Shown here one piece after another: positions 1 to 64,000 of a DNA stretch of 64,000 bases. Made by a program: the position numbers and the translations under genes. Location: the NCBI RefSeq assembly GCF_014203095.1, contig NZ_JACHIG010000002.1, positions 177,695 to 241,694 of the forward strand, read 5' to 3'. How positions within the stretch are numbered: the first letter of the stretch is position 1; the number at the start of each line of letters is the position of its first letter. This stretch comes from Prosthecobacter vanneervenii (lineage in GTDB: Bacteria; Verrucomicrobiota; Verrucomicrobiia; Verrucomicrobiales; Verrucomicrobiaceae). The notes beneath the pieces are model-generated. The model did no database searches, was not told where the DNA came from, and saw only the letters and a program-made list of their open reading frames with translations.

Positions 1-808
1 GGTGCTAAATGACACGCGCGTGGTTCCGGCGCGCTACTTTACCGACAAAGGCTACGAGGTACTGCGCGTGCAGATGCTCACACCAACGCGCTGGCGCTGC
101 ATGGTCAGGCCGGGAAAGAAATTCCGCGTGGGCCACACCTTCTCCATCGGCGAGGCAACGGGCACGGTGGTGGAGATCGCGGAAGAAAACGGCGACCGTA
201 TTATCGAGTTTGACCGTGTGGTGGATGAGTCAAAGCACGGCCACCTGGCACTGCCGCATTACATGGGGCGCGAGGACCAGCCTGCGGACCGCGAGCGCTA
301 CCAGACGGTGTTTGCGCGCAGCGAAGGCTCCATCGCCGCACCCACGGCCGGATTACACTTCACGCCGGAGGTGCTCAATCCCCTGCCCCACACCTTTGTC
401 ACGCTGCATGTGGGCGTGGGCACCTTCCAGCCCGTGAAGGTCGAAAACATCGCCGAGCACAAGATGCACTCGGAGGTCTATGAAGTTTCAGAAGCCACCG
501 CGCAGGCCGTTCAAAAAGCAAAGCGTGTCATCCCCGTGGGCACCACCGCCATGCGCACGCTTGAGACCGTGGCGCGCGATCACGGAAAAGTCGTCGCAGC
601 TCAGGGCAGCACAGACATTTTCATTCACCCAGGTTTTGAGTTTCGTGTAGCGGGCGGCCTGCTGACAAACTTCCACCTGCCCAAGTCCACGCTCATCATG
701 CTGGTCAGCGCTCTCGCTGGAAGAGAGCTAATCCTGGAGGCGTACGCCGAGGCGATCCGGGAGAAGTACCGCTTCTTCAGCTACGGGGATTGCATGATGA
801 TTGTGTGA
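1..808 (+). CDS. queA: S-adenosylmethionine:tRNA ribosyltransferase-isomerase (5'-truncated)
   Basis: QueA transfers and isomerises the ribose of SAM onto 7-aminomethyl-deazaguanine in tRNA, giving epoxyqueuosine in the cytoplasmic queuosine pathway. The visible part opens inside the conserved LNDTRVVPAR motif, so roughly the first 75 residues of a protein usually near 345 aa lie before the window. Family motifs seen in order are APTAGLHFT, HVGVGTFQPV, GTTAMRTLE and GGLLTNFHLPKST, followed by a normal C-terminus and a TGA stop. The apparent GTG at position 2 is an internal valine codon and not a start. The gene is convergent with the acyl-ACP synthetase-like gene, with a hairpin between them. 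Identification is secure; only the start is missing. Confidence 0.95.
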   Translation, partial: VLNDTRVVPARYFTDKGYEVLRVQMLTPTRWRCMVRPGKKFRVGHTFSIGEATGTVVEIAEENGDRIIEFDRVVDESKHGHLALPHYMGREDQPADRERYQTVFARSEGSIAAPTAGLHFTPEVLNPLPHTFVTLHVGVGTFQPVKVENIAEHKMHSEVYEVSEATAQAVQKAKRVIPVGTTAMRTLETVARDHGKVVAAQGSTDIFIHPGFEFRVAGGLLTNFHLPKSTLIMLVSALAGRELILEAYAEAIREKYRFFSYGDCMMIV

Positions 809-818
809 GGCAAATTGT

Positions 819-837
819 CCAGTTGCGGCGCAACTGG
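819..837. terminator. Hairpin between convergent queA and aas-like genes
   Basis: An 8-bp perfect stem (CCAGTTGC / GCAACTGG) with a 3-nt loop fills the 36-bp gap between two convergent stop codons. There is no clear U-tract on either side, so a bidirectional terminator role is inferred from position only. Confidence 0.45.
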
Positions 838-844
838 CCTACTT

Positions 845-3031
845 TCACGCTCCCGCCTTCGCGATCTTCTCGCAGTTTTGCACGTCCAGCTTGCCAGATG
901 CCAGCACGGGGATGTCACTCACTCGGATCATCTTCTTCGGAATCCACAGAGGCGGCATGCCTTTGTCGAGCAGGCGGTAACGGAGGTCGAGGATCTCTTG
1001 ATGCTCGGGGCCGCCGGGCATGCTGGTGAGGAGGATGAGGGCCTCACCCTTCTCAATGTCCGGCACGCCGACGACGGCGATCTTTCGCACGGTTTCACTT
1101 TCGAGTCCCATGGCTTTAACCAGGGCTTCTTCGACAGTTTCGTGCGGCACCATCTCTCCGGCGATCTTGGAGAAGCGGCTGAGACGGCCTTCGATGTAGA
1201 GAAAGCCGTCGAGGTCCACGCGTCCGATGTCTCCGGTGCGGAACCAGCCGTTCTGCAGCACCTCGGCACTGCGCTTGGCATCGTTGAGGTAGCCTTCAAA
1301 CACGTTGGCCCCCTTGAACCAGATCATGCCGCTCTGATGCAGGGGAACCGGGGCGTTGGTTTCGGGATTGGTGATGCGCACGGCCATACCGGGCAGCACA
1401 TGGCCCACGGAGCCTTGGCGGTGGCTCGGCAGCCAGGAGTAGCCAGCCTCCTCGTCTCCGAGCGGTGCAGGATCGGGCAGGTTGATGTTGAAGGCGGGGG
1501 AGGTCTCAGTGAGGCCGTAACCTTCCAGCACGGACTTGCCAAAGCGGGCCTCGAAGGCATCCGCCACGGTGCTGGGCAGTTTTTCCGCGCCGGTGACGCA
1601 GTACTTGATCGAGGCGAGCGACTCACGGTTCACACCGCGCAGGTAGCTGCGCAGGAAGGTGGGCGTGGAGATCATGAGCGTGATGCGGTACTTCTCGATG
1701 AGCTGCGCGAGCTTCTTCACCTCCATAGGTGAAGGATAGGTGACGAGGTGCAGCCCGTAGATGATGGGGAACCAGAGCGTGACGGTGCAGCCAAAGCTAT
1801 GGAAGAGCGGCAGGCAGCCGAGGATGCTGTCATTGGTCTGCATGCCGAGACGGCTGCCAAACTGGGTGACGTTGGCAATGATATTCCGGTGCGTGAGGGC
1901 CACGCCCTTGGGCTCGCCGGAGCTGCCACTCGTAAAGAGCAGCAGCGCCTCTTTGCGCCCGCCCTTGCGGGAGATGCCCAGCACAGCCGCGAGAATGGGC
2001 GCTGGCAGCACCTTGCTAAGCAGCAACCATTTGGCGATGGATGCCTTCATCTTGGGCAGGATGCGCTCGATAAGGATGAGCTGCTTGCTGGGCGGCCAGG
2101 GGAAGCTCTGCATCTTGCGCACGAAGATGTCGGCGGTGAGGAAGCGGTCGATGTCGCCACGGCGGATGGCGCTTTCGATGGAGGCACGCCCGGCGGTGAA
2201 GTTGAGGTTCACCGGGATCTTGCCCGCGAGGACCACGGCCACATTGCAAATGAGGCCGCCGAGCCCTGGAGGCAGGATGATGCCCACGCGCTGCTTCTGG
2301 GTCTCGCGCTTGATCACCTGGGCGAGTGCGAGCGCGGTGGCGAAGACTTTGTCAAAGCGCAGGATCTTCTCATCCTTGCCATCAACGACGCTGTTGCGAG
2401 TGCCGTGTTTTTTAAAACCGTGAATCAGGGCATAGCCCAGGCTCATGTCCAGCGTGGGAGACTCACCAAAGCTCTCCTCCGCGAGCATGAGGAGGGATTC
2501 CTGATAGCTGGCGAGGTTCACTTCGGAGCCTTGGAGCAGCTTGCCAAAATTGAAGATGACCTCAGCGTCGGAGTAGCGACGTTCGATAGGCAGGGCGGTG
2601 TCCTGGCGGCTGTGCACGTAGAGAGGCAGTACTGGGATCTCCCCTTTGAGGAGAAACTCCAGCTTGGTGCCCGGCACAGTGGTCATGGGCGCGGAGATGG
2701 TGGCCGCCTCGGCAGGCAGATAGATGATGACAGCCCCCCCTTTTGCGGCATCTGCCAGAGCCTGGCGATAGGCTGGCACAGCGGTCTCCCCGATCGCAAA
2801 CTCCAATGCGTGGACGTTTTCGCGCTCCAGATGCACGCGCAGCAGCGGATGCAGAGCAGCGCCTTTCTTGACGACATAGACCACCGGGCGGCCCTCCAGC
2901 ACGAGTTCCAGACGCAGGAGGTCAAAGTAGCCCAGCTTGCTGGGCAGGATCATGAACCCACCTCCGGAGGGCAGGTTTTCTTTGCCGAGGATGGTCAGGT
3001 CTTTGAGGGTGACGGGCTTTTCGGAGGCCAT
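845..3031 (-). CDS. Acyl-ACP synthetase with N-terminal PlsC-like domain (Aas-like)
   Basis: This is a two-domain protein of about 728 aa. Residues 1-190 resemble a lysophospholipid acyltransferase (PlsC) and residues about 215-728 are an AMP-forming acyl-CoA/acyl-ACP ligase. The ligase has the P-loop-like LLFTSGSSGEPKG, the adenine motif GYGLTETSP, the hinge region GWFRTGDIGR and the C-terminal catalytic lysine context ASGKLD. Its expected role is fatty-acid activation and lysophospholipid reacylation at the inner membrane, like E. coli Aas (719 aa). The acyltransferase HX4D motif reads SKLGYFD, with Lys32 where the catalytic His belongs, and the FPEGTRS motif is degraded to LPAEAAT. The N-terminal domain may therefore be catalytically dead. 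The ATG at 3031 is preferred; an in-frame GTG lies at 3061. Confidence 0.85.
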   Translation of the reverse strand: MASEKPVTLKDLTILGKENLPSGGGFMILPSKLGYFDLLRLELVLEGRPVVYVVKKGAALHPLLRVHLERENVHALEFAIGETAVPAYRQALADAAKGGAVIIYLPAEAATISAPMTTVPGTKLEFLLKGEIPVLPLYVHSRQDTALPIERRYSDAEVIFNFGKLLQGSEVNLASYQESLLMLAEESFGESPTLDMSLGYALIHGFKKHGTRNSVVDGKDEKILRFDKVFATALALAQVIKRETQKQRVGIILPPGLGGLICNVAVVLAGKIPVNLNFTAGRASIESAIRRGDIDRFLTADIFVRKMQSFPWPPSKQLILIERILPKMKASIAKWLLLSKVLPAPILAAVLGISRKGGRKEALLLFTSGSSGEPKGVALTHRNIIANVTQFGSRLGMQTNDSILGCLPLFHSFGCTVTLWFPIIYGLHLVTYPSPMEVKKLAQLIEKYRITLMISTPTFLRSYLRGVNRESLASIKYCVTGAEKLPSTVADAFEARFGKSVLEGYGLTETSPAFNINLPDPAPLGDEEAGYSWLPSHRQGSVGHVLPGMAVRITNPETNAPVPLHQSGMIWFKGANVFEGYLNDAKRSAEVLQNGWFRTGDIGRVDLDGFLYIEGRLSRFSKIAGEMVPHETVEEALVKAMGLESETVRKIAVVGVPDIEKGEALILLTSMPGGPEHQEILDLRYRLLDKGMPPLWIPKKMIRVSDIPVLASGKLDVQNCEKIAKAGA

Positions 3032-3110
3032 GGTGAGTACAGCGCTAGGGATGCGCCCCACCTAAGCGGGAAGCAACGCGCATGCCAGCGGGAAAAGGGG
3101 CGGTGGGGGA

Positions 3111-3204
3111 GTTTGCCGTTGTTTGCGATTGTTGGCAATGGTTTGCAGTTGTTGTGGGGGGCTGGCTGTGGAATGAGGTTCTGGCAAACCACTGCAAACA
3201 ACCG
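3111..3204. promoter_or_regulatory. Phased GTTTGC repeat cluster between divergent genes
   Basis: GTTTGC occurs at 3111, 3121 and 3141, with a one-base variant GTTGGC at 3131, so four hexamers fall at exactly 10-bp steps. The reverse complement GCAAAC occurs at 3184 and 3194, again 10 bp apart. The two sets also form an imperfect inverted repeat (about 3117-3137 with 3184-3204). The cluster lies between the divergent aas-like and rlmI-like starts. One helical turn per unit would suit a cooperative DNA-binding protein, but the binding protein is unknown. Confidence 0.4.
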
Positions 3205-3216
3205 TCAACTTCTGTC

Positions 3217-4461
3217 ATGCCCCCTCCCCCGCGTCATCCCCGCCGTGATTCAGCCGCCAGTTCCTCCCCGCCTCCGGGCAGCGAGAACTGGCTGCGGCCC
3301 TGGGCACAGATGAAGTATTTTTCCTTCCACCCGGCGGTCTACCCCAACATGATTCGGGCCACCTCCCCAGACGCGGGAGCGGGAGATCTGGTGAATGTCT
3401 ATGACAAGGAAGGGCAGCTCTTTGGCAGCGGCTTTTACAATCCCAAAGCGCACGTTCCGCTTCGCGTGCTGCAGCATGGTGAAAACGTGCTGACCGAGGA
3501 CGCGCTGGACGCCCGCCTGGACGCCGCGCTGGACTTGCGCCTGAAGATGCTGCGCCTGCCGGACACAACCGACGCATGGCGTGTAATCTCCTCCGACGGT
3601 GATGGCCTCAGCGGCCTCGTGGTGGACCGCTATGCAGATGTGCTTTCCATCGAAGTCACCTCGCTAGGCGTGTGGCGCCGCCTGCGCCGCTGGCTGCCCA
3701 AGCTGCATGCGGCGCTGGGCACCAAGCAGCACGTCATTGACGTGGACGCAGACATCGCCCGCATCGAAGGCATGCGCCGGGCGGACGTGCCTGAGATGGA
3801 CGACCCCGCTCCACGCAGTGTGCGCGTGCGCGAGCACGGCGTGCGCTATCAGGTGAATTTTGAAGACGGGCACAAGACGGGATTTTTCTGCGACCAGCGG
3901 GAGAACCGCCTAAAATTCGGCCAACTGACGCGCGGACGCCGTGTGCTGGACCTATGCAGTTACACGGGAGGTTTTGCCCTCAGCGCACGGATGGCCGGTT
4001 GCGAGGACGTCACCGGCGTGGACTTGGACGAAAAGGCCATCGCCCAGGCCAAAAAAAACGCGGACCTGAACCAGGTGCGCATCGACTGGGTGCACGGAGA
4101 CACCTTCACCTGGGGCCGCCAGATGCAGCAGAACGGCAAGCAGTGGGACGCCGTGGTGCTGGACCCGCCGAAGCTCATCTTCTCCCGCGATGCGGAGGAA
4201 GGCCAGCTGGGCCGCAACAAGTACTACGACATGAACGCCGTGGCCCTGGGCCTGCTGGAGCGCGGCGGGCTGTTTGTGACCTGCTCGTGCTCCGGGCTGC
4301 TGGATGTGGCGGAGTTTGAAGACATCGTGATGCGTGCCGCGCACCGCAACAAGCGCCGCCTCCAGATCCTGGACCGCACCGGCGCAGGCGCGGACCATCC
4401 GGTGATGTCCAACTGTCCGGAAAGCCGCTACCTCAAGGTGCTGTGGTGTCTTGCGTGGTGA
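3217..4461 (+). CDS. Class I SAM-dependent rRNA (cytosine-C5) methyltransferase, RlmI-like
   Basis: A 414-aa protein of the RlmI/RlmK family, which methylates cytosine C5 in 23S rRNA in the cytoplasm. A PUA-like N-terminal region runs from the HPAVYPNMI stretch to about residue 120. Next come the family signature GHKTGFFCDQR, SAM motif I in LDLCSYTGGFALSA, an acidic ribose-binding motif VTGVDLD, motif IV LDPPK, and the catalytic-cysteine loop TCSCSG (Cys356 and Cys358). ATG 3217 is chosen because the in-frame extension back to 3082 reads through the repeat-rich intergenic DNA and has no homology-like character. A Pro/Ser-rich stretch of about 25 residues precedes the PUA domain, so a later start near 3310 is possible. 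The exact target nucleotide cannot be read from sequence. Confidence 0.88.
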   Translation: MPPPPRHPRRDSAASSSPPPGSENWLRPWAQMKYFSFHPAVYPNMIRATSPDAGAGDLVNVYDKEGQLFGSGFYNPKAHVPLRVLQHGENVLTEDALDARLDAALDLRLKMLRLPDTTDAWRVISSDGDGLSGLVVDRYADVLSIEVTSLGVWRRLRRWLPKLHAALGTKQHVIDVDADIARIEGMRRADVPEMDDPAPRSVRVREHGVRYQVNFEDGHKTGFFCDQRENRLKFGQLTRGRRVLDLCSYTGGFALSARMAGCEDVTGVDLDEKAIAQAKKNADLNQVRIDWVHGDTFTWGRQMQQNGKQWDAVVLDPPKLIFSRDAEEGQLGRNKYYDMNAVALGLLERGGLFVTCSCSGLLDVAEFEDIVMRAAHRNKRRLQILDRTGAGADHPVMSNCPESRYLKVLWCLAW

Positions 4462-4540
4462 TGACCACCCTCTGACAAGAAGAGAATCCGTCACAGGTTT
4501 CCTTTGCCTCCACTCCCCGTCTGTTTACTTTGGATGCCTC

Positions 4541-6382
4541 ATGAATCCAGAGGTGCAAAACATTGTGGCCGCAGGCAAGCTTTCTGCAGCCGACGGCGAA
4601 AAACTTTCGAAACTCGAACCCGGGACCTTCTGTGTCCATAAAAGCTGGGGCGTAGGCAAAATCGCTGAATGGGACCTGCTGGGCGACCGCCTGCTGATCG
4701 ACTTTGAGGGCAAGCCCGGGCATCCACTGAAACTAGCCTTTGCCATCAACTCCCTGGAAATCCTGCCGGCGGATCACCTGCTGTCCCGCCGTCTGGCAGA
4801 TCTGGACGCCCTGAAGCAAATGGCTGCAGACAACGCCCCCGCACTGGTGGAGCTGGCGCTGAAGAGCAGCGGCAACACCCTGCATCTCGACGATCTGGAA
4901 AAGCTGCTCAAGGGCCGCATCATCCCCGACGCTGACTACAAGAAGTGGTGGGAAGGCGCCAAGCGCGCACTGAAGACGCACCGCCACATCGTGGTGCCCG
5001 CCAAGCGCACGGAGAAGCTTGTGCTGCGAGACCAGGCTGAAAACGCCGGAACCCAGATGGTGAAGTCCTTCCTGGCCGCACGCGATCTCAAGAGCAAGCT
5101 GGCCACCCTGGCGAGCATCCAGAAGGATCTGGACCTCTTCACTGATGCAAAGGCCGAACTGGTGCCCGTTTTTCAGGACATCTCCGACTCTGCGCGCAAA
5201 AGCGTGAAACTGAACCTCAAGGAGTGCCTGCAACTGCTGCTGGCGCGCGATGAGCTGATCGACACCCTGGGCACCACGGCCCCAATGGGCTCCATGAAGA
5301 TCTCCGACCTGATCTGCGAGACGAAAGATGTGCTGGCGGACGCCATCAAGAGTCTGGCTTCCAGCGCTCTGGGCCGTATCTACCGCGCCTTCCCCGAGGC
5401 CTTCCCAAACCGAGCTTGGGTGTCTGAGATTCTCCACCACCTGACCAAGACCGGCGGCCGCGCCGTGGCGGAGATCGCCGTGGTGCTGGATGCCAATGAC
5501 GAGCGCGATGTGCTGGCTGAGGCGCTGAAAAAATCCCTGCGCAACCGCATGCTCTCCTCCGACCTACTTATCTGGATGGCACGCGAGCGCAAAGGTCTGG
5601 CGGAATCCGTTTTCGACATCGATCTGGGCCACGCCATCCTCGGTGTGATCGAGAGCGACCACATGGAAGGTGGCCCGAAACGCACCGGCCGCCTGCAGGA
5701 TCTCCTCTCCGACGACAAAACATTGCTGGGAGAAATGGTGGCTGAAGCCGACGACGAAGATGTGCGCCTGCTGGCCAAGCGCCTGATCAACGGCTCCCTC
5801 TTTGACGAACTGACACGCCGCTCCCTGATGGCGCGCATCATCAAGGCACGCCCTGAGATGGAGCAGATGATGGACGACAACTCCGCCGCAGTGAAGAATG
5901 ACGCCCTGATCGCCTCCTGGGAGAGCCTGGAGAAGAAAAAGTTGGAGCTGGAAGACCTCGTCAATGTCAAGATCCCAGAGAACAAGCGCGAGATCCAGAT
6001 CGCACGCGATGAGGGCGACTTGCGCGAAAACGGCGGCTACAAAGCGGCGCGCGACCAGCAGTCCGTTCTTCTGCGCATGCAGGCCAAGCTGGAACGTGAA
6101 CTGCGCCACGCGCGTGGCACAGACTTTGCCAACGTTTCCACGGATAAAGTGGGCATCGGCACCATTGTGGACCTGGAAGACGTGCCCTCTGGTGAGAAGG
6201 AAACCTTCACCATCCTGGGCGCTTGGGACGGAGATCTGGAGAAGAATATCATCAGCTATCTCTCTGAATCTGCCAAAGCCCTGATCGGCAAAGCCGTAGG
6301 AGACGAAGTGGAACTCCCCACTGACAGTCATCATGTAAGCCGCAAGGCTAAAGTGACAGCAATCCGCGCCTTTAAAGTGTAA
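4541..6382 (+). CDS. Long GreA/GreB-family transcription elongation factor fusion
   Basis: A 613-aa protein, about four times the length of a normal GreA. The last ~160 residues are a complete Gre factor: a coiled-coil hairpin carrying GDLRENGGYKAARDQQ, with the acidic tip residues Asp493 and Glu496 intact, then the FKBP-like domain. These act in the RNA polymerase secondary channel to rescue backtracked complexes. Residues about 25-75 (around CVHKSWGVGKIAEWDLL) look like a small beta-barrel of the CarD/TRCF RNAP-interacting type. The roughly 350 residues between are helical with no family I recognise. Chlamydial GreA is also known to be unusually long, so this may be a PVC-group form. ATG 4541 is used because it begins directly before the barrel-like domain. 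A strong terminator follows the stop. Confidence 0.85.
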   Translation: MNPEVQNIVAAGKLSAADGEKLSKLEPGTFCVHKSWGVGKIAEWDLLGDRLLIDFEGKPGHPLKLAFAINSLEILPADHLLSRRLADLDALKQMAADNAPALVELALKSSGNTLHLDDLEKLLKGRIIPDADYKKWWEGAKRALKTHRHIVVPAKRTEKLVLRDQAENAGTQMVKSFLAARDLKSKLATLASIQKDLDLFTDAKAELVPVFQDISDSARKSVKLNLKECLQLLLARDELIDTLGTTAPMGSMKISDLICETKDVLADAIKSLASSALGRIYRAFPEAFPNRAWVSEILHHLTKTGGRAVAEIAVVLDANDERDVLAEALKKSLRNRMLSSDLLIWMARERKGLAESVFDIDLGHAILGVIESDHMEGGPKRTGRLQDLLSDDKTLLGEMVAEADDEDVRLLAKRLINGSLFDELTRRSLMARIIKARPEMEQMMDDNSAAVKNDALIASWESLEKKKLELEDLVNVKIPENKREIQIARDEGDLRENGGYKAARDQQSVLLRMQAKLERELRHARGTDFANVSTDKVGIGTIVDLEDVPSGEKETFTILGAWDGDLEKNIISYLSESAKALIGKAVGDEVELPTDSHHVSRKAKVTAIRAFKV

Positions 6383-6414
6383 GCGGCAAGCCTATTTTTC
6401 AGCTTCAAATCACG

Positions 6415-6443
6415 AAAATCTCCGCTCTGGCGGAGATTTTTTT
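6415..6443 (+). terminator. Rho-independent terminator after greA-like gene
   Basis: An 11-bp perfect stem (AAAATCTCCGC / GCGGAGATTTT) with a TCTG loop runs directly into a T tract, 32 bp after the greA-like stop codon. Confidence 0.9.
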
Positions 6444-6579
6444 GCACCCCAGCATTCAGCATGATTTTTTCGAAATCTGCTGCACGTATGGATCGTCCAT
6501 GCCTGATCTCCCCCTCAACCATGGGGATCGGCTAAATGAGCTACGCGAGTAGCATCTGCTCCATGCACGCCCCTGCCAC

Positions 6580-7935
6580 ATGTCCCTAGTTTCCCTCTCA
6601 GCCAGTCAAACCCAAAGCCTGCGAGAGTACATCTTTACAAGCCGTTCGCGCAGCACCCTTTTGCTGATGAAAGTCATCGCTGGCATGTGCCTCATGCCTG
6701 CCGCAGGAGTTGGCCAGAGCATACTGTCACAGAAATCCAGCGTCATTCTCAGTCAGCCAGCAAGCACGATTTTGAGCCAGGCTGAAGCAGCCCCCCCTTC
6801 CCTCCCGGGAGTCTTCGAGGCCCAGCCAGGCCCATGGGGACGCATGAAATGCGCCTATGTCTATCTGGAGGCGCCAGCCAGCCTTGTGGAGGAGTTTCCA
6901 CTGCCCAGCCCGGTAACGCGATGGACCTTTCCAGCCTCAGCAGTCATCAGTCTGCCGATGCTGTTTTCCAAGGCCGGCCTCTCTCAGTCACTGGTGGAGA
7001 CACTGCTAGCCCCCAAGCACCTGGTCAAAGACGGCCCGAATGTGCATGTGATGCCACCGCTCAACGAGGTGGAGGCCATGTCCGCAGAATCTCGTGCCAT
7101 CATCTACGCTGAGCTGGCCAAATATCCGGAAAACGAATACTACGCCGACCCCGTGCTGATCATCGGCGCCAGCATTGATGAATGGTACAAGGGCAGCAAG
7201 CTGCGCATGGAAATCGTCAACAAGATCAAGCAGATGAGCTACATGCGCGGAGAAGCCGTGGCCTTCAGCGACATCTCTGTACTTCTAAACTACGCCCAGT
7301 CAGACTCCGAGGCGCGGGCCATTTTCAAGGCCTGCACCCGCACGCGCAACCTGATGATCCGCCTCATCCTGGACAAAACAGCCAATGCCGAGGAGATCCT
7401 CAAGTATTGGAGTTTTGGCCCGGGCATACGCCGTAAAGACCTCGAACCGCTGGTGCGCTCCGTCATCGAGTTGGATGGCGAGGACGAACTGGGCCTGGTG
7501 CATGTGCTGCCCGCCCTGCCCCGCAAACTGCTCTACACCTACCCTGGCCTTGATATGGCCAAACACGGCATGCTGCCAGACTGCCACTGGACCTCGCTGA
7601 ACTTTTTCAACTTTGAGCCGCACGAGTACCTGCTAGACGCACGTCTGGCTACCAGCCAGGTTCTGGAGCAGTTTGTGCCAGTGGACCCGCCTTATCAGTT
7701 TGCGGATGTCCTCTTCTTTTTGGACAACAACACAGGAGACGCCTTCCACTCCTGCGTGCATCTGGCGGACAACATCGTGTACACCAAGAACGGGCGCAAT
7801 GTGCTTTCCCCCTGGGTCATCATGAAGCTGGATGACGTCAAAAAGATCTATCTCTACAAGGGCAACGGCCGAGTTCAGGGTTTCCGTCGCAAGGACATCG
7901 CGGCAGAGAAGAAGGCATCGCAGGAAGCTCCTTAA
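6580..7935 (+). CDS. Exported protein of unknown function with possible NlpC/papain-like C-terminus
   Basis: A 451-aa protein not assignable to a named family by eye. An Arg-rich start followed by a hydrophobic stretch ending near GVGQS suggests a signal peptide; ATG 6667 (codon 30) could also be the true start. Three ILSQ repeats follow the putative cleavage site. The C-terminal third has the pattern DCHWTSLNFF and, about 75 residues later, ADVLFFLDN then FHSCVHLADN and YTKNG. This spacing resembles the Cys and His blocks of NlpC/P60-like or permuted papain-like enzymes, which would imply a periplasmic amidase or peptidase acting on peptidoglycan or a similar amide. The enzymatic call is inference only. 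It stands alone between a terminator and a TIM-barrel gene. Confidence 0.6.
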   Translation: MSLVSLSASQTQSLREYIFTSRSRSTLLLMKVIAGMCLMPAAGVGQSILSQKSSVILSQPASTILSQAEAAPPSLPGVFEAQPGPWGRMKCAYVYLEAPASLVEEFPLPSPVTRWTFPASAVISLPMLFSKAGLSQSLVETLLAPKHLVKDGPNVHVMPPLNEVEAMSAESRAIIYAELAKYPENEYYADPVLIIGASIDEWYKGSKLRMEIVNKIKQMSYMRGEAVAFSDISVLLNYAQSDSEARAIFKACTRTRNLMIRLILDKTANAEEILKYWSFGPGIRRKDLEPLVRSVIELDGEDELGLVHVLPALPRKLLYTYPGLDMAKHGMLPDCHWTSLNFFNFEPHEYLLDARLATSQVLEQFVPVDPPYQFADVLFFLDNNTGDAFHSCVHLADNIVYTKNGRNVLSPWVIMKLDDVKKIYLYKGNGRVQGFRRKDIAAEKKASQEAP

Positions 7936-8026
7936 AGGAGAGAGGCACCCAGCATTTGGCTCTGTTTCAAATGGTGGCTGCAATGTGCGGGCTGTGGCAG
8001 GCGTTAAACCACGCACTACTCTCACC

Positions 8027-8914
8027 ATGTCCTCCCGCCGCCATTTCATCCACACCGTGCTCGGCACCAGCGCCGCAGCCGCCTTTGCAGCAGACTCCAA
8101 GCTTAGCTACAAAGGAGAGAACATCCAATTTGGCCTCGTGACGTACATGTGGGGCGCAGACTGGGACCTGCCCACGCTGCTGAAAAACTGCGAAACTGCG
8201 CAGGTGCTCGGCGTGGAGCTGCGCATCGACCATGCACACAAGGTCAGCCCTAGCCTCACGCCCGAACAGCGCGCAGCGGTGCGCAAACAGTTTGAGGACT
8301 CTCCCGTGGACCTCCTCGGCATGGGCACCAATTATGAATTTCACTCCCCCAATGTGGAAGAGGTGAAGAAGAATATCGAAGGAGCCAAGCAATACATCAA
8401 ACTCTGCCACGATCTGGGGGGCACCGGTGTGAAGGTGAAGCCTAATGCCCTGCCGAAGGACGTACCAGCGGAGAAAACGCTGACTCAGATCGGCAAGGCG
8501 CTGGCGGAGCTGGGAGACTATGCGCTGGGCTTTGGCCAGGAGATTCGTCTGGAGGTACATGGCAAGGACACCTCCGAACTGCCCAACATCAAGACCATCA
8601 TGGACGCCGCCAACCGCGACAACGTACGCGTCTGCTGGAATTCCAACGATACCGACCTCAATGGCGCAGGACTGGAGGCTAACTTTGCCCTCGTTAAGGA
8701 CCACCTCGGCCACACCACGCACATCCGTGGTGTAAACCAGAGCAGCTACCCGCTCGACAAGCTGGCCAAACTTCTGGTGGAGGCCGACTATGAAGGCCAT
8801 GTCTGCCTGGAAGCCCACAAGCTACCCTCTGGAGACCGAGTGGCAGCCTTGGCGGAACAGCGCGAGCTTTTCATGAATTTGGTGACGGAAGCACGTAAAA
8901 GCGCCAAGGACTAA
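8027..8914 (+). CDS. TAT-exported sugar phosphate isomerase/epimerase-like TIM barrel
   Basis: A 295-aa protein of the AP-endonuclease-2/xylose-isomerase-like TIM-barrel superfamily, widely used for sugar and polyol isomerisation in Verrucomicrobia and Planctomycetes. The N-terminus begins SSRRHFIHTVLG followed by an Ala-rich stretch, a twin-arginine-type signal, so the product probably acts in the periplasm. Strand-end acidic and His positions typical of the metal site include ELRIDHAH, GVKVKP, RLEVHGKD, VCWNSNDTD and HVCLEAHK. ATG 8027 is chosen because the twin-arginine signal starts there; the open frame continues upstream only as overlap with the preceding gene. The substrate is not predictable from this sequence. 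Confidence 0.82.
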   Translation: MSSRRHFIHTVLGTSAAAAFAADSKLSYKGENIQFGLVTYMWGADWDLPTLLKNCETAQVLGVELRIDHAHKVSPSLTPEQRAAVRKQFEDSPVDLLGMGTNYEFHSPNVEEVKKNIEGAKQYIKLCHDLGGTGVKVKPNALPKDVPAEKTLTQIGKALAELGDYALGFGQEIRLEVHGKDTSELPNIKTIMDAANRDNVRVCWNSNDTDLNGAGLEANFALVKDHLGHTTHIRGVNQSSYPLDKLAKLLVEADYEGHVCLEAHKLPSGDRVAALAEQRELFMNLVTEARKSAKD

Positions 8915-9286
8915 TCCCATGCACACCTCTAAGCGTTTCTAAAGACAGGGTGTGTCATCACACACCATCACTGAGAGAGCCAGGTGGCACACTGTGAGCA
9001 TTCCACTTTGACCATTGTATTCTGGAAACACGCGACAGACGCTTGCAACTTTGGGAACATTCCGCCCCGTTGCCAGTTGAAGCGGTGCATCGCCTTCGTC
9101 GCAAACGCTGCCTCCCTGCTCATAGATTAACGCACTTGCTTCGAAGGCATTCCACATAACCTTACCTGACATTCACCCTTCACAGCACCAACAAATGACC
9201 GCGAATCCACACGAAGCAGCTGGTCAGATACCGGTATCGTGTCAATTAGCGGTCACAGCTCTGGCGTTGAGCTCATCGCTAAAGCG
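8915..9286. other. Intergenic region with palindromes downstream of two convergent genes
   Basis: No supportable gene. The spacer contains a 7-bp hairpin (GGTGTGT / ACACACC, 8949-8966) shortly after the TIM-barrel gene, a perfect 12-nt palindrome GATACCGGTATC at 9227-9238, and 7-nt inverted arms TGACCGC (9196-9202) and GCGGTCA (9249-9255) around it. Without a T tract the hairpin is only a weak terminator candidate. Confidence 0.4.
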
Positions 9287-9964
9287 TTACGCCGCTTGAA
9301 AAGTCTGGGCTCCACCAGCCAGGAGGCCGTGCTCCACACAATAGCGGGCGATTTTGGCCCCGGAGTCGATGCCGGTCTTCTTCCAGATGTTGTGCTTGTG
9401 AACAGAAACCGTCTTGGCCGAGAGGCTTAGATCCAAGGAGATGGCTTTCAGACTCTTTCCATGCGCCAGTTGCAGGAAGATTTCAAACTCGCGACTGCTC
9501 AACACCTTGTGCAGTTCCTTGCCGCCGGTCGGCAGTCTCACGGCATTTTCTGCGAAGGACTGCGCCACGCTGCGGGAGAGGTATTTTTTGCCACGCAGGG
9601 CGTAATTGATAGCGGTGACGATCTCCCCTGGAGGAGAATCTTTGGCCACATACCCGCAGGCACCTGCCTTCAAAGCACGCTCGATCCACAACGCCTGGAT
9701 GTGCATGCTGACGACGATACAGGCCGGAGAAGGCATGGCGGCGGCAAAGTCTGCCAGCAGAGTCAGACCGGAACAGTCAGTCATTTCGAGGTCGATTAGG
9801 ACGACATCGACGGCCTGCCTTGATGATAACTCACGCGCTTTTTCAGCACTTGTAGCGATCAGGATTTCATAGTCTTTGAACATCAGGCGCAGATACTGGC
9901 CTAGCGTCTCAGCGAACATGGCATGGTCATCAACGAGCAAGATTTTTTTAGATGCGGGAGTCAT
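9287..9964 (-). CDS. LuxR/NarL-family response regulator
   Basis: A 225-aa cytoplasmic two-component regulator with a REC domain (residues about 7-125) and a LuxR-type helix-turn-helix (about 160-215). All phosphorylation residues are present: Asp12-Asp13 in LLVDDH, phosphoacceptor Asp58 in VVLIDLEM, the Ser of IVVS, and Lys108 in VAKDS. The HTH contains LSSREFEIFLQLAHGKS and LSLSAKTVSVHKHNI. ATG 9964 is selected because the receiver starts immediately after MTPASKKI; a longer frame reaches 10045 without receiver character. No histidine kinase lies in the window, so the partner is elsewhere. It is divergent from the second LuxR-type gene across an AT-rich 671-bp spacer. Confidence 0.92.
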   Translation of the reverse strand: MTPASKKILLVDDHAMFAETLGQYLRLMFKDYEILIATSAEKARELSSRQAVDVVLIDLEMTDCSGLTLLADFAAAMPSPACIVVSMHIQALWIERALKAGACGYVAKDSPPGEIVTAINYALRGKKYLSRSVAQSFAENAVRLPTGGKELHKVLSSREFEIFLQLAHGKSLKAISLDLSLSAKTVSVHKHNIWKKTGIDSGAKIARYCVEHGLLAGGAQTFQAA

Positions 9965-10635
9965 TGTTGTTGAATGAGTTAGAGCACAAAGCGCTCTGTT
10001 ATATGTGGGGTAAAAGCAGCCTGTCTGACTGCTATGACAATCCAAATTTATATGGAAAATCTCATATGGCGTCTAAATTAAGTTTTAATTATTTAGACGG
10101 AAACGTAACAAAACTTAAGGACACGCTTAAGGTCATCTGTTCCTTGTCTGAGGCACTCTTCCTGAGGCTCGTCTCAGGCTCCTCTCACCCAAGATTTAGC
10201 GCCTTCCGCCCACCATCTTGAGCCGTCTTGTGAAACGAGTGATATGCAAATAGCGTGCCACTGTGACATAAGCCGCTGCTTAGCCCATTCCAAGAATGGG
10301 CTTTAATGACCTTCAGCGCTTGTTTCCGATAATATTCAGAAATTCTATTCTCTTTGTTTTCAATCTTTAACAGCTTCGCGCTCTTAAGGACCGGATTCGA
10401 AAAGAACGTGTTAATATTTTTCTCCCCCCCGGCAGACTGCGATTCATTTACGGAGATATGAATAGTCAGCCCCTTTTACTGTAAAAACTACAAATTTTAA
10501 ATCAGCTGACAAATTTTGATCGCCTTCACACTGCAATCGTTCGTTTTCTAATCTAGCCATCTTTCCGCACACACCCCTTCCACTAGACCGCTCTGAACTG
10601 CCTTCAGGCTCCGCCGGTCCCACCTGTTACCTGAT
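9965..10635. other. AT-rich spacer between two divergent LuxR-type regulator genes
   Basis: No convincing gene. The DNA is clearly more AT-rich than its flanks. It holds an 8-bp inverted repeat GTCTAAAT/ATTTAGAC (10071-10098), a 9-bp hairpin AGCCCATTC/GAATGGGCT with a 3-nt loop (10282-10302), and a direct repeat ACAAATTTT at 10490 and 10509. Promoters for both regulators must lie here, but I could not assign -35/-10 elements with confidence. Confidence 0.55.
10282..10302. repeat. Perfect 9-bp hairpin in the LuxR intergenic spacer
   Basis: The arms AGCCCATTC and GAATGGGCT are perfect complements around a CAA loop, followed on the + strand by only TTTA. It could be a terminator for an unannotated short transcript or a protein-binding site; nothing else supports either. 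Confidence 0.4.
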
Positions 10636-11268
10636 ATGCCCACTTGTGTGTTGTTTCACCCCAGCGAATTCACCCGTTCCAGCTGGAAGCTCCTGCTCAA
10701 GAAGATACTCCCTGGGTGCAAAGCGATCGAGACCTCATCTGTGGAAGAAGTACGCCATGCGGTGGAATCCGTGCAGGTGGACGCCTTGATGATGGAATTC
10801 CACCCGCGAGACGTGGAGCACGGCATCGATACCCTGAAAGCAGTAATTTCCATAACAGGCGGAAAGCGCGTCATGCTCATCTGCGGACCACCTGCACCCG
10901 TGACCACGAGGACCGCCATGCAAGCGGGAGCCAGTGTCTTTTTAGGATGCAACGAATCTGTGGAAGAGCTTAAGCGCGCCCTGAGCGCCGCGCTAGAATG
11001 CGTACCCTACATGTCTAGTGAACTGGCCTCTGCCCTGGCCCGCTCAGTAGGCCCAATCAACGCCCCGCAGGAAGAAGAGGAGTCATCACAGTACGCTCTC
11101 TCCGTTCGTGAGGAGGAGGTGCTAGAGTTGCTGGTCTCTGGCATGCGGCCCAGCCAGGTAGCCAGCCGCCTTGGCCTGAGCATGAAGACCATTTCGAGCC
11201 ACAAGCGCAACGCTTTGGGCAAGCTGGGGGTTTCCAATATCTTGGAAGCAGTGCGTATCTGGGTGTGA
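10636..11268 (+). CDS. LuxR-type regulator with degenerate (pseudo) receiver domain
   Basis: A 210-aa protein with the fold layout of a NarL/FixJ regulator. The C-terminal LuxR HTH is intact (LSVREEEVLELLVSG, then LGLSMKTISSHKRNALGKLGV). The receiver has lost its chemistry. The acidic Asp-Asp pair is replaced by His-Pro (VLFHPSE), the phosphoacceptor position in ALMMEFHP is Glu54, and the conserved Lys is absent (LGCNESVEEL). It is therefore probably phosphorylation-independent, perhaps locked in an active-like state by the Glu or controlled by a ligand or partner. It faces away from the canonical regulator and points toward the PEP-CTERM/exosortase genes 0.7 kb downstream, which are plausible but unproven targets. 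Confidence 0.85.
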   Translation: MPTCVLFHPSEFTRSSWKLLLKKILPGCKAIETSSVEEVRHAVESVQVDALMMEFHPRDVEHGIDTLKAVISITGGKRVMLICGPPAPVTTRTAMQAGASVFLGCNESVEELKRALSAALECVPYMSSELASALARSVGPINAPQEEEESSQYALSVREEEVLELLVSGMRPSQVASRLGLSMKTISSHKRNALGKLGVSNILEAVRIWV

Positions 11269-11990
11269 CCTGCATGCCTACGGGTTCTGCGGATGCCGCA
11301 GGCCCACCATGACTTTTCACGCCCATCCCCCTGCAAGCCAGCAGGAAGCTTTGCTTTCATGCCCATTCGTCAAAGGCTGCTCGTGAGTGCAAATCCTTCG
11401 CCGCCCTAGGAAATGATGCAGCATTCCAAAGGTGCCTGCATTGGCAAAAGCTAAGTCGCCCGCTGACTTGTTTGCGCCCGCTCAAGCAGGCTGCCATATT
11501 TAAACTATTTCATAGCCGATGAGAGCTGCAGCGGGTCACGGATTCCAAGAGAAATACTTAGCTCTATCAGAAAAATGCCGCGTCGATTTTTTGCCGATTT
11601 GGATTCTGCAAGGTCTCTAGTGTTGGTGGGACGTCAGGGAATCCATGAGCCATATTCACGTGCTCTCTAAAATGCTATCAAGAAAAGCTGAATACTGAAG
11701 CGCATGCGCGCTAAACATTGAATTCAATAAATCAGCCATTCCTTTAACAAACAACAAAGGTCTGGCTCACTTTATTCAGCCTGAAACGATCCCTTTATGA
11801 ATAGTTGGATGGTTCCAAACCATCGAAAAGCATACCTGAAAGAGCACATTAAAACACGACATAATGAATTGATAACAAGCGATCTGTTTGAATCTTTTTT
11901 AACACCACTTACACATAAAAAAAGAAGCCACCCCTCATAAGGATTCACTTACCAAAGGTCATTTGTCTCCATCCTCTTTACCCTGACAGT
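11269..11990. other. Upstream regulatory region of the PEP-CTERM/exosortase locus
   Basis: No supportable gene in 722 bp. Structured elements include a 10-nt palindrome GCGCATGCGC (11700-11709), a 12-nt palindrome ATTGAATTCAAT only 7 nt further on (11717-11728), and a 7-bp hairpin GATGGTT-CCA-AACCATC (11808-11824). A hairpin CTGCGG-ATG-CCGCAG (11287-11301) follows the preceding regulator without a T tract. No sigma-54 or sigma-70 box could be assigned with confidence. Confidence 0.5.
11808..11824. promoter_or_regulatory. Hairpin/operator candidate upstream of PEP-CTERM gene
   Basis: The perfect 7-bp inverted repeat GATGGTT / AACCATC with a CCA loop lies 167 bp before the PEP-CTERM gene start in otherwise AT-rich DNA. 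It could be an operator or a leader hairpin. Confidence 0.3.
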
Positions 11991-12728
11991 ATGGCTGCTA
12001 TGAAAATAATCTCTTCTCTAGCCGCACTCATTCTAGCAACAGCTCTTAACAGCCATGCTAGCGTCATCACCCAAACGGTGGACTTTGGCACCATCAACAG
12101 TAGCCAGCAGTTCTACTTCAACCAGTTCAACACGTCCCTTGGCAACCTGACCAATGTGACCTTGGACTGGACAGTCAACTCCTCCATCAACTCGTTCACT
12201 TTGACCAACAAAAACACCGGAACGGTGACGCTCAAAAGCCTCTCCTTTACCGCATCGGTGCAAGGCTTTGTGCCATCCGTTGGCGACGCGGGCGATCAAG
12301 TTCTGTCAGGGTTTTCCAATGGCTCCAAGACCAACATCAACCAAACCCTCGCGAAAGACGCCTCCTACAGCACGACAAATGTCCTGCTGTCACCCACCAT
12401 CTACCAGACTGACAGCTACGTAAGCGGCGACGCCAACTTCAATTCATTCAAAGGTACAGGCCAAGTTCCTCTTTACCTTTCGAGTGCATTTGGTGCTACT
12501 GTCACAGCTACCGGTGCCGGGTCCAATCCGACCTGGCTGACCAGCATGACGGGCAGCACCACGGGCAACCTGGTGGTGACCTACACCTATGATGCGGCCC
12601 CTCCCCCTGTCGCCCCTGTGCCTGAGCCGCCTGCGGTCATTCTTGGCTTTGGAGGCATCTTGGGCATGGCTGGCATCGCCTTCCTGCGCCGCTCCAAGCA
12701 ACCTGCCGAAGAACAGGCTGCGGCATGA
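11991..12728 (+). CDS. PEP-CTERM sorting-domain protein (choice-of-anchor E-like)
   Basis: A 245-aa exported surface protein. A signal peptide (about residues 1-24, ending near NSHAS) precedes a Ser/Thr/Asn-rich beta region with the FNTSLGNLTNVTLDW pattern typical of the choice-of-anchor E repeat-free domain. The C-terminus carries the tripartite exosortase signal: VPEPP, a roughly 16-residue hydrophobic segment, and the basic cluster RRSK. The protein should be exported by Sec and then cleaved and processed by the exosortase encoded immediately downstream. Two in-frame ATGs (11991 and 12000) both keep the signal peptide. It is the only PEP-CTERM substrate in the window. Confidence 0.85.
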   Translation: MAAMKIISSLAALILATALNSHASVITQTVDFGTINSSQQFYFNQFNTSLGNLTNVTLDWTVNSSINSFTLTNKNTGTVTLKSLSFTASVQGFVPSVGDAGDQVLSGFSNGSKTNINQTLAKDASYSTTNVLLSPTIYQTDSYVSGDANFNSFKGTGQVPLYLSSAFGATVTATGAGSNPTWLTSMTGSTTGNLVVTYTYDAAPPPVAPVPEPPAVILGFGGILGMAGIAFLRRSKQPAEEQAAA

Positions 12729-12805
12729 TGCAGGCTGAACGGATCTTTTCTTAACCTTCACCCCTGGCTCTCTTGAACACTCGGAATTCAACAACAAACA
12801 GTTCT

Positions 12806-14347
12806 ATGTGGCTGCTTTCGGCTGCATCTATCGTCTGTCTGTCTTTTGCTCTTCAGGAGATCTGGGTTCGTCATCCGGCCAGTCATTTCTTTCCGCTGCC
12901 TATGGTGGCGTGGATCTGGCTGGCCAGACGAGACGGCGTATTCCGCGCCGTCTCGTCTCCTCAAAATACGTCAGCCTTTAAATGGCTGACAGCTAGCCAC
13001 TTGCTGCTGGCACTGGCTGCTTTTGTACTTGTCTCTCCTTTCCTGGCAGGAGTAGCCTTTGTGCTTGCCTCCACAGCGCTGGCCGCAGCCAAAGGTAGAA
13101 CCTCCCTGAATGAGGCACCTGCGTGGTCTTTGCCGGTGCTTTCGCTCTTTTTCATTCCTACGCCTCTCATGCTGGATCAGCATCTGCACCAGGTGCTGGC
13201 GGGGCAAGCTGCACGCCTCAGCCAGGTGTGGCTGGACGCGATGAACGTGCTGCATGCCGTGCAGGGCACTATCGTTGCCACAGCGCAGAAACGCTTCTTT
13301 GTGGACGATGCCTGCAGTGGCACCAACACCCTTCTCGTGGCCGTTTGCATGGCGGTCATCCTCAGCTGCTTCAACCGCCGCTCATTTCTACACGTCGGCA
13401 CCCTCATGCTCAGCGCAGCCCTCATCTCAGTGACCTCTAATGTGCTGCGCATCTGCGTCGTGATCGGCGGCCTCCACTACTGGGGCATGGAGCTCGACCA
13501 AGGGGCTGCACACGAGGCTGTGGGACTGGTCTTTTTCATTGTGGATCTGCTCATGGTATGGAGCGCCGACCACGGCATCCATTTCATCCTCAACAGCGCC
13601 CCTGGCAGGTTTGTTCAATCTCGTGAGCAGCCGAGGCAGATACCAGCCGCCAGCATGGGCCCGCTCGGTGGCTTCAGCGTGGCTGTGGCCGTTGTGGGCG
13701 CAGGCCTGCTGCTGGGTCCTGAAATTTTGGCCCTCACCCGCCCTGCTCAAACCGCACCGACACCTGCGATCTCTGAGAATGACGAGTTCCAGATGCCACA
13801 CACGCTGGCCGGCTGGGTGCGCGAAGGGGACAAGCCCGTGGAGAACGCCATGATCGGCAAGCTCGGCGTGCGCAATCAAGTCTGGCTCTACCGCAAAGAT
13901 GGCAGAGAGGCTTATGTTGCGGTCAATTTCCCATTCCTCGGCTTCCACGACACCCGCCTCTGCTACACCGGCCAGGGCTGGCAGTTCCAGCGTCAAGTGG
14001 ATGGTGCCCTGCCCGGCGACAAGCAAAACACCGTGCGCTTTCTGGAAATGAATCAGCCAACGGAGATGGCACGCGCCAACCTCTGGCTGAGCGTGCTGGA
14101 TCAGAACGGCATCCCGCAGACGTTTCATTCCGAAAAGCCAGCGAACCGGATCGCCGACCGCCTGATCTCCCGCTGGACGGCTCCCAAACCCGTCTCAAAC
14201 ACGTACGTGCTCCAAGTGATGTCATTGGACGCGGAGGCAGACGACCATGGCCAGGATGCCTTGACTGAGCTTCTCAGTGACGCCCGCAAAATCCTTGCTC
14301 AAACCCTCGTCAATCAAAGCACACTCGCAGGAAAGGAAAGCGAATGA
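12806..14347 (+). CDS. Exosortase with C-terminal EpsI-like domain
   Basis: A 513-aa integral membrane cysteine transpeptidase/protease that recognises PEP-CTERM signals. The first ~280 residues contain about eight hydrophobic segments and the exosortase triad: Cys170 in DDACSGTNTLL, Arg215 in TSNVLRI and His236 in AAHEAVGL. After a further membrane segment (AVAVVGAGLLLG), the last ~200 residues form a soluble domain resembling EpsI/exosortase-associated proteins, so the two partners appear fused. ATG 12806 is used; an in-frame TTG at 12773 would add 11 residues. The stop overlaps the next start by 4 nt (ATGA), which indicates translational coupling with the TPR gene. Confidence 0.87.
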   Translation: MWLLSAASIVCLSFALQEIWVRHPASHFFPLPMVAWIWLARRDGVFRAVSSPQNTSAFKWLTASHLLLALAAFVLVSPFLAGVAFVLASTALAAAKGRTSLNEAPAWSLPVLSLFFIPTPLMLDQHLHQVLAGQAARLSQVWLDAMNVLHAVQGTIVATAQKRFFVDDACSGTNTLLVAVCMAVILSCFNRRSFLHVGTLMLSAALISVTSNVLRICVVIGGLHYWGMELDQGAAHEAVGLVFFIVDLLMVWSADHGIHFILNSAPGRFVQSREQPRQIPAASMGPLGGFSVAVAVVGAGLLLGPEILALTRPAQTAPTPAISENDEFQMPHTLAGWVREGDKPVENAMIGKLGVRNQVWLYRKDGREAYVAVNFPFLGFHDTRLCYTGQGWQFQRQVDGALPGDKQNTVRFLEMNQPTEMARANLWLSVLDQNGIPQTFHSEKPANRIADRLISRWTAPKPVSNTYVLQVMSLDAEADDHGQDALTELLSDARKILAQTLVNQSTLAGKESE

Positions 14348-15819
14348 CCGGAGAATTTCTAGACCACACCCGACACCGTATCGACTACATGCTGGATGAG
14401 CGCCGCCCGAAGGACGCCATGCTGGGACTGCCGGCATTTTTTGCGCTGCTCGTGCTCATCTTCATGGTGATCAATTCCCGCACGGACGACAGCCTCGAAA
14501 ACATTAGCAAACTTGAACGCGAGGCGCAAAGCCAGCTGGACCAGGGGCACTTTGCCGAAGCCCGCCTGGCCGCCATGCGTGTGATGCAGGATGGCAAGAT
14601 CAACTCCAAGGCCATCGTCATCGAAGCCAAGGCGCTCAGTGGCATGAGGAGGGAGGGAGACGCTTTGCGCCTGCTTTCCCGCATCGCCCCGCTCACCCGC
14701 CCTGGCTATGCCCCTGCCCATGTCCTGCAGGCCGTCATCATCCTTGGCCAGAGGAATCCGAACGTGGCCCTGGCCCAGGAACATATCAATAACGCCATCA
14801 ACAGCGATCCTGCCAACCAAGACGCCCGGGAACTGGCTGCGCGGCTCGCCGCAGGGCAGCAGCGATGGAAGCTGGCGCTCCAGCACCTGGATAAGATGGA
14901 GCTGGAGAAGCGTCCCGACATTATGCTCATGAAGGCCACCGCCCTGCAGTACACTGGCCAGGAAGACGCCTCCATCGAGCTCGCTGCGAAGGCTGAAAAA
15001 GCACTTCGCGCCATGGCCAAAAAGGTCACGGCCAGCGGGCATGAAGTGCGTTTCTCCATCGCTGTGTGCCTCAGCCTGCAACGCCGTTTTGACGAAGCGG
15101 TGCAGTGGATCACCAGCACCACCAAAGGCTCCCCCTCCAAAGAGGAGCGCCAGCTCATCGGCGGCATCTACCTTTCTTGGAGCCGTCACCTGAAGGACCA
15201 GCCCACCTATGACCGCACGCTGGTGCTGAAACTGCTGGAGCAAGGCATCCACGCCAGCCCTGAGAGCCAGGATCTGATCATGGCCTTCCTCGGCGACTGC
15301 GAAGAGCTGACCAGCGCTCCGGAAGAACGCCAGCGCTACGTTGAGCGCATCCTGGGCAATGGCGGCATCTCAAACTCCTTCCTCCATTATTATCTGGGTG
15401 TGATGGACTGGAAACAAGGCCGCCGCGAATCGGCCAAGTCTCATTTTGAACTGGCCAGCTCCCTGAATCCTGGATTCAAGGTCATCAGTAACAACCTCGC
15501 CATGGCCATAGCCTCGGTCTCCACTGACAAGGCCGAGCTGGAAAAGGCCCTGGCTATCATCAACGAACTAGTGCAGAAAGAACCTGAAAACCCCTTCTTC
15601 CTGGACACCCGAGGCCACATTTACGCCAAGATGGGCCAGCTCAAGGAAGCGGTGCGCGACATCGAGCGCAGCCTGCCAAACGCCCGCGACAAGAACTCCG
15701 CGCATGCCCTGCTGGCAGAGCTCTATCAGCAACTGAACATGCCGGAACTGGCCGCCAAGCACCGCTCTGCTTCCTTGATGCACATGGCCTCGACGGAAGA
15801 TGCTCCTGCGACACGCTAA
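14344..15819 (+). CDS. Membrane-anchored tetratricopeptide-repeat protein
   Basis: A 491-aa protein with one N-terminal membrane anchor (around LGLPAFFALLVLIFMVINS) and then helical TPR-like repeats to the C-terminus. Examples are the stretches around QLDQGHFAEARLAAMRVM, YYLGVMDWKQGRRESAKSHF and IYAKMGQLKEAVRDIERS. TPR proteins commonly accompany exosortase and EPS loci as assembly scaffolds, so a role in surface-protein or polysaccharide assembly is inferred from context. It is translationally coupled to the exosortase gene by a 4-nt overlap and is the last gene before a strong terminator, so the exosortase and TPR genes, and perhaps the PEP-CTERM gene, form one operon. Confidence 0.82.
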   Translation: MTGEFLDHTRHRIDYMLDERRPKDAMLGLPAFFALLVLIFMVINSRTDDSLENISKLEREAQSQLDQGHFAEARLAAMRVMQDGKINSKAIVIEAKALSGMRREGDALRLLSRIAPLTRPGYAPAHVLQAVIILGQRNPNVALAQEHINNAINSDPANQDARELAARLAAGQQRWKLALQHLDKMELEKRPDIMLMKATALQYTGQEDASIELAAKAEKALRAMAKKVTASGHEVRFSIAVCLSLQRRFDEAVQWITSTTKGSPSKEERQLIGGIYLSWSRHLKDQPTYDRTLVLKLLEQGIHASPESQDLIMAFLGDCEELTSAPEERQRYVERILGNGGISNSFLHYYLGVMDWKQGRRESAKSHFELASSLNPGFKVISNNLAMAIASVSTDKAELEKALAIINELVQKEPENPFFLDTRGHIYAKMGQLKEAVRDIERSLPNARDKNSAHALLAELYQQLNMPELAAKHRSASLMHMASTEDAPATR

Positions 15820-15844
15820 TTCCGACAGCGAACTCCTCCGCCAC

Positions 15845-15880
15845 AAAAAACCGCAGTTTCAGGGCTGCGGTTTTTTGTTT
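15845..15880. terminator. Rho-independent terminator of the exosortase operon
   Basis: A 12-bp perfect stem (AAAAAACCGCAG / CTGCGGTTTTTT) with an 8-nt loop and a T-rich tail lies 25 bp after the TPR gene stop. The A and T tracts on the two sides make it potentially bidirectional. Confidence 0.9.
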
Positions 15881-16042
15881 TCAGCACGCGTTATTGACAG
15901 ACTCTGGGTGCATCCTGATGAACGATCTGGCACGTTGTCTGTGTAGCAACATTCCGGTTCTAAAGAGCACCAACCTTGACAGCCGGGGGTAAAGCATGCC
16001 CTAAGTAGGCCCCTTTTTCCGTTTCATTCTGTTCATACGCAC

Positions 16043-18634
16043 ATGCCCAAAGCCCTGATCATTGCCGAAAAGCCCAGCGTGGCAGCCGATCTTGCCCGCG
16101 CTCTAGCCAAAGCCCCCGGCATGACGCCATTCGCCAAAGAGAAGGACTGGTACGAAAACGAAACCCACGTCATCTCCTCCGCCGTTGGCCACCTGCTGGA
16201 GCTGGGCATGCCCATGGTCAACGGCAAGAAAATCGGCTGGGGCTTCACCAGCCTGCCGATCATGCCGGAGAAGTTTGAGCTCAATCCCATCGAGAGCAGC
16301 GAGGACCGCTATAAACTCCTGACCCGCCTGCTCAAGCGCAAGGACATAGACACCGTCATCAATGCATGCGACGCCGGCCGTGAGGGGGAACTGATCTTCC
16401 GCTACATCATGGATGCCAGCGGCTGCAAAAAGCCCGTGCAGCGTCTCTGGATGCAGTCCATGACCCAAGGTGCCATCCTCGATGCGTACAAAAACCTGCG
16501 CACCGACGAGCAGATGATGCCCCTGGCGGACGCCGCCAAATGCCGCAGCGAAAGCGACTGGCTGGTGGGCATCAACGGCACCCGTGCGCTCACCGCCCTG
16601 AACTCCCGCCACGGCGGCTTCCGCCTCACCCCCGTGGGCCGTGTGCAGACCCCCACGCTCTCCGTGCTGGCCCAGCGCGAGCGCGACATCGCCGCCTTTG
16701 TGCCGCGCACCTACTTTGAAGCCATTGCCCTGTTTGAAGTGCCCGCCGGCCGTTATGCGGGCCGCTGGATCGACGAGAGCTTCAAGAAGGACGAAACCGA
16801 CGAGCACAAGAAAGCCGAGCGCATCTGGGACCAGGGCACGGCCCAAGCTATTGCTGACCGCTGCAACGGCAAGCCGGGCGTCATCGAGCAGACCACCAAG
16901 CCCGCACGCCAAGCCCCTCCCCTGCTCTACGATCTGACCAGCCTGCAACGCGAGGCCAGCAACCGCTTCGGCTTTTCCGCCCGCCGTACGCTGCAGATCG
17001 CGCAGGCGCTGTATGAAAAGTTCAAGGTGCTGACCTATCCTCGTACCGACTCCCGCCACCTGCCTGAAGATTACCTCGGCACCGTGACGGGTACGCTGAA
17101 GACCTTTGCCAGCCACGACAGCCGCAAGCAGGACGCCCTGCCGCATGAGCTGGGCACGCACGCCGCCACCGCGCTGGACAACAAGTGGGTGCGCCCGAAC
17201 AAGCGCATCTTTGACAGCAGCAAAGTCAGCGACCACTTCGCCATCATCCCCACCGGCCAAATTCCGCCGAAGGAGCTGCCCGAGGCCGAGCAGAAGCTCT
17301 TCGACATGGTGGCCCGCCGCTTTGTGGCAGTGTTCTTCCCTGCCGCCGAGTTTGAAGTGACCACCCGCATCACCCGCGTGGGTCAGGACGCCTTCCAGAG
17401 CAACGGCAAGGTGCTCAAGGAAGCCGGCTGGCTGGCTGTGTATGGCAAGAAAGCCGCCGAAGAAGCCGCCGAGGAAGGCGAGGACTCCGGCAAGCTGCTC
17501 GTGGCCGCGAACACTGGCGACAAGGCGCAAACTCTCGATGTCGAGGTGAACGAGCACCAGACCAAGCCGCCGCCCCGCTACACGGAAGCCACCATCCTTT
17601 CCATGATGGAAGGCGCCGGCAAGCTGGTGGAAGACGAAGAACTCGCGGAAGCGATGAGCGAGCGAGGCCTGGGCACCCCCGCCACACGCGCCGCCATCAT
17701 CGAAGGCCTGATCATGGATCGCTACATCGAGCGTGTGCAGCGTGACTTCCATGTGACCGCCAAAGGGCTGGCACTGATTGATCAGATCAGCGCCATCGGC
17801 ATTGATGCCCTGCGTTCTCCGGAAATGACCGGCCAGTGGGAATACAAGCTGCGCCAGATGGAGCAGCGCCAGCTGGACCGTGAAAAGTTCATGCGGGAGA
17901 TCCGCAGCCTGACCAAGGACGTGGTGGAAAAGACCAAGGCCTACTCCAAGGCGGCCAAGGACAAGGTCTTCCCCGACTTCCCCGCCACCTGCGGCACCTG
18001 TGGCAGCAAGGAAGGCTACAAGCAGACCGAGGAATTTTACGGCTGCAAAAACCCCAAGTGCAAGGTGCGCGTGTTCAAGACCGTGGCCGGACGCACTCTG
18101 ACAGACGACGAGATCCGCACGCTCATCGAGCAGCGCTTTGTGGGCCCGCTCGAGGGCTTCCGCAGCAAAAAGGGCAAGGAATTCAGCGCCGGACTCCAGG
18201 TCAAGGAGGACATGAAAGTGGCTTTTGTCTTTGGCGACGGCTCCGACCCCGACAGCATCAACTGGGACGAGTGCCCCGTCATCACCGACTGCCCCGTGTG
18301 CGCCAAGAAGGGCCGCAAGGGCGAGAAGATCTACGAGACGCCCGACGCCTATCAGTGCAAGGTGAACGCCAACGAGTCCTCCAAGTGCAACGCCCGCCTG
18401 CCCAAGAAGCTCTGCCAGAAGGACATCACGCCGGAAAACGCGCGCGAGTTTTTCCACGATGGCAAGACCTCCCTCATCACGGGCATGATCTCCAAGCGCG
18501 GCCGCCCCTTCAGCAGCTTCCTCATCTGCACCCCCGGCGAAAAACGCCTTATGAGCTGGGAGTTCCCGCCGCGTGAAACCAAGCCGAAGGCCGAGAAGAA
18601 GCCTAAAAAGCCGGCAGGCGTGAGCGGGCGATGA
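16043..18634 (+). CDS. topB: Type IA DNA topoisomerase (topoisomerase III)
   Basis: An 863-aa enzyme that passes single DNA strands, resolving hypernegative supercoils and recombination intermediates. The N-terminal Toprim domain starts LIIAEKPSVAADLARAL and has the DAGREGELIFR metal motif. The catalytic tyrosine is Tyr332 in TYPRTDSRHLP, and the strand-gate regions GLGTPATRAAIIEGL and PVGRVQTPTLSV are intact. The C-terminus (from about residue 650) holds Cys pairs CGTCGS/CKNPKC and CPVC/C, then FFHDGKTSLITGM, a topoisomerase C-terminal repeat. The tail is Lys/Pro-rich. It is longer than E. coli TopB (653 aa) because of this C-terminal extension. ATG 16043 is the only sensible start. Confidence 0.95.
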   Translation: MPKALIIAEKPSVAADLARALAKAPGMTPFAKEKDWYENETHVISSAVGHLLELGMPMVNGKKIGWGFTSLPIMPEKFELNPIESSEDRYKLLTRLLKRKDIDTVINACDAGREGELIFRYIMDASGCKKPVQRLWMQSMTQGAILDAYKNLRTDEQMMPLADAAKCRSESDWLVGINGTRALTALNSRHGGFRLTPVGRVQTPTLSVLAQRERDIAAFVPRTYFEAIALFEVPAGRYAGRWIDESFKKDETDEHKKAERIWDQGTAQAIADRCNGKPGVIEQTTKPARQAPPLLYDLTSLQREASNRFGFSARRTLQIAQALYEKFKVLTYPRTDSRHLPEDYLGTVTGTLKTFASHDSRKQDALPHELGTHAATALDNKWVRPNKRIFDSSKVSDHFAIIPTGQIPPKELPEAEQKLFDMVARRFVAVFFPAAEFEVTTRITRVGQDAFQSNGKVLKEAGWLAVYGKKAAEEAAEEGEDSGKLLVAANTGDKAQTLDVEVNEHQTKPPPRYTEATILSMMEGAGKLVEDEELAEAMSERGLGTPATRAAIIEGLIMDRYIERVQRDFHVTAKGLALIDQISAIGIDALRSPEMTGQWEYKLRQMEQRQLDREKFMREIRSLTKDVVEKTKAYSKAAKDKVFPDFPATCGTCGSKEGYKQTEEFYGCKNPKCKVRVFKTVAGRTLTDDEIRTLIEQRFVGPLEGFRSKKGKEFSAGLQVKEDMKVAFVFGDGSDPDSINWDECPVITDCPVCAKKGRKGEKIYETPDAYQCKVNANESSKCNARLPKKLCQKDITPENAREFFHDGKTSLITGMISKRGRPFSSFLICTPGEKRLMSWEFPPRETKPKAEKKPKKPAGVSGR

Positions 18635-18688
18635 TCCATGTGATGCAGGCACTCATACCTGCAAAACGAGAGTCCTAAGCACATTCAT

Positions 18689-18708
18689 TGCGGGCAGGAG
18701 TGCCCGCA
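18689..18708. terminator. Hairpin between convergent topB and thioesterase genes
   Basis: The 8-bp perfect stem TGCGGGCA / TGCCCGCA with a GGAG loop sits in the short gap between two convergent genes. It lacks a T tract. Confidence 0.5.
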
Positions 18709-18713
18709 TCGCT

Positions 18714-19136
18714 TCAAGCCTTCATCAGATGCTCGTACTTTACCTTCCAGTCGTCAGGAAGGCGCACGGGCCTGCCCTCCGGCATCTGCACAAGTGCGAG
18801 TGACTGGCGGCAGGTGATGAGCAGGGCGTTGTCCTCAGCGCGGCGCATTTCAAAGGCGCACCAGAAGCGCACGCGCTCCACGCTTTCCAGACGGCCGTGG
18901 ATGACGAGTTCGTCTCCCAGCTTTCCGGGTTTTTTGTAGTCGATCTCAGTGCGGACCACGACGGGAAAGAGGTGTGTCTGTGCCATCTCGCGCAGTTTCA
19001 TGCCCATCAGCGCAGCCAGGCGCGTGCGCGCGGTTTCGATCATGCGCAGGTAGGCGATGTTGTGCACCACGCCGCCGCAGTCGGTGTCGAAGAACATGAC
19101 CTCTTCGCGGGTCTCGATGGTCGGTGTGAGATGCAT
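18714..19136 (-). CDS. YbgC-like acyl-CoA thioesterase (hotdog fold)
   Basis: A 140-aa single hotdog-domain protein. The active-site signature FFDTDCGGVVHNIAYLRM matches the 4HBT/YbgC pattern (Asp nucleophile, Gly-Val-Val, aromatic), and later strands (VVVRTEIDYKKP, FWCAFEMRR) fit the family. Such enzymes hydrolyse short acyl-CoA or acyl-ACP thioesters in the cytoplasm; in some bacteria YbgC is tied to the Tol-Pal envelope system, but no tol genes are nearby. The ATG at 19136 is preferred over a start at 19190 because the longer form would overlap ispH; the start then lies only 4 nt after the ispH stop, implying co-transcription. Confidence 0.87.
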   Translation of the reverse strand: MHLTPTIETREEVMFFDTDCGGVVHNIAYLRMIETARTRLAALMGMKLREMAQTHLFPVVVRTEIDYKKPGKLGDELVIHGRLESVERVRFWCAFEMRRAEDNALLITCRQSLALVQMPEGRPVRLPDDWKVKYEHLMKA

Positions 19137-19140
19137 GGGA

Positions 19141-20379
19141 TCAGGCAAGAGCGGCACGCACGGCGGCCTCGTCAATGCCACGCAGGCCAAACACGCGCAG
19201 CACGGTGTCTTCGATCAGATTATTGGGGCAGGACGCACCGGCGGTGATGCCCACCGTTACGGGGCCGTCACTGGCCAGCTTGGCGGAGTAGCTTTCCTTT
19301 TCCGCTTTGATGTGGAGGTCAAAATGCACAATCTGCTCCAACGACTTGAGGCAGTCAGCGGTGCGGATGAAGAAGGTCGGCAGCCGCTGCTCGCCGATCT
19401 CAACGAGATGGGTGGTGTTGGAACTGTTGTAGCCGCCCACGACCAGCAGCACGTCCAGAGGCTGCTGCAGCAGGCCAAAAAGCGAGTCCTGGCGTTCCTG
19501 GGTGGCACCGCAGATGGTGTCAAACACCTGGAAATTGGCACCTCCGCTTTCCGCACCATCGCGGTCCAGCACGGCCTGCTTCAGGCGGCGCTGCACCTCC
19601 TCGGTTTCGGATTTGAGCATGGTGGTCTGATTGGCCACGCCGATGCGCTTGAGATGAAGATCAGGATCAAAGCCATCCGAATGAGCGCCGGATGGGAAAC
19701 GCTTCAGGAAAGCTTCTTTGTCTCCGCCATTGCGGATGTAGTCGCAAACATAATCCACGTCCGCCAAGGTGAGCACCACGAGGTAGTTTCCCATGCCGTC
19801 GTCTCCCATGGCGCGGGAAGAGGTGGCGCGGGTCTCCTCATGGCTGGCCTTACCGTGAATGATAGAGGTGAAGCCAGTCTTTGCGTATTGGCGCACACGC
19901 TTCCAAACACTCATCACGTCTCCACAGGTGGTGTCCACCACCATGCAGCCGCGGTCAGCGATGAGCTTCATGAGCCGGGTCTCGGCCCCAAAAGCGGGCA
20001 CTATCACCACATCATCAGGGGTCAGGGTGGCGACGGTGGACTCGTGCTCAGTATTGGGAATGCTGATGACCCCCATCTCCGAGAGTTGTCGGTTTACCTC
20101 CTGATTGTGAATGATCTCCCCTAGCAAGAAAACGCGCCTGTCGGCAAAGACTTTGCGTGCAGCGTAGGCCAGGTCGATAGCGCGCTCAACACCGTAGCAG
20201 AAGCCGAAATCGCGTGCCAGACGGACAGTGGTATTACCAATCTGGATGACACTACCCTTGGCGCGGAGCTGCTCAACGATCAGGCTTCGATAGTGGGTCT
20301 CCACCTCGGCCTGCACACGCTCCATCACCTCCGGAGTGCGAACATTCACACGACGAGCGGCTGGAGCGGGAGTAGGCAT
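19141..20379 (-). CDS. ispH: 4-hydroxy-3-methylbut-2-enyl diphosphate reductase
   Basis: IspH performs the last step of the MEP pathway, reducing HMBPP to IPP and DMAPP with a [4Fe-4S] cluster. The three cluster cysteines are visible: Cys61 in GFCYGVERA, Cys152 in VDTTCGDV and Cys290 in DTICGATQERQ. The substrate His motif GEIIHN and Asn-rich VGGYNSSNT with SCPNN near the end are also present. At 412 aa it is longer than the ~315-aa E. coli type and matches the longer cyanobacterial/plant-like form, with an N-terminal extension of about 50 residues and an insert near residue 185-245. It lies between an L,D-transpeptidase gene (23 bp upstream) and a thioesterase gene (4 bp downstream). Confidence 0.95.
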   Translation of the reverse strand: MPTPAPAARRVNVRTPEVMERVQAEVETHYRSLIVEQLRAKGSVIQIGNTTVRLARDFGFCYGVERAIDLAYAARKVFADRRVFLLGEIIHNQEVNRQLSEMGVISIPNTEHESTVATLTPDDVVIVPAFGAETRLMKLIADRGCMVVDTTCGDVMSVWKRVRQYAKTGFTSIIHGKASHEETRATSSRAMGDDGMGNYLVVLTLADVDYVCDYIRNGGDKEAFLKRFPSGAHSDGFDPDLHLKRIGVANQTTMLKSETEEVQRRLKQAVLDRDGAESGGANFQVFDTICGATQERQDSLFGLLQQPLDVLLVVGGYNSSNTTHLVEIGEQRLPTFFIRTADCLKSLEQIVHFDLHIKAEKESYSAKLASDGPVTVGITAGASCPNNLIEDTVLRVFGLRGIDEAAVRAALA

Positions 20380-20402
20380 GAGATGAGAGGATAAAAGTTA
20401 GA

Positions 20403-21029
20403 CTAGAAGCGGAGCTTGCGGCCAGCGGCGGCGTCTTCAAAGAACTCACTGCTCATGAGGTAAGCACGGTTCGGGTTCGGCAGGGGGCCGTCGTCGATCG
20501 TGGGGAGTGTCTTGCCGATGGTAGCGTCCTCAGGCTGGGAGGGGGCGATGTTAATCGGGGTGCCCACCTTGGTGAGGGAGAAGAGCTTGCGGGCGGTGTT
20601 CATTGGCAGGCGGATGCAGCCGTGGGTGCAGGGATAGGGCTTCACAAAGCCCCAGTGCAGGCCGTAGGCGGGCTTCCACTCCTGCCAGTAGGCCATGGGG
20701 TAGCCGGAATCCGGCTCGCTCACGCGACGCTTGCGCGCATCCTTGTAGCCGATGGTGTAGCTGCCCTGACCGGTGGCTCCGTTCACGCCGACAGCGCATG
20801 GGGAGGCCAGGAGGACCTTGTTCCCTTCCACGGCATACACGCGGCCCGCGCCGGTGCTGACCTTGATCTTCACATTGCCGGGATTGGTCGGCTGCGTCAC
20901 GGGCGGGTCAAAATCATGTCCATAATGGCCGGATTTTTTGACAGCGGCGCAGTTGCTCAGAGAGAGGGCGAGCCCCGCAAAGGCAAGCGCCTTCAGGGAA
21001 CGGCTGAGGGTGGAGTGAGAAGAATTCAT
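20403..21029 (-). CDS. L,D-transpeptidase lipoprotein (YkuD domain)
   Basis: A 208-aa lipoprotein: a signal peptide with lipobox LSLSNC gives acylated Cys27. The YkuD domain occupies the rest, with the catalytic motif THGCIRLP containing His136, Cys138 and Arg140, and an upstream YGLHWG histidine (His125). L,D-transpeptidases form 3-3 peptidoglycan cross-links or attach lipoproteins to the wall, acting in the periplasm. The ATG at 21029 gives a clean signal peptide. It is the promoter-proximal gene of a leftward three-gene operon with ispH and the thioesterase gene, and is divergent from gspE with a 112-bp gap. Confidence 0.88.
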   Translation of the reverse strand: MNSSHSTLSRSLKALAFAGLALSLSNCAAVKKSGHYGHDFDPPVTQPTNPGNVKIKVSTGAGRVYAVEGNKVLLASPCAVGVNGATGQGSYTIGYKDARKRRVSEPDSGYPMAYWQEWKPAYGLHWGFVKPYPCTHGCIRLPMNTARKLFSLTKVGTPINIAPSQPEDATIGKTLPTIDDGPLPNPNRAYLMSSEFFEDAAAGRKLRF

Positions 21030-21141
21030 GGAGAGTTGGCATGTAGCACACGTTTCCATCTGCTCCACCGTTTTTCTTCCTCTCAACTCCCTTGCAGAGA
21101 ACGAGAAACTTTGTCCTCCTTGGTGCGTTGTATCGCCGCTC

Positions 21142-22839
21142 ATGCCTTCACCTACTTTGATCGATGTCCTCGTGCGCACGGCCGCCAGCGCCGGGTGCGA
21201 GGAACCCACGCGCCTGCGCCACACTCTCGAGCTCGCCTCGGACAACCGCCAGCCGCTCATGGATGCACTGGTGGACAGCAGCATGGTGGATGAGGACCGC
21301 TTCTTTGCCCAGCTGGCCACCGGCCTGGGCATGCCCTACTCCGAAGAAGGCGTGGGGGAAGGCGCGGAGGGTCTGCGCAACAACTTCCCCGCCAAGCTGG
21401 CGCTGCGCCACCGCATCTGCCCCCTCCAGGTGACGGGGGGAGATGCCACCATCCTGACGTACAACCCCTTTGACCTCAGCGCACGCCAGGCCGTGGGCCA
21501 GGAACTGCGCAAGCGCGTGCACTGGCAGATCGCCCCGCGCCACCGCATCCTGGAGGCCCTGCATCAGGGCTACGGGGTCGGCGCTGAGAATTTTGAGGAA
21601 CTGCTCGAAGGCCGTGAAAGCGGCGATGACCACGACGACCTCAAGCAGGAAACCACCGTGCTGGATGAGGCGGACGAAGAAGCCACCGTGCTCAACTTTG
21701 TGAACCAGATCTTCCGCGAGGCACTCAAGGAGCGCGCCACGGACATCCACGTGGAGCCGCTGGAGCGTGATCTGCGCATCCGCTATCGAGTTGATGGCAA
21801 ACTGCTGGAAGTGCCCGTGCCGCCAAACATGCGGCTGCTGCAGGCATCACTCATCTCCCGCCTCAAGATCATGGCGCATCTGGACATCGCTGAGCGCCGC
21901 CTGCCACAGGACGGCCGCATCAACCTGGAGCTGGATGGCGAACCCATCGACGTGCGCGTGGCCACCATTCCCAGCGTCAACGGCGAGTCCGTGGCGCTGC
22001 GACTGCTCACCCGCAAGAAATTCGACCTCCAGGCCATCGGTCTGGACCCCGCCACAGAGGCTACCATCCGCAAGCTGCTGGCTGCGCCCAATGGCATCAT
22101 CCTCGTGACGGGCCCAACAGGCTCAGGAAAGTCGTCCACGCTTTACACCTTCCTTAAAGAGCTCAATACCAAGGATCGCCGTATCGTCACTATCGAAGAC
22201 CCCGTAGAAAACAAGCTGGATGGCATCATCCAGATCGCAGTGAAGCCGGAGATCGATCTGACCTTTGCCGCCGGCCTGCGCAGCATCCTGCGCGGTGACC
22301 CTAACGTGATCATGGTGGGTGAAATGCGCGACCAGGAGACCGTAGAGATCGCCATCCGCGGCGCGCTTACAGGTCACCTGGTCTTCTCCACGCTGCATAC
22401 CAATGACGCCGTCAGCGGCATCTCCCGTCTCATCGACATGGGCATTGAGCCCTTCATGATCTCCTCCTCCGTACGCGCCTTCCAGGCTCAGCGCCTCGTC
22501 CGCACGCTCTGCGGTTTGTGCAAGCAGCCCGCGCACCACGAAGACAGCCACCTGCGCACCATCGGCTTCCCGCTGGAGTGGAAAAACAAGCTCTTCAAAC
22601 CCGTTGGCTGCCGCGCCTGCCGCAATACCGGCTTCACCGGGCGCCTGGCCATCATGGAGATCTGCCTCATGACCGAGGCCCTTCAGGAGAAGATCAACGT
22701 CCGAGCCAACACCATCGAGCTCAAGGCCCAGGCCATCAAAGACGGCATGGTGCCCATGCGCCAGTACGGCTTCCGCAAGGCCTCCGAAGGCGTGACAACG
22801 ATCGAGGAAGTGATGACCGTCACGGCCGCCACGGAGTAG
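21142..22839 (+). CDS. gspE: Type II secretion ATPase GspE/PilB family
   Basis: A 565-aa cytoplasmic hexameric ATPase driving pseudopilus assembly. An N-terminal N1E/MshEN-like domain covers roughly residues 1-170 and the secretion NTPase domain the rest. Motifs are the Walker A GPTGSGKS (residues 324-331), Asp box DPVENK, Walker B VIMVGEMRDQET, His box GHLVFSTLHTNDA and the CxxC pairs LCGLC and CRAC of the zinc-binding insert. A Met replaces the usual Ile in the GEIRD-like motif. ATG 21142 is used; upstream in-frame sequence overlaps the divergent promoter. The neighbouring gspF-gspK order supports T2SS rather than type IV pili. It heads the 12-kb operon. Confidence 0.94.
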   Translation: MPSPTLIDVLVRTAASAGCEEPTRLRHTLELASDNRQPLMDALVDSSMVDEDRFFAQLATGLGMPYSEEGVGEGAEGLRNNFPAKLALRHRICPLQVTGGDATILTYNPFDLSARQAVGQELRKRVHWQIAPRHRILEALHQGYGVGAENFEELLEGRESGDDHDDLKQETTVLDEADEEATVLNFVNQIFREALKERATDIHVEPLERDLRIRYRVDGKLLEVPVPPNMRLLQASLISRLKIMAHLDIAERRLPQDGRINLELDGEPIDVRVATIPSVNGESVALRLLTRKKFDLQAIGLDPATEATIRKLLAAPNGIILVTGPTGSGKSSTLYTFLKELNTKDRRIVTIEDPVENKLDGIIQIAVKPEIDLTFAAGLRSILRGDPNVIMVGEMRDQETVEIAIRGALTGHLVFSTLHTNDAVSGISRLIDMGIEPFMISSSVRAFQAQRLVRTLCGLCKQPAHHEDSHLRTIGFPLEWKNKLFKPVGCRACRNTGFTGRLAIMEICLMTEALQEKINVRANTIELKAQAIKDGMVPMRQYGFRKASEGVTTIEEVMTVTAATE

Positions 22840-22874
22840 TGTTGCGCAGCCGTCCCTTGTGAATATCCTACCCC

Positions 22875-23129
22875 ATGACCATCGCCTCCAATCCGCCCAT
22901 TGAGATTCCGTTGGAACGCATGACCGCCCCCCAGAAGTGGGATCTGTTTCAGGTGCTCTGGGATGACCTCAGAGCCAGTGCGGACGACGAAGCTCTCTCG
23001 CCCGAGTGGCATGCAGATGTTTTGCGTGAACGCCTGGAACGCGAGGAGCGGGGCGAGGCCGTCTGGCGCAGCGTGGATGAAACCTTTGATCGCATTCGTG
23101 CCCAGATCGCTCATGGTCGTCCGAATTGA
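22875..23129 (+). CDS. Addiction-module antitoxin component
   Basis: An 84-aa acidic, helical protein whose C-terminal pattern (LSPEWHADVLRERLER, then VWRSVDETFDRI) matches the putative addiction-module component family (TIGR02574-like). These small antitoxins neutralise a RelE/ParE-type toxin encoded just downstream and typically autoregulate the pair. The stop overlaps the toxin start by 17 nt. The start is 35 bp after the gspE stop, so the cassette is embedded in the T2SS operon. Without database comparison the family assignment rests on pattern and on the adjacent toxin. Confidence 0.8.
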   Translation: MTIASNPPIEIPLERMTAPQKWDLFQVLWDDLRASADDEALSPEWHADVLRERLEREERGEAVWRSVDETFDRIRAQIAHGRPN

Positions 23130-23412
23130 GGAAGGAGCAGAACGTGATCTGTTGAGTGGCTTCTGGTTCTATGAGGATCAAGAGCCTGGGATGGGAGACT
23201 ATTGCCTGACCAAAATCCGCGAAGAGATTTTGGAACTGGCCGGGTGCGGCGGTGTTCATCGCAAACGCCACGGCTTTCATTTCTGCCCTGCACGACGCTT
23301 CCCTCATGGCTTTTATTATCAAATCAGCGGCGAGACTGTGAAAGTATACGCCGTTCTCGACTGCCGTCGCAATCCACGCTGGATACGCCGTCGGCTCAAA
23401 GATCGCTCCTAA
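23113..23412 (+). CDS. RelE/ParE-family toxin
   Basis: A 99-aa basic protein with the compact RelE/ParE layout: an N-terminal helix pair (EEGAERDLLSGFWFYE, then LTKIREEILELA) followed by beta strands FPHGFYYQISGETVKVYAVLD and a final basic strand RRNPRWIRRRL. Such toxins inhibit gyrase (ParE) or cleave ribosome-bound mRNA (RelE); sequence alone does not decide which. ATG 23113 lies inside the antitoxin gene, giving coupled translation. The stop is only 9 bp before gspF, so transcription through the T2SS operon must cross it. Confidence 0.82.
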   Translation: MVVRIEEGAERDLLSGFWFYEDQEPGMGDYCLTKIREEILELAGCGGVHRKRHGFHFCPARRFPHGFYYQISGETVKVYAVLDCRRNPRWIRRRLKDRS

Positions 23413-23421
23413 CCCCCAAAG

Positions 23422-24651
23422 ATGCCCGCTTTCACCTACACCGCACTCACCGCCACCGGACAGACAGTCTCGGGCTCGATCACGGTCGGCTCGCGCGCGG
23501 AGGCGTTTCGAAAGATCGAGGCGCAGTCGCTCACACCAGTGAAGGTCACTCAGGAGGAAAAAGCGGGAGCGGCGAAGACGACGAAGAATGTGGACGAAGG
23601 ACCGGTAACGATGAAGCGCGCGCAGCTCATCCTTTTCACCGAAGAGCTGGCAGACCTGCTGGATGGCGGACTGCAAATCGACCAGGCCTTCCGCGTCATG
23701 CAGGAGCGGCAGGAATCCGGAGCGCTGCGCCGTGTGGCCGCCACCATGCGCAATGAATTGCGCGAGGGCTCCTCCGTAGCCAAGGCGCTGCGCAAGGCCT
23801 CCCCCAGCTTTGACGATCTCTACTGCAACCTGGCCGCCGCAGGCGAAGTCAGCGGCTCCCTGCCGAGCATCCTGCGCCGTCTGGCCAACAACCTCGTGGT
23901 TATGGCAGACCTGCAGGCCAAGGTGACTCAGGCCATGATCTACCCGGCTTTCCTCATCGGCGCGTGTGTGGTGCTCATGATTGTGTTCATGACCTTCATG
24001 GTACCGCAGATCATGGATCTCATGGGCAAGAACGGCCAGAAGCTCCCGGCCGCCACGCAGTTGCTCATCAATTTCAACCACTTCATGGGCGAGTGGTGGT
24101 GGGTCATAGGCATTATCATCACCGCCATCGTGCTGACCTTCCGCGGCTACATCTCCAGCCCAGCAGGCCGCATGTGGTGGGATGAGACGAAGCTGAACCT
24201 GCCGCTTTTCGGTCCCATCATGAGCATGCGTTTCTACGCACAGTTTGCCCACTCGCTGGGGAACCTCATCATGAACGGCGTACCGCTGCTCAACAGCATA
24301 CGCCTGGTGTCCAAGATTTCCGCCAATGTCTTCATCCAGTCGCTCCTGGCCAAAGTCACCACCCTCGTCTCCGAAGGTGCTCCACTCTCCAGCACACTGC
24401 GCAAGGTGGGCAGCTTCCCCCTGCTGCTGGCAGACATGATCGCCGTGGGCGAACAGACCGGCCAGTTGGGCAAATCCATGGAAAAATGCGCCGCCCGCTA
24501 CGACAAGGAGCTGGACAAGCGTATCAAACGCATGACCTCGATGATAACGCCCATCATTCTCGTCATCATGGCCGTCATGGTCGGCACCGTGGCCTACTCG
24601 ATTGTCGCCGCCATCGCCCAGAGCGTCACCGGCATTCGTGGCGGCGGCTAG
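23422..24651 (+). CDS. gspF: Type II secretion inner-membrane platform protein GspF
   Basis: A 409-aa protein with two repeated GspF/PilC cytoplasmic domains, each followed by membrane helices. The N-terminal motif is FTYTALTATGQTVSGSI; domain 1 includes FTEELADLLDGGLQ and GEVSGSLPSIL, and domain 2 FAHSLGNLIMNGVPL and GEQTGQLGKSM. Membrane segments lie near residues 175-195, 220-240 and 375-400. It is the platform that converts GspE ATPase work into pseudopilin extraction. At 409 aa it has the usual family length. It follows the toxin gene by 9 bp. Confidence 0.94.
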   Translation: MPAFTYTALTATGQTVSGSITVGSRAEAFRKIEAQSLTPVKVTQEEKAGAAKTTKNVDEGPVTMKRAQLILFTEELADLLDGGLQIDQAFRVMQERQESGALRRVAATMRNELREGSSVAKALRKASPSFDDLYCNLAAAGEVSGSLPSILRRLANNLVVMADLQAKVTQAMIYPAFLIGACVVLMIVFMTFMVPQIMDLMGKNGQKLPAATQLLINFNHFMGEWWWVIGIIITAIVLTFRGYISSPAGRMWWDETKLNLPLFGPIMSMRFYAQFAHSLGNLIMNGVPLLNSIRLVSKISANVFIQSLLAKVTTLVSEGAPLSSTLRKVGSFPLLLADMIAVGEQTGQLGKSMEKCAARYDKELDKRIKRMTSMITPIILVIMAVMVGTVAYSIVAAIAQSVTGIRGGG

Positions 24652-24716
24652 GGCTGCGCAACCAACCTCATTTCCTTCTGTTCATAAACTCATAAATCCT
24701 GTTCAATCGTCCCATC

Positions 24717-25169
24717 ATGAAAATCCGCACACCGCATCATCAGCACCGCTCCACAGCCGCCTTCACGCTCATCGAAATCGTCATCACCCTGACGATCATC
24801 GCCATCCTGGCTTCCGGCTCGATCTACCTGCTCAAAGGCCAGATCGACTCTGCCAAGGACACCCGTGTGGACAGCGACATCCAGGCCATCGGTCTGGCGC
24901 TGCAGTCCTATGAGTCCCGCGCCCTCCGCATGCCCACCACCGAACAGGGTCTGATGGCGCTGGTGGAAAAGCCCACCATCGAGCCCGTGCCTGAAAACTA
25001 CCGCCCCTTCATGGAGGAGCTGCCCAAGGACCCTTGGGGCTCCCCTTACAAGTACCGTTTCCCCGCCCAAAAGTCCAAGAAGCCCTACGACCTCTGGACC
25101 GCCGGCCCTGATGGCGCAGACGGCACAGACGACGACATCGGCAACTGGAAGAAATCAGCGGCCAAGTAA
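24717..25169 (+). CDS. gspG: Major pseudopilin GspG
   Basis: A 150-aa type II secretion major pseudopilin. A basic leader of about 15 residues ends in Ala-Ala before the class III signal FTLIEIVITLTII, with Glu at +5; Ala replaces the usual Gly at -1. The body has the GspG hallmarks MPTTEQGLMALV, LPKDPWGSPYKY and the calcium-site stretch GPDGADGTDDDIGNW. It assembles the periplasmic pseudopilus after cleavage by a prepilin peptidase, which is not encoded here. The start ATG 24717 follows a 65-bp gap after gspF. Confidence 0.93.
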   Translation: MKIRTPHHQHRSTAAFTLIEIVITLTIIAILASGSIYLLKGQIDSAKDTRVDSDIQAIGLALQSYESRALRMPTTEQGLMALVEKPTIEPVPENYRPFMEELPKDPWGSPYKYRFPAQKSKKPYDLWTAGPDGADGTDDDIGNWKKSAAK

Positions 25170-25176
25170 CTAACCC

Positions 25177-25890
25177 ATGAAGCAAGCATGCCGCAGCCTG
25201 AAGACCAGCCCTGACGCGAGCGCCCATCCTGCCTCCCGTCATTGCCCCTTCACGCCTCAGCGGCATGCCGGCTTCACCTTGGTGGAGATCGTCATCGCGC
25301 TGACCATTGTTGCGGTGCTGGCGGCTGCCACCGTTCCAATGCTGAAAGGTTTCCAGGACGAGCGCCTGGCGCGAGAGCCCATCACTGCGCTGCTCAAGCT
25401 GGCACGTGAGGCACGCATGCGCGCCATGAAGGAAAAGCGCCCCTATCAGGTGGCGTTTCATGCTTCGGGATTCACCGCCTCGCGTTATTTCAATCCCTAC
25501 CTGCAGCTGGCGGAGCTGAACGAATTTCTCACCGCTGGGGAATCTTCCACCGTCGTGGAGAGCACGGTGGAAGAGGGGGACAAGACCGATATCGACAGCG
25601 GAGGAAATGTGAAGGCCACCGAACTGCCGCTGGCACCGCCGCCACCCAAGTATGACGAGCACTGGTCGGAAAAATACGAGCTGCCCAAAGAGGTGAAATA
25701 CCAGATCCAGCACTGGTATGACGCCGAGCCCACCCTGATCGAGGGAGAGGTGGTGAAGCTCTGGGTCTTCCAGCCCAGCGGTGTCTGCCAGCCGCTGAAG
25801 ATCCATGTGGAGGGCACCTCCTCCGTTTATGATGTCGAGTTTGCCGCACTCACCGCAGACATCGTGAAGGAAACCGTGGATTTCCGATGA
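25177..25890 (+). CDS. Minor pseudopilin, GspH-like
   Basis: A 237-aa prepilin-like protein in the position of GspH. A long basic leader (about 29 residues) ends in Gly before FTLVEIVIALTIVAV, with Glu at +5. The mature part has helix EPITALLKLAREARMRAM typical of GspH/FimT and a variable beta C-terminus with Pro-rich linker LPLAPPPPKYDE. It would be a minor component of the pseudopilus tip. The last codon overlaps the next start by 4 nt. GspH assignment relies on order and on the helix pattern. Confidence 0.8.
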   Translation: MKQACRSLKTSPDASAHPASRHCPFTPQRHAGFTLVEIVIALTIVAVLAAATVPMLKGFQDERLAREPITALLKLAREARMRAMKEKRPYQVAFHASGFTASRYFNPYLQLAELNEFLTAGESSTVVESTVEEGDKTDIDSGGNVKATELPLAPPPPKYDEHWSEKYELPKEVKYQIQHWYDAEPTLIEGEVVKLWVFQPSGVCQPLKIHVEGTSSVYDVEFAALTADIVKETVDFR

Positions 25891-26300
25891 AACTCAAGCT
25901 CCAGCTCCATACACACGCTGCTCTGCGAGGCTATATTCTCTTTGAGCTGGTGCTGGCGCTCACCATTTTCTCCATCTCCGTGCTGGGGCTGGCCAAGTCC
26001 CTGAATCAGGCGCTGGAGACGGCCAACCTGCTGCGGCGGGACCAGATCATCCGCATCGGCATGCGCAATTTTTTCGAAGAGGTTCGCAACAAGCCGCTGG
26101 CACAGATGACCACCACCAAGACGGACACGACCTTTGGCATCACCTTCAGCAGCACCACGGAGGCCCTGTCTCTCAAGACCACCAATGGCGGCGTCTTGAG
26201 CGACATGTACAAGCTCACCATCCGCGCCACCTCCTCATTCGATGGCGTGCCGCAGGAGGACACCCTGACCGTTTATGTTTACAAGCCCTCACAGTCCTAG
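25887..26300 (+). CDS. Minor pseudopilin, GspI-like
   Basis: A 137-aa prepilin-like protein. The cleavage site is divergent (Gly then YILFELVLALTIF) but keeps Glu at +5 and the hydrophobic helix with ISVLGLAKSLNQAL, which is the GspI-type arrangement. The C-terminal half ends in a beta pattern (DTLTVYVYKP). It overlaps the upstream pseudopilin by 4 nt and the downstream one by 26 nt, so expression is coupled. Position between H- and J-like genes supports GspI. Confidence 0.78.
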   Translation: MKLKLQLHTHAALRGYILFELVLALTIFSISVLGLAKSLNQALETANLLRRDQIIRIGMRNFFEEVRNKPLAQMTTTKTDTTFGITFSSTTEALSLKTTNGGVLSDMYKLTIRATSSFDGVPQEDTLTVYVYKPSQS

Positions 26301-27303
26301 ACTCAGAGGGCGCGCCGCCTTCACCCTGATCGAAGTCGTGATCGGCATCACGATCCTTTCCATGATCACAGCGGCTCTCTTTGCCATCATTCGCGGCTCC
26401 GTGCGCGGCGCCTCGGAGATCGAGCACGTGCAGCGAGAAAGCGATTCGATGAACCGCTTCATCGAGCTCTGCCGCCGCACCTTTGCCACGATGCCCAGCA
26501 CGGCCTCTCTCTCACTCAAGATCGTGCAAAGCTCCGAGCCAGTGATCCAGGAGCTGACCATCAGCGGCTCACCCGACTGCTTTCCCTTTGGCAGCAATCC
26601 CATCACACGGAAGGACACCATCCTAACCCTGCGCCCCTACCCTGACCAGGCGGCAGATGACAACCAGAAGCTGCTGAATTACCTGAGCCTCTCCCGCGAC
26701 GACCTCATCCCGCAGACCTCTGAAAAAAAGGCCGATTTCCAGCCCTCCATGAGCGGCCTCTACGCGCCAGACACCCAGGGCCGCTACTGGATGCCGCTGC
26801 TGCCGGATGTCGTGTCATTCAAATGGCGCTTCTACGTCGAGAAGGAAGACACCTGGTATGAGGAGTGGAGCAAGTCCAAGTGGCCCGATCTCATCGAGGG
26901 CCAGCTGGTCATGAAAAACCGTACGCTTCCCATACGCATGGTCTTCAGCCTGCCTGTCCTCACCATTGTGGCCGGACGGGCCCCGACCAACGCTGACAAC
27001 AACAACCAGTCCGGGAACGCCAACTTCGGCGCTAACAACAATAACAACGGCCAAGGCGGCGGGCGTGGGGGCCCCGGAGGTCCTGGCGGTCCAGGTGGCC
27101 CCGGCGGAGGACGTGGCGGTCCTGGAGGACCAGGAGGCGGCCCCGGAGGTCCCCCCGGCGGTGGTCGTGGCGGTCCCGGAGGCTTCCCAGGTGGTCCACC
27201 CCCTGGAGGATTCCCCGGCGGCCCGCCTCCTGGCGGTGGATTTCCCGGCGGCCCCCCACCGGGCGGCGGAGGTGGCGGAGGAGGAGGTGCCCCACCACCA
27301 TGA
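26275..27303 (+). CDS. Minor pseudopilin, GspJ-like, with Gly/Pro-rich tail
   Basis: A 342-aa protein. The class III signal AFTLIEVVIGITILSM follows a 14-residue basic leader. The globular part (to about residue 235) includes the GspJ-like LPDVVSFKWRFYVE and LPIRMVFSLPV strands. From about residue 240 the protein turns into an Asn-rich linker and then nearly 85 residues of Gly, Pro, Arg and Phe repeats (GGPGG, GGFPGGPPPGG) to the end. Typical GspJ proteins (about 200 aa) lack such a tail. It overlaps the flanking genes by 26 nt and 4 nt. Confidence 0.82.
   Translation: MFTSPHSPRLRGRAAFTLIEVVIGITILSMITAALFAIIRGSVRGASEIEHVQRESDSMNRFIELCRRTFATMPSTASLSLKIVQSSEPVIQELTISGSPDCFPFGSNPITRKDTILTLRPYPDQAADDNQKLLNYLSLSRDDLIPQTSEKKADFQPSMSGLYAPDTQGRYWMPLLPDVVSFKWRFYVEKEDTWYEEWSKSKWPDLIEGQLVMKNRTLPIRMVFSLPVLTIVAGRAPTNADNNNQSGNANFGANNNNNGQGGGRGGPGGPGGPGGPGGGRGGPGGPGGGPGGPPGGGRGGPGGFPGGPPPGGFPGGPPPGGGFPGGPPPGGGGGGGGGAPPP
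27049..27300 (+). repeat. GGN/CCN-rich low-complexity repeat encoding Gly/Pro tail
   Basis: About 250 bp of degenerate GGT/GGC/GGA and CCN triplets encode GGPGG and GGFPGGPPPGG units at the 3' end of the GspJ-like gene. The reading frame stays open on both strands because of the composition. Confidence 0.85.
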
Positions 27304-28250
27304 AGACAGCCCATCCATTACCTTCAGGCAGCCGTCGCCTGGCCACCGAGCGGGGCTCTGCCCTCATGCTCATGATCTGGGCCATTCTCGTCATGTCCGT
27401 TACTGTCATGGGGGTGGTGCAGTACATTTCCTTCAGTGCGGAGGAGTCCAAACAGGCGGCGTATGATTTCCGCGCCCTCCATCTTGCAGAGAGCGGACTG
27501 GCCGTGGGCCTGCACCCGAATACACGGCGCGGGGACATTGTGATGAAGCAAAAAGTGGGGCCTGACAGCGGCTTTGATGTGGTGATCAACTACGAAGGCG
27601 CACGCATCCCCATCAACTACATCACCGACGAACGCCTGCGCGAGGCCATTTACAACCTCTTCATCTACTGGCAGCTCAATGCTGAAGACGCCGGCATCGC
27701 CGCAGACTCGCTGGCAGACTGGGTGGACAATGACAACACCCAGCGCGCCAACGGCGCCGAAGCCGAGTACTACAAGAGCCTGGGCATCTACGACGCGCCG
27801 CGCAACCAGGGCTTCATCCGCGTGGAGGAGATGATCCTCGTGCGTGGCATGGACGCCGTGGACCGCAAGAAGCCCGACTGGCGCGAGTTTTTCAGTATCT
27901 ATGGCGAAGGCCAGATCGACCTCCGCACGGTCTTCAAGGACGTGCTGCTGGCCGTCACTGGAGCGTCAGAGAATGATGTGCGGCGCTTCATCAGCGAGCG
28001 CGATGGAGGAGACGGCATCCCCGGCACCGAGGACGACCGCCGCATCCGCGCACCCGAGGCTTACCAGATGCTGGGCCTGAGCGGAGACCGCCTCAATGCC
28101 GTGAGCGGAATCGTGAACGACAGTGACACCACCCTGCGCCGCATCACCAGCATCGGCTGGGTGGGGGACAAACGCGCCAAGATCATCCTCGTGACCCGGC
28201 GAGATCAGACCACCGGAGCTGTCACTTATCTCGGGAGGATCGAGGAATGA
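27300..28250 (+). CDS. gspK: Minor pseudopilin GspK
   Basis: A 316-aa protein, the largest pseudopilin, which caps the pseudopilus tip. The N-terminal hydrophobic segment after ERGSALMLMIWAIL lacks the +5 Glu, which is normal for GspK. The helical domain carries the family pattern LADWVDNDN, then YYKSLGIYDAPRNQGF and RVEEMILVRGMD. The HhH-like later part includes LLAVTGASENDVRRF and LNAVSGIV. It overlaps the GspJ-like gene by 4 nt. Together with the H-, I- and J-like proteins it completes the minor pseudopilin set. Confidence 0.9.
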   Translation: MKTAHPLPSGSRRLATERGSALMLMIWAILVMSVTVMGVVQYISFSAEESKQAAYDFRALHLAESGLAVGLHPNTRRGDIVMKQKVGPDSGFDVVINYEGARIPINYITDERLREAIYNLFIYWQLNAEDAGIAADSLADWVDNDNTQRANGAEAEYYKSLGIYDAPRNQGFIRVEEMILVRGMDAVDRKKPDWREFFSIYGEGQIDLRTVFKDVLLAVTGASENDVRRFISERDGGDGIPGTEDDRRIRAPEAYQMLGLSGDRLNAVSGIVNDSDTTLRRITSIGWVGDKRAKIILVTRRDQTTGAVTYLGRIEE

Positions 28251-28355
28251 CTTTTGCTCCAGAATCCCTTCCAATCCCTCTCCCAACGAGTTTAGATATT
28301 CCGCAAGCAGCAGCGCAACTTCCACACCGTTTGCACGTTTAGAAGCCCCTCCCGC

Positions 28356-29573
28356 ATGTCCTTAGCCGCCACTACCCTGCTCCTCCCCGCCCCTGATGCC
28401 TCCTGGCGTGTGTGGAAGCCGCGCGCTACCTCCAGCGCCGAGACCGTGGAGAGCCCCGCCGAGGCCGCGCATGTGAGCAAGCCGCTGCTCATCGGGCTGC
28501 CGGCCTCCGCCTGCCGCACCATCGGCCTCATTCTGCCGCAGACAGATGAGGAGCTGCTGGAACAGATCATCATCACCCAGCTGGAGCGCCGAGGCTTCAA
28601 GCTGGAGCAGGATGCCGTGGGCAGAAACTACCGCTGGCACCTGCTGGGACAGGTGAATGGCCAGGCTGTAATCAGCGTTGACATCCTGGCTGAGCCTTTT
28701 CCAGAGGCGCTGGCCGCCTCTCATGCCAGCGACTACACCGCTGCACTCCGACTCGCCCAGCTCCCGGCGGGCCACCTCGTCGTGGTGGAGGAGCAGGGAG
28801 ACCTCGTGCTGGCGGCCTGCCATCAGGGCAGACTCTATCACAGCCATATTTTCTCCAAGGTGCCTGCCACCGAGGAGGGGCTCGCTTTGGAGATCACGCT
28901 GGCCCGCCTGACACTGGAAGCAGACCTAGGCCCCGACACCATCGAGGGCGTGGCACTCGTAGGTGCCAGCTTTGAGCGCAACCTCACCACCCGGCTGAGC
29001 TCCGTGCTCGAGCTGCCGGTACGCCTGCTCGCCGATCTGCCGCCCAACCCAGCCTTGGACACCAAGGCATGGACCAAGCTGCTGCCCGCCGGCGTGCGTT
29101 CCTCCATCAGCGCCAGCACACAAAAGGCCAAGATCATCCGCGGCCTCATTTTCGGCGGGCTGCTCTACGCATCCCTGGCCTTCCTGGGTTTTGCCTACCT
29201 GCATGTGCAGGAGCAGCGCGCCGCCAGACTGGCTGATGAGGTGGAGGCCACCAGCGAGCCTGCCGCCGCTGTGCGCAAGGCCAATGAACGCTGGCGCGCA
29301 CTCGCGCCCGCCATCGAGCCGCAGCGCTACCCGATGTTCCTGCTGGGGGAGATCAACCGCATCATGCCCGCCAGCGGCATCGTCATCCGCAAATTTGAAA
29401 TCAAAGGCAAGGAGATCGACATCCGTGGCGAAGCCCGCGACGCCCAACTGGCCTTTCAGTTCATCGAGGACTTCAAAAAGAACCGCGTCCTGAGCCGCTA
29501 CGAATGGACGAACCCACGCCCCGAGGTCAAAGGCACCACGGCCAACTTCCGCGCCCAGGGCAAGCTGCAATAA
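28356..29573 (+). CDS. GspL-like/PilM-PilN-like inner-membrane assembly protein
   Basis: A 405-aa protein whose order and layout match GspL: a cytoplasmic actin-like/PilM-like part (residues about 1-245, with LLIGLPASACRTIGLILPQ and the EGVALVGASFER stretch), a single membrane helix (GLIFGGLLYASLAFLGFAY), a coiled segment and a ferredoxin-like periplasmic domain (IMPASGIVIRKFEIKG, then FQFIEDFKKNRVLSRYEW). GspL links GspE to the pseudopilus platform. The assignment is structural and positional rather than motif-based, as the family diverges strongly. Confidence 0.75.
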   Translation: MSLAATTLLLPAPDASWRVWKPRATSSAETVESPAEAAHVSKPLLIGLPASACRTIGLILPQTDEELLEQIIITQLERRGFKLEQDAVGRNYRWHLLGQVNGQAVISVDILAEPFPEALAASHASDYTAALRLAQLPAGHLVVVEEQGDLVLAACHQGRLYHSHIFSKVPATEEGLALEITLARLTLEADLGPDTIEGVALVGASFERNLTTRLSSVLELPVRLLADLPPNPALDTKAWTKLLPAGVRSSISASTQKAKIIRGLIFGGLLYASLAFLGFAYLHVQEQRAARLADEVEATSEPAAAVRKANERWRALAPAIEPQRYPMFLLGEINRIMPASGIVIRKFEIKGKEIDIRGEARDAQLAFQFIEDFKKNRVLSRYEWTNPRPEVKGTTANFRAQGKLQ

Positions 29574-29594
29574 CTCTCGCGCCACACCCATTTC

Positions 29595-30164
29595 ATGGCA
29601 CTCGCCCTCACCCAACGTGAAAAGAAACTGCTCGGAGCCTGCATCGGCGCACTGGTGCTGATGGCCACATTCATCCTGCTCAAGCAGTTCCTGGACCGCC
29701 GCACGGCGGTATTGGCACGCATTACCTCGCTGGAGAATGAAAAAAAGGATAACAGCCACTGGATGAGTGACCGCGAGTTCTGGGACAAGCGCTCTGCCTG
29801 GATGGAGAAGAACATGCCCGTCACCGAAAGTCTGGGTACCGCGCAGGCCAAGCTGCTGGAGGAGATCCAGAACGTGGCGCTGGACAACCAGTTCCAGGTG
29901 CAGAAGCAGCAACTCCTGCCCGACGCGGCGGACAGCAAGGCCAATGCCAGTGTTTACCGTGAAGTGGCCGTGGAGGTGCGCCTGCGCGGAGATCAGACCA
30001 CGCTGCTGAGCTGGCTGGCCACACTTCAGTCTCCAGAAAAGTTTCAGGCCATCAAGCAGCTGGAGATGGAGATCGACTCCAAGGCCAAGGAGAAGACACC
30101 GCAGGTGGTGTGCAACCTCGTACTGGCACGCTGGTTTAAACCCGAAAACGGATTCCAGCCATGA
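29595..30164 (+). CDS. GspM-like inner-membrane protein
   Basis: A 189-aa bitopic membrane protein: a short cytoplasmic N-terminus (LTQREKKLLGACIG), one transmembrane helix to about residue 30, a coiled-coil (LDRRTAVLARITSLENEKK) and a small periplasmic domain (VEVRLRGDQTTLLSWLATLQ, then MEIDSKAKEKTPQVVCNLVL). This is the layout of GspM/PilO, the partner of GspL. It follows the GspL-like gene by 21 bp and overlaps the next gene by 4 nt. Confidence 0.75.
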   Translation: MALALTQREKKLLGACIGALVLMATFILLKQFLDRRTAVLARITSLENEKKDNSHWMSDREFWDKRSAWMEKNMPVTESLGTAQAKLLEEIQNVALDNQFQVQKQQLLPDAADSKANASVYREVAVEVRLRGDQTTLLSWLATLQSPEKFQAIKQLEMEIDSKAKEKTPQVVCNLVLARWFKPENGFQP

Positions 30165-30934
30165 AAGCCTCCCTCGCCGTAATGTTTCTGCTGAGCGCTG
30201 CACTGAGTGTGCATGCGCAGACCATTGTGCCTGCCGCCCCGGCAGAGGCACCGCTTACAACCTCGGACCTGCTACCTCTCCCAGGGGATGAGTTGCTGGC
30301 CCCCGAACCGGCTTCTGCACCAACTCCAACTGCCCCCCCAACACCCGCAGACCCCGATCTGCCTCAGCCCTTTGATGCCACCACTCTCGGGCCGGTGATT
30401 CAAAACTCCCCATTTACCCGCATCGTCAGCATTTCAGATTCCCTCGTTCTAACCGGCATGGCCTACGTGAACGGCAAGCCGGTGGTGACCATTTTTGATA
30501 AAAACGAGAAGCAGTCTCTTGTCGTTTCCGAAGAGCCCAACCTCAAAGGCTGGAAGCTCATGGAAGCCACGCCCACCACCAACATCGAACGTGCTCAGGC
30601 CAAGATTGCCATCGGCGGCGAGACCTTCAGCATCCGCCACAGCGTGCTGGACAAGAACGACCTCACCAAAGGCAAGAGCGACAAGGGGGGCGACAAAGGC
30701 CCGCGTAGCGACTCTTCAAGCAGCGACCGCTACAATCGCGGCAGCCGTGGCCCGAGCGAGGAAGATCGCAAAAAGTACGAAAGCCTATCCGACAAGGCCA
30801 AGGAGAAATTCCGCGACGCCATGCGTGAAAAGTTCAGCGACGAGAAATTCCGCAACGCACCCGAAGAAGACCGCCGCAACGCCATCCGCGCCATGTTTGA
30901 TAAAATTCAAAAAGAAGACGGCGGAGCCAAATAA
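30161..30934 (+). CDS. Exported protein in the GspC position of the T2SS operon
   Basis: A 257-aa protein with a signal peptide ending near SVHAQ, a Pro/Ala-rich linker (to about residue 75), a small beta domain (SPFTRIVSISDSLVLTGM, then KPVVTIFDKNEKQSLVV) and a highly charged helical C-terminus (SEEDRKKYESLSDKAKEKF). Position between the GspM-like gene and gspD, and the short homology-region-like domain, suggest a role like GspC or PilP in bridging the inner membrane and the secretin. However, it has a cleavable-looking signal rather than a membrane anchor. Its mature start QTIVPAAP closely matches that of the adjacent secretin. Function is inferred. Confidence 0.62.
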   Translation: MKASLAVMFLLSAALSVHAQTIVPAAPAEAPLTTSDLLPLPGDELLAPEPASAPTPTAPPTPADPDLPQPFDATTLGPVIQNSPFTRIVSISDSLVLTGMAYVNGKPVVTIFDKNEKQSLVVSEEPNLKGWKLMEATPTTNIERAQAKIAIGGETFSIRHSVLDKNDLTKGKSDKGGDKGPRSDSSSSDRYNRGSRGPSEEDRKKYESLSDKAKEKFRDAMREKFSDEKFRNAPEEDRRNAIRAMFDKIQKEDGGAK

Positions 30935-30988
30935 GCCCCGACCGCGCTGCCCCACCCAACTGCCCTACACGCCTCATCCATCCTTCGC

Positions 30989-33697
30989 ATGCCTCGCCGT
31001 CTTCTTGCCCTTGCCTCCTCAGTCCTCGCTCTCAGCTCGGTGAATGGACAGACCATCGTCCCCCCCGCACCACCTCCTTCTCCAACGCCAGCTCCTGCCG
31101 CCGCAACGCCAGCGGCATCAGACACCCCTGCAGCAGCCCCTGCCGTGGCTGCTCCTGCACCACCGCCCGCTGCCGCAGCACAGGCTCCTGATGCTGCCGC
31201 AGCACAGCCACAGCCTGCAGGGCCTGGTGGCCCCGGAGGTCCCGGTAGCGGAGGATTCCCCCCTGGAGGAGGCCGTGGCTTTGGAGGTTTCCGTCGTGGT
31301 GGCTTCGGCGGTCCCGGAGGTGGTTTTGGCGGAGATGGCGGAGGCCCTCCCGGAGAAGCCGAGTCCTTCCAGATCACGGGAGACAATGTGATGATGCAGT
31401 TTGCCAACAACCCCGTGGCGGACCTGCTGGCCATCTACGAAAAGCTCACCGGCTACACGCTTGTTAAAGACACCAACATTTTTGAGGGTGCCACCATCAG
31501 CCTTGTGACCCCCAAGCAGGTGGCCAAGGCGGAAGCCATCAAGCTCATCGAAGCCTCCTTGCTGGCCAACGGCTACGCCGTTGTGGCAGACCCTGGCGGC
31601 AAGAGCGCCAAGATTCTGCCAGCGCGCAACCAGAGCGCCAATGCCGTGCAGTTCTCTCATGGCGTTCAGTTTTACACCAGCGCCCGGGAGATTCCGGACA
31701 ATGAGAGCATCGTGTCTTATTTCATGAAGCTGGATTTTCTCGACCCCGAGGACGCCGCCACCATGTTCTCCGGACATGTGGGTCTGGGTGCCTACGGCCG
31801 AATCACTCCCGTCACCGCACCTCCTGGCCTGCTCATCACGGAGAGCGCCACGGTGGTGAAGCAGCTCATCGGCATCCGCGAGGCGATCGATCTTGGCGAT
31901 ACCGGCTCCGCCCTCGTCACCAAATTCATCCCCATTAAGTTTGCGGATGCGGCTGTCATCGCCCAGGTCATTCAGGCCACGCTGACCGCCCAGGCTCAGG
32001 AAAAAGAAACCAAGGGTGTCAAGACCATCCGCGGCACTGCTGCCAGCGATGGCCGCGACAAGAGCAGCGGCGACAACAAGCAGCCGTCCGCCCCTCCCGT
32101 ACCGGGCAGCACCTCCTCCCAGAGCCAGAACTCGCAAAATCCCCAGCCCAGCACGCAGGTGGTGGCGGACACGCGCCTCAATCAGATCCTCGTCGTGGCC
32201 TCGCCGCTGGATTACACCTATGTGGCCAGCCTCATCGCTGAATTTGACAAACCTCTGGAAGCCACGGAGCCCTATGAACGCAAGCTCAAGTATGCCGCCG
32301 CCATTGATGTTCTCAGCTCGCTGGTGGACCGCCTGCAAGAAGTGAACGCAGGAACCATCCAGCTTCCGGGGGGCGGCACCATCCAGCAGCAGCGCCAGCA
32401 GGTGCTGGCCACCAACAGTGCCCAGCTGCTCGGCGGCAGAACCACTCAGGGCACCCGTGGCGGCGTCATCGGCAACACCGGTGCCTCAGCCGCTGGCTCT
32501 GATACAGCCAGCACTGCTGGTGGCACTACAGGCTCGACCACGACTACCAGCAGCACCGGCGGCTCGCGTGCAGACGTCGTCTCCGGCCCCACGGAAAACA
32601 ACGCCCCTGTGTCCGTGCTTGTGGGCAAATCCCGTATCGTCGCAGATCCCATGTCCAACACCATCATCGTCATGGGCCGGCAGGAAGAGATCGCCAAAGT
32701 GGATGCGCTGCTCGACAAACTGGACCGCAAGCCCTCCCAGGTTTACCTGGCCACTGTCATTGGCGAGCTCACTCTCACGGATACGCTGCTCACAGGCGTG
32801 GATTATATTTCCTCCCTGACGAACAAGAACTTCACCGCCAGCAGCATCACCAACCGCACGGACATCCTAGGCGGAACCGGGGGGGCTGGGCGGGCCATCA
32901 ATGACCTGCGAAACAACGCCATCACCTCGGCTTTTGGACCGGCTTCAGGTCTGAATTTGTACGGAGCCGCAGGCAGCGGTCTGGGCGTCTTCCTCAATGC
33001 ACTGCAGACCAACAACAATTTCAAAGTCCTCTCCAGACCCTCCATCTTTGCCCTGAACAACAAGAAGGCCGTCATCTCTTCAGGCCGCAAAGTCCCCTAC
33101 CCCGCCAGCACGGTGACCAATGCCGCCAACCTCAATGGCACCGTCACCTCCACCACCAGCTACCTGGACGTAGTGCTGAAGCTCGAAGTCGTGCCGCTGA
33201 TCAACACTGACGGCGAGGTAACCCTGACCATTTCTCAGATCAATGACACACTGATTGGCACGCAGCTCATCCAGCCGAACCTTGTTCCTATCATCGGCAC
33301 CGAGCAGCTCGTCACCTCCGTGACCATCCCGGACCGCAACACCATCGTGCTCGGCGGCCTCATCTCCGAGGAAAAAAACCTCGCTCAAAACGGCATTCCC
33401 GTGCTGGGCAAGATCCCCGGCCTTGGCAAGCTCTTCCGCACCGACAACAACAGCCTCACGCGCAAAGAGCTTATTGTTTTCATTCAGCCACAGGTCGTGA
33501 GCGACAATGGCAGTATTCGCGAGACCTCCCTGAGCGAAGACATCCGCACCACCTCCGGCTCACAGGCCGCACAGCGCTTCCCGCAGGTACCTGCTCCGCC
33601 TGTGGCAACGCCGGTCGAAGTGCCCAAGAAAAAGAAGAACTTCTTCCAGCGCATCTTCAGCCGCAACCAGGGCACCGATCCCAATCCCGAACCGTGA
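30989..33697 (+). CDS. gspD: Type II secretion outer-membrane secretin GspD
   Basis: A 902-aa secretin, longer than the usual ~650 aa. A signal peptide ends near SVNGQ. Residues about 21-123 are Pro/Ala- then Gly-rich low complexity. Periplasmic N domains follow (FANNPVADLLAIYEKLTG, then YFMKLDFLDPEDAATMFSG and LIGIREAIDLGD), with Ser/Gln- and Thr/Gly-rich inserts near residues 340-390 and 480-540. The C-terminal secretin domain has NNFKVLSRPSIFALNNKKA, LKLEVVPLINTDGEV and IPDRNTIVLGGLISEEK with GIPVLGKIPGLGKLF. It forms the outer-membrane channel and is the last T2SS gene here. Confidence 0.92.
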   Translation: MPRRLLALASSVLALSSVNGQTIVPPAPPPSPTPAPAAATPAASDTPAAAPAVAAPAPPPAAAAQAPDAAAAQPQPAGPGGPGGPGSGGFPPGGGRGFGGFRRGGFGGPGGGFGGDGGGPPGEAESFQITGDNVMMQFANNPVADLLAIYEKLTGYTLVKDTNIFEGATISLVTPKQVAKAEAIKLIEASLLANGYAVVADPGGKSAKILPARNQSANAVQFSHGVQFYTSAREIPDNESIVSYFMKLDFLDPEDAATMFSGHVGLGAYGRITPVTAPPGLLITESATVVKQLIGIREAIDLGDTGSALVTKFIPIKFADAAVIAQVIQATLTAQAQEKETKGVKTIRGTAASDGRDKSSGDNKQPSAPPVPGSTSSQSQNSQNPQPSTQVVADTRLNQILVVASPLDYTYVASLIAEFDKPLEATEPYERKLKYAAAIDVLSSLVDRLQEVNAGTIQLPGGGTIQQQRQQVLATNSAQLLGGRTTQGTRGGVIGNTGASAAGSDTASTAGGTTGSTTTTSSTGGSRADVVSGPTENNAPVSVLVGKSRIVADPMSNTIIVMGRQEEIAKVDALLDKLDRKPSQVYLATVIGELTLTDTLLTGVDYISSLTNKNFTASSITNRTDILGGTGGAGRAINDLRNNAITSAFGPASGLNLYGAAGSGLGVFLNALQTNNNFKVLSRPSIFALNNKKAVISSGRKVPYPASTVTNAANLNGTVTSTTSYLDVVLKLEVVPLINTDGEVTLTISQINDTLIGTQLIQPNLVPIIGTEQLVTSVTIPDRNTIVLGGLISEEKNLAQNGIPVLGKIPGLGKLFRTDNNSLTRKELIVFIQPQVVSDNGSIRETSLSEDIRTTSGSQAAQRFPQVPAPPVATPVEVPKKKKNFFQRIFSRNQGTDPNPEP
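31049..31357 (+). repeat. Pro/Ala and Gly-rich low-complexity segment in secretin gene
   Basis: The first 100 mature residues of the secretin are encoded by degenerate CCN/GCN then GGN-rich DNA, including GGPGGPG and GGFGGPGGG units that resemble the tail of the GspJ-like gene 4 kb upstream. Confidence 0.8.
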
Positions 33698-33789
33698 TCG
33701 CGGCCTCTGCATTCAGCAGGCAGATTCTCACAAGAACAAAGACAGGACTCCTTGACCATCGGGGGTCTTGATCGTTCACTGCGAGAGTC

Positions 33790-34773
33790 TTGCACTTCGA
33801 GCTTAAAACCCTTCAGCTGATTGAGCCTTTTCGCATTGCGCACGGCACCTCCGCCACGCGCCAGGTGCTACGCGCCACCAACGGTACATTGGTGACGGAG
33901 GCTCCTTTTGTGCCCTATTATGGCGAAGATCCGGCCGCAACGCTTGCCTTGCTGAATCAGACCGTGCTACCTCTGAATCTGCCGCGCACGGCCACACTGG
34001 CCCTCAACCTTCTGCGTCATGACATCGTAGGCCACCAGACCAGCAGGCCGCTTTCATCATACGCTGAGTCAAAGCTGGGCGCGCCTGTGCATCCTGCGCC
34101 ACCCGGCTGCCGCTCCTTCAGCATTCCTGAAGACCTCGGCGCCTTTGCGGAAAAGGTGGCGGCCATAGCCGCGCAGTTTCCTGTGCTGAAACTCAAGCTC
34201 GGTTCCGGCGATCTCGGGCTGGACATTGCCACCGTCTCCGTGGCACGCATGGCCGCACCTGACGCACAGCTGCTGCTGGATGTAAATGGCGGCTGGGACA
34301 TCGCCGAAGCCCCGCTGATGGTGGAGAAAGTCTCTGAATACAGTCCGGCATTGATTGAGCAGCCCATCCATCATCGCCACGGCGTCGAGGTCTGGGAGGA
34401 ACTGCGCACTCAGCTTCCTGGAAATGCGCCGCCCATCTTTGCCGATGAAAGCATCCAGAACGTGGGAGACGTGGAGGCGCTGGCTGACTTCATCGACGGC
34501 ATCAATATCAAGCTGCTCAAGTGCGGCAGTCTTGATGCCGCCGTGGCCATGATCTCCGCAGCGCAGAAGCAGAACCTGCAGATCCTGCTGGGTTGCATGA
34601 TCGAGACCAGCCTGGGCACCACCGCCGCCGCACACCTCGCACCTTGGGCCGACTGGATCGATCTGGACGGCCACTTCTACGTGGCCAATGACGACTACAC
34701 CGGCATCACCTACGATGCCAAGGGCAGGCTCATCATGCCAGAGCGCCCCGGCATCGGTGCCATACCACGATGA
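33790..34773 (+). CDS. Dipeptide epimerase (enolase superfamily, L-Ala-D/L-Glu epimerase-like)
   Basis: A 327-aa enolase-superfamily protein of the muconate-lactonizing/dipeptide epimerase subgroup. Visible catalytic residues are Lys134 and Lys136 in VLKLKLG, metal ligands Asp164 (LLLDVNGG), Glu190 (LIEQP) and Asp219 (FADES), and Lys241 in NIKLLKCG, the AEE-type pattern. These enzymes epimerise Ala-Glu-type dipeptides, often from murein peptides. The start is a TTG at 33790, since no ATG or GTG precedes the conserved N-terminus. The stop overlaps the M20 peptidase start by 4 nt, so the two probably act in sequence on dipeptides. Confidence 0.87.
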   Translation: MHFELKTLQLIEPFRIAHGTSATRQVLRATNGTLVTEAPFVPYYGEDPAATLALLNQTVLPLNLPRTATLALNLLRHDIVGHQTSRPLSSYAESKLGAPVHPAPPGCRSFSIPEDLGAFAEKVAAIAAQFPVLKLKLGSGDLGLDIATVSVARMAAPDAQLLLDVNGGWDIAEAPLMVEKVSEYSPALIEQPIHHRHGVEVWEELRTQLPGNAPPIFADESIQNVGDVEALADFIDGINIKLLKCGSLDAAVAMISAAQKQNLQILLGCMIETSLGTTAAAHLAPWADWIDLDGHFYVANDDYTGITYDAKGRLIMPERPGIGAIPR

Positions 34774-35975
34774 ATATTTCCCAGCTTCAAGCCTCCGCCG
34801 AACACCATCTGCACGCAGCACTCAGTCTGCTACGCAAGCTGGTGGCTGTAAACAGCTTTACTTCCAACGCTGAAGGAGTGGACGAGGTGGCCCGCCTGAC
34901 TGCGGCCGCCTTTGCACCACTCGGCTTTGAGGCGGAGCTGGTCCCGTGCAGCACGCCCGGCACCGGGCATCATCTCTTCCTCACCCATCGTGGCGCGGGT
35001 GGAGATCCCATCGTACTCGTCACACATTCAGACACCGTGTTTCCTCCAGAGGAAGAGCAGCAAAATGATTTCAAATGGGACGAGCGCCCCGATGAAGGCC
35101 GCATCTACGGCCCCGGCACGGTGGACAACAAAGGCGGCACCGCCTTGATCTGGCTCATCCTGCAGATGCTGCGTGAAGCCGCGCCCGAGGCCTTTGAGCG
35201 CACCCACTGGATGGTCGCTGCCAATGCCGCCGAGGAAATCATCGGCGACGATTTTGGCCGCGCCACTGCCGCGCGCTGTGGCGGCAAAGCACGGGCCGTG
35301 CTCGTCTTTGAAGGTGGCCCGAAAGATGAACGCGGCTGGCACATCGTCACTTCCCGCAAAGGCCGCAGTACTTGGCGGCTCAGCGCCGAAGGCAAGGCCG
35401 CACACGCCGGCAGCAAACACCACGAAGGCATCAATTCCATTGATGCCCTGGCAGCCGTTCTTCCATCCGTGGCCACGCTGACCAATGCAGCCGCAGAGCG
35501 CACGGTAAACATCGGCCTGGTCCACGGCGGCACGGTGGTCAACCGCGTGCCTCACGAGGCTTTTGCCGAATGGGAGTGCCGCGCCACCGAGCCCGCCATG
35601 CTGCAGCAGGCGGATGACTTTTTTGCCTCTCTCAGCGGCACCGCACCGAATGGTGCCAAACTGAACGCCGAGTGCACTGGATACACCGCAGCCTGGCCTG
35701 GGGGCAGCGAATCCCTCTTTCAGCTCTGGCATGAAGCGGCGGCGCAGATGGACCTCACCGCCATCTCCGTCCCTCGCGGTGGCCTCAGCGATGCCAATCA
35801 CCTCTGGCATCTGGCTCCCACGCTCGACGGACTGGGCCCATACGGAAACAACGCCCACTGCTCCGAGCGCAGCCCCGATGGCAGCAAACTGCCCGAATAT
35901 GTGGAGCCGGGCTCTTTTGTGCCAAAGGCGGTGATGAATGCCCTGGCGCTGCTGAAGCTGGCCACGACATCATGA
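34770..35975 (+). CDS. M20 family metallopeptidase
   Basis: A 401-aa di-zinc peptidase of the M20 (carboxypeptidase G2/ArgE/DapE) family. Motifs are LVTHSDTVF (first His and Asp), GPGTVDNKGG (bridging Asp), NAAEEIIGD (general-base Glu pair), a dimerisation domain with SAEGKAAHAGSKHHEGINS, and a C-terminal NNAHCSER that provides the last His. The protein has no signal peptide and should be cytoplasmic. Translational coupling with the dipeptide epimerase gene suggests hydrolysis of the epimerised Xaa-Glu-type dipeptide, i.e. murein peptide recycling or dipeptide catabolism. Substrate is inference. Confidence 0.88.
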   Translation: MNISQLQASAEHHLHAALSLLRKLVAVNSFTSNAEGVDEVARLTAAAFAPLGFEAELVPCSTPGTGHHLFLTHRGAGGDPIVLVTHSDTVFPPEEEQQNDFKWDERPDEGRIYGPGTVDNKGGTALIWLILQMLREAAPEAFERTHWMVAANAAEEIIGDDFGRATAARCGGKARAVLVFEGGPKDERGWHIVTSRKGRSTWRLSAEGKAAHAGSKHHEGINSIDALAAVLPSVATLTNAAAERTVNIGLVHGGTVVNRVPHEAFAEWECRATEPAMLQQADDFFASLSGTAPNGAKLNAECTGYTAAWPGGSESLFQLWHEAAAQMDLTAISVPRGGLSDANHLWHLAPTLDGLGPYGNNAHCSERSPDGSKLPEYVEPGSFVPKAVMNALALLKLATTS

Positions 35976-36046
35976 CTGCTGGCACAAGTGCTTTTTGACG
36001 GACGCCGGAATGGCGGCATGCTGACAGACAACAACCCCACGGATGC

Positions 36047-37006
36047 ATGCCTGACTCCGACTCCAGCACAACCAGCAGCAACGCCAGCACGCCCAAGGCC
36101 AATGTGAAAGTAGAGGCCTGGACCCTCGACGTGGGAGATGCAGGCAAAACTGTGGACGAGTTTGCCGAAGAGGTGATGCACCGTGTGGAAACTGCCTGGG
36201 CGGGCGGCGCCGACATCGTGCTGCTGCCTGAATACCTCTGGGCGGCGCTGGAGCCTTTGCTGCCGCCGGACACGGATATGGACGACATCGCCAAAGTCGT
36301 GTGGGTTGACCTTATGCCACGCTTGCGGCAGCGCCTCTGCCGCAAGGGCAAGCACGCCGTGGTGGGCACCGCACCGTGGAGCGATCCGACAAACCGCCAT
36401 CTCTACAACCGCGCCATCATTTTCACCGACGGCCGGGTGCTGCATCAGGACAAGCTCTTCCTCACCCCATGGGAGCATGAATTCCGCGCAGGCAAGGAGC
36501 TGTATGTCTTTGAGATGCAGGGGCTGCGTGTGGCCGTCGTCATCTGCCTGGACATCGAGGTTCCCGAGATAAGCTCTCGACTGCGCGGGCTGAACATTGA
36601 TCTGCTGCTGGTACCCAGCGCCACGGAAACCATCTACGGCAGCGAGCGCGTGACGCGCTGCGCCTCCGCCCGCGCCATTGAGCTGGGCTGCGCTGTGGTG
36701 GTATGTCCGCTGGTGGGCAAGTGCGACTCCAGCATGGTGAATATCAATCTGGGCAAGATAGCCCTCTATCTTCCAGCGCAGAAATCCTTTGAGGCCTACG
36801 ACCGCACCGAGGACACGCGCGTGGTGCGCCAGGGCTGGCATGTGCTCCGCGCCGATGTGCCCGCTGCTGTGATCCAGGAAACTCACCGCAGAAGACAAGA
36901 AACCAACCCCTCGCAGCTCAGCGTAAACCTGAGCCCGGACGAGATCAAAATCGACCCAAGCGCACGCGAAGCGCCGCGCAAAATCGTGCGCCGGGAGCGG
37001 ATGTAA
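36047..37006 (+). CDS. Carbon-nitrogen hydrolase (nitrilase superfamily)
   Basis: A 319-aa nitrilase-superfamily amidase with the Glu-Lys-Cys triad: Glu62 in VLLPEYLW, Lys136 in LHQDKLFLTPWE and Cys167 in VVICLDIEVPE. The first ~20 residues are a Ser/Thr-rich extension. The likely reaction is hydrolysis of a small amide such as an omega-amide or N-carbamoyl compound in the cytoplasm, but the substrate cannot be read. The C-terminal 40 residues are charged and not part of the core fold. It stands between the peptidase gene (71 bp upstream) and a convergent DUF1501 gene. Confidence 0.87.
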   Translation: MPDSDSSTTSSNASTPKANVKVEAWTLDVGDAGKTVDEFAEEVMHRVETAWAGGADIVLLPEYLWAALEPLLPPDTDMDDIAKVVWVDLMPRLRQRLCRKGKHAVVGTAPWSDPTNRHLYNRAIIFTDGRVLHQDKLFLTPWEHEFRAGKELYVFEMQGLRVAVVICLDIEVPEISSRLRGLNIDLLLVPSATETIYGSERVTRCASARAIELGCAVVVCPLVGKCDSSMVNINLGKIALYLPAQKSFEAYDRTEDTRVVRQGWHVLRADVPAAVIQETHRRRQETNPSQLSVNLSPDEIKIDPSAREAPRKIVRRERM

Positions 37007-37040
37007 AACAGCAGGCGCATCACGGCACCCGCTGCTGCTG

Positions 37041-38339
37041 CTAGCCAAACAAGCTCGTGATCGGCTGTCCTTTGTCCGCCACGGTGAAGGGTCGCTTGGT
37101 GCTGGAGTACAGCACCAGATCCAGCGGCAGGCCCAGCGCATAGGCGATGGTGGCATTGAAATCGGGCACGCTGACTTTGTTCTCGGTCACTTCGATTCCT
37201 TTGTCCGTCTTGCCATAAATCTGACCACCGGCAATGCCGCCGCCCCACATCACGGAGCTGAAGGCTTTGGGGTAATGATCGCGGCCGTCGTTCTGATTGA
37301 TCTTCGGCGTGCGGCCAAACTCGGAGGTGAGGACGACAAGGGTGTCGTCCAGCAGGCCACGACGCTCCAGATCAGTGATGAGCGCACCCAATGCCTGGTC
37401 CAGATCTCCACAGCGTTCCGGCAGGCGGGCGGCGATGTCCTGATGCATGTCCCAGCCGCCGAGGTTCACTTCCACAAAACGCACGCCGTGCTCCACGAGG
37501 CGGCGCGCGAGGAGGCAGCCCTGCGCGAAGTTTCCTTTGCCGTACTCCGCATGGGTGGTCTCTGATTCCTTGCTGAGATCAAAGGCGTCGAGGTCCTCGC
37601 TGCGCATGACCTTGATGGCATCCTTGTAAGCTTCGGCGTAGGCCTTCACATTTTTGTACTCGTAGGCCTGCTGAAAGCCCTGATCGAGACGGGCGGAGAG
37701 ATTGAGGCGGTAGTCAAAGTCGCTTTCAGAAAGCGCGGCTGGGCGGTGGCTGTTTTGCAGCCCACGTGCTGGGTCGTTTAGAATGAGAGGCTGGCAGGCG
37801 GCCTCGAAGAATCCACCGCCAGGGTGTTTGCTGTCGCCCGTGATAATGACAGAGCCAGGGAGATCTGTGTTCCCCTTCCCTTGAAACTTCTGCAGCCAGG
37901 CACCCATGGTGGGATGGCGCGTGGCCCCGCGCATGGTGTAGCTGGTGTGCTGAAAATAGTTTCCCTGAGCATGCGCCCCCTGAGTGGAGGTGAGGGAGTT
38001 GATCACCGCCGCACGGTGCATGGTCTTGGCTGTATTCGGCAGCAGTTCGCCTATCTGCACCCCATCTGCACTCGTGGCGATGGTCTTCGTTCCGCCCATG
38101 GTGTCAGCACCAGGCACGCAGCCAAAGGTGTCCAGATGCGTCATGCCACCGGACATGTAAAGGTAGATCACACGTTTGGCGGTGGCGGCCTGTTTCATCT
38201 TGCTGGAGCCTTCAAACGGCGCAGCAAAACCACGCGGAGCCAGCGCGCTCATGAAAGAGACGCCTAGGCAGGTCTTGGCGATGTTTTTGGCAAAGTCGCG
38301 GCGGCTGACTTCATCGCAGGTGTGGAGGAGCGTTTTCAT
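37041..38339 (-). CDS. DUF1501 (TAT-exported, alkaline-phosphatase-like) protein
   Basis: A 432-aa protein of the DUF1501 family, abundant in Planctomycetes and Verrucomicrobia. The N-terminus carries the twin-arginine pattern SRRDFAKNIAK before a hydrophobic stretch ending near RGFAAP. Family motifs include VIYLYMSGGMTHLDTFG, GAHAQGNYFQHTSYTMRG and the late LTSEFGRTPKINQNDGRDHYP, which resembles metal-binding parts of the sulfatase/phosphatase fold. The protein is the partner of the upstream DUF1549/DUF1553 gene (29-bp gap). Together they form the first of three such pairs here. Biochemical function is unknown; polysaccharide degradation roles are often proposed. Confidence 0.87.
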   Translation of the reverse strand: MKTLLHTCDEVSRRDFAKNIAKTCLGVSFMSALAPRGFAAPFEGSSKMKQAATAKRVIYLYMSGGMTHLDTFGCVPGADTMGGTKTIATSADGVQIGELLPNTAKTMHRAAVINSLTSTQGAHAQGNYFQHTSYTMRGATRHPTMGAWLQKFQGKGNTDLPGSVIITGDSKHPGGGFFEAACQPLILNDPARGLQNSHRPAALSESDFDYRLNLSARLDQGFQQAYEYKNVKAYAEAYKDAIKVMRSEDLDAFDLSKESETTHAEYGKGNFAQGCLLARRLVEHGVRFVEVNLGGWDMHQDIAARLPERCGDLDQALGALITDLERRGLLDDTLVVLTSEFGRTPKINQNDGRDHYPKAFSSVMWGGGIAGGQIYGKTDKGIEVTENKVSVPDFNATIAYALGLPLDLVLYSSTKRPFTVADKGQPITSLFG

Positions 38340-38368
38340 GAGTGGCGCGTTGGGAGGTAGTTTCAGGC

Positions 38369-40537
38369 TTACTGCACAAAGAGGAACTGGGAGCCGGTGA
38401 TCAGCGCGTGGGCCACGTCGGCCACGGCCTTGTCTCCGCGCTCGCGGATCACGCCATCAAGGATGCTTTTTTCAGCAGCGGTGGGCTGACGGCTGAGCAG
38501 GGCTAGGTAGAGCGTGTTCACTTTGTCCGCCGCGCTGCCGCTGGCGGCCAGAGCCTGGCTGAGCTTGGAGGCAGGGCTGGAGAGCACCTCGGCAGCCGGA
38601 CCATTGAGCAGCGTGAGTGCTTGAGGCACGGACGCGTCATCACTGGCGTTTTGGATCAGCTCGCGGTCGCTCTGGCCAAAGGTGCGCAGAAAGGTGCCCG
38701 GGCGCGCAGGGCTGGGCTGCTCGGAGGCGCGGGCTGTCAGCCCCATGGCGTCCTTGCCGCCGCCCTTCTTGTAGGCTTTGAGGAATTCCTTGCGCTGCTC
38801 GCTGGTCATGGCTTCGAGCGCCTTGCGGTCGATCTCTGGCTTGCTGTTGCCGCCGGGCTTTTCAGGCTTGTACCCCTGGCGCAGATCACTGGCGCGTTCC
38901 TTGCCCAGCAGGGCTACGAGGATGTCTTTTTCGGAGGACTTGCGCAGGCTGCTGGCCTCCTTGGCCAGGGCCTTGATTTCATCGCTGACATCCTCCCCCT
39001 TGGCCTTCAGCTCATCCAGCCTGGCTTTTTTTGCTTCGATCTTCTTCTGATTGTCTTCGATTTTGGCACGGCCTTCCTTGGCGATCTGCACCAGCCCCTC
39101 CGCCCCCTTGGACTTCACGGTGCCCAGGAAGGTGGCAAGATCATCCAGGTATTGGTGCAGGCGGGTGTTATCGTCGTCGATGGTGTCATCCACATTTCCT
39201 TTGGAAAGCGTCACGAAAGAATCCCAAATCTGCTCGGCGCTCATGCGTCGGAGGATGGGACCAGTAAAATGGTAAAGCTCTCCAGCAGGCACCTCATGGG
39301 TTGTGGCGGCGCGCTGGTAGGCGTCGGTGTTGTAGAGCACGCGCAGGAAGGATTTGAGAGAATACTTCTTCTCCACCATGAGCTGGGAGAGGTAGTCCAT
39401 CAGCGCGGGATTGCTGGCCACGGTGCTGTCCGTCATTTCATCCACCGGCTCGATCAGGCCAATGCCAAAGGCCTTCTTCCACATGCGGTTGGCGATGACG
39501 GTGGTAAAGCGCGGATTCTCCGGACTCGTCATCCAGTCGGCAAAAGCCTGCAGGCGTGTCTGACCGGGTTGCGCCACAGCATCATGGCCAAACATGGTCT
39601 TGGGTTCAATCTTGGCACCAGGCTTCGCATCCGGGTATTTGTAGTCGGAGGGCAGACTGGGCAGCCGGGAGTCCTGCCACTCGGCGCTGGTGTAGCGCAG
39701 GGGTTTCATCACATCCTGCATGGCGCGCTTCACCTGCTGCATATCCTCACGGCTCACGCGGGATTCGGCTTCTTTCTTCTGCGCCTCGATGCGCGCTTTG
39801 TACGCCTTCTGCTCTTCCTTGCTCATGGACTTGAGCTTCTTTCTGTCGATCTCCTCCACCTTGGCAGCGGTGGGCTTGAACTCAAAGCCACGCCCCTTGG
39901 TGTCCATGCCGTAGGTAAAGGCGGCCATGTGGTAGTAGTCCATCTGCGACCACTTGTCGAAGGGGTGGTTGTGGCACTGGGCGCAGACGATGCTGGTGCC
40001 CAGAAAGACCTGCACGGTGTAAGCCAGGTGGTCGAGTTTGTTCTCATCCCGCTGCCAGAAGCCGATGCTGCCGCTGTCCCACACTCCGCCCTCGGTGGTC
40101 AGGAGGTTTTTCACCATCTGGTCATAGGGCGTGTTGTCCTTGACCTGTTTTTTCAACCACTCCTCGTAGGCTTCAGCAGTGATGCGCCCCTTCACATTGT
40201 CCGTCAGGCGCAGCACATCGGCCCAGTAGTTGAACATGTGGCTGGTATGGCCGTCGGAGGCCAGCAGAGTGTCGATGAGCTTGATTCGCTTCTCCGGATC
40301 CTTGGAGCTGAGATAGGCACGGGATTCCTCCACCGTAGGAATGCGGCCCACAATGTCCAGATACAGGCGCCGTACCAGCACCTCATCGCTGGCTGGTGGG
40401 TTGGGCTTCAGCCCGGCCTTGTCCCAGTCCTGACGCAGCAACTGGTCGATCCTCTGGCTTTCCGCAAGCGGAGCAGAGCGCAATGTGGCCAGGCCAAAAC
40501 TGGCAATGAGCACAGGGGTAAGGTAAAGCGCTTTCAT
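38369..40537 (-). CDS. DUF1549/DUF1553 planctomycete-type protein with CxxCH motif
   Basis: A 722-aa exported protein with a signal peptide (MKALYLTPVLIASFGLATL) . DUF1549 covers roughly residues 30-230 with VRRLYLDIVGRIPTVEE, the LLASDGHTSHMFNYWADVL stretch and VCAQCHNHPFDKW, a CxxCH that may bind haem c. A long charged coiled-coil insert (about residues 440-560, Lys/Glu-rich) separates it from the DUF1553 region (NRMWKKAFGIGLIEPVDEM, then ALTLLNGPAAEVLSSP). Unlike some relatives it lacks an obvious N-terminal PSCyt1 domain. ATG 40537 gives the signal peptide. It is co-transcribed with the downstream DUF1501 gene. Confidence 0.87.
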   Translation of the reverse strand: MKALYLTPVLIASFGLATLRSAPLAESQRIDQLLRQDWDKAGLKPNPPASDEVLVRRLYLDIVGRIPTVEESRAYLSSKDPEKRIKLIDTLLASDGHTSHMFNYWADVLRLTDNVKGRITAEAYEEWLKKQVKDNTPYDQMVKNLLTTEGGVWDSGSIGFWQRDENKLDHLAYTVQVFLGTSIVCAQCHNHPFDKWSQMDYYHMAAFTYGMDTKGRGFEFKPTAAKVEEIDRKKLKSMSKEEQKAYKARIEAQKKEAESRVSREDMQQVKRAMQDVMKPLRYTSAEWQDSRLPSLPSDYKYPDAKPGAKIEPKTMFGHDAVAQPGQTRLQAFADWMTSPENPRFTTVIANRMWKKAFGIGLIEPVDEMTDSTVASNPALMDYLSQLMVEKKYSLKSFLRVLYNTDAYQRAATTHEVPAGELYHFTGPILRRMSAEQIWDSFVTLSKGNVDDTIDDDNTRLHQYLDDLATFLGTVKSKGAEGLVQIAKEGRAKIEDNQKKIEAKKARLDELKAKGEDVSDEIKALAKEASSLRKSSEKDILVALLGKERASDLRQGYKPEKPGGNSKPEIDRKALEAMTSEQRKEFLKAYKKGGGKDAMGLTARASEQPSPARPGTFLRTFGQSDRELIQNASDDASVPQALTLLNGPAAEVLSSPASKLSQALAASGSAADKVNTLYLALLSRQPTAAEKSILDGVIRERGDKAVADVAHALITGSQFLFVQ

Positions 40538-40719
40538 AGGGGGAGAAGGGGGCGTGTGTGGCGGCGGAAACGACGGGTTTACGCGCATCTTAGCGCAAAA
40601 TGTGAGCAAACTGTTTTGCTGCGGCTTTCTGGCATCCACCTGGTGTTTTCAGCACCTGAGCGGCAATTATAAATGGTTTTTAGAATGCAGCCCCGGCGAC
40701 TTGCTTATGTTGACGGCTA

Positions 40720-41142
40720 ATGAAAATCCACCTTGTCCTCGCCAGCGTTTCTGTGCTGCTGGGCACCAACCTGCTGACCTATGCCCACACGCAGTATCAC
40801 ACCACCAGCAGCGTACTGGTGGCGGCCGAAGAACGCGTGCGCGCAGCTCTGCGCCCCGAAGGACTGGACGAGGAGCTCCTGCCACGCACGGGCGCAGACC
40901 GCAGCATGGTCCGCACGGCCTTGATGGATGCCGGAGGCAAATACTATGGATGGAATGAGCAGGTGGGCACCCGCATGCTGGGCCTCTTTCTGACGGGCAC
41001 CGGACTCGTGCTGCCATTTTACAATCCTCGCCGCCGTACGGATGCCCTGCAAGTTTTCACCCTCACGCTGGTGCTGCTCAGCGCTGGAGCGGGTGGGTGC
41101 CTACTACGGCAAAGTGCTGCCGAATGGATGAGTCTGCACTGA
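40720..41142 (+). CDS. Hypothetical membrane protein
   Basis: A 140-aa protein I do not recognise. It has an N-terminal hydrophobic segment (LVLASVSVLLGTNLLTY) that could be a signal anchor, a charged central section (residues about 30-75) and two closely spaced hydrophobic segments near the C-terminus (MLGLFLTGTGLVLPFY and VFTLTLVLLSAGAGG). The likely arrangement is an inner-membrane protein with a soluble loop of about 50 residues. It is divergent from the DUF1549 gene with a 182-bp gap, and followed by a second orphan gene in the same direction. Confidence 0.65.
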   Translation: MKIHLVLASVSVLLGTNLLTYAHTQYHTTSSVLVAAEERVRAALRPEGLDEELLPRTGADRSMVRTALMDAGGKYYGWNEQVGTRMLGLFLTGTGLVLPFYNPRRRTDALQVFTLTLVLLSAGAGGCLLRQSAAEWMSLH

Positions 41143-41197
41143 GACTTCCCTGCCTTTACAGTGACTGTCATACAGATGACAGCGCATCCAACGCGCC

Positions 41198-42151
41198 ATG
41201 TCCTGTTCTGTTTGTACCACGCTCTGCTGCCTCGTGGCCTCATTTGCCTGCCTGCATCCCAGGACAGTCATCGGAGAGGATGCACAGCCCACCCCCGCCC
41301 AGCGTCTCCTGAAAGCGCTGCAAGCCTGCCAGAAAAGCCAAGCCATCCTCTCTCTGGATGCCCATACTCGAACCTTGCGGGAAGGCCTGGAGCAATGCCG
41401 CGCACGCATCTCCGCCATGATGCCGCTGGACGGTAGTGAGAGATTTGCCGTGCTGAGCAGCACACCCCACCGCGAGCATGCCCCGCCGCCCGGCATAGAG
41501 ACCAATCTATCTGCCACCTTCAATGGCCGATACTGGACCCTGGCCACCTACGACCGCGGCACAGTCGGCAGCATGCGACGCGCGGAAAAAACGCTGCATA
41601 TCAGCCACAAAGCCCCCGATGTTTTCAGAGCCCATCGCCATGCCACCGCTTTATCCCTCTACCTGCCTTTTGTGCGCCTGCAGAGACCCGAGGGGAGCAT
41701 CTTCCTGCATCAACTGCTGGAGGGAAAGACTTCACTCCGGTGGAAGGTGACTGAGGAAGCACGTGGAGAGTCACAGGTGCTGAAACTGAGCATCCCGCCA
41801 GACGAGTGGCTGATTATCGATCCCGCCAAACCCTTCGTGGTATTGGAACATGTGGTGGAGCACGCAGACAGCCGAGAGGAGACTCGTGCCCAGAAACTGG
41901 GACTGACCAGCTGCGGCCTATGGTTTGCCACCGACTTTGTTTTTGTTCGTTTCCAGAAGCATCAGGAGGAGCTGCGTATCGAAACCCAGCTGGATGATGT
42001 GACTTTTGCCGGGAGAAGTGAATTGGAGAAACGGCTGAAGCCAAGCTATGGCAGGGGCTGGCGTATCTGGGACGAGCGCACCCAAACAGAGTACAAGATT
42101 GAAGACGACTCCAAGTCGGTCTTTGAAAAGCTCGACGCCGTAACCCAGTAA
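41198..42151 (+). CDS. Hypothetical exported protein
   Basis: A 317-aa protein of unknown family. The Cys-rich N-terminus (CSVCTTLCCLVASFACL) looks like a signal sequence, with Cys residues that could also serve as a lipobox. A helical stretch (residues about 30-75) precedes a beta-rich region with no catalytic motif I can identify. It follows the small membrane-protein gene by 55 bp and precedes the metalloprotease gene by 125 bp, so the three could be co-transcribed. Coding status is supported by length, absence of competing frames with better character and normal composition. Confidence 0.62.
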   Translation: MSCSVCTTLCCLVASFACLHPRTVIGEDAQPTPAQRLLKALQACQKSQAILSLDAHTRTLREGLEQCRARISAMMPLDGSERFAVLSSTPHREHAPPPGIETNLSATFNGRYWTLATYDRGTVGSMRRAEKTLHISHKAPDVFRAHRHATALSLYLPFVRLQRPEGSIFLHQLLEGKTSLRWKVTEEARGESQVLKLSIPPDEWLIIDPAKPFVVLEHVVEHADSREETRAQKLGLTSCGLWFATDFVFVRFQKHQEELRIETQLDDVTFAGRSELEKRLKPSYGRGWRIWDERTQTEYKIEDDSKSVFEKLDAVTQ

Positions 42152-42276
42152 AGCTGCGAGCAGGCCCGTGCCACGCCGCCCGCCACCTCCCCCCGCGCTT
42201 TTTTTATACAATGATCTGGCGGCTGGGCCGTTGTGTCGGGTAGCATCTTGCCAACGACCAACCCAACGACCTCTTC

Positions 42277-45021
42277 ATGATCCAGCCACGCCGCCTCATC
42301 CTGGCCAGCTCAGCACTGCTCCTGCCCCTTTGCGAACTGCCAGCGGCTCCTGAGCGCAAACCGGAACCCAAACCCGCACCTGCCAAGCCTGAGCCAGCGA
42401 AGCCAGAACCAGCCAAACCAGAGCCACAGCGCGATCCGAAGCCGGAACCCAAACCCGAGCCTAAACCAGAACCCAAGCCCGACCCCAAACCGGAGCCAGC
42501 CAAACCCGCCCCGCAGCCCAGTGCGCCGGCAGCCCCAACTCCAGCCCCTGCAACGACCGCGACCAGGACAAACAGCGGCAGCGACGACAAAGCCAAAAAG
42601 AAGTCCGTGGAAGAATTCACCAAGGGCTTCAACCGCGTAAACGGCCTCTTCCGGATCTACCACGACGTCGAGCATGGAAACTCCTGGCTTTATGTATCCA
42701 AGAACCAGCTGGGCTCGGAGTTCATCTACTTCAACCACAGCGTGGACGGTCCCGTGGCCTCTGGTCACAACCGTGGGCGCTACGGCGACTCCCTCGTTTT
42801 CATCTTCCGCAAGATTTATGACCGCATCGAGATGGTGGAGCAAAACACCAAGCTCTACTTTGATCCGCAGAGCCCGCTGAATCGTGCCGCACGCGCCAAC
42901 ACCAGCAGCGCCATCCTCAACAGCGAAGCCGTGGCCGCCGAGGACGCCGAAGGCTACCTCATCCCTGCCACCAACATGTTTGTGCGCGAAAACCTCACCC
43001 AGGTGAAGTTTGGCGGCAGCGGAGACCGTGCCGTGCTGGGCCGTCTGTCCGAGCCCAAGTCCAAGATCCTGCGCATCAATGGCTACCCGCGGAACACCAC
43101 CGTCACCGCTGAGTACGTTTACGAAAACCCCACTCCCGCCTGGGAGAGCGCCGCAGACGTGGCCAATCCGCGCTATATCAGTGTGAAGGTGCAGCACACC
43201 CTGCTGGCTCTGCCGGAGAGCGACTACAAACCCCGCGCCGACGATCCGCGCATCGGCTACTTCACCCATCAGATCACTGACATGACGAGCATCGACGCCG
43301 CCCCCTACCGCGACGTCATTCACCGCTGGCGCCTGGTGAAGCAGAAGCCCGGCACTCCACTCAGCGAGCCCGTGGAGCCGATCGTCTTCTGGATCGAAAA
43401 CACCACCCCTGTGGAATTCCGCGACACTATTCGCGCTGCCGTGCTGCGTTGGAATGAGGCCTTTGAGACCGCCGGCTTCAAAGACGCCGTGGTGGTGAAA
43501 CAGCAGCCCGATGACGCCAAGTGGGATGCGGATGACATTGAGCACAATGTCCTTCGCTGGACTAGCAGTGTGGCCCCTCCCTTCGGCGGTTACGGCCCCA
43601 GCTTTGCCAACCCCCGCACTGGAGAGATCCTCGGCGCGGACATCATGCTGGAATACAGTTTTGTGACCAAGCGCCTGCTGACCAAGAAGCTTTTCACTGA
43701 TGCCAATGCCGTGGCCACTGACAAAACCGGCAGCAGCGAAACCGCCGCCTTTGATCCCTACGCCTGCGAGGCCAATGGCTCCGCACGCAACGGCCTGCTC
43801 TTTGGCCAGACCATGCTGCGTCTGCAAAAAAGTGACCGCGTGGAGGTGGACCGCCTGATCAAAGAGTCTCTCTACTACCTCTGCCTGCATGAGGTGGGCC
43901 ACACACTGGGCCTGAACCATAACTTCCGAGCCAGCCAATTGCACAGCCTCAAGGACATTCACAATGCGGAGATCACCGAAAAGACCGGCCTCACCGGCTC
44001 TGTCATGGACTACCCGCCGGTCAACATCGCCCCCAAGGGCGTGAAGCAGGGCCAGTATTTCACCACCAAGCCCGGCCCCTACGACCACTGGGTCATCAAG
44101 TATGGCTACAGCGAGGCGCTGGAAGATCCCGTGGAGGAGGAGAAGCGCCTGGAGGAGATCGCCGCGCACTCCCACCAGCCAGAACTCGCCTTTGCCAATG
44201 ATGCGGACGACATGCGCGCTCCTGGCAAGGCCATCGACCCCCGCGCCATGCTCTATGACATGAGCAGCGACTCCATCGGCTACGCCGAACAGCGCTGCGA
44301 GATGGTGCGCACCGAACTGGCAGACATCATGAAGGACGTTTCAGATCCCGGCAAAAGCTGGCAGGAACTGGCACAGGCCTTTGCCGCTGTGACCAAGGAG
44401 GCCAGCAGCTCGCTCAATGCAGTCTCCCGCTACGTAGGCGGTGTCTATGTGGAGCGTGCCGTGCAGGGCCAGGCCCCGAATACCGTGCCTTTCAAACCCG
44501 TCGAGGCGGACAAGCAGCGGCAGGCGCTCAAGGTGCTGGCAAAGCACGGATTCGGCCCGGACGCTCTCTCCGCGCCACCGGAGCTCTACGCCCACCTGCA
44601 GCTTCAGCGCCGTGGCTTTGACCACCGGGATGAAGGAGAAGACCCCAAGCTGCATGAGCGCATCTTCCAGATCCAGCGCGGCCTGCTGGACCACCTGCTG
44701 CACTCCCGCACGCTGGAGCGCATCGAAGACAGCAGCCTCTACGGCAACCAGGTGACCCTCGATGAAGTGATGGACACTCTCACCACCGCCATCTGCACCG
44801 GAGACGACCCCGCCAAGCCGGTGAGCATCGCACGTCAAAACCTGCAGTTGGATTATGTGACCCGCCTCATCAACATCGCCCACAACGGCAGCTATTACCA
44901 CGCTGTGCATAGCGTGGCCCTGCTGCAACTGGAGCGCATCAAGGGGCTGACCTTTGCCAATTCACCCGCTCACCAGCTCGCCATCAAATACCGCATCCGC
45001 CGCGGGCTGGATGAGAAGTAA
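42277..45021 (+). CDS. Exported zinc-dependent metalloprotease (DUF5117-like)
   Basis: A 914-aa exported protease of the large zinc-dependent family with DUF5117/DUF5118-like N-terminal regions. A signal peptide ends near LPAAPE, followed by about 65 residues of Lys-Pro-Glu repeats and a Pro/Ala/Thr linker. The body includes FNRVNGLFRIYHDVEHGN and RYGDSLVFIFRKI. The active site is HEVGHTLGLNH (residues 538-548), an extended HExxHxxGxxH zinc motif of metzincins, with the Met-turn SVMDYPP 40 residues later. A C-terminal helical domain of about 250 residues completes it. It should act in the periplasm or outside the cell and is a plausible T2SS substrate. A clear terminator follows. Confidence 0.9.
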   Translation: MIQPRRLILASSALLLPLCELPAAPERKPEPKPAPAKPEPAKPEPAKPEPQRDPKPEPKPEPKPEPKPDPKPEPAKPAPQPSAPAAPTPAPATTATRTNSGSDDKAKKKSVEEFTKGFNRVNGLFRIYHDVEHGNSWLYVSKNQLGSEFIYFNHSVDGPVASGHNRGRYGDSLVFIFRKIYDRIEMVEQNTKLYFDPQSPLNRAARANTSSAILNSEAVAAEDAEGYLIPATNMFVRENLTQVKFGGSGDRAVLGRLSEPKSKILRINGYPRNTTVTAEYVYENPTPAWESAADVANPRYISVKVQHTLLALPESDYKPRADDPRIGYFTHQITDMTSIDAAPYRDVIHRWRLVKQKPGTPLSEPVEPIVFWIENTTPVEFRDTIRAAVLRWNEAFETAGFKDAVVVKQQPDDAKWDADDIEHNVLRWTSSVAPPFGGYGPSFANPRTGEILGADIMLEYSFVTKRLLTKKLFTDANAVATDKTGSSETAAFDPYACEANGSARNGLLFGQTMLRLQKSDRVEVDRLIKESLYYLCLHEVGHTLGLNHNFRASQLHSLKDIHNAEITEKTGLTGSVMDYPPVNIAPKGVKQGQYFTTKPGPYDHWVIKYGYSEALEDPVEEEKRLEEIAAHSHQPELAFANDADDMRAPGKAIDPRAMLYDMSSDSIGYAEQRCEMVRTELADIMKDVSDPGKSWQELAQAFAAVTKEASSSLNAVSRYVGGVYVERAVQGQAPNTVPFKPVEADKQRQALKVLAKHGFGPDALSAPPELYAHLQLQRRGFDHRDEGEDPKLHERIFQIQRGLLDHLLHSRTLERIEDSSLYGNQVTLDEVMDTLTTAICTGDDPAKPVSIARQNLQLDYVTRLINIAHNGSYYHAVHSVALLQLERIKGLTFANSPAHQLAIKYRIRRGLDEK
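42346..42550 (+). repeat. Lys-Pro-Glu repeat segment in metalloprotease gene
   Basis: About 200 bp encode tandem KPEP, KPEPA and KPDPKPEP units followed by a Pro/Ala/Thr linker, directly after the signal peptide. This type of linker is extended and is often used to span peptidoglycan. Confidence 0.85.
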
Positions 45022-45047
45022 AAGCGCCGCAGAAGATTTAACCGCCC

Positions 45048-45087
45048 GGCCCCATGCGTGCAGCAGCGCGCATGGGGCCTCTTTTTT
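45048..45087 (+). terminator. Rho-independent terminator after metalloprotease gene
   Basis: An 11-bp perfect GC-rich stem (GGCCCCATGCG / CGCATGGGGCC) with a 10-nt loop is followed by TC and six T residues, 27 bp after the stop codon. Confidence 0.9.
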
Positions 45088-45198
45088 GCCTTGTGTGACG
45101 TGAGCCATGCCTGCTGCCTCAGCGTGTCCTTCTCTGATAAACTCACAGGCACGGCACCGTAACCTTCGGTGCCCCCCAAAAATTTGAATCCCTCATTC

Positions 45199-47388
45199 AT
45201 GCCATTCACCCCCGGAATGCGAATGCTGCGGCAGCGCTGCCGTGCTCGCGTCATGCTCACGGCCAGCACAGCCCTGCTTCTTTTTTCCACGCTGCTGAGA
45301 GCCGCTGAGACTCCTGCACCTGCCGTCCCCGCGCTCACTCCTGCAGGCTCCAAGCCCGTTGCCTCGGCGCCAGGCAAACCAGCCACAGCAGCGCCCAAAC
45401 CTGCGGCCAAGCCGCCCGAGCCCAAACCCAAGACGGACGAAAAGCGCAAGCCCCCCACCTTTCCAAAGCTGCCTCCGCCTGTGGGCCCGGTCCCCACCGA
45501 CCCCGAAGACGCCTATCTCTACTCCCGCCAGGCGGCCACGCGCCAGACGTTCAACGACAAGATCATTCCCTTCGTCACCAAGTACTGCCACGAATGCCAT
45601 GGCGACCGCCGCATGAAAGGAGGCGTCAATTTCCACCCAGCCATGCGCAATCCCGGCGACCCCGCCTACCTCCGCCGCTGGGTCACAGGCATGGCCACCG
45701 TGAACGCTCACGACATGCCCCCTGATGACGCTGACAATCAGCCTAGCGATGCCGAGCGCCAGGCCTTCATCGACTGGGTCGGCCAGCTCAAATACCTCAG
45801 CCCAAAAGACCCTGGCGTATTTGTCATTCGCCGCCTCACCAAGACCGAATACGGCAACACCCTGCACGACCTCCTCGGCGTCAGCACGGACCTCGTGAAA
45901 GACCTCCCAGATGAAGTCCCCGGAGAAGGCTACCTCAACACCCTCTCCCCGCTCCAGATGGAGCAGTACCTCAGCATCGCCAATGAGGCCTTGGACCGCG
46001 CACTTTCCGCTCCTGGTGCCAAGCCCACGGCCGTAGAGCAGCGACTCTTTGGTGCTGCGCTGAAACCAGATGGCGATCCACGCTCTGCTGCGCAGAGAGT
46101 GGCGCGCAGCCTAGCCCGCAGTTCCTACCGACGCCCCGCCACTGATCAGGAAACCAACGTGCTCATGCAGGTGTACGACCTCGCGCTGGCCAGCAAGCAG
46201 CCCCACGCCGCCGCCCTCCGGCTCATGCTCAAGGCCACTCTCGTGTCCCCACAGTTTCTCTACATCACTCCCGCCATCAAGGCCACCCCCGGTCAGCAGA
46301 TCCTCCCGCTCGACGACTGGATGCTCGCCTCCCGCCTCTCCTACTTCCTCTGGGCCAGCATGCCGGACGAGCAGCTCTCCTCCTTGGCTGATGCTGGCAA
46401 ACTGCACGAACCCGCAGTCCTCAAGGCCCAGGCGGTGCGCATGCTCAAAGACAAACGCTCCCGCGCCCTCTTCGATGGATTCGGCGCGCAGTGGCTCAGC
46501 CTCGCCGATCTCGCAGACAAGACCTTCGATACCACCAAATTCCCCCAGATGACACCCGCGCTCCGTCGCGCCATGTACGACGAAGCACGTCTCTTCTTTG
46601 ACAGCATCGTCCGGGAAAACCGAAGCATCACCACCTTTGTGCAGAGCGACTACACCTTCCTCAATGCAGAGCTCGCCGCAATCTACGGCAGCGGCCTGCC
46701 CGAAGGCATCACCGGCGGCGAGATGCGCCGCGTGCAGCTCACCGATGCCAACCGCGGGGGCATCCTCGGCATGCCCGGCGTGCTGGCCATGACGTCTCTT
46801 CCCAATCGCACCAGCCCGGTGAAACGCGGAGTCTGGGTGCTGGAACAGGTCCTTGGCGAGCACGTCCCTCCCGCCCCGCCCAATGTCCCCACGCTGGAAA
46901 AGCAGGACAAAAACAAAATCGCCAATCTCACCCTCCGCCAGCGCACCGAGCTCCACCGCACCAACGCCGTCTGCGCCAACTGCCACAAGATCCTCGACCC
47001 CATCGGCTTCGGGCTGGAAAACTTTGACGCCATCGGCCGCTGGCGCACCCAGGATGACACCGGCGGGGCCATCGATGCCGGGGGCGAGCTCCCTGGCGGC
47101 AAACGCTTCACCAGCCCCAAGGAACTCAAGGCCATCATCGCCACCCGCAGCCAAGACCTCGCCCGCAACCTCACCGAAAAAATCCTCGCCTACGCCCTGT
47201 GCCGCGAGCTGGAAGGTTACGACCAAATCATCGTGGACGGCTTGCTCTCCAACCTCGCCCCCGAAGGCTACCGCATGCAGAGCCTCATCACCTCCATCGT
47301 CACCAGCTACCCCTTTACCCATCGCAGAGTGGTGGAGACGCTCGCTCCTGCAGTTCCAGCCAAACCTGCTGCCGCAGGAAAGAAGTAG
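45199..47388 (+). CDS. DUF1592/DUF1588 multi-domain protein with two CxxCH motifs
   Basis: A 729-aa exported protein with the standard planctomycetal order: signal peptide and Pro/Lys-rich linker (residues 1-105), a cytochrome-like PSCyt1 region (KYCHECHGDRRMKGGV), DUF1587 (RRLTKTEYGNTLHDLLGV), DUF1595 (RVARSLARSSYRRPA), DUF1592 (ASRLSYFLWASMPDEQL), DUF1588 (GVLAMTSLPNRTSPVKRG, then CANCHKILDPIGF) and DUF1585 at the C-terminus. CHECH and CANCH are possible haem c sites. ATG 45199 is preferred; a GTG at 45169 is in frame. The DUF1552 partner gene lies downstream beyond a small lipoprotein gene. Its enzymatic role is unknown. Confidence 0.87.
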   Translation: MPFTPGMRMLRQRCRARVMLTASTALLLFSTLLRAAETPAPAVPALTPAGSKPVASAPGKPATAAPKPAAKPPEPKPKTDEKRKPPTFPKLPPPVGPVPTDPEDAYLYSRQAATRQTFNDKIIPFVTKYCHECHGDRRMKGGVNFHPAMRNPGDPAYLRRWVTGMATVNAHDMPPDDADNQPSDAERQAFIDWVGQLKYLSPKDPGVFVIRRLTKTEYGNTLHDLLGVSTDLVKDLPDEVPGEGYLNTLSPLQMEQYLSIANEALDRALSAPGAKPTAVEQRLFGAALKPDGDPRSAAQRVARSLARSSYRRPATDQETNVLMQVYDLALASKQPHAAALRLMLKATLVSPQFLYITPAIKATPGQQILPLDDWMLASRLSYFLWASMPDEQLSSLADAGKLHEPAVLKAQAVRMLKDKRSRALFDGFGAQWLSLADLADKTFDTTKFPQMTPALRRAMYDEARLFFDSIVRENRSITTFVQSDYTFLNAELAAIYGSGLPEGITGGEMRRVQLTDANRGGILGMPGVLAMTSLPNRTSPVKRGVWVLEQVLGEHVPPAPPNVPTLEKQDKNKIANLTLRQRTELHRTNAVCANCHKILDPIGFGLENFDAIGRWRTQDDTGGAIDAGGELPGGKRFTSPKELKAIIATRSQDLARNLTEKILAYALCRELEGYDQIIVDGLLSNLAPEGYRMQSLITSIVTSYPFTHRRVVETLAPAVPAKPAAAGKK

Positions 47389-47461
47389 GCATCTGAGGAC
47401 AAAAGCGCTCCCAGTCGCTCCATAGGCGTATCAGGTTTGAACCGCTTACCTCTCAGACCGC

Positions 47462-47998
47462 ATGAACACACAACGCGCCCTTGATCGCTGCTCCAGTCGG
47501 ATCGCCCGCCCCTTCACGGCAGTATTGCTGCTCGGCATGCTGCTCACGCTCAGCTCATGCACCTCATGGAGAAAACAGGCAGACTATAAAAAACTGAACC
47601 GAAGAGTTCTGGAGGATCGCTACATGCGCGTGATCCAGCTCGAAAACCAAGTAGATGCTAAAACCCTGCAGTCAGTCACCCCAAAGACCTCTCGCAATTC
47701 ACGAGGCCGCACCGAGCTCAGCGGCACTCCTTTCTGGACGGCTCCTCAGTTTGAATGGATTCGCTCCATAGACACCGCTGTCATGTCCGCCGGAGAGCGC
47801 CGTAGGTTCAAGCTCAAGCTCATCAAAAAATACGGTGTCGGCTACGTGGTGTTCAAGCCCGATCCCGCAGACACTCAATTCCCCCTGGTTGGCGAATCCG
47901 ATGACGAAGGCTTCACCATGGCCGAGCTTCACCGAGCCTTCGGTCCGAAGCTCCCGCCCTTTTCATCCCTGCTGCAGCTCAGCCTGCGGCGGAACTAG
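47462..47998 (+). CDS. Hypothetical lipoprotein between DUF1592 and DUF1552 genes
   Basis: A 178-aa protein of unknown family. An Arg-rich N-region, hydrophobic core and lipobox LTLSSC predict acylation at Cys33. The mature part is basic and has no motif I recognise. It sits 73 bp after the DUF1592 gene and 119 bp before the DUF1552 gene in the same direction, so it may be co-transcribed with that pair. The other two cassettes in the window have no such intervening gene. Confidence 0.68.
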   Translation: MNTQRALDRCSSRIARPFTAVLLLGMLLTLSSCTSWRKQADYKKLNRRVLEDRYMRVIQLENQVDAKTLQSVTPKTSRNSRGRTELSGTPFWTAPQFEWIRSIDTAVMSAGERRRFKLKLIKKYGVGYVVFKPDPADTQFPLVGESDDEGFTMAELHRAFGPKLPPFSSLLQLSLRRN

Positions 47999-48117
47999 GT
48001 GATTACGATGGCAGCCCCCCATGCAAGACATGTGCGGCCCCTTGCATACACCACGATAGAATCGCCGATGAGGGCGAGTAGGAATACGTGGACGATTTTG
48101 CCCCCGCTATCCCCCAC

Positions 48118-49542
48118 ATGACCCGCAGCCCCCTCATCTCCCGCCGCACCTGCCTGCGCGGCATTGGCACCACGCTGGCCCTGCCCCTTCTCGAAGTCAT
48201 GGGCTGGGCGGAGACTGCCAAGAAAGCCAGCACAGCCGCTGCCTCCACCGCCGCACGCCCGCCGGTGCGCCTGGGCTTCATGTACATGCCGCATGGCGTC
48301 ATCCCGGAGCAGTTCTGGCCAGCCAATCCGCAAAGTTTTCTCACGAATCCCACGCCCGCTCTGGAAAGCCTGCGTCCCATCATGAGCGAATGCCTTCTCA
48401 TGAAAGGCATCGGCGGCATCCCCATCGCGCCCTTCAATGGAGCACCGCACGCGCTGGAGCTCAGCACCTGGCTCACCGCCCAGCTGCCGGACGCACGCCA
48501 GCGCAATAAGATTAACATCTCCATCTCCGCCGACCAGATCGCCGCGAACTACGTGGGCGCCTTCACCTCCCTGCCCTCCCTGGAGCTGGCCACCATGCCG
48601 CAGACGCACAAGGAGAACCAGGAAGGCCTGAATGAAGGCTACTACAGCCACTGCAGCTTCCGCTCCGCCACCCAGGCCATGCCAGCTGAGATCAATCCCC
48701 GCAGCGTGCTCAACCGCCTCTTCAATCAAGGCGACAGCGCCACTGCCGCCGCCTCCGGCAAAAATGCCGCCGCAACCACCCAAAACCGCGCGCTCGACCA
48801 AAGCATGCTCGACCTCGTGATTGGCGGAGCCAAAGACCTCCGCAAAACTCTCCCCCAAAGTGATCAGCACAAGCTCGATGAGTACCTGGACAGTGTGCGT
48901 GCCGTCGAGCGCCGCATCGCCGCCATCGAACAGCGCCAGAAAGATGCCGCCCTGGAAAAAGCTGGTCTTGCCCCCAGCCGCCATCGCGACTCGGACTCCC
49001 CGCCCATCGAGATCAAGATCCCCATCGGCGACAAGCGCAGTGAATACATGCAGGTGATGTGCGACCTCAACGTCCTCGCCTTCCAGACCGACACCACCCG
49101 CGTCAGCACCTACATTGGTTCCACGCCCAACGGCGTGTCGTATCCCGAACTCGGCTTCAAAGACGAGCACCACTCCCAAACTCACCACAACAACCGCCCC
49201 GAAATGGTGGCCAAGGTGCAAGCCATCACCGCCTTCAACATCTCTCAGTTTGCCTACATGGTGAAGAAGATGCACAGCCTGCGCGAAGGAGATGGCACCC
49301 TGCTGGACAACTGCATCATGATGTGGGGCTCCGGGCTGGAGGATGGCAACAAGCACTCCCGAGAAAATCTCCCCTTTATCCTCGCCGGCAAAGGCGGCGG
49401 CAGCATCAAGACCGGCCGCTTCCTTACCGACGTCAAAGGCAACCAGGGCGACCTTCTCACCACCCTCCTCTCCTGCATGGGCGTCCCTCTGGACCGCACC
49501 ATCGGCATCGCCACCAAGCAGATCACCGAAATCAAGGCGTAG
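48118..49542 (+). CDS. DUF1552 (TAT-exported) protein
   Basis: A 474-aa DUF1552 family protein. The signal begins [12 protein letters not shown] and continues into a hydrophobic core, the twin-arginine type expected for this family. Motifs include [18 protein letters not shown], the [15 protein letters not shown] helix, [16 protein letters not shown] and the late [22 protein letters not shown] 48118 places the twin arginine close to the start; a GTG at 48088 is also in frame. DUF1552 proteins are sulfatase/phosphatase-like and regularly pair with DUF1592 proteins; the partner here is two genes upstream. Function is not established. Confidence 0.87.
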
Positions 49543-49555
49543 GCGGGCAGGCTCG

Positions 49556-50893
49556 CTACTCCTCCACCGTCTCAAAAACATCCGGCACCGGCGCGTTTTG
49601 GGCCACCCAGGTCAGCGCCTCCTCCTTTGTCTTGAGGGTGCCTTCGAGCTGCAGCGTCTGCAGCGTCGTCAGCAGCCGCCCCATCGCTTTCCCGGCGTGC
49701 CAGCCTTGAGCGATGAGGTCTGCGCCTGTGATCAGACGCGGAGGGAGCATGGGCTCGGCAGCCAGTTCCTCCCGCTTTGCCAGCAGAAAGTCATAGTTGT
49801 CCAGCCAGCCATTTGAACCCATGCAGTCCACGCGGTGCAGGGCCAGTTCGTCATCAAACGATGGGCGTGCCATGAAGCGTCGCAGCTTGGCGGTGCGCAT
49901 CTTTTTAACGTCCTTGAAGACCATGTGGTTCTCCACCGCCACCACGGTGGGCTCGATGACGTCATTCGGAAACTTCATGCGCCGCATGATCTCGCCGGTC
50001 ATATCCGCGCCCAGCTTGTCGTGGCCGTTGAAGCGGATGCGGCCAGTGTCGGCATCGCGCGTCTGTGTGGCCGGTTTGGCGATATCGTGCAGCAGCACGC
50101 TCATGACCAGCGGCAGGGACACCTGCTCCGGCAGCAGGCTGAGCATCAGCCGCGTGTGGATGAAGACATCTCCCTCCGGATGAAACTGCGGCGGCTGCTC
50201 GCAGCCCTGCAGCACCAGAATCTCCGGCAGGAACTGCTCCATGAGACCGCTGTTCACCAGCAGATCAAAGCCACGCACTCGGTTCGGGCTCAGCATCGTC
50301 TTCACAAACTCCTCTCGGATGCGCTCGATGCTCACGCTTCTGATCTTCGGTGCCAGCCCGCAAATGGACTCCCAGGTGGCGTGCTCGATGTCAAAACCCA
50401 GCACCGTGGCAAAGCGGACCGCGCGCAGCATGCGCAGGTGGTCCTCCTCAAAGCGGTCCCGCGCCACGCCGATGGCGCGCAGCAGGCCCATGCGCAGGTC
50501 CGCCTGGCCACCCACGTAGTCGATCACCTCCTCTTTGAGCGGATCAAAAAACAAGCCGTTGATGGTGAAGTCACGCCGCTGGGCATCGTGCTCAGGCGTG
50601 GAGTAGGTCACGCTGTCAGGGCGGCGGCCGTCGCTGTAGCTGCCGTCGCTGCGAAAGGTGGCCACCTCCACGTGGTGGTGGTCCAGGCGCACGATCACCA
50701 CGCCAAAGTGCGCACCGACCGTTTGCGCTCCGGGAAACAGCCGCACCACCTGCTCCGGCGTGGCGCTGGTGGCCACGTCGTAGTCCTTGGCCTCGCGGCC
50801 CAGCAGCATGTCCCGCACGCAGCCGCCCGCCAGCAGGGCCGTGTGTCCGGCTTGCGTCAGTTTGGTGATGACCTTGATGGCGGTGTCTCTCAT
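49556..50893 (-). CDS. cca: CCA tRNA nucleotidyltransferase / poly(A) polymerase family
   Basis: A 445-aa class II nucleotidyltransferase that adds or repairs the 3' CCA of tRNA. The head has AGGCVRDMLLGREAKDYDVAT (Gly-Gly motif and the two metal Asp residues in DYD), then QRRDFTINGLFFDP and the RFEEDHLRMLRAVRF neck motif. A C-terminal HD domain (SVLLHDIAKPATQT with FNGHDKLGADM) gives possible phosphohydrolase activity. ATG 50893 is preferred because homology-like sequence begins there; ATG 50935 is an in-frame alternative. It is divergent from the Lrp-type gene and convergent with the DUF1552 gene, with a 13-bp gap. Confidence 0.92.
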   Translation of the reverse strand: MRDTAIKVITKLTQAGHTALLAGGCVRDMLLGREAKDYDVATSATPEQVVRLFPGAQTVGAHFGVVIVRLDHHHVEVATFRSDGSYSDGRRPDSVTYSTPEHDAQRRDFTINGLFFDPLKEEVIDYVGGQADLRMGLLRAIGVARDRFEEDHLRMLRAVRFATVLGFDIEHATWESICGLAPKIRSVSIERIREEFVKTMLSPNRVRGFDLLVNSGLMEQFLPEILVLQGCEQPPQFHPEGDVFIHTRLMLSLLPEQVSLPLVMSVLLHDIAKPATQTRDADTGRIRFNGHDKLGADMTGEIMRRMKFPNDVIEPTVVAVENHMVFKDVKKMRTAKLRRFMARPSFDDELALHRVDCMGSNGWLDNYDFLLAKREELAAEPMLPPRLITGADLIAQGWHAGKAMGRLLTTLQTLQLEGTLKTKEEALTWVAQNAPVPDVFETVEE

Positions 50894-50988
50894 CCAGCCA
50901 GCTTCAGCGCAGCCCCGCTGCCGTGCAATCTTCATTCCGCTTTCCGCTGTTCAAAACCCAGACTCGCGCTAAAATCCCTCCCCCTATT

Positions 50989-51468
50989 ATGGACCCACTC
51001 ATCGAAATGCTGCACAACAACTCCAGGCGCTCCCATCACGAGATGGCCGCAGCCCTGGGCCTCACGGAATCCGAAGTCGCTTCACGGATCGCCGCCGCCG
51101 AGGCTGATGGCACCATTCTGGGTTACAGCGCCGTGGTGGACCGCCTGAAAGCGGGGCACCGTGGTGTCACAGCATTGATCGAGGTGCGGATCGCACCCGA
51201 GCGCGACGGCGGATTTGACCGCCTGGCACGCCGCATTTCCAAATTTGACCAGGTCCGCGAATGCTTCCTCATGAGCGGCGGCTATGACTTGGCTGTGATC
51301 GTCGAGGGCAAGGACCTGCTCGACGTGGCAACTTTTGTGGCTGAAAAACTCAGCACCCTCGGCGGCGTGCTTTCCACGGCCACTCGCTTCCAGCTGAAGG
51401 CGTACAAAGAGGGCGGATTTTTCGCAAATTCCGGCGGTGACGAAGAGCGCCTGCCGGTGAGTCCATGA
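50989..51468 (+). CDS. Lrp/AsnC family transcriptional regulator
   Basis: A 159-aa regulator: an N-terminal winged-helix region (MLHNNSRRSHHEMAAALGL, then ESEVASRIAAAEADGTILGY) and a C-terminal RAM/AsnC effector domain (VTALIEVRIAPERDGGFD, then FLMSGGYDLAVIVEG). These proteins sense amino acids and control nearby metabolism genes. The gene is 20 bp upstream of the aminotransferase gene and probably co-transcribed with it, so the aminotransferase substrate or product may be the effector. ATG 50989 is chosen as the start of the HTH region. Confidence 0.9.
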   Translation: MDPLIEMLHNNSRRSHHEMAAALGLTESEVASRIAAAEADGTILGYSAVVDRLKAGHRGVTALIEVRIAPERDGGFDRLARRISKFDQVRECFLMSGGYDLAVIVEGKDLLDVATFVAEKLSTLGGVLSTATRFQLKAYKEGGFFANSGGDEERLPVSP

Positions 51469-51471
51469 TTT

Positions 51472-51479
51472 AAGAGGAG
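51472..51479 (+). promoter_or_regulatory. Ribosome binding site deciding the aminotransferase start
   Basis: AAGAGGAG is a strong Shine-Dalgarno, one of the few clear ones in this window. It lies 9 nt before ATG 51489 but only 3 nt before the in-frame GTG 51483, so ATG 51489 is the better start. Confidence 0.7.
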
Positions 51480-51488
51480 CCTGTGATC

Positions 51489-52664
51489 ATGGATTACGAC
51501 AACAAGATTTCCACCATCATTCGCGACCTGCCGCGCTCCGGCATCCGCGATTTCTTTGAGCTCGTCATCGGCCGCTCCGACGTCATCTCCCTTGGCGTAG
51601 GCGAGCCCGACAAGCCCACTCCCTGGCCCATTCGCGAGGCGGTCATCCGCTCCCTGGAGAAAGGCCAGACCAGCTACACCTCCAATCTCGGCCTCGAAGC
51701 CCTGCGCGTAGGTATCAGCGAATACGTCACCAAGCACTTCCGCACCACGTATGACCCCAAGACGGAGATCCTCGTGACGGTGGGTGTTTCTGAGGCGCTG
51801 GACATCGCCTTCCGCGCGGTGCTCAATCCGGGAGATGAGGTGATCTATCATGAGCCCTGCTACGTTTCCTACAGCCCAAGCATCAAGATGGCCTACGGTG
51901 TGCCCGTCGTGGTGCAGACGCGGGAGGAGAATGAGTTTGCTCTCATGGCTGAGGATGTGGAGAAGGCCATCACGCCAAAGACGAAGGTCATCGCGCTGAA
52001 CTTCCCCACCAACCCCACCGGCGGCATCATGCCGCACGAGGAGCTGGCCAAGATCGCCGCACTGGCGGTGAAGCATGACCTCTTTGTCTTCACTGACGAG
52101 ATCTATAGCGAGCTGCTCTATGACGGCCGTCAGCACAAGAGCATCGTGGAGTTTCCCGGCATGCGTGAGCGCACCGTGCTGCTCCACGGCTTCAGCAAGG
52201 CCTTTGCCATGACCGGCTGGCGCCTTGGCTATGCCTGCGCCCCGGCCCCGCTGCGCGAGGCCATGATGAAAATCCACCAGTACTGCATGCTCTGCGCCCC
52301 GATCATGAGCCAGATGGCCGGCATCGAGGCGCTCAAGATGGGCGAGGCCGCCTACGAGGACATGCGCCAGAGCTACGAGCAGCGGCGCAATCTCATCGTG
52401 AGCCGCCTCAATGGCATGGGCCTGCACTGCTTCAATCCGGGCGGGGCATTCTATGTCTTCCCTGAGATCCGCAGCACCGGACTGACCAGCAAAGAATTCG
52501 CCATCCAGCTTCTGGAAAAAAAGAGCGTGGCCGTAGTTCCTGGCAGCGCTTTCAGCAGTGCAGGGGAAGGCTTCGTCCGCTGCTGCTACGCCACGGCACC
52601 GGAACTCATCGCCAAGGCCATGGATCTCATGGAAGAGTTTGTGAACGAGGTGTGCGGCAAGTAG
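51489..52664 (+). CDS. Class I/II pyridoxal-phosphate aminotransferase
   Basis: A 391-aa cytoplasmic fold-type I aminotransferase. Motifs are ISLGVGEPDKPTP, the Tyr-containing GQTSYTSNLGLEALR, NFPTNPTGGIMP (the Asn that contacts PLP), FTDEIYSELLYDG (Asp and Tyr ring contacts), the Schiff-base lysine in GFSKAFAMTGWRLGY (Lys237) and the C-terminal FVRCCYAT containing the carboxylate-binding Arg. The closest general class is the AspC/ArAT-like subgroup, but specificity cannot be decided. It is linked to the Lrp-type regulator and ends in a terminator hairpin shared with a convergent gene. Confidence 0.92.
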   Translation: MDYDNKISTIIRDLPRSGIRDFFELVIGRSDVISLGVGEPDKPTPWPIREAVIRSLEKGQTSYTSNLGLEALRVGISEYVTKHFRTTYDPKTEILVTVGVSEALDIAFRAVLNPGDEVIYHEPCYVSYSPSIKMAYGVPVVVQTREENEFALMAEDVEKAITPKTKVIALNFPTNPTGGIMPHEELAKIAALAVKHDLFVFTDEIYSELLYDGRQHKSIVEFPGMRERTVLLHGFSKAFAMTGWRLGYACAPAPLREAMMKIHQYCMLCAPIMSQMAGIEALKMGEAAYEDMRQSYEQRRNLIVSRLNGMGLHCFNPGGAFYVFPEIRSTGLTSKEFAIQLLEKKSVAVVPGSAFSSAGEGFVRCCYATAPELIAKAMDLMEEFVNEVCGK

Positions 52665-52690
52665 CGCTTCTCCGCTCAAACAGATTCGTC

Positions 52691-52742
52691 AGGCCTGCAG
52701 GCAAACGCACTTCTGGTGCTTGTCTGCAGGCCTTTCTCTTTT
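52691..52742. terminator. Hairpin terminator between convergent genes
   Basis: A 10-bp perfect stem AGGCCTGCAG / CTGCAGGCCT with a 23-nt loop is followed on the + strand by TTCTCTTTT. It lies between the aminotransferase stop and the convergent DUF1552 gene stop. Confidence 0.75.
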
Positions 52743-52748
52743 CAGCGA

Positions 52749-54029
52749 TCAAGCCACCAGCCCCGGCAGGCTCGTGCTTGTGCTCGATCCAAACGCATCG
52801 GCCTCGATCCCCATCCGCTGGAGCATCTGCACAAAGAGATTGCACATCGGCTGGTTGTTCTTGGCATCAAACGCCAGGTGCTGGCCATGCTTGAATCCAC
52901 CGCCCGCAAAGAGCAGCGGCAGGTTGTGCCAGTCATGGCTGTTGGCATTGCCCAGGTTGCTGCCCAGAAGGATCATGGTGTTGTCCAACAAAGTGCCGTT
53001 GGCTTCCTTCTTGGCCTTGAGAGCGGTAAGCAGACCGTTGAAGGCTTCAAACTCGGCGCGCTCGATGCGCTGCAACTGCTCGATCTTCTCCGGGTCCTGG
53101 CCGTGGTGGGAGAGATTGTGATGAGCCATCGTCACTCCCTTCACCAGCGGCACATCTCCCCTGCCCTGGATGAGCACGGTGATGGCGCGCGTGCTGTCCG
53201 TCTGCAAGGCCAGCGGGATGAGGTCAAACAGCAGGCGCATGCGGGCGATGAGGTCGGCCTCGTTTTCCACATCGGTGGGCGGCTTGGCGTCCACCTTGGG
53301 CTTGGGCTTCTGCACCCAGGCTTCAGACTTCAGCATTCGCTCCTCCATCTCGCGCACCGAGGTGTAGTACTCATCCAGCTTCTCCTTGTCGGCTGCGCCC
53401 ACACGATTCTCGAACCTCTTGGCCTCGGCCATCACGGTGTCCATGATACTGCGTCCTTCCTTCAGCTTGCGCATCTGGTTGCTGATCTCAACGGGTGTTC
53501 CATCGAGGAAGAGTTTGGCAAAGACCTGCGAGGGCTTTGAACTGGACGGCACCATGACACCGCTGCGTGTGTAGCTCTGGCTGCCCTGCCCCGCCGTGCT
53601 GAGCACCAGCGAGGGATAGCGCGTCTCATGGCCGATCTTTTCAGCCACCAGCTGATCGATGGAGACCGTGTTGCGAAACCCACCGAGCCCCGGACCGCGT
53701 GCCGAGGTGAGCCAGGTCTGCTCAGAGGTATGCCCATCCGCACCAGCCTGGTCCGGGTGAGAGACCCCGGAGAGCACGGTGAAGTCATCCCGGTGATCCT
53801 TCAGCGTCTCCAGATAAGGTGTCAGCGTGTAGGCCCGGCCGGTCTCCTTCGGGAAAAACGACGGGCCGTATATGCCGAGAGAGGCACAGGCAAACACCAT
53901 GCGCTTGGGAGGCGTGGCTCCTGCTGCACTGGTGAGGCGCGGCATCATGGCCTCCAAAAACGGCAGGGCCAGCGAGACACCTGAGCCATGCAGAAAGGCG
54001 CGGCGGGAAAGGGCTGGGCGTGTGATCAT
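52749..54029 (-). CDS. DUF1552 (TAT-exported) protein, second copy
   Basis: A 426-aa DUF1552 family protein. The twin-arginine signal is ALSRRAFLHGSGVSLALPF. Motifs parallel the copy at 48 kb: MVFACASLGIYGPSFFP, KLDEYYTSVREMEERMLK, LALQTDSTRAITVLIQG and the ending MILLGSNLGNANSHDWHNLP. It follows its DUF1592 partner gene by 32 bp on the minus strand, so the two form one operon in the reverse gene order of the first DUF1501 pair but the same functional pairing. Predicted to be periplasmic; function unknown. Confidence 0.88.
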   Translation of the reverse strand: MITRPALSRRAFLHGSGVSLALPFLEAMMPRLTSAAGATPPKRMVFACASLGIYGPSFFPKETGRAYTLTPYLETLKDHRDDFTVLSGVSHPDQAGADGHTSEQTWLTSARGPGLGGFRNTVSIDQLVAEKIGHETRYPSLVLSTAGQGSQSYTRSGVMVPSSSKPSQVFAKLFLDGTPVEISNQMRKLKEGRSIMDTVMAEAKRFENRVGAADKEKLDEYYTSVREMEERMLKSEAWVQKPKPKVDAKPPTDVENEADLIARMRLLFDLIPLALQTDSTRAITVLIQGRGDVPLVKGVTMAHHNLSHHGQDPEKIEQLQRIERAEFEAFNGLLTALKAKKEANGTLLDNTMILLGSNLGNANSHDWHNLPLLFAGGGFKHGQHLAFDAKNNQPMCNLFVQMLQRMGIEADAFGSSTSTSLPGLVA

Positions 54030-54061
54030 AGGTGTGTAAGGCGGCTGGAGTAAAACGTTGG

Positions 54062-56521
54062 CTACTTGCTCAAAAACAAAGGTGACTGCACCACTGCATG
54101 CACCAGGGTGCGCAGGCCGGAGCCCTCGGCTTGGGTCTGGTTGGCGATGGTGTCGATGGCTTCGCGATCAGCAAACTGGATGCCTGCACCGGTGCCGTAG
54201 GTGACGAGGCTGCCTGCTAGTGCTCGCAGCACCTGATCCTGCTGCCCGAGGAGGAGCTGCTTGAAGTCGCGTATGTCTTTGAAGGTGCGGCCGTCTGCCA
54301 GCTCTCCGCTGGCATCCACCGGCAGCCCTTCTTTGTACTGCCAGATGTTCTGCCCGCGCAGCTTGCGCTTGGCGTTGGCTCCCTTCTCATTGGAGCGGTA
54401 GTTCTCACGGTAGCCACCGATGACGTCGAAACTCTCAAGCGCAAAGCCGGGAGGATCGATGTTCTTGTGGCAAGAGGCGCAGGATTCACTGTCGCGGTGC
54501 TTGGTCAGCTGCTCGCGAATGGTGGTGGAGCCCCGGGTGTCCGGCTCGATGCCACCCACACTGGCGGGCGGCGGAGGCGGGGGCTGCCCCAGCAGGTGCT
54601 TCATGACCCACGCACCGCGCAGCACGGGAGAGGTGACGGTGCCATTGGCCGTGACCTTCAGCACACTTGCATGAGTCAGCACACCGCCACGCGGACTGCC
54701 TGCAGGGAGCGAGACACGGCGGAACTGCTCTCCTGAGATGCCCGGCACCTCATAATGCTCTGCCAGACGATTGTTCAGCATGGCAAAGTCGCTTTGGATG
54801 AAATTGGCCACCGGCAGGTTGTGCTTGAGCAGCTCGCTGAAAAAAGCCTCTGTCTCCGTGACCATGCCCAGCTTCAGCAGCATGTCGTACTCAGGGTAGA
54901 GCTTGGCATCGGGAGCCGTGGCGTCGATGTTCCGCAGCTCCAGCCACTGGCCGACAAAGTTGGTCACGAAAGCTGCCGATCGCGGGCTCTTGAGCAGGCG
55001 CTCAGTCTGTGCTTTGAGGACTGCTGACTTGAGGATCTGGCCAGAAGCCGCCGCCTTCATGAGTTCATCATCCGGCATGGAGCTGGTGAGAAAGTAAGAC
55101 AGACGAGAAGCCACGGCATAGGGGCTCAGCCTGCCGGGGTGCTCCTCAAGCAGCAGAAAGGCGGGAGAGGTGAGAATGGCGCGCAGACCGAGGCGCATGG
55201 CCTCCTCAAAGCCACGACCTGCGTCGAGCGCCTGGGTGGCGAGTGCGATGTATGGCGCAGCCTCATCGGCCTCCAGCGGGCGGCGAAAGGCACGGGAGGC
55301 AAAGCTCTGCAGCCCGGTGCTGACAGACTGGCGTACATCCTGGGGGGCCAATTCATAGCCGAGCGGTTTGCCATCGCGGAACTTGCGCTGTTTTTCATCC
55401 AGCTCTTTCAGCGGCACATCTCCGAGGGCTTTTTTCAGGCTGGCAGGCGGCCACTCCGAGGCAAGCGGGCCTTCCACCTCGATCCACTGCATGGCGATGC
55501 CCGAGCCCTGAAACTCTGCGGCTCCCACGTTGTAGATATTCTGCCCTTTTTTATCGCGGCCCACGTAGTCGCAGTTTACGACGATATGCTCGGTACCGTC
55601 CAGGCGTGCGGTAAACTCAAACTCACGCGGCTTGTCTGCGGGCAGCTCGCAGTAGCTGAGGAGACGCTTGAGCTTGTAGTTGTTGGCGTAAACCATGACA
55701 GTGAGGGGCTGCCCCTCGGTCTGAAAAGCATTGCCCGAGAGCCGGATGCGGTACAGTCCCGGCCCGGGGATGCGACACTGCTTCAGGCCCACCAGATAGT
55801 CTCCCGTGGTGAACATGATGACCTCCTTGTCCGTCTCCCGGAACATGACTCGGTGCCCGCTCTTGGGGTTCGTTTTGTCGCTGAGCGTGCCGGGCGGAGT
55901 GTCCAGGTTTTTGCGAATGGCCGGCTCGTCTTTATACGAGTAGCGCTTGTTGATGCCCTCCGGACGGCGGCTCAGCACGATAGCCGCATCCAGCGCGGCA
56001 TCGGCCGCCTCCAGGTATTTCTCGATCTGGAGCTGGGAGAAGCGCAGCCCCTCCGCCACCGTGTCAAAGCCATGCATCGGCGTGTCCTCGGGCAGGATGT
56101 GCTTCAGCGGCAACGAGATGCCCAGAAGATCGTGCACGGTGTTTTCATACTCCGTGCGGTTCAGCCGGCGAAGCAGGGTGCGGCCGTTGTTTGCCTGCTG
56201 CGCCCGCTCGTAGCCACTGAGCGGCGTCTTGAGTGCCGCGAGAAATTGACGCTGATCTCCAGCCTCCGGCCGGGGCTTTTTGGCAGGCGGCATCTCCCCC
56301 TTTCCCACCCGGTCAAAGACCTTCACCCAGGTGTCGAAGTTCTTTTTGTCGTCAGGAGCAAACTTCAGCGCCGAGAGGTCCAGCCCGCCTTTTTTGACAT
56401 CGCCATCGTGGCACTCGGTGCAGTGCTGCTCTAGAAAGGGCGCAACGGGAGGCATTGCTCCATGTGCACTGGCAAGCGCGATAAGCAAAAAGGCGGATGC
56501 AAAAACGGGAGGGCGTGACAT
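54062..56521 (-). CDS. DUF1592/DUF1588 multi-domain protein, second copy
   Basis: An 819-aa exported protein with signal peptide (about residues 1-22, MSRPPVFASAFLLIALA). Order is PSCyt1-like QHCTECHDGDVKKGGLDLS, DUF1587 (RRLNRTEYENTVHDLLGI), a carbohydrate-binding-like insert of about 170 residues (PGPGLYRIRLSGNAF, HIVVNCDYVG) absent from the copy at 45 kb, then DUF1595, DUF1592 (ASRLSYFLTSSMPDDEL), DUF1588 with SCASCHKNIDPPGFAL, and DUF1585. CTECH and CASCH are possible haem c sites. ATG 56521 is preferred over 56563 because it starts a clean signal peptide. Partner of the DUF1552 gene downstream. Confidence 0.88.
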   Translation of the reverse strand: MSRPPVFASAFLLIALASAHGAMPPVAPFLEQHCTECHDGDVKKGGLDLSALKFAPDDKKNFDTWVKVFDRVGKGEMPPAKKPRPEAGDQRQFLAALKTPLSGYERAQQANNGRTLLRRLNRTEYENTVHDLLGISLPLKHILPEDTPMHGFDTVAEGLRFSQLQIEKYLEAADAALDAAIVLSRRPEGINKRYSYKDEPAIRKNLDTPPGTLSDKTNPKSGHRVMFRETDKEVIMFTTGDYLVGLKQCRIPGPGLYRIRLSGNAFQTEGQPLTVMVYANNYKLKRLLSYCELPADKPREFEFTARLDGTEHIVVNCDYVGRDKKGQNIYNVGAAEFQGSGIAMQWIEVEGPLASEWPPASLKKALGDVPLKELDEKQRKFRDGKPLGYELAPQDVRQSVSTGLQSFASRAFRRPLEADEAAPYIALATQALDAGRGFEEAMRLGLRAILTSPAFLLLEEHPGRLSPYAVASRLSYFLTSSMPDDELMKAAASGQILKSAVLKAQTERLLKSPRSAAFVTNFVGQWLELRNIDATAPDAKLYPEYDMLLKLGMVTETEAFFSELLKHNLPVANFIQSDFAMLNNRLAEHYEVPGISGEQFRRVSLPAGSPRGGVLTHASVLKVTANGTVTSPVLRGAWVMKHLLGQPPPPPPASVGGIEPDTRGSTTIREQLTKHRDSESCASCHKNIDPPGFALESFDVIGGYRENYRSNEKGANAKRKLRGQNIWQYKEGLPVDASGELADGRTFKDIRDFKQLLLGQQDQVLRALAGSLVTYGTGAGIQFADREAIDTIANQTQAEGSGLRTLVHAVVQSPLFLSK

Positions 56522-56632
56522 GGCAAAAGCTGCAAGGGCAGGAACGTGCGGGGATCTTGCCAAATTGCACCGGAAACAGGCAAGCTTTTTGGCATGCCTG
56601 TCCCTTTTCTGGAATCTGGCTGCCCGTGATCC

Positions 56633-57508
56633 TTACTTCCCTTTCTTCTGCTTCTCCCATTCCGTGAGAAACGCCTTCTCCCGATCCAGCACATAGCTCA
56701 TGTAGCCTGTGGGATCGATGAAAGGGTTCTCCTTTCCTCTGCCGAGGTGCGCATGCTTGGCCTCCATGCCATAGTAGCCGCCGTGGGCGCCCAGAAAAAG
56801 GTCCACGGGCAGAGCCTTGAGGGTGCGAAAGGTCATTTCGTAATCAGTGGCGATAGAGGGGTAGTTCTTGTTGCCCACCAGAATATAGCCGGGGTTCACA
56901 TTCGGGCTGCCGATGACGACGGCGTTCAGCGCCTTGCCGCCGTCCATGACCTTCATCGTCCAGGTGGTGCAGCCGGGGGTATGGCCGGCCGTGCGGCGGG
57001 CCACCAGCACGGCGTCTCCCAGCTTCACCTCCTCGCCATCCTTCAGCCGGTGGTCCACCTTGGCGGCTGGAAACTGCGTGTAGTCCCCCTTGCCCACTCG
57101 CGATTTTGACGCACCGCCGCGCTCCACCACATCAGCGTCCTCATCCATTACATAATACTTCGCACCGGTGAGTTTGAGCATCTCCGCGCTGCCCGCGCAG
57201 TGGTCCGAATGAGCATGGCTGATGAGCAAAATGCGAATGTCCGTCAATTTAAAGCCCAGCTTTTCCACGCTGTCTCGGATCAGTGGCACGGACTCCTCCA
57301 GGCTGCTGTTGATCAGCACATGCCCCTGAGGTGTGGTGATGAGGTAGGAGGCCAGATCTCGCGACCCCACATAATAAAGATTGTCAGCGATGCGGTGCGG
57401 CGGAAACGGCTGCGTCCAGGCGGCGGTGTCGATCCCATACGCCCCCAAGGGCAGCAGGCTCAGCAGCAGCAGATGGAAAAAGGAGCGAATAAAACGAGTG
57501 TCAGTCAT
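56633..57508 (-). CDS. Subclass B3-like metallo-beta-lactamase-fold hydrolase
   Basis: A 291-aa exported protein with signal peptide (residues about 1-25). The metal-binding set fits subclass B3: His98, His100, Asp102 and His103 in SHAHSDHCAGS, His176 in RTAGHTPGCTTW, and His242 in FLGAHGGYYGME. The fold-specific VINSSLEESVPLI stretch follows an early strand. B3 enzymes hydrolyse beta-lactams in the periplasm, but related proteins act on other substrates, so activity must be tested. The start codon overlaps the stop of the upstream peptidase gene by 8 nt, so the two are co-expressed. No regulator of beta-lactamase type is adjacent. Confidence 0.87.
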   Translation of the reverse strand: MTDTRFIRSFFHLLLLSLLPLGAYGIDTAAWTQPFPPHRIADNLYYVGSRDLASYLITTPQGHVLINSSLEESVPLIRDSVEKLGFKLTDIRILLISHAHSDHCAGSAEMLKLTGAKYYVMDEDADVVERGGASKSRVGKGDYTQFPAAKVDHRLKDGEEVKLGDAVLVARRTAGHTPGCTTWTMKVMDGGKALNAVVIGSPNVNPGYILVGNKNYPSIATDYEMTFRTLKALPVDLFLGAHGGYYGMEAKHAHLGRGKENPFIDPTGYMSYVLDREKAFLTEWEKQKKGK

Positions 57509-58547
57509 GGGATGGAATGGGTGTGCCGAGAATCTTCATTCGCTGCTCGTTGTTGAGCTTGCGCATATCATGGACCTCGCGATGAAACGCCTCCAGATCG
57601 CCTCCTTTTTCCTTGAGAAGACGCTCAAAGCCCGGAACCATGGTGAAATAGGTGGCCACGGTGTTGATGCGCGCATTGTTCCATGTCCTGGCTGCATGAT
57701 GGATGTGCAGCTTCACATAGGGACCATCAGCGAGGGCCTTGCGCAGCATGTCATCAAAGATCCGCTGCTTGGCCTTGCGCTCCTCTTCCACACTGGGGTA
57801 GCTGCCAGCATAGACGGCTTTCAGTTTCTCGCGGGTGCTGAGCATGAGGTGCACCACCTCCCGCTGCTTGCTCAGATTGGCTTCATAGGCACGCAGGGTT
57901 TTAAAATCTCCCTTGGAGCGCAGCCAGCGGCGGACGCCGTCTTCGGCATTGGCGGTGGCAAAGGCCTCGTTGAAATCAGTATCCCCAGGCACAAAGACCT
58001 TGGCGTGCGTCAGTTCGTGGAAAATCAGCTCGGCCAGATCGGCATCGCTGCGGTGCAGGAAGGTGTTCAGCACCGGGTCTGCCAGGTATCCCAGGGTGGA
58101 GTAGGCCTCCACGCCGCCCATGAAGACATCATACCCTTTGGCCTTGAGCTTGTCCGCCTCCTGGCGTGCGTCTTTTTCATCAAAAAAGCCTCGGTACTTC
58201 AGGCTGCCCACCAGGGGGTACCACCACTTTTTCCCCTCCACGGAAAACTCCGGCGCGGCATATACCACCCAGACCACGTAGGGCCGCTGGAGATCGCAGT
58301 ATTTGCCAAAGCTCTTGGTGGGCAGGTGCAGATCGCTCGCCGCAAAGGCCCGCAGCTCCTCGATGAGCTTCAGGCGCTGCTTCACGTGCTCCGCCACGCT
58401 GGGATCCGCCAGCGCCTCGGCATTGGGCCGGGATTTCCGCCAGATCTCGGACTGGCCGCTGAACGCCTGGGTGTAAAATTTCACCGTGCTGCACGCACAA
58501 AGCAGAAGGACGGGCAGCAGAGCGAACCAGTTGCGCGTTAAAATCAT
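57501..58547 (-). CDS. Predicted aminopeptidase lipoprotein (COG4324-like)
   Basis: A 348-aa lipoprotein: a short hydrophobic signal ending LLLCAC, with acylated Cys19. The body matches the predicted zinc aminopeptidase family by GGVEAYSTLGYLADPVLNTF and the metal site ELIFHELTHAKVFVP (HELTH at residues 177-181), with a Glu in FNEAFATANAEDG as a likely third ligand. It should face the periplasm. ATG 58547 is used because it gives the lipobox signal; frames further upstream would overlap the divergent uxaC promoter. It is co-transcribed with the metallo-beta-lactamase-like gene. Catalytic activity is predicted only. Confidence 0.85.
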   Translation of the reverse strand: MILTRNWFALLPVLLLCACSTVKFYTQAFSGQSEIWRKSRPNAEALADPSVAEHVKQRLKLIEELRAFAASDLHLPTKSFGKYCDLQRPYVVWVVYAAPEFSVEGKKWWYPLVGSLKYRGFFDEKDARQEADKLKAKGYDVFMGGVEAYSTLGYLADPVLNTFLHRSDADLAELIFHELTHAKVFVPGDTDFNEAFATANAEDGVRRWLRSKGDFKTLRAYEANLSKQREVVHLMLSTREKLKAVYAGSYPSVEEERKAKQRIFDDMLRKALADGPYVKLHIHHAARTWNNARINTVATYFTMVPGFERLLKEKGGDLEAFHREVHDMRKLNNEQRMKILGTPIPSHD

Positions 58548-58587
58548 CCTGCCAGTGTAGGGCATCCACTCCAACCGACAAACATCA

Positions 58588-59994
58588 ATGTCCTTCATCC
58601 ACGACGATTTTCTGCTCTCCACCAAGTCTGCCAGCCGCCTCTACCACACCTTTGCCAAAGACGAGCCCATCCTGGACTACCATAATCACCTGCCGCCGAA
58701 GGACATCGCGGAAAACCGCCAGTTCAAGAACCTCTTCGAAATCTGGCTGGAGGGCGACCACTACAAATGGCGCGCCATGCGCTGCAACGGTGTCCCCGAG
58801 GAGTTCATCACCGGCAAGGCCTCCCCGCGCGACAAATTCCTCGCCTGGGCCAAAACCGTCCCCCACACCCTGCGTAATCCCCTCTACCACTGGACCCACC
58901 TGGAGCTGAAGCGCTACTTTGGCATCGACACCCTGCTGGATGAAAAGACCGCCCCCGCCATCTGGGAGCAGACCGAGGCCGCCCTGGCCAAGCCCGAGAT
59001 GAGCGCCCGCGGCATCCTCCGCACGCAGAAGGTGAAGGCCCTCTGCACCACCGACGATCCCATCGACGACCTCGCCCACCACCAGAAATGCGCCGCAGAC
59101 GGCTTTGAAGTCGGCGTGTATCCCACCTTCCGCCCGGACAAGGCCCTCGCCGTCCACCTCCCTGAAGCCTGGAATGCGTGGTGCGACAAGCTCAGCTCCG
59201 CCAGTGGCATCGAGGTGAAAAGCTACGCCTCCCTGCTCGATGCTCTCAAGCAGCGCCACGACTTCTTCCACAGTGTCGGTGGCCGCCTCAGCGACCACGG
59301 CCTGAACTACTGCCACTCCAATTTCGTCAGTGATGCTGAAGCCGAGCGCATCTTCCAGAAAGCCCGCTCAGGCACCGCCGCCAGCGCCCAGGAGCAGGAC
59401 CAGTTTGCCAGCAACATCATGCTCCACATAGGCCGCCTCAATGCCGCCCGCGGATGGACCATGCAGCTGCACCTCGGCCCTGTGCGCAACAACAACAGCC
59501 GCCTGGCCCGCGAGATCGGCGCAGACGTCGGCTGCGACAGCATCGGCGACTACCTGCAGGCGGAGACGCTCTCCCGCTTCCTGGACCGCTTGGACACCGA
59601 AAACGCCCTGCCCAAGACCGTGCTCTACAACGTCAACCCCGCGCACAACTACGTCTTCGGCACCATGGCAGGAAACTTCGCCGACGGCACGACGCCCGGC
59701 AAAGTCCAGTTTGGCTCCGGCTGGTGGTTCGTCGATCAGAAGGAAGGCATGGAGTGGCAGATCAATGCCCTCAGCAATCTCGGCCTCCTCAGCCGCTTCA
59801 TCGGCATGCTCACCGACAGCCGCAGTTTCATGAGCTTCCCCCGCCATGAGTACTTCCGCCGCACGCTCTGCAACCTCCTTGGCGCAGACATCGAAGGCGG
59901 CCTTATTCCAAACGATGACGCCCTCGTCGGCAGCATGGTGAAGAACATCTGCTACGCGAATGCGAAGGCTTACCTGGGGCTGAAGGTGTCCTGA
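58588..59994 (+). CDS. uxaC: Glucuronate isomerase
   Basis: A 468-aa UxaC enzyme that interconverts D-glucuronate and D-fructuronate (and galacturonate/tagaturonate) in the cytoplasm. Characteristic motifs are PILDYHNHLPPKDIAENR near the N-terminus, MRCNGVPEEFITG, HTLRNPLYHWTHLELKRYF, CTTDDPIDDL, MQLHLGPVRNNNSRL, GCDSIGDYLQAE and the C-terminal MLTDSRSFMSFPRHEYFRR. Length matches the family. No other uronate-pathway gene is in the window, so it stands alone. It is divergent from the lipoprotein peptidase gene with a 40-bp gap. Confidence 0.96.
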   Translation: MSFIHDDFLLSTKSASRLYHTFAKDEPILDYHNHLPPKDIAENRQFKNLFEIWLEGDHYKWRAMRCNGVPEEFITGKASPRDKFLAWAKTVPHTLRNPLYHWTHLELKRYFGIDTLLDEKTAPAIWEQTEAALAKPEMSARGILRTQKVKALCTTDDPIDDLAHHQKCAADGFEVGVYPTFRPDKALAVHLPEAWNAWCDKLSSASGIEVKSYASLLDALKQRHDFFHSVGGRLSDHGLNYCHSNFVSDAEAERIFQKARSGTAASAQEQDQFASNIMLHIGRLNAARGWTMQLHLGPVRNNNSRLAREIGADVGCDSIGDYLQAETLSRFLDRLDTENALPKTVLYNVNPAHNYVFGTMAGNFADGTTPGKVQFGSGWWFVDQKEGMEWQINALSNLGLLSRFIGMLTDSRSFMSFPRHEYFRRTLCNLLGADIEGGLIPNDDALVGSMVKNICYANAKAYLGLKVS

Positions 59995-60000
59995 TCATAC

Positions 60001-60663
60001 TTAGCCCCTCTGCCGGGTGCGTGTTGTTCTTTGATCCTCAAAAAGCGCTTGCTTCAACATGTGGGAATACTTCCACTGTTGAAGCGAGTCGAACGCCACA
60101 AACTGGTGGAGGCAGATGATCAGCCAGAAATGAAACTGGTAGAAGCCCTTTGAGCACTTGTGCCGCAGCCGCCGCTGCGCCACCCACGCTCCCGGCCAGC
60201 CGCCCGCAAGCTCCAGCAGATGCAGATGCATCTCCGGGATGCGCCACGCATCCATGCGCGCCTTGCGCTTGTCACTTCGATATGCCGCATACGTGATCAG
60301 TGACAAAGCGCAGACGTAGGTCACCAGTCTCCACATTTCCCAGCCTGTCTGCCGCCACGCATAGGCAGGCAGCACCAGCAGAGCGCCCAGAAGGCACAGC
60401 CCAGTCAGACGGAGATCCTCCACCTCACGTACCTGCACTGCATTTTGCGCGCACGGGCGGCATTCGGCATCCAGCCCCCAGTTAAAGCGAATCTCCTCCC
60501 CCACCCTCGGCGTGTGGTGCCACCTGGAAAAATCACGCCGATGCAGAAACAGCCGCTTGTCGTTAAACTTCAGCCAGCCAAACCCCTTGTCCGCATGCCA
60601 CTCAACGACACGGGCCGTGTACTCAGGTTTGCGCGTTTCGGCGATCATTTTGGGAGGTGCCAT
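60001..60663 (-). CDS. Cold-shock-like domain fused to DUF1294 membrane protein
   Basis: A 220-aa protein. Residues about 15-65 form a cold-shock-type OB fold (YTARVVEWHADKGFGWLKF, then LFLHRRDF), the nucleic-acid-binding type. After a linker there are three or four membrane helices with the DUF1294 pattern YAAYRSDKRKARMDAWRIPE, LELAGGWPGAWVAQRRLRHK and FHFWLIICLHQ. CSD-DUF1294 fusions are known in other bacteria but their role is unclear. Start 60663 or an internal ATG at 60648 are both possible. It is tail-to-tail with uxaC. Confidence 0.82.
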   Translation of the reverse strand: MAPPKMIAETRKPEYTARVVEWHADKGFGWLKFNDKRLFLHRRDFSRWHHTPRVGEEIRFNWGLDAECRPCAQNAVQVREVEDLRLTGLCLLGALLVLPAYAWRQTGWEMWRLVTYVCALSLITYAAYRSDKRKARMDAWRIPEMHLHLLELAGGWPGAWVAQRRLRHKCSKGFYQFHFWLIICLHQFVAFDSLQQWKYSHMLKQALFEDQRTTRTRQRG

Positions 60664-60726
60664 GTCTGATGCGCCCCATCAGACGCGGCGAATTCCAAAG
60701 AGCAAGCTGCACCGTCTGCCGCCAGC

Positions 60727-60933
60727 CTACTCCTTCCAGCTCATCAGCACCAGCGTCAGCACCGCCCCGCTCGTCCACAGCAGCCAGCTTTCGGTGATGA
60801 GGTACGAGCAGGCGAGCATGCCAGCTCCCAGAACCATTTTGACCACGGAGCCCACCGATTTGCCGTAGAGCAGAGCCGCAAGGCCGATGGCTCCGACGAT
60901 AAGGGAGCCGAAGAACACAGAGGCAGTGGGCAT
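60727..60933 (-). CDS. Small hydrophobic membrane protein
   Basis: A 68-aa protein with two hydrophobic segments (SVFFGSLIVGAIGLAALLYG and GAGMLACSYLITESWLLW, then AVLTLVLM) typical of small bacterial inner-membrane proteins annotated as 'amino acid transport protein'-like, a name without demonstrated function. ATG 60933 is preferred; an in-frame ATG at 60954 adds 7 residues. The coding call rests on the regular membrane-protein pattern and position between genes on the same strand. Confidence 0.65.
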   Translation of the reverse strand: MPTASVFFGSLIVGAIGLAALLYGKSVGSVVKMVLGAGMLACSYLITESWLLWTSGAVLTLVLMSWKE

Positions 60934-60993
60934 TTGAATCGAACGCAGTTTCACTCATCAGCCTTGCCGCTCTTTCTACTTCCCGCCCGGCCC

Positions 60994-62400
60994 TTAGCAG
61001 GACTTGGCGTGGAAGGAGAACACATGCAGGAAGGTGCGCGCGATGATGGCCAGATCCAGATAGAAGGACCAGTTCTGGCAGTATTCGATGTCGGAGGTGA
61101 CGCGGTGCTTGATCTCGCTGGCATCATCCACCGGGCCGCGATGACCACGCACCTGGGCCAGGCCCGTCACTCCGGGTTTCACCGTATGGCGCAGGGCATA
61201 CTGGCTGCACTCCATGGCAAAGAGCACGTCATGCTCCGCCATGTGCGGGCGTGGCCCTACGACAGACATGTCTCCCAGCAGAACGTTAAGAAACTGCGGC
61301 ATTTCGTCGATGCTCAGCTTCCGCATCAGCCCGCCGCCGGTAAAGATGCGCGAGTCGTTCGCACGTGCCTGCACGCTTTCGCGGCCATGGTTCACTGTCA
61401 TCGTGCGGAACTTGAAGATCTTGAACATCTGGCCGTCCGCACCTGAGCGGGACTGCTTGAAGAAGAGCGGGCCGGGGGAATAGATGCGGTGGAGAATCCA
61501 GACGCCCACGCAAAGGAAGGGCAGCACCAAAACCACCACCGGCAGGCTGATGGAGATGTCCAGCACACGCTTGAGGAAACGGTGTGCGGGGCTTACCAGC
61601 GGGTGCTTGTGCAGGCTGACCAGCTTCATCGGCAGATATTCCGTGAGCTGCACCGTCCCCATTTCTCCCACAATAGGCTCCAGATCCACGGCCAGATGCG
61701 TGCCATGGGATTCCGCGATGAGGCGGATCTTTTCCGTGCGTGCGGCATCGGTGGGCAGCCGCCAGATCAAAAGGTTGGGCCTCCCTTGGTTGAGCGCCTG
61801 CTCAAGCTGGTGCTCCAGGAAAGATTCATGGCGGGCATCATTTTCCACCGCCAGCACGTCGCAGAGGTGGATGCCGAGCATCGCCTTGTTGGCAAACCAC
61901 TGGCGCGTGGCTGTTTCACTGGCTTCGTCACATACAGCCAGAATGCGCAGGCGTGGCTGCAGCCGGGCTCCCAAAGCGCGCAGAAACTTCATGAAAAGGA
62001 GTTTCCCAAGCCAGAGAGCAGGCCCCATCATGGTGATGAAGAGCAGCAGCATTTTGCGGGAGACATCGTAGTTCCGCCACAGGCCAAGATAGACGAAAAG
62101 CGTCAGCACCATGAAAAGCACCTGACCGGCGCACACCCTGAGCTTATGACCGCTGATGATCTGGAACATGTACTGACCATCACGCTCACGGAGCAACATG
62201 TGGAAGAGCAAACCGATGATTCCCAGCGCCAGAAGCACCCCATCTTTGGAAGGCGGCGCAAAAGCCATGATGGACATGTCCGGTTTCAGCAACTGGGAAC
62301 AGACGAACGCTACAAAGTAGGCACCGGCAACGGCGATTGCGTCCACCAGCACAAAAAATGGGGTCCATCCGCGAACTCTGAGGCTAAGGGCGTCTTGCAT
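60994..62400 (-). CDS. Polyprenyl-phosphate sugar-1-phosphate transferase (initiating glycosyltransferase)
   Basis: A 468-aa protein of the WcaJ/PssY polyprenyl glycosylphosphotransferase family, which starts exopolysaccharide repeat-unit synthesis by placing a sugar-1-phosphate on undecaprenyl phosphate. Four N-terminal membrane helices and a Rossmann-like region (RILAVCDEASE) precede a fifth helix (ISLPVVVLVLPFLCVGVW) and the catalytic core: PGPLFFKQSRSGADGQMFKI, FKFRTM, LRKLSIDEMPQFLNVLLGDM, SVVGPRPH and KPGVTGLAQVRG. The Asp-Glu pair in SIDEMPQ is the metal-binding catalytic dyad of this family. ATG 62400 is used, though the frame continues to 62427. It is followed upstream by the polymerase/ligase-like gene. 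Confidence 0.92.
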   Translation of the reverse strand: MQDALSLRVRGWTPFFVLVDAIAVAGAYFVAFVCSQLLKPDMSIMAFAPPSKDGVLLALGIIGLLFHMLLRERDGQYMFQIISGHKLRVCAGQVLFMVLTLFVYLGLWRNYDVSRKMLLLFITMMGPALWLGKLLFMKFLRALGARLQPRLRILAVCDEASETATRQWFANKAMLGIHLCDVLAVENDARHESFLEHQLEQALNQGRPNLLIWRLPTDAARTEKIRLIAESHGTHLAVDLEPIVGEMGTVQLTEYLPMKLVSLHKHPLVSPAHRFLKRVLDISISLPVVVLVLPFLCVGVWILHRIYSPGPLFFKQSRSGADGQMFKIFKFRTMTVNHGRESVQARANDSRIFTGGGLMRKLSIDEMPQFLNVLLGDMSVVGPRPHMAEHDVLFAMECSQYALRHTVKPGVTGLAQVRGHRGPVDDASEIKHRVTSDIEYCQNWSFYLDLAIIARTFLHVFSFHAKSC

Positions 62401-62513
62401 ATGGGAAAAATCCGCCCTACCAGCCATAAATTCCAGAATGGCTGGCCTTACATTCCAATCAGGATTGCTTTAGCCACCCCTCAGACAAACGGAAGACCGG
62501 CCCATCTTTTCCC

Positions 62514-63995
62514 CTAGCGCCAAGGGACCAACTCCGGATGAAGCGGCCTGGACCCGCTGCCTGATGATGCAGAGCGGGAAGCCGATGAACTCGTTAGCGC
62601 CAGGACTAATCCCATCACAACGGCAAACAGGTGCCTGATGGCATCAATCTGCAGTGGAAAGTCCACCAAGGAATGGACTAAGATGGAAATCACCCCCGCA
62701 GAGAGGCATATCAGCCCTGTCCGGCGATGGAAAGACATTTCACTTTTTCTGGGCGTTGGAGCAAAAACCTGCCGCAACGCTCTGATCCAGCGTCTGAAGG
62801 GAAACAAAAGCAGCAAGATGAAGAAGGCAGCGCCAGGCCAGCCCCATTCAGCAAAAAACTCCGCATAGTCGTTGTGCGCGTGCCGCCAGTGCCCGCCTTT
62901 CAGCACGGGATCCAGCGCCGTGTAGTGTTTCGACACCCATTCAAAAGTACCCGGCCCGGTGCCTGTAGCTCCGTAGTCCAGCCCTATTTTCAATGCCATC
63001 AGAGTCGAGTGCCTGCGCGCGGGGTCATCAAAGCGGCGCTGGGCAAACACATTCCACCGCTCCAAGCCCTCAGCTGCACCACTAAGCCATGCTCCGGCCA
63101 CCAGCAGCCCGGCACCAATCCCGATGAGAGTTGCGAAACGCCAGCGTCCAAAAGGCAGCATGCTCATGTCGGGCTTCCACGCAAAAAGACCTCCGCCAAC
63201 AAGCAGCAAAAGCTCAAGCACCAGCAGCAGATGCCCCATTTTGGAAACATTCACACATACCCCGATGATCTGCACCATGACGGCCACCAACAGCAGAGAG
63301 AGCATAATTTGCTGCTTGAAGCTACGCAGCCCATTGCGCAGGAGTTTCAGGCACAGCCACACACCCACCGGCCAGCTCAGATTGAGAAAAGACGCCGTGT
63401 TACCGTGATACCAGAAGAGGCCAAAAACAGAACTCGGCACATGCGGTACCTTCCACAGCGCCACCAGATCAGCGGAAGAATGAATGCACAACCCGGCAGC
63501 TGCTGTGATGAAGCCCGCCGTAGACACCGCCAGAGCTATGGCCACCCGGCACGAACGCTCCAATCCGAAATCCAGCGCCATGAGCAGCAGCATCAACGCA
63601 TTAGTAACAGAGATCATTCCCTGCACCGAGGCGGCTTGATCCACAGTGCCAAAAGCAAGCCATGGGCTGCGGTCCAGCCCTAAAACCGCCCCTGTCATAC
63701 GCTCCACCATCGCACTTGGAAAAGCCGTGACCAGCCACCCGAAGACACTTATCAACACCGCGAGCGCCCAGACAGCCTTTTCATGCGTCCTAGGCCCTCT
63801 CCATTCAGACAGGCGACCCACAACCCAGCAACAAAAAGCAGAGCAGGTCAGCCAGATAATCAGCATCTGTGTGGAACCAGGCAGTTTGGGGTTGGAGCCG
63901 GGCAGCAAACAAATACAGATCACCAGCAAGGTGAGTGAAATGTAACGAAAAATATGAGTCAGGTTGGTTATACCGCATCCTGCTACCACAGACAC
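62514..63995 (-). CDS. O-antigen ligase/polymerase-like (Wzy_C) membrane protein, possibly cut at the window edge
   Basis: A polytopic membrane protein with at least ten hydrophobic segments and the Wzy/WaaL-type large periplasmic loop: LDYGATGTGPGTFEWVSKHY, then HWRHAHNDYAEFFAEWGW. Those motifs are typical of O-antigen ligases and polysaccharide polymerases that extend or attach lipid-linked polysaccharide in the periplasm. The tail is Ser/Arg-rich. The first possible start visible is GTG 63995 (alternative GTG 63989), but the frame stays open to the window edge, so the true start may lie beyond it. It is 113 bp upstream of the sugar transferase gene and likely part of the same EPS cluster. 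Confidence 0.85.
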   Translation of the reverse strand: MSVVAGCGITNLTHIFRYISLTLLVICICLLPGSNPKLPGSTQMLIIWLTCSAFCCWVVGRLSEWRGPRTHEKAVWALAVLISVFGWLVTAFPSAMVERMTGAVLGLDRSPWLAFGTVDQAASVQGMISVTNALMLLLMALDFGLERSCRVAIALAVSTAGFITAAAGLCIHSSADLVALWKVPHVPSSVFGLFWYHGNTASFLNLSWPVGVWLCLKLLRNGLRSFKQQIMLSLLLVAVMVQIIGVCVNVSKMGHLLLVLELLLLVGGGLFAWKPDMSMLPFGRWRFATLIGIGAGLLVAGAWLSGAAEGLERWNVFAQRRFDDPARRHSTLMALKIGLDYGATGTGPGTFEWVSKHYTALDPVLKGGHWRHAHNDYAEFFAEWGWPGAAFFILLLLFPFRRWIRALRQVFAPTPRKSEMSFHRRTGLICLSAGVISILVHSLVDFPLQIDAIRHLFAVVMGLVLALTSSSASRSASSGSGSRPLHPELVPWR

Positions 63996-64000
63996 CCCTT

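Follow-up and report, generated by a model that had tools for sequence, protein, structure and literature searches.

A probable ParE/PF09720 toxin-antitoxin cassette with a leaderless-type promoter at a recurrent gspE-gspF exchange site in Prosthecobacter

A pair of toxin-antitoxin (TA) genes lies between gspE and gspF of a T2SS operon in Prosthecobacter vanneervenii, which raises the question of whether such a pair is a chance insertion, a regulator of the secretion genes or a passenger that the operon tolerates. The locus was studied within a stretch of 64,000 nucleotides of contig NZ_JACHIG010000002.1 (the window, in whose numbering all positions are given) and was compared with related genomes. 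The pair is probably a ParE/PF09720 type II TA cassette that has its own leaderless-type promoter and occupies a recurrent gspE-gspF exchange site in the genus. As read from sequence, the elements of this interpretation are the anatomy of the cassette, its recurrence, the empty sites, the debris, the conserved position of the promoter, purifying selection among closely similar copies, and cassette bodies that are unrelated or distant in near relatives with similar flanks.

The cassette has the order of a type II TA system, that is a small antitoxin gene first and a small toxin gene overlapping it, here by 17 nt (Table 1). The antitoxin gene begins 35 nt after the gspE stop (22839) and the toxin gene ends 9 nt before gspF (23422). 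The first-pass annotation, made from the letters of the window, had given the two frame lengths, the overlap and both distances exactly, and its statement that no terminator lies between gspE and gspF agrees with a scan of the window, which listed no terminator-like site on the + strand there. The host operon is recognized as a T2SS operon by the Pfam matches of gspE, gspF, gspG and a secretin gene, all on one strand; the NCBIfam scores of GspE (559.5, equivalog cut-off 630.25) and GspF (318.4, cut-off 424) are both below threshold.

Table 1. Features of the cassette and its host operon in the window, and states of the gspF and thiG junctions in the genomes compared
Feature or junction state	Position, genomes or loci	Strand	Basis or remark
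gspE (T2SS ATPase), left flank of cassette	21028..22839	+	T2SSE 435.8 bits
Candidate leaderless promoter	22842..22869	+	Pattern scoring; TTGCGC 22842-22847, 16-nt spacer, TATCCT 22864-22869, 5 nt to ATG 22875
Antitoxin gene, 84 aa, PF09720 (Unstab_antitox)	22875..23129	+	ORF and Pfam
ParE-fold toxin gene, 99 aa	23113..23412	+	ORF and predicted structure
gspF (T2SS platform protein), right flank of cassette	23422..24651	+	T2SSF 175.4 bits
gspG, downstream of gspF	24717..25169	+	PF08334
gspD-type secretin gene, downstream of gspF	30989..33697	+	PF00263
Type A TA (10)	G000, G002, G030, G032, G027, G021, G436, G236, G439, G445		
Type B TA (9)	G029, G012, G031, G018, G009, G023, G003, G438, G442		
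Frameshifted type B	G033		
Debris	G015, G026, G010, G437		G437: antitoxin homologue without toxin
PF05635 23S-IVP gene instead of TA (2)	G013 (L034), G005 (L074)		Pfam
Empty, gap of 35-68 bp (10)	G001, G004, G017, G008, G011, G444, G019, G024, G006, G440		
152-bp gap of unidentified content	G034		
No gspE upstream, no TA by the queries used (6)	G007, G014, G016, G028, G025, G247		
Loci without gspE upstream of gspF	L168-L174, L283, L289, L290		
thiG-associated loci	L158-L162, L164-L166, L028, L293-L322		

By its sequence, the antitoxin is a borderline member of PF09720 when taken alone (23.2 bits against a cut-off of 23.3; 23.6 bits with its in-frame neighbours) and a clear member when taken with its relatives, and all 11 aligned junction antitoxins match this family (E ≤ 0.1; best 3.3e-9). 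The genome of P. vanneervenii itself has 12 PF09720 matches at E ≤ 0.01. The ParD model PF09386 gives the window antitoxin only 13.0 bits (cut-off 27.3); a PDB sequence search returned nothing useful for it, and NCBIfam gave no match. For the window toxin there was no Pfam or NCBIfam match at E ≤ 1, and the PDB sequence search returned weak matches only (8c26, a ParE2, at E 0.089). PF05016 is matched by six of 13 aligned junction toxins (E ≤ 0.1; best 8.3e-8), the window toxin not being among them, and NCBIfam gave these 13 two weak single matches only. The AlphaFold model of the window toxin (pLDDT 94.4) finds ParE chains as its best Foldseek matches, and VIA-align places it on 6xrw_A with a Z of 13.5 and an rmsd of 2.0 over 87 residues, the listed ParE chains being 15-19% identical to the toxin in structural alignment. 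The predicted fold is that of ParE, and of the earlier label, RelE/ParE-type toxin, only the ParE part is kept. PADLOC gave no match for the window toxin or antitoxin. Toxin and antitoxin are both open frames in the 17 assembled cassettes.

The genus was sampled with 48 genomes, mostly draft MAGs, and 44 of them contain this gspF at E ≤ 1e-140; G022, G435 and G441 lack it at that threshold and G020 has gspE only. Toxin homologues stand directly upstream of gspF in many of the 56 genomes searched, and TA genes or TA debris are present at the junction in 24 of the 44 genus genomes (Table 1). Within type B the antitoxin is frameshifted in G009, and in G442 the toxin ends at a contig end. In 14 of the 17 assembled cases both flanks adjoin the cassette on one contig (in G030 with the start of gspF only), and the cassettes of G002, G023 and G439 are not contiguous with gspE. 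In five of the six genomes that show neither gspE upstream nor a TA (G007, G014, G016, G025 and G028) the TA search used one query of each type, A and B, and a further genome, G443, counts among the 44 and is uninformative, its contig beginning within gspF.

Some junctions record more than one event. In G002, where contig ends overlap by eye, the layers are gspE, remnants of type B antitoxins, an intact type A pair and gspF; in G023 contig ends (L058, L198) suggest tandem cassettes with a repeated 5′ fragment of gspF between them. In the fetched stretches of ten genomes (the six without a TA and G026, G010, G439 and G437) gspE was not found upstream of gspF, so that, to judge from these stretches, the operon is often split at this junction. 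In G026 and G010 the TA debris has been left beside gspF and gspE lies elsewhere. Where the PF05635 gene takes the place of the TA (G013, G005), GGTGGGCAGTGG-like inverted repeats can be seen by eye on both sides of it.

The proposal that a TA cassette had been inserted into a T2SS operon is borne out by relatives in which the site is empty. As is seen with intercistronic TA insertions, the undisturbed operon exists among relatives, here in 10 of 44, and the site also takes another element, the PF05635 gene. Because the orthologous junction of other species again has both genes, with dN/dS of 0.05-0.21 in six close pairs, the sequences indicate that the TA pair at gspE-gspF is more than chance. 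The junction is a recurrent site, and since close relatives have other versions, remnants, another insert or nothing there, it looks like a standing exchange site and not like the place of a chance insertion.

At the next junction of the operon, gspF-gspG, a TA was found in none of the 37 loci examined, 35 of which leave no room for it (gaps of -4 to 143 bp). Between gspF and gspG of G013 (L034) and G021 (L040) there is an unrelated ORF of about 190-210 aa, with hydrophobic stretches recognized by eye. Among 57 other gspE/gspF-type loci that were fetched, a gspE homologue is adjacent in 48, and 46 of these have a gap of at most 150 bp, in keeping with the earlier statement that gspE normally runs directly into gspF; of the other two, one has 235 bp without a TA and one (G052) has a TA. 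The TA of G052 (L128), a genome from a different family of the order, occupies a paralogous gspE-gspF junction, and the toxin groups with non-junction toxins in the toxin tree (support 99/98), which argues for an independent insertion. In the phylum sample of 60 fetched loci gspF adjoins a TA only in this genus, and in G337 (L238, L252) a gspF homologue is near a TA, not adjacent to it. Antitoxin matches at E ≤ 1e-10 occur in 45 of 387 phylum genomes; the match begins at the first position of the profile in only three of them, all from this genus. In the literature, no title on a TA inside a T2SS operon was present among the matches listed.

ParE-type toxins also precede thiG, by 3-51 nt in the nine loci measured. 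Of 46 thiG loci found 30 were examined, and these comprise 16 with a toxin homologue (one truncated), one with an antitoxin remnant, one with a 367-bp gap without a TA, and 12 that are empty. A chlorite-dismutase-family gene is upstream in all 30; in L158 Pfam recognizes ThiG, Chlor_dismutase and one PF05016 toxin. The thiG locus of the P. vanneervenii genome is empty. In three genomes, G019 (L021), G033 (L025) and G022 (L155), an opcA-like gene follows a ParE-like toxin at a distance of 5 nt, with a small ORF upstream of the toxin; OpcA and an upstream zwf are supported by Pfam for L021 only, and the small ORF of L021 has no Pfam match.

The replacement of cassettes can be followed in near pairs, that is cassettes with the first 240 nt of gspF 78-96% identical (n = 34), when the body is defined as the stretch from antitoxin nt 60 to the toxin end; pairs with G030 were omitted from these comparisons and from the gspF correlation on account of contig ends. 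Body identity is below 62% in 24 of the 34 near pairs (shuffled null 52%); in 11 it does not exceed the highest shuffled value, 55.9%, and in four it is at least 80%. The gspE ends are 79-98% identical in the 21 comparable near pairs. G003 and G438, for example, have a gspE end of 98%, a gspF of 95% and a body of 60% identity, and G439 and G438 have a gspF of 96% and a body of 55%. The promoter and the first 45 nt of the antitoxin are at least 70% identical, with a body below 62%, in only five of the near pairs, and the 34 pairs are not independent of each other. For G029/G000, G012/G032 and G439/G023, sliding windows place one break around antitoxin nt 40-60 and another where gspF starts. Promoter and head identity tracks that of gspF over 16 cassettes (rho 0.40, p 0.001), and no clear tracking is seen for the antitoxin tail (rho 0.05, p 0.27) or the toxin (0.12, p 0.11); head and toxin identity are weakly correlated (rho 0.21, p 0.023), all of these p values being indicative as the rows are related. 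The antitoxin head is common to types A and B, with a mean identity of 62% within types and 61% between them. Taken together, these comparisons indicate that cassette bodies turn over between near relatives.

Inheritance has a share in this pattern as well. On a gspE plus gspF tree of 34 genus rows and four outgroup rows, the junction states require 21 changes against a shuffled mean of 26.4 (0 of 200 shuffles as low); the states are more clustered than shuffled labels and so appear to be partly inherited. The eight empty rows alone need eight changes on this tree and the six type A rows need six, and the tree itself may be scrambled by recombination. Starred sisters with unlike states are G029 (type B) and G021 (type A), G032 (type A) and G017 (empty), and G019 (empty) and G033 (broken type B). 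G236, G436, G437, G438, G439, G440, G442, G444, G445 and G247 are absent from this tree and from the toxin tree, which also omits the frameshifted G033. Type B forms a clade in the toxin tree (100/99), its seven rows all coming from the gspE-gspF junction, and type A comprises six junction rows plus two others (94/90). A single clade for the 13 genus junction toxins is not rejected by the AU test (p 0.085), so that one ancient cassette may have given rise to both types; the same test lends no support to many separate origins of these toxins.

That type A has passed from one gspF clade to the other was also considered and is not supported, the pairs that span the clades being about as diverged as gspF (G236/G027, dN 0.18-0.19 and gspF 0.20; G439/G000, dN 0.20-0.23 and gspF 0.21). 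Because these pairs diverge about as gspF does, the genus may have had both types for a long time, and turnover would then be largely a matter of near relatives. The antitoxin has a dN/dS of 0.05-0.14 and the toxin one of 0.10-0.21 in six close type A pairs, and these copies are thus kept as proteins.

A promoter-like pattern accompanies the cassette. The pattern scored was TTGNNN, a spacer of 15-19 nt and TANNNT, followed by the start codon after 4-9 nt; in the form TTGNNN-N16/17-TANNNT-N5/6-ATG it stands before 20 of 21 junction antitoxins, and TANNNT alone before all 21, the TTG part being absent in G445. Shuffled sequences have the full pattern at 0.2-0.8%, and gspF starts lack it altogether (0 of 70: 0 of 10 at empty sites, 0 of 17 after a TA, 0 of 43 others), TANNNT alone occurring there in none, two and three cases respectively. 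That empty sites keep the TA promoter had seemed plausible by eye and did not hold on testing (0 of 10). As the full pattern is also found at 19 of 26 non-junction antitoxins, it seems to be part of the cassette. In junction copies 5-6 nt separate the end of the -10 box from the antitoxin ATG, a spacing that fits a leaderless transcript. The window copy agrees with the consensus at only 3 of 6 and 4 of 6 positions, a weak match, and was absent from the output of a generic sigma-70 scan. Some antitoxin heads have what may be an operator palindrome, noticed by eye only and not claimed. Since the cassette brings its own promoter pattern, read-out from it into gspF is possible. The first-pass annotation held that transcription of the secretion genes must pass through the TA pair; that view has to be modified, given a promoter-like pattern before nearly all junction antitoxins from which the cassette may itself drive gspF and the genes that follow.

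These features can be combined into a mechanism. The cassette promoter would give a leaderless antitoxin mRNA, the toxin would be translated by coupling through the 17-nt overlap, and transcription would continue into gspF and the pseudopilin genes. The antitoxin-toxin complex would repress the cassette promoter and in this way set part of the expression of gspF and the pseudopilin genes, and homologous recombination in the conserved flanks would bring cassettes in and take them out. The most fitting view of the cassette is that of a selfish or addictive passenger, not of a dedicated T2SS regulator; its strand, spacing and built-in promoter would let it live in the operon without blocking it. 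Because of the promoter position, regulation of secretion by the TA is possible. A more far-reaching proposal, which is put forward only tentatively, is that conserved operon junctions of this genus serve as docking sites in which antitoxin tail and toxin are swapped behind a kept leaderless promoter and head, so that TA diversity would be made in place, with the autoregulated TA promoter gaining control of the host operon's downstream half (from gspF, and likewise thiG).

Several other explanations have to be weighed against the passenger reading. Had the TA been recruited as a dedicated T2SS regulator that senses stress or secretion load and sets gspF onward, the codirectional genes, short gaps and promoter-like pattern in front of gspF would be expected, as would purifying selection on close copies, the restriction of antitoxin matches from the first profile position to three genomes of this genus (of 45) and the derivation of all type B toxin-tree rows from the gspE-gspF junction. 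Such a role is nonetheless quite unlikely, as the operon exists without the cassette in 10 of 44 genomes, distant bodies sit between similar flanks, and ParE-type toxins of the same wider family precede thiG and an opcA-like gene, which are unlinked to secretion. A related option, raised at the outset, is an addiction module that stabilises the secretion operon against deletion. ParE and PF09720 are described in Pfam as families of TA or addiction components, and the 17 assembled cassettes retain open toxin and antitoxin frames; loss nevertheless occurs, as is evident from the empty sites, the frameshifts (G033, G009), the debris (G015, G026, G010) and the toxin-less antitoxin (G437), and ten genomes lack gspE upstream of gspF in the stretches fetched. 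With debris left beside a gspF that has parted from gspE in two of these, a stabilising role is very improbable.

The turnover of bodies could also be taken as an arms race, in which the cassette is an anti-phage module selected for novelty and parked in a conserved operon. Bodies replaced between conserved flanks in near relatives are what a defence exchange locus would show, but the absence of a PADLOC match for either window protein and the low dN/dS in six close pairs make this explanation unlikely. Strictly vertical descent from one or two ancestral cassettes of the genus, with divergence, many losses and little or no exchange, would agree with the AU result for a single clade of 13 junction toxins, with the antitoxin head common to both types, with type A pairs across two gspF clades about as diverged as gspF, and with junction states more clustered than shuffled ones. 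It accounts poorly for bodies below 62% identity in 24 of 34 pairs with gspF 78-96% identical, for starred sisters that are A and B (G021/G029) or A and empty (G032/G017), and for the layered cassettes in G002, and is regarded as quite unlikely.

An exchangeable passenger at a conserved junction, which is the preferred reading, is of wider use. Between similar flanks, one junction shows a series of filled, layered, decayed, replaced and empty states; hemQ-thiG shows filled and empty ones, so that TA entry, exchange and loss become open to comparative study and strain construction. In addition, a TA promoter-like element is placed where it is able to drive the second part of a secretion operon, and this coupling is directly testable.

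Among known systems, the ParE proteins of ParDE (PDB 6xrw, 5czf, 3kxe, 8c26) resemble the toxin in size and predicted fold, whereas the partner antitoxin of the cassette belongs to PF09720 and scores below the cut-off of the ParD model. The toxTA system of Haemophilus influenzae is described as competence-regulated and frequently deleted, with an antitoxin-repressed internal promoter (PMC6957337). It is like the cassette in being a TA tied to the regulon of a pilus-type machinery, with partial or full deletions in many strains, and differs in that the toxin gene is first, the antitoxin is of the HTH-XRE type and the genes are outside a secretion operon, and in that body exchange is not described in the portion of that account drawn on here (PMC6957337). 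In Mycobacterium tuberculosis, transcripts that encode proteins such as TA systems are described as predominantly leaderless (PMC8485053), to which the -10 box 5-6 nt before the antitoxin ATG would correspond; that bacterium is of another phylum, and the leaderless state proposed here follows from sequence position alone.

The closest precedent is provided by the intercistronic TA insertions of Escherichia coli, as covered in the relevant part of a review (PMC7167474): mazEF in relA-mazG, yafNO in dinB-yafP and ccd in folA-apaH. In these cases, as in the cassette, a TA lies between conserved genes, the operon is undisturbed in strains without the TA, and the site takes other elements (PMC7167474); how TAs move is stated there as unknown. 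The host here, unlike those in E. coli, is a T2SS operon. At a single junction, different bodies of one TA lineage turn over from one near relative to the next, in some cases with promoter and antitoxin head retained, and hemQ-thiG provides the genus with another operon junction of similar layout. What is new here is the T2SS site, the leaderless-type cassette promoter, the body turnover with occasional retention of the head, and the parallel site before thiG.
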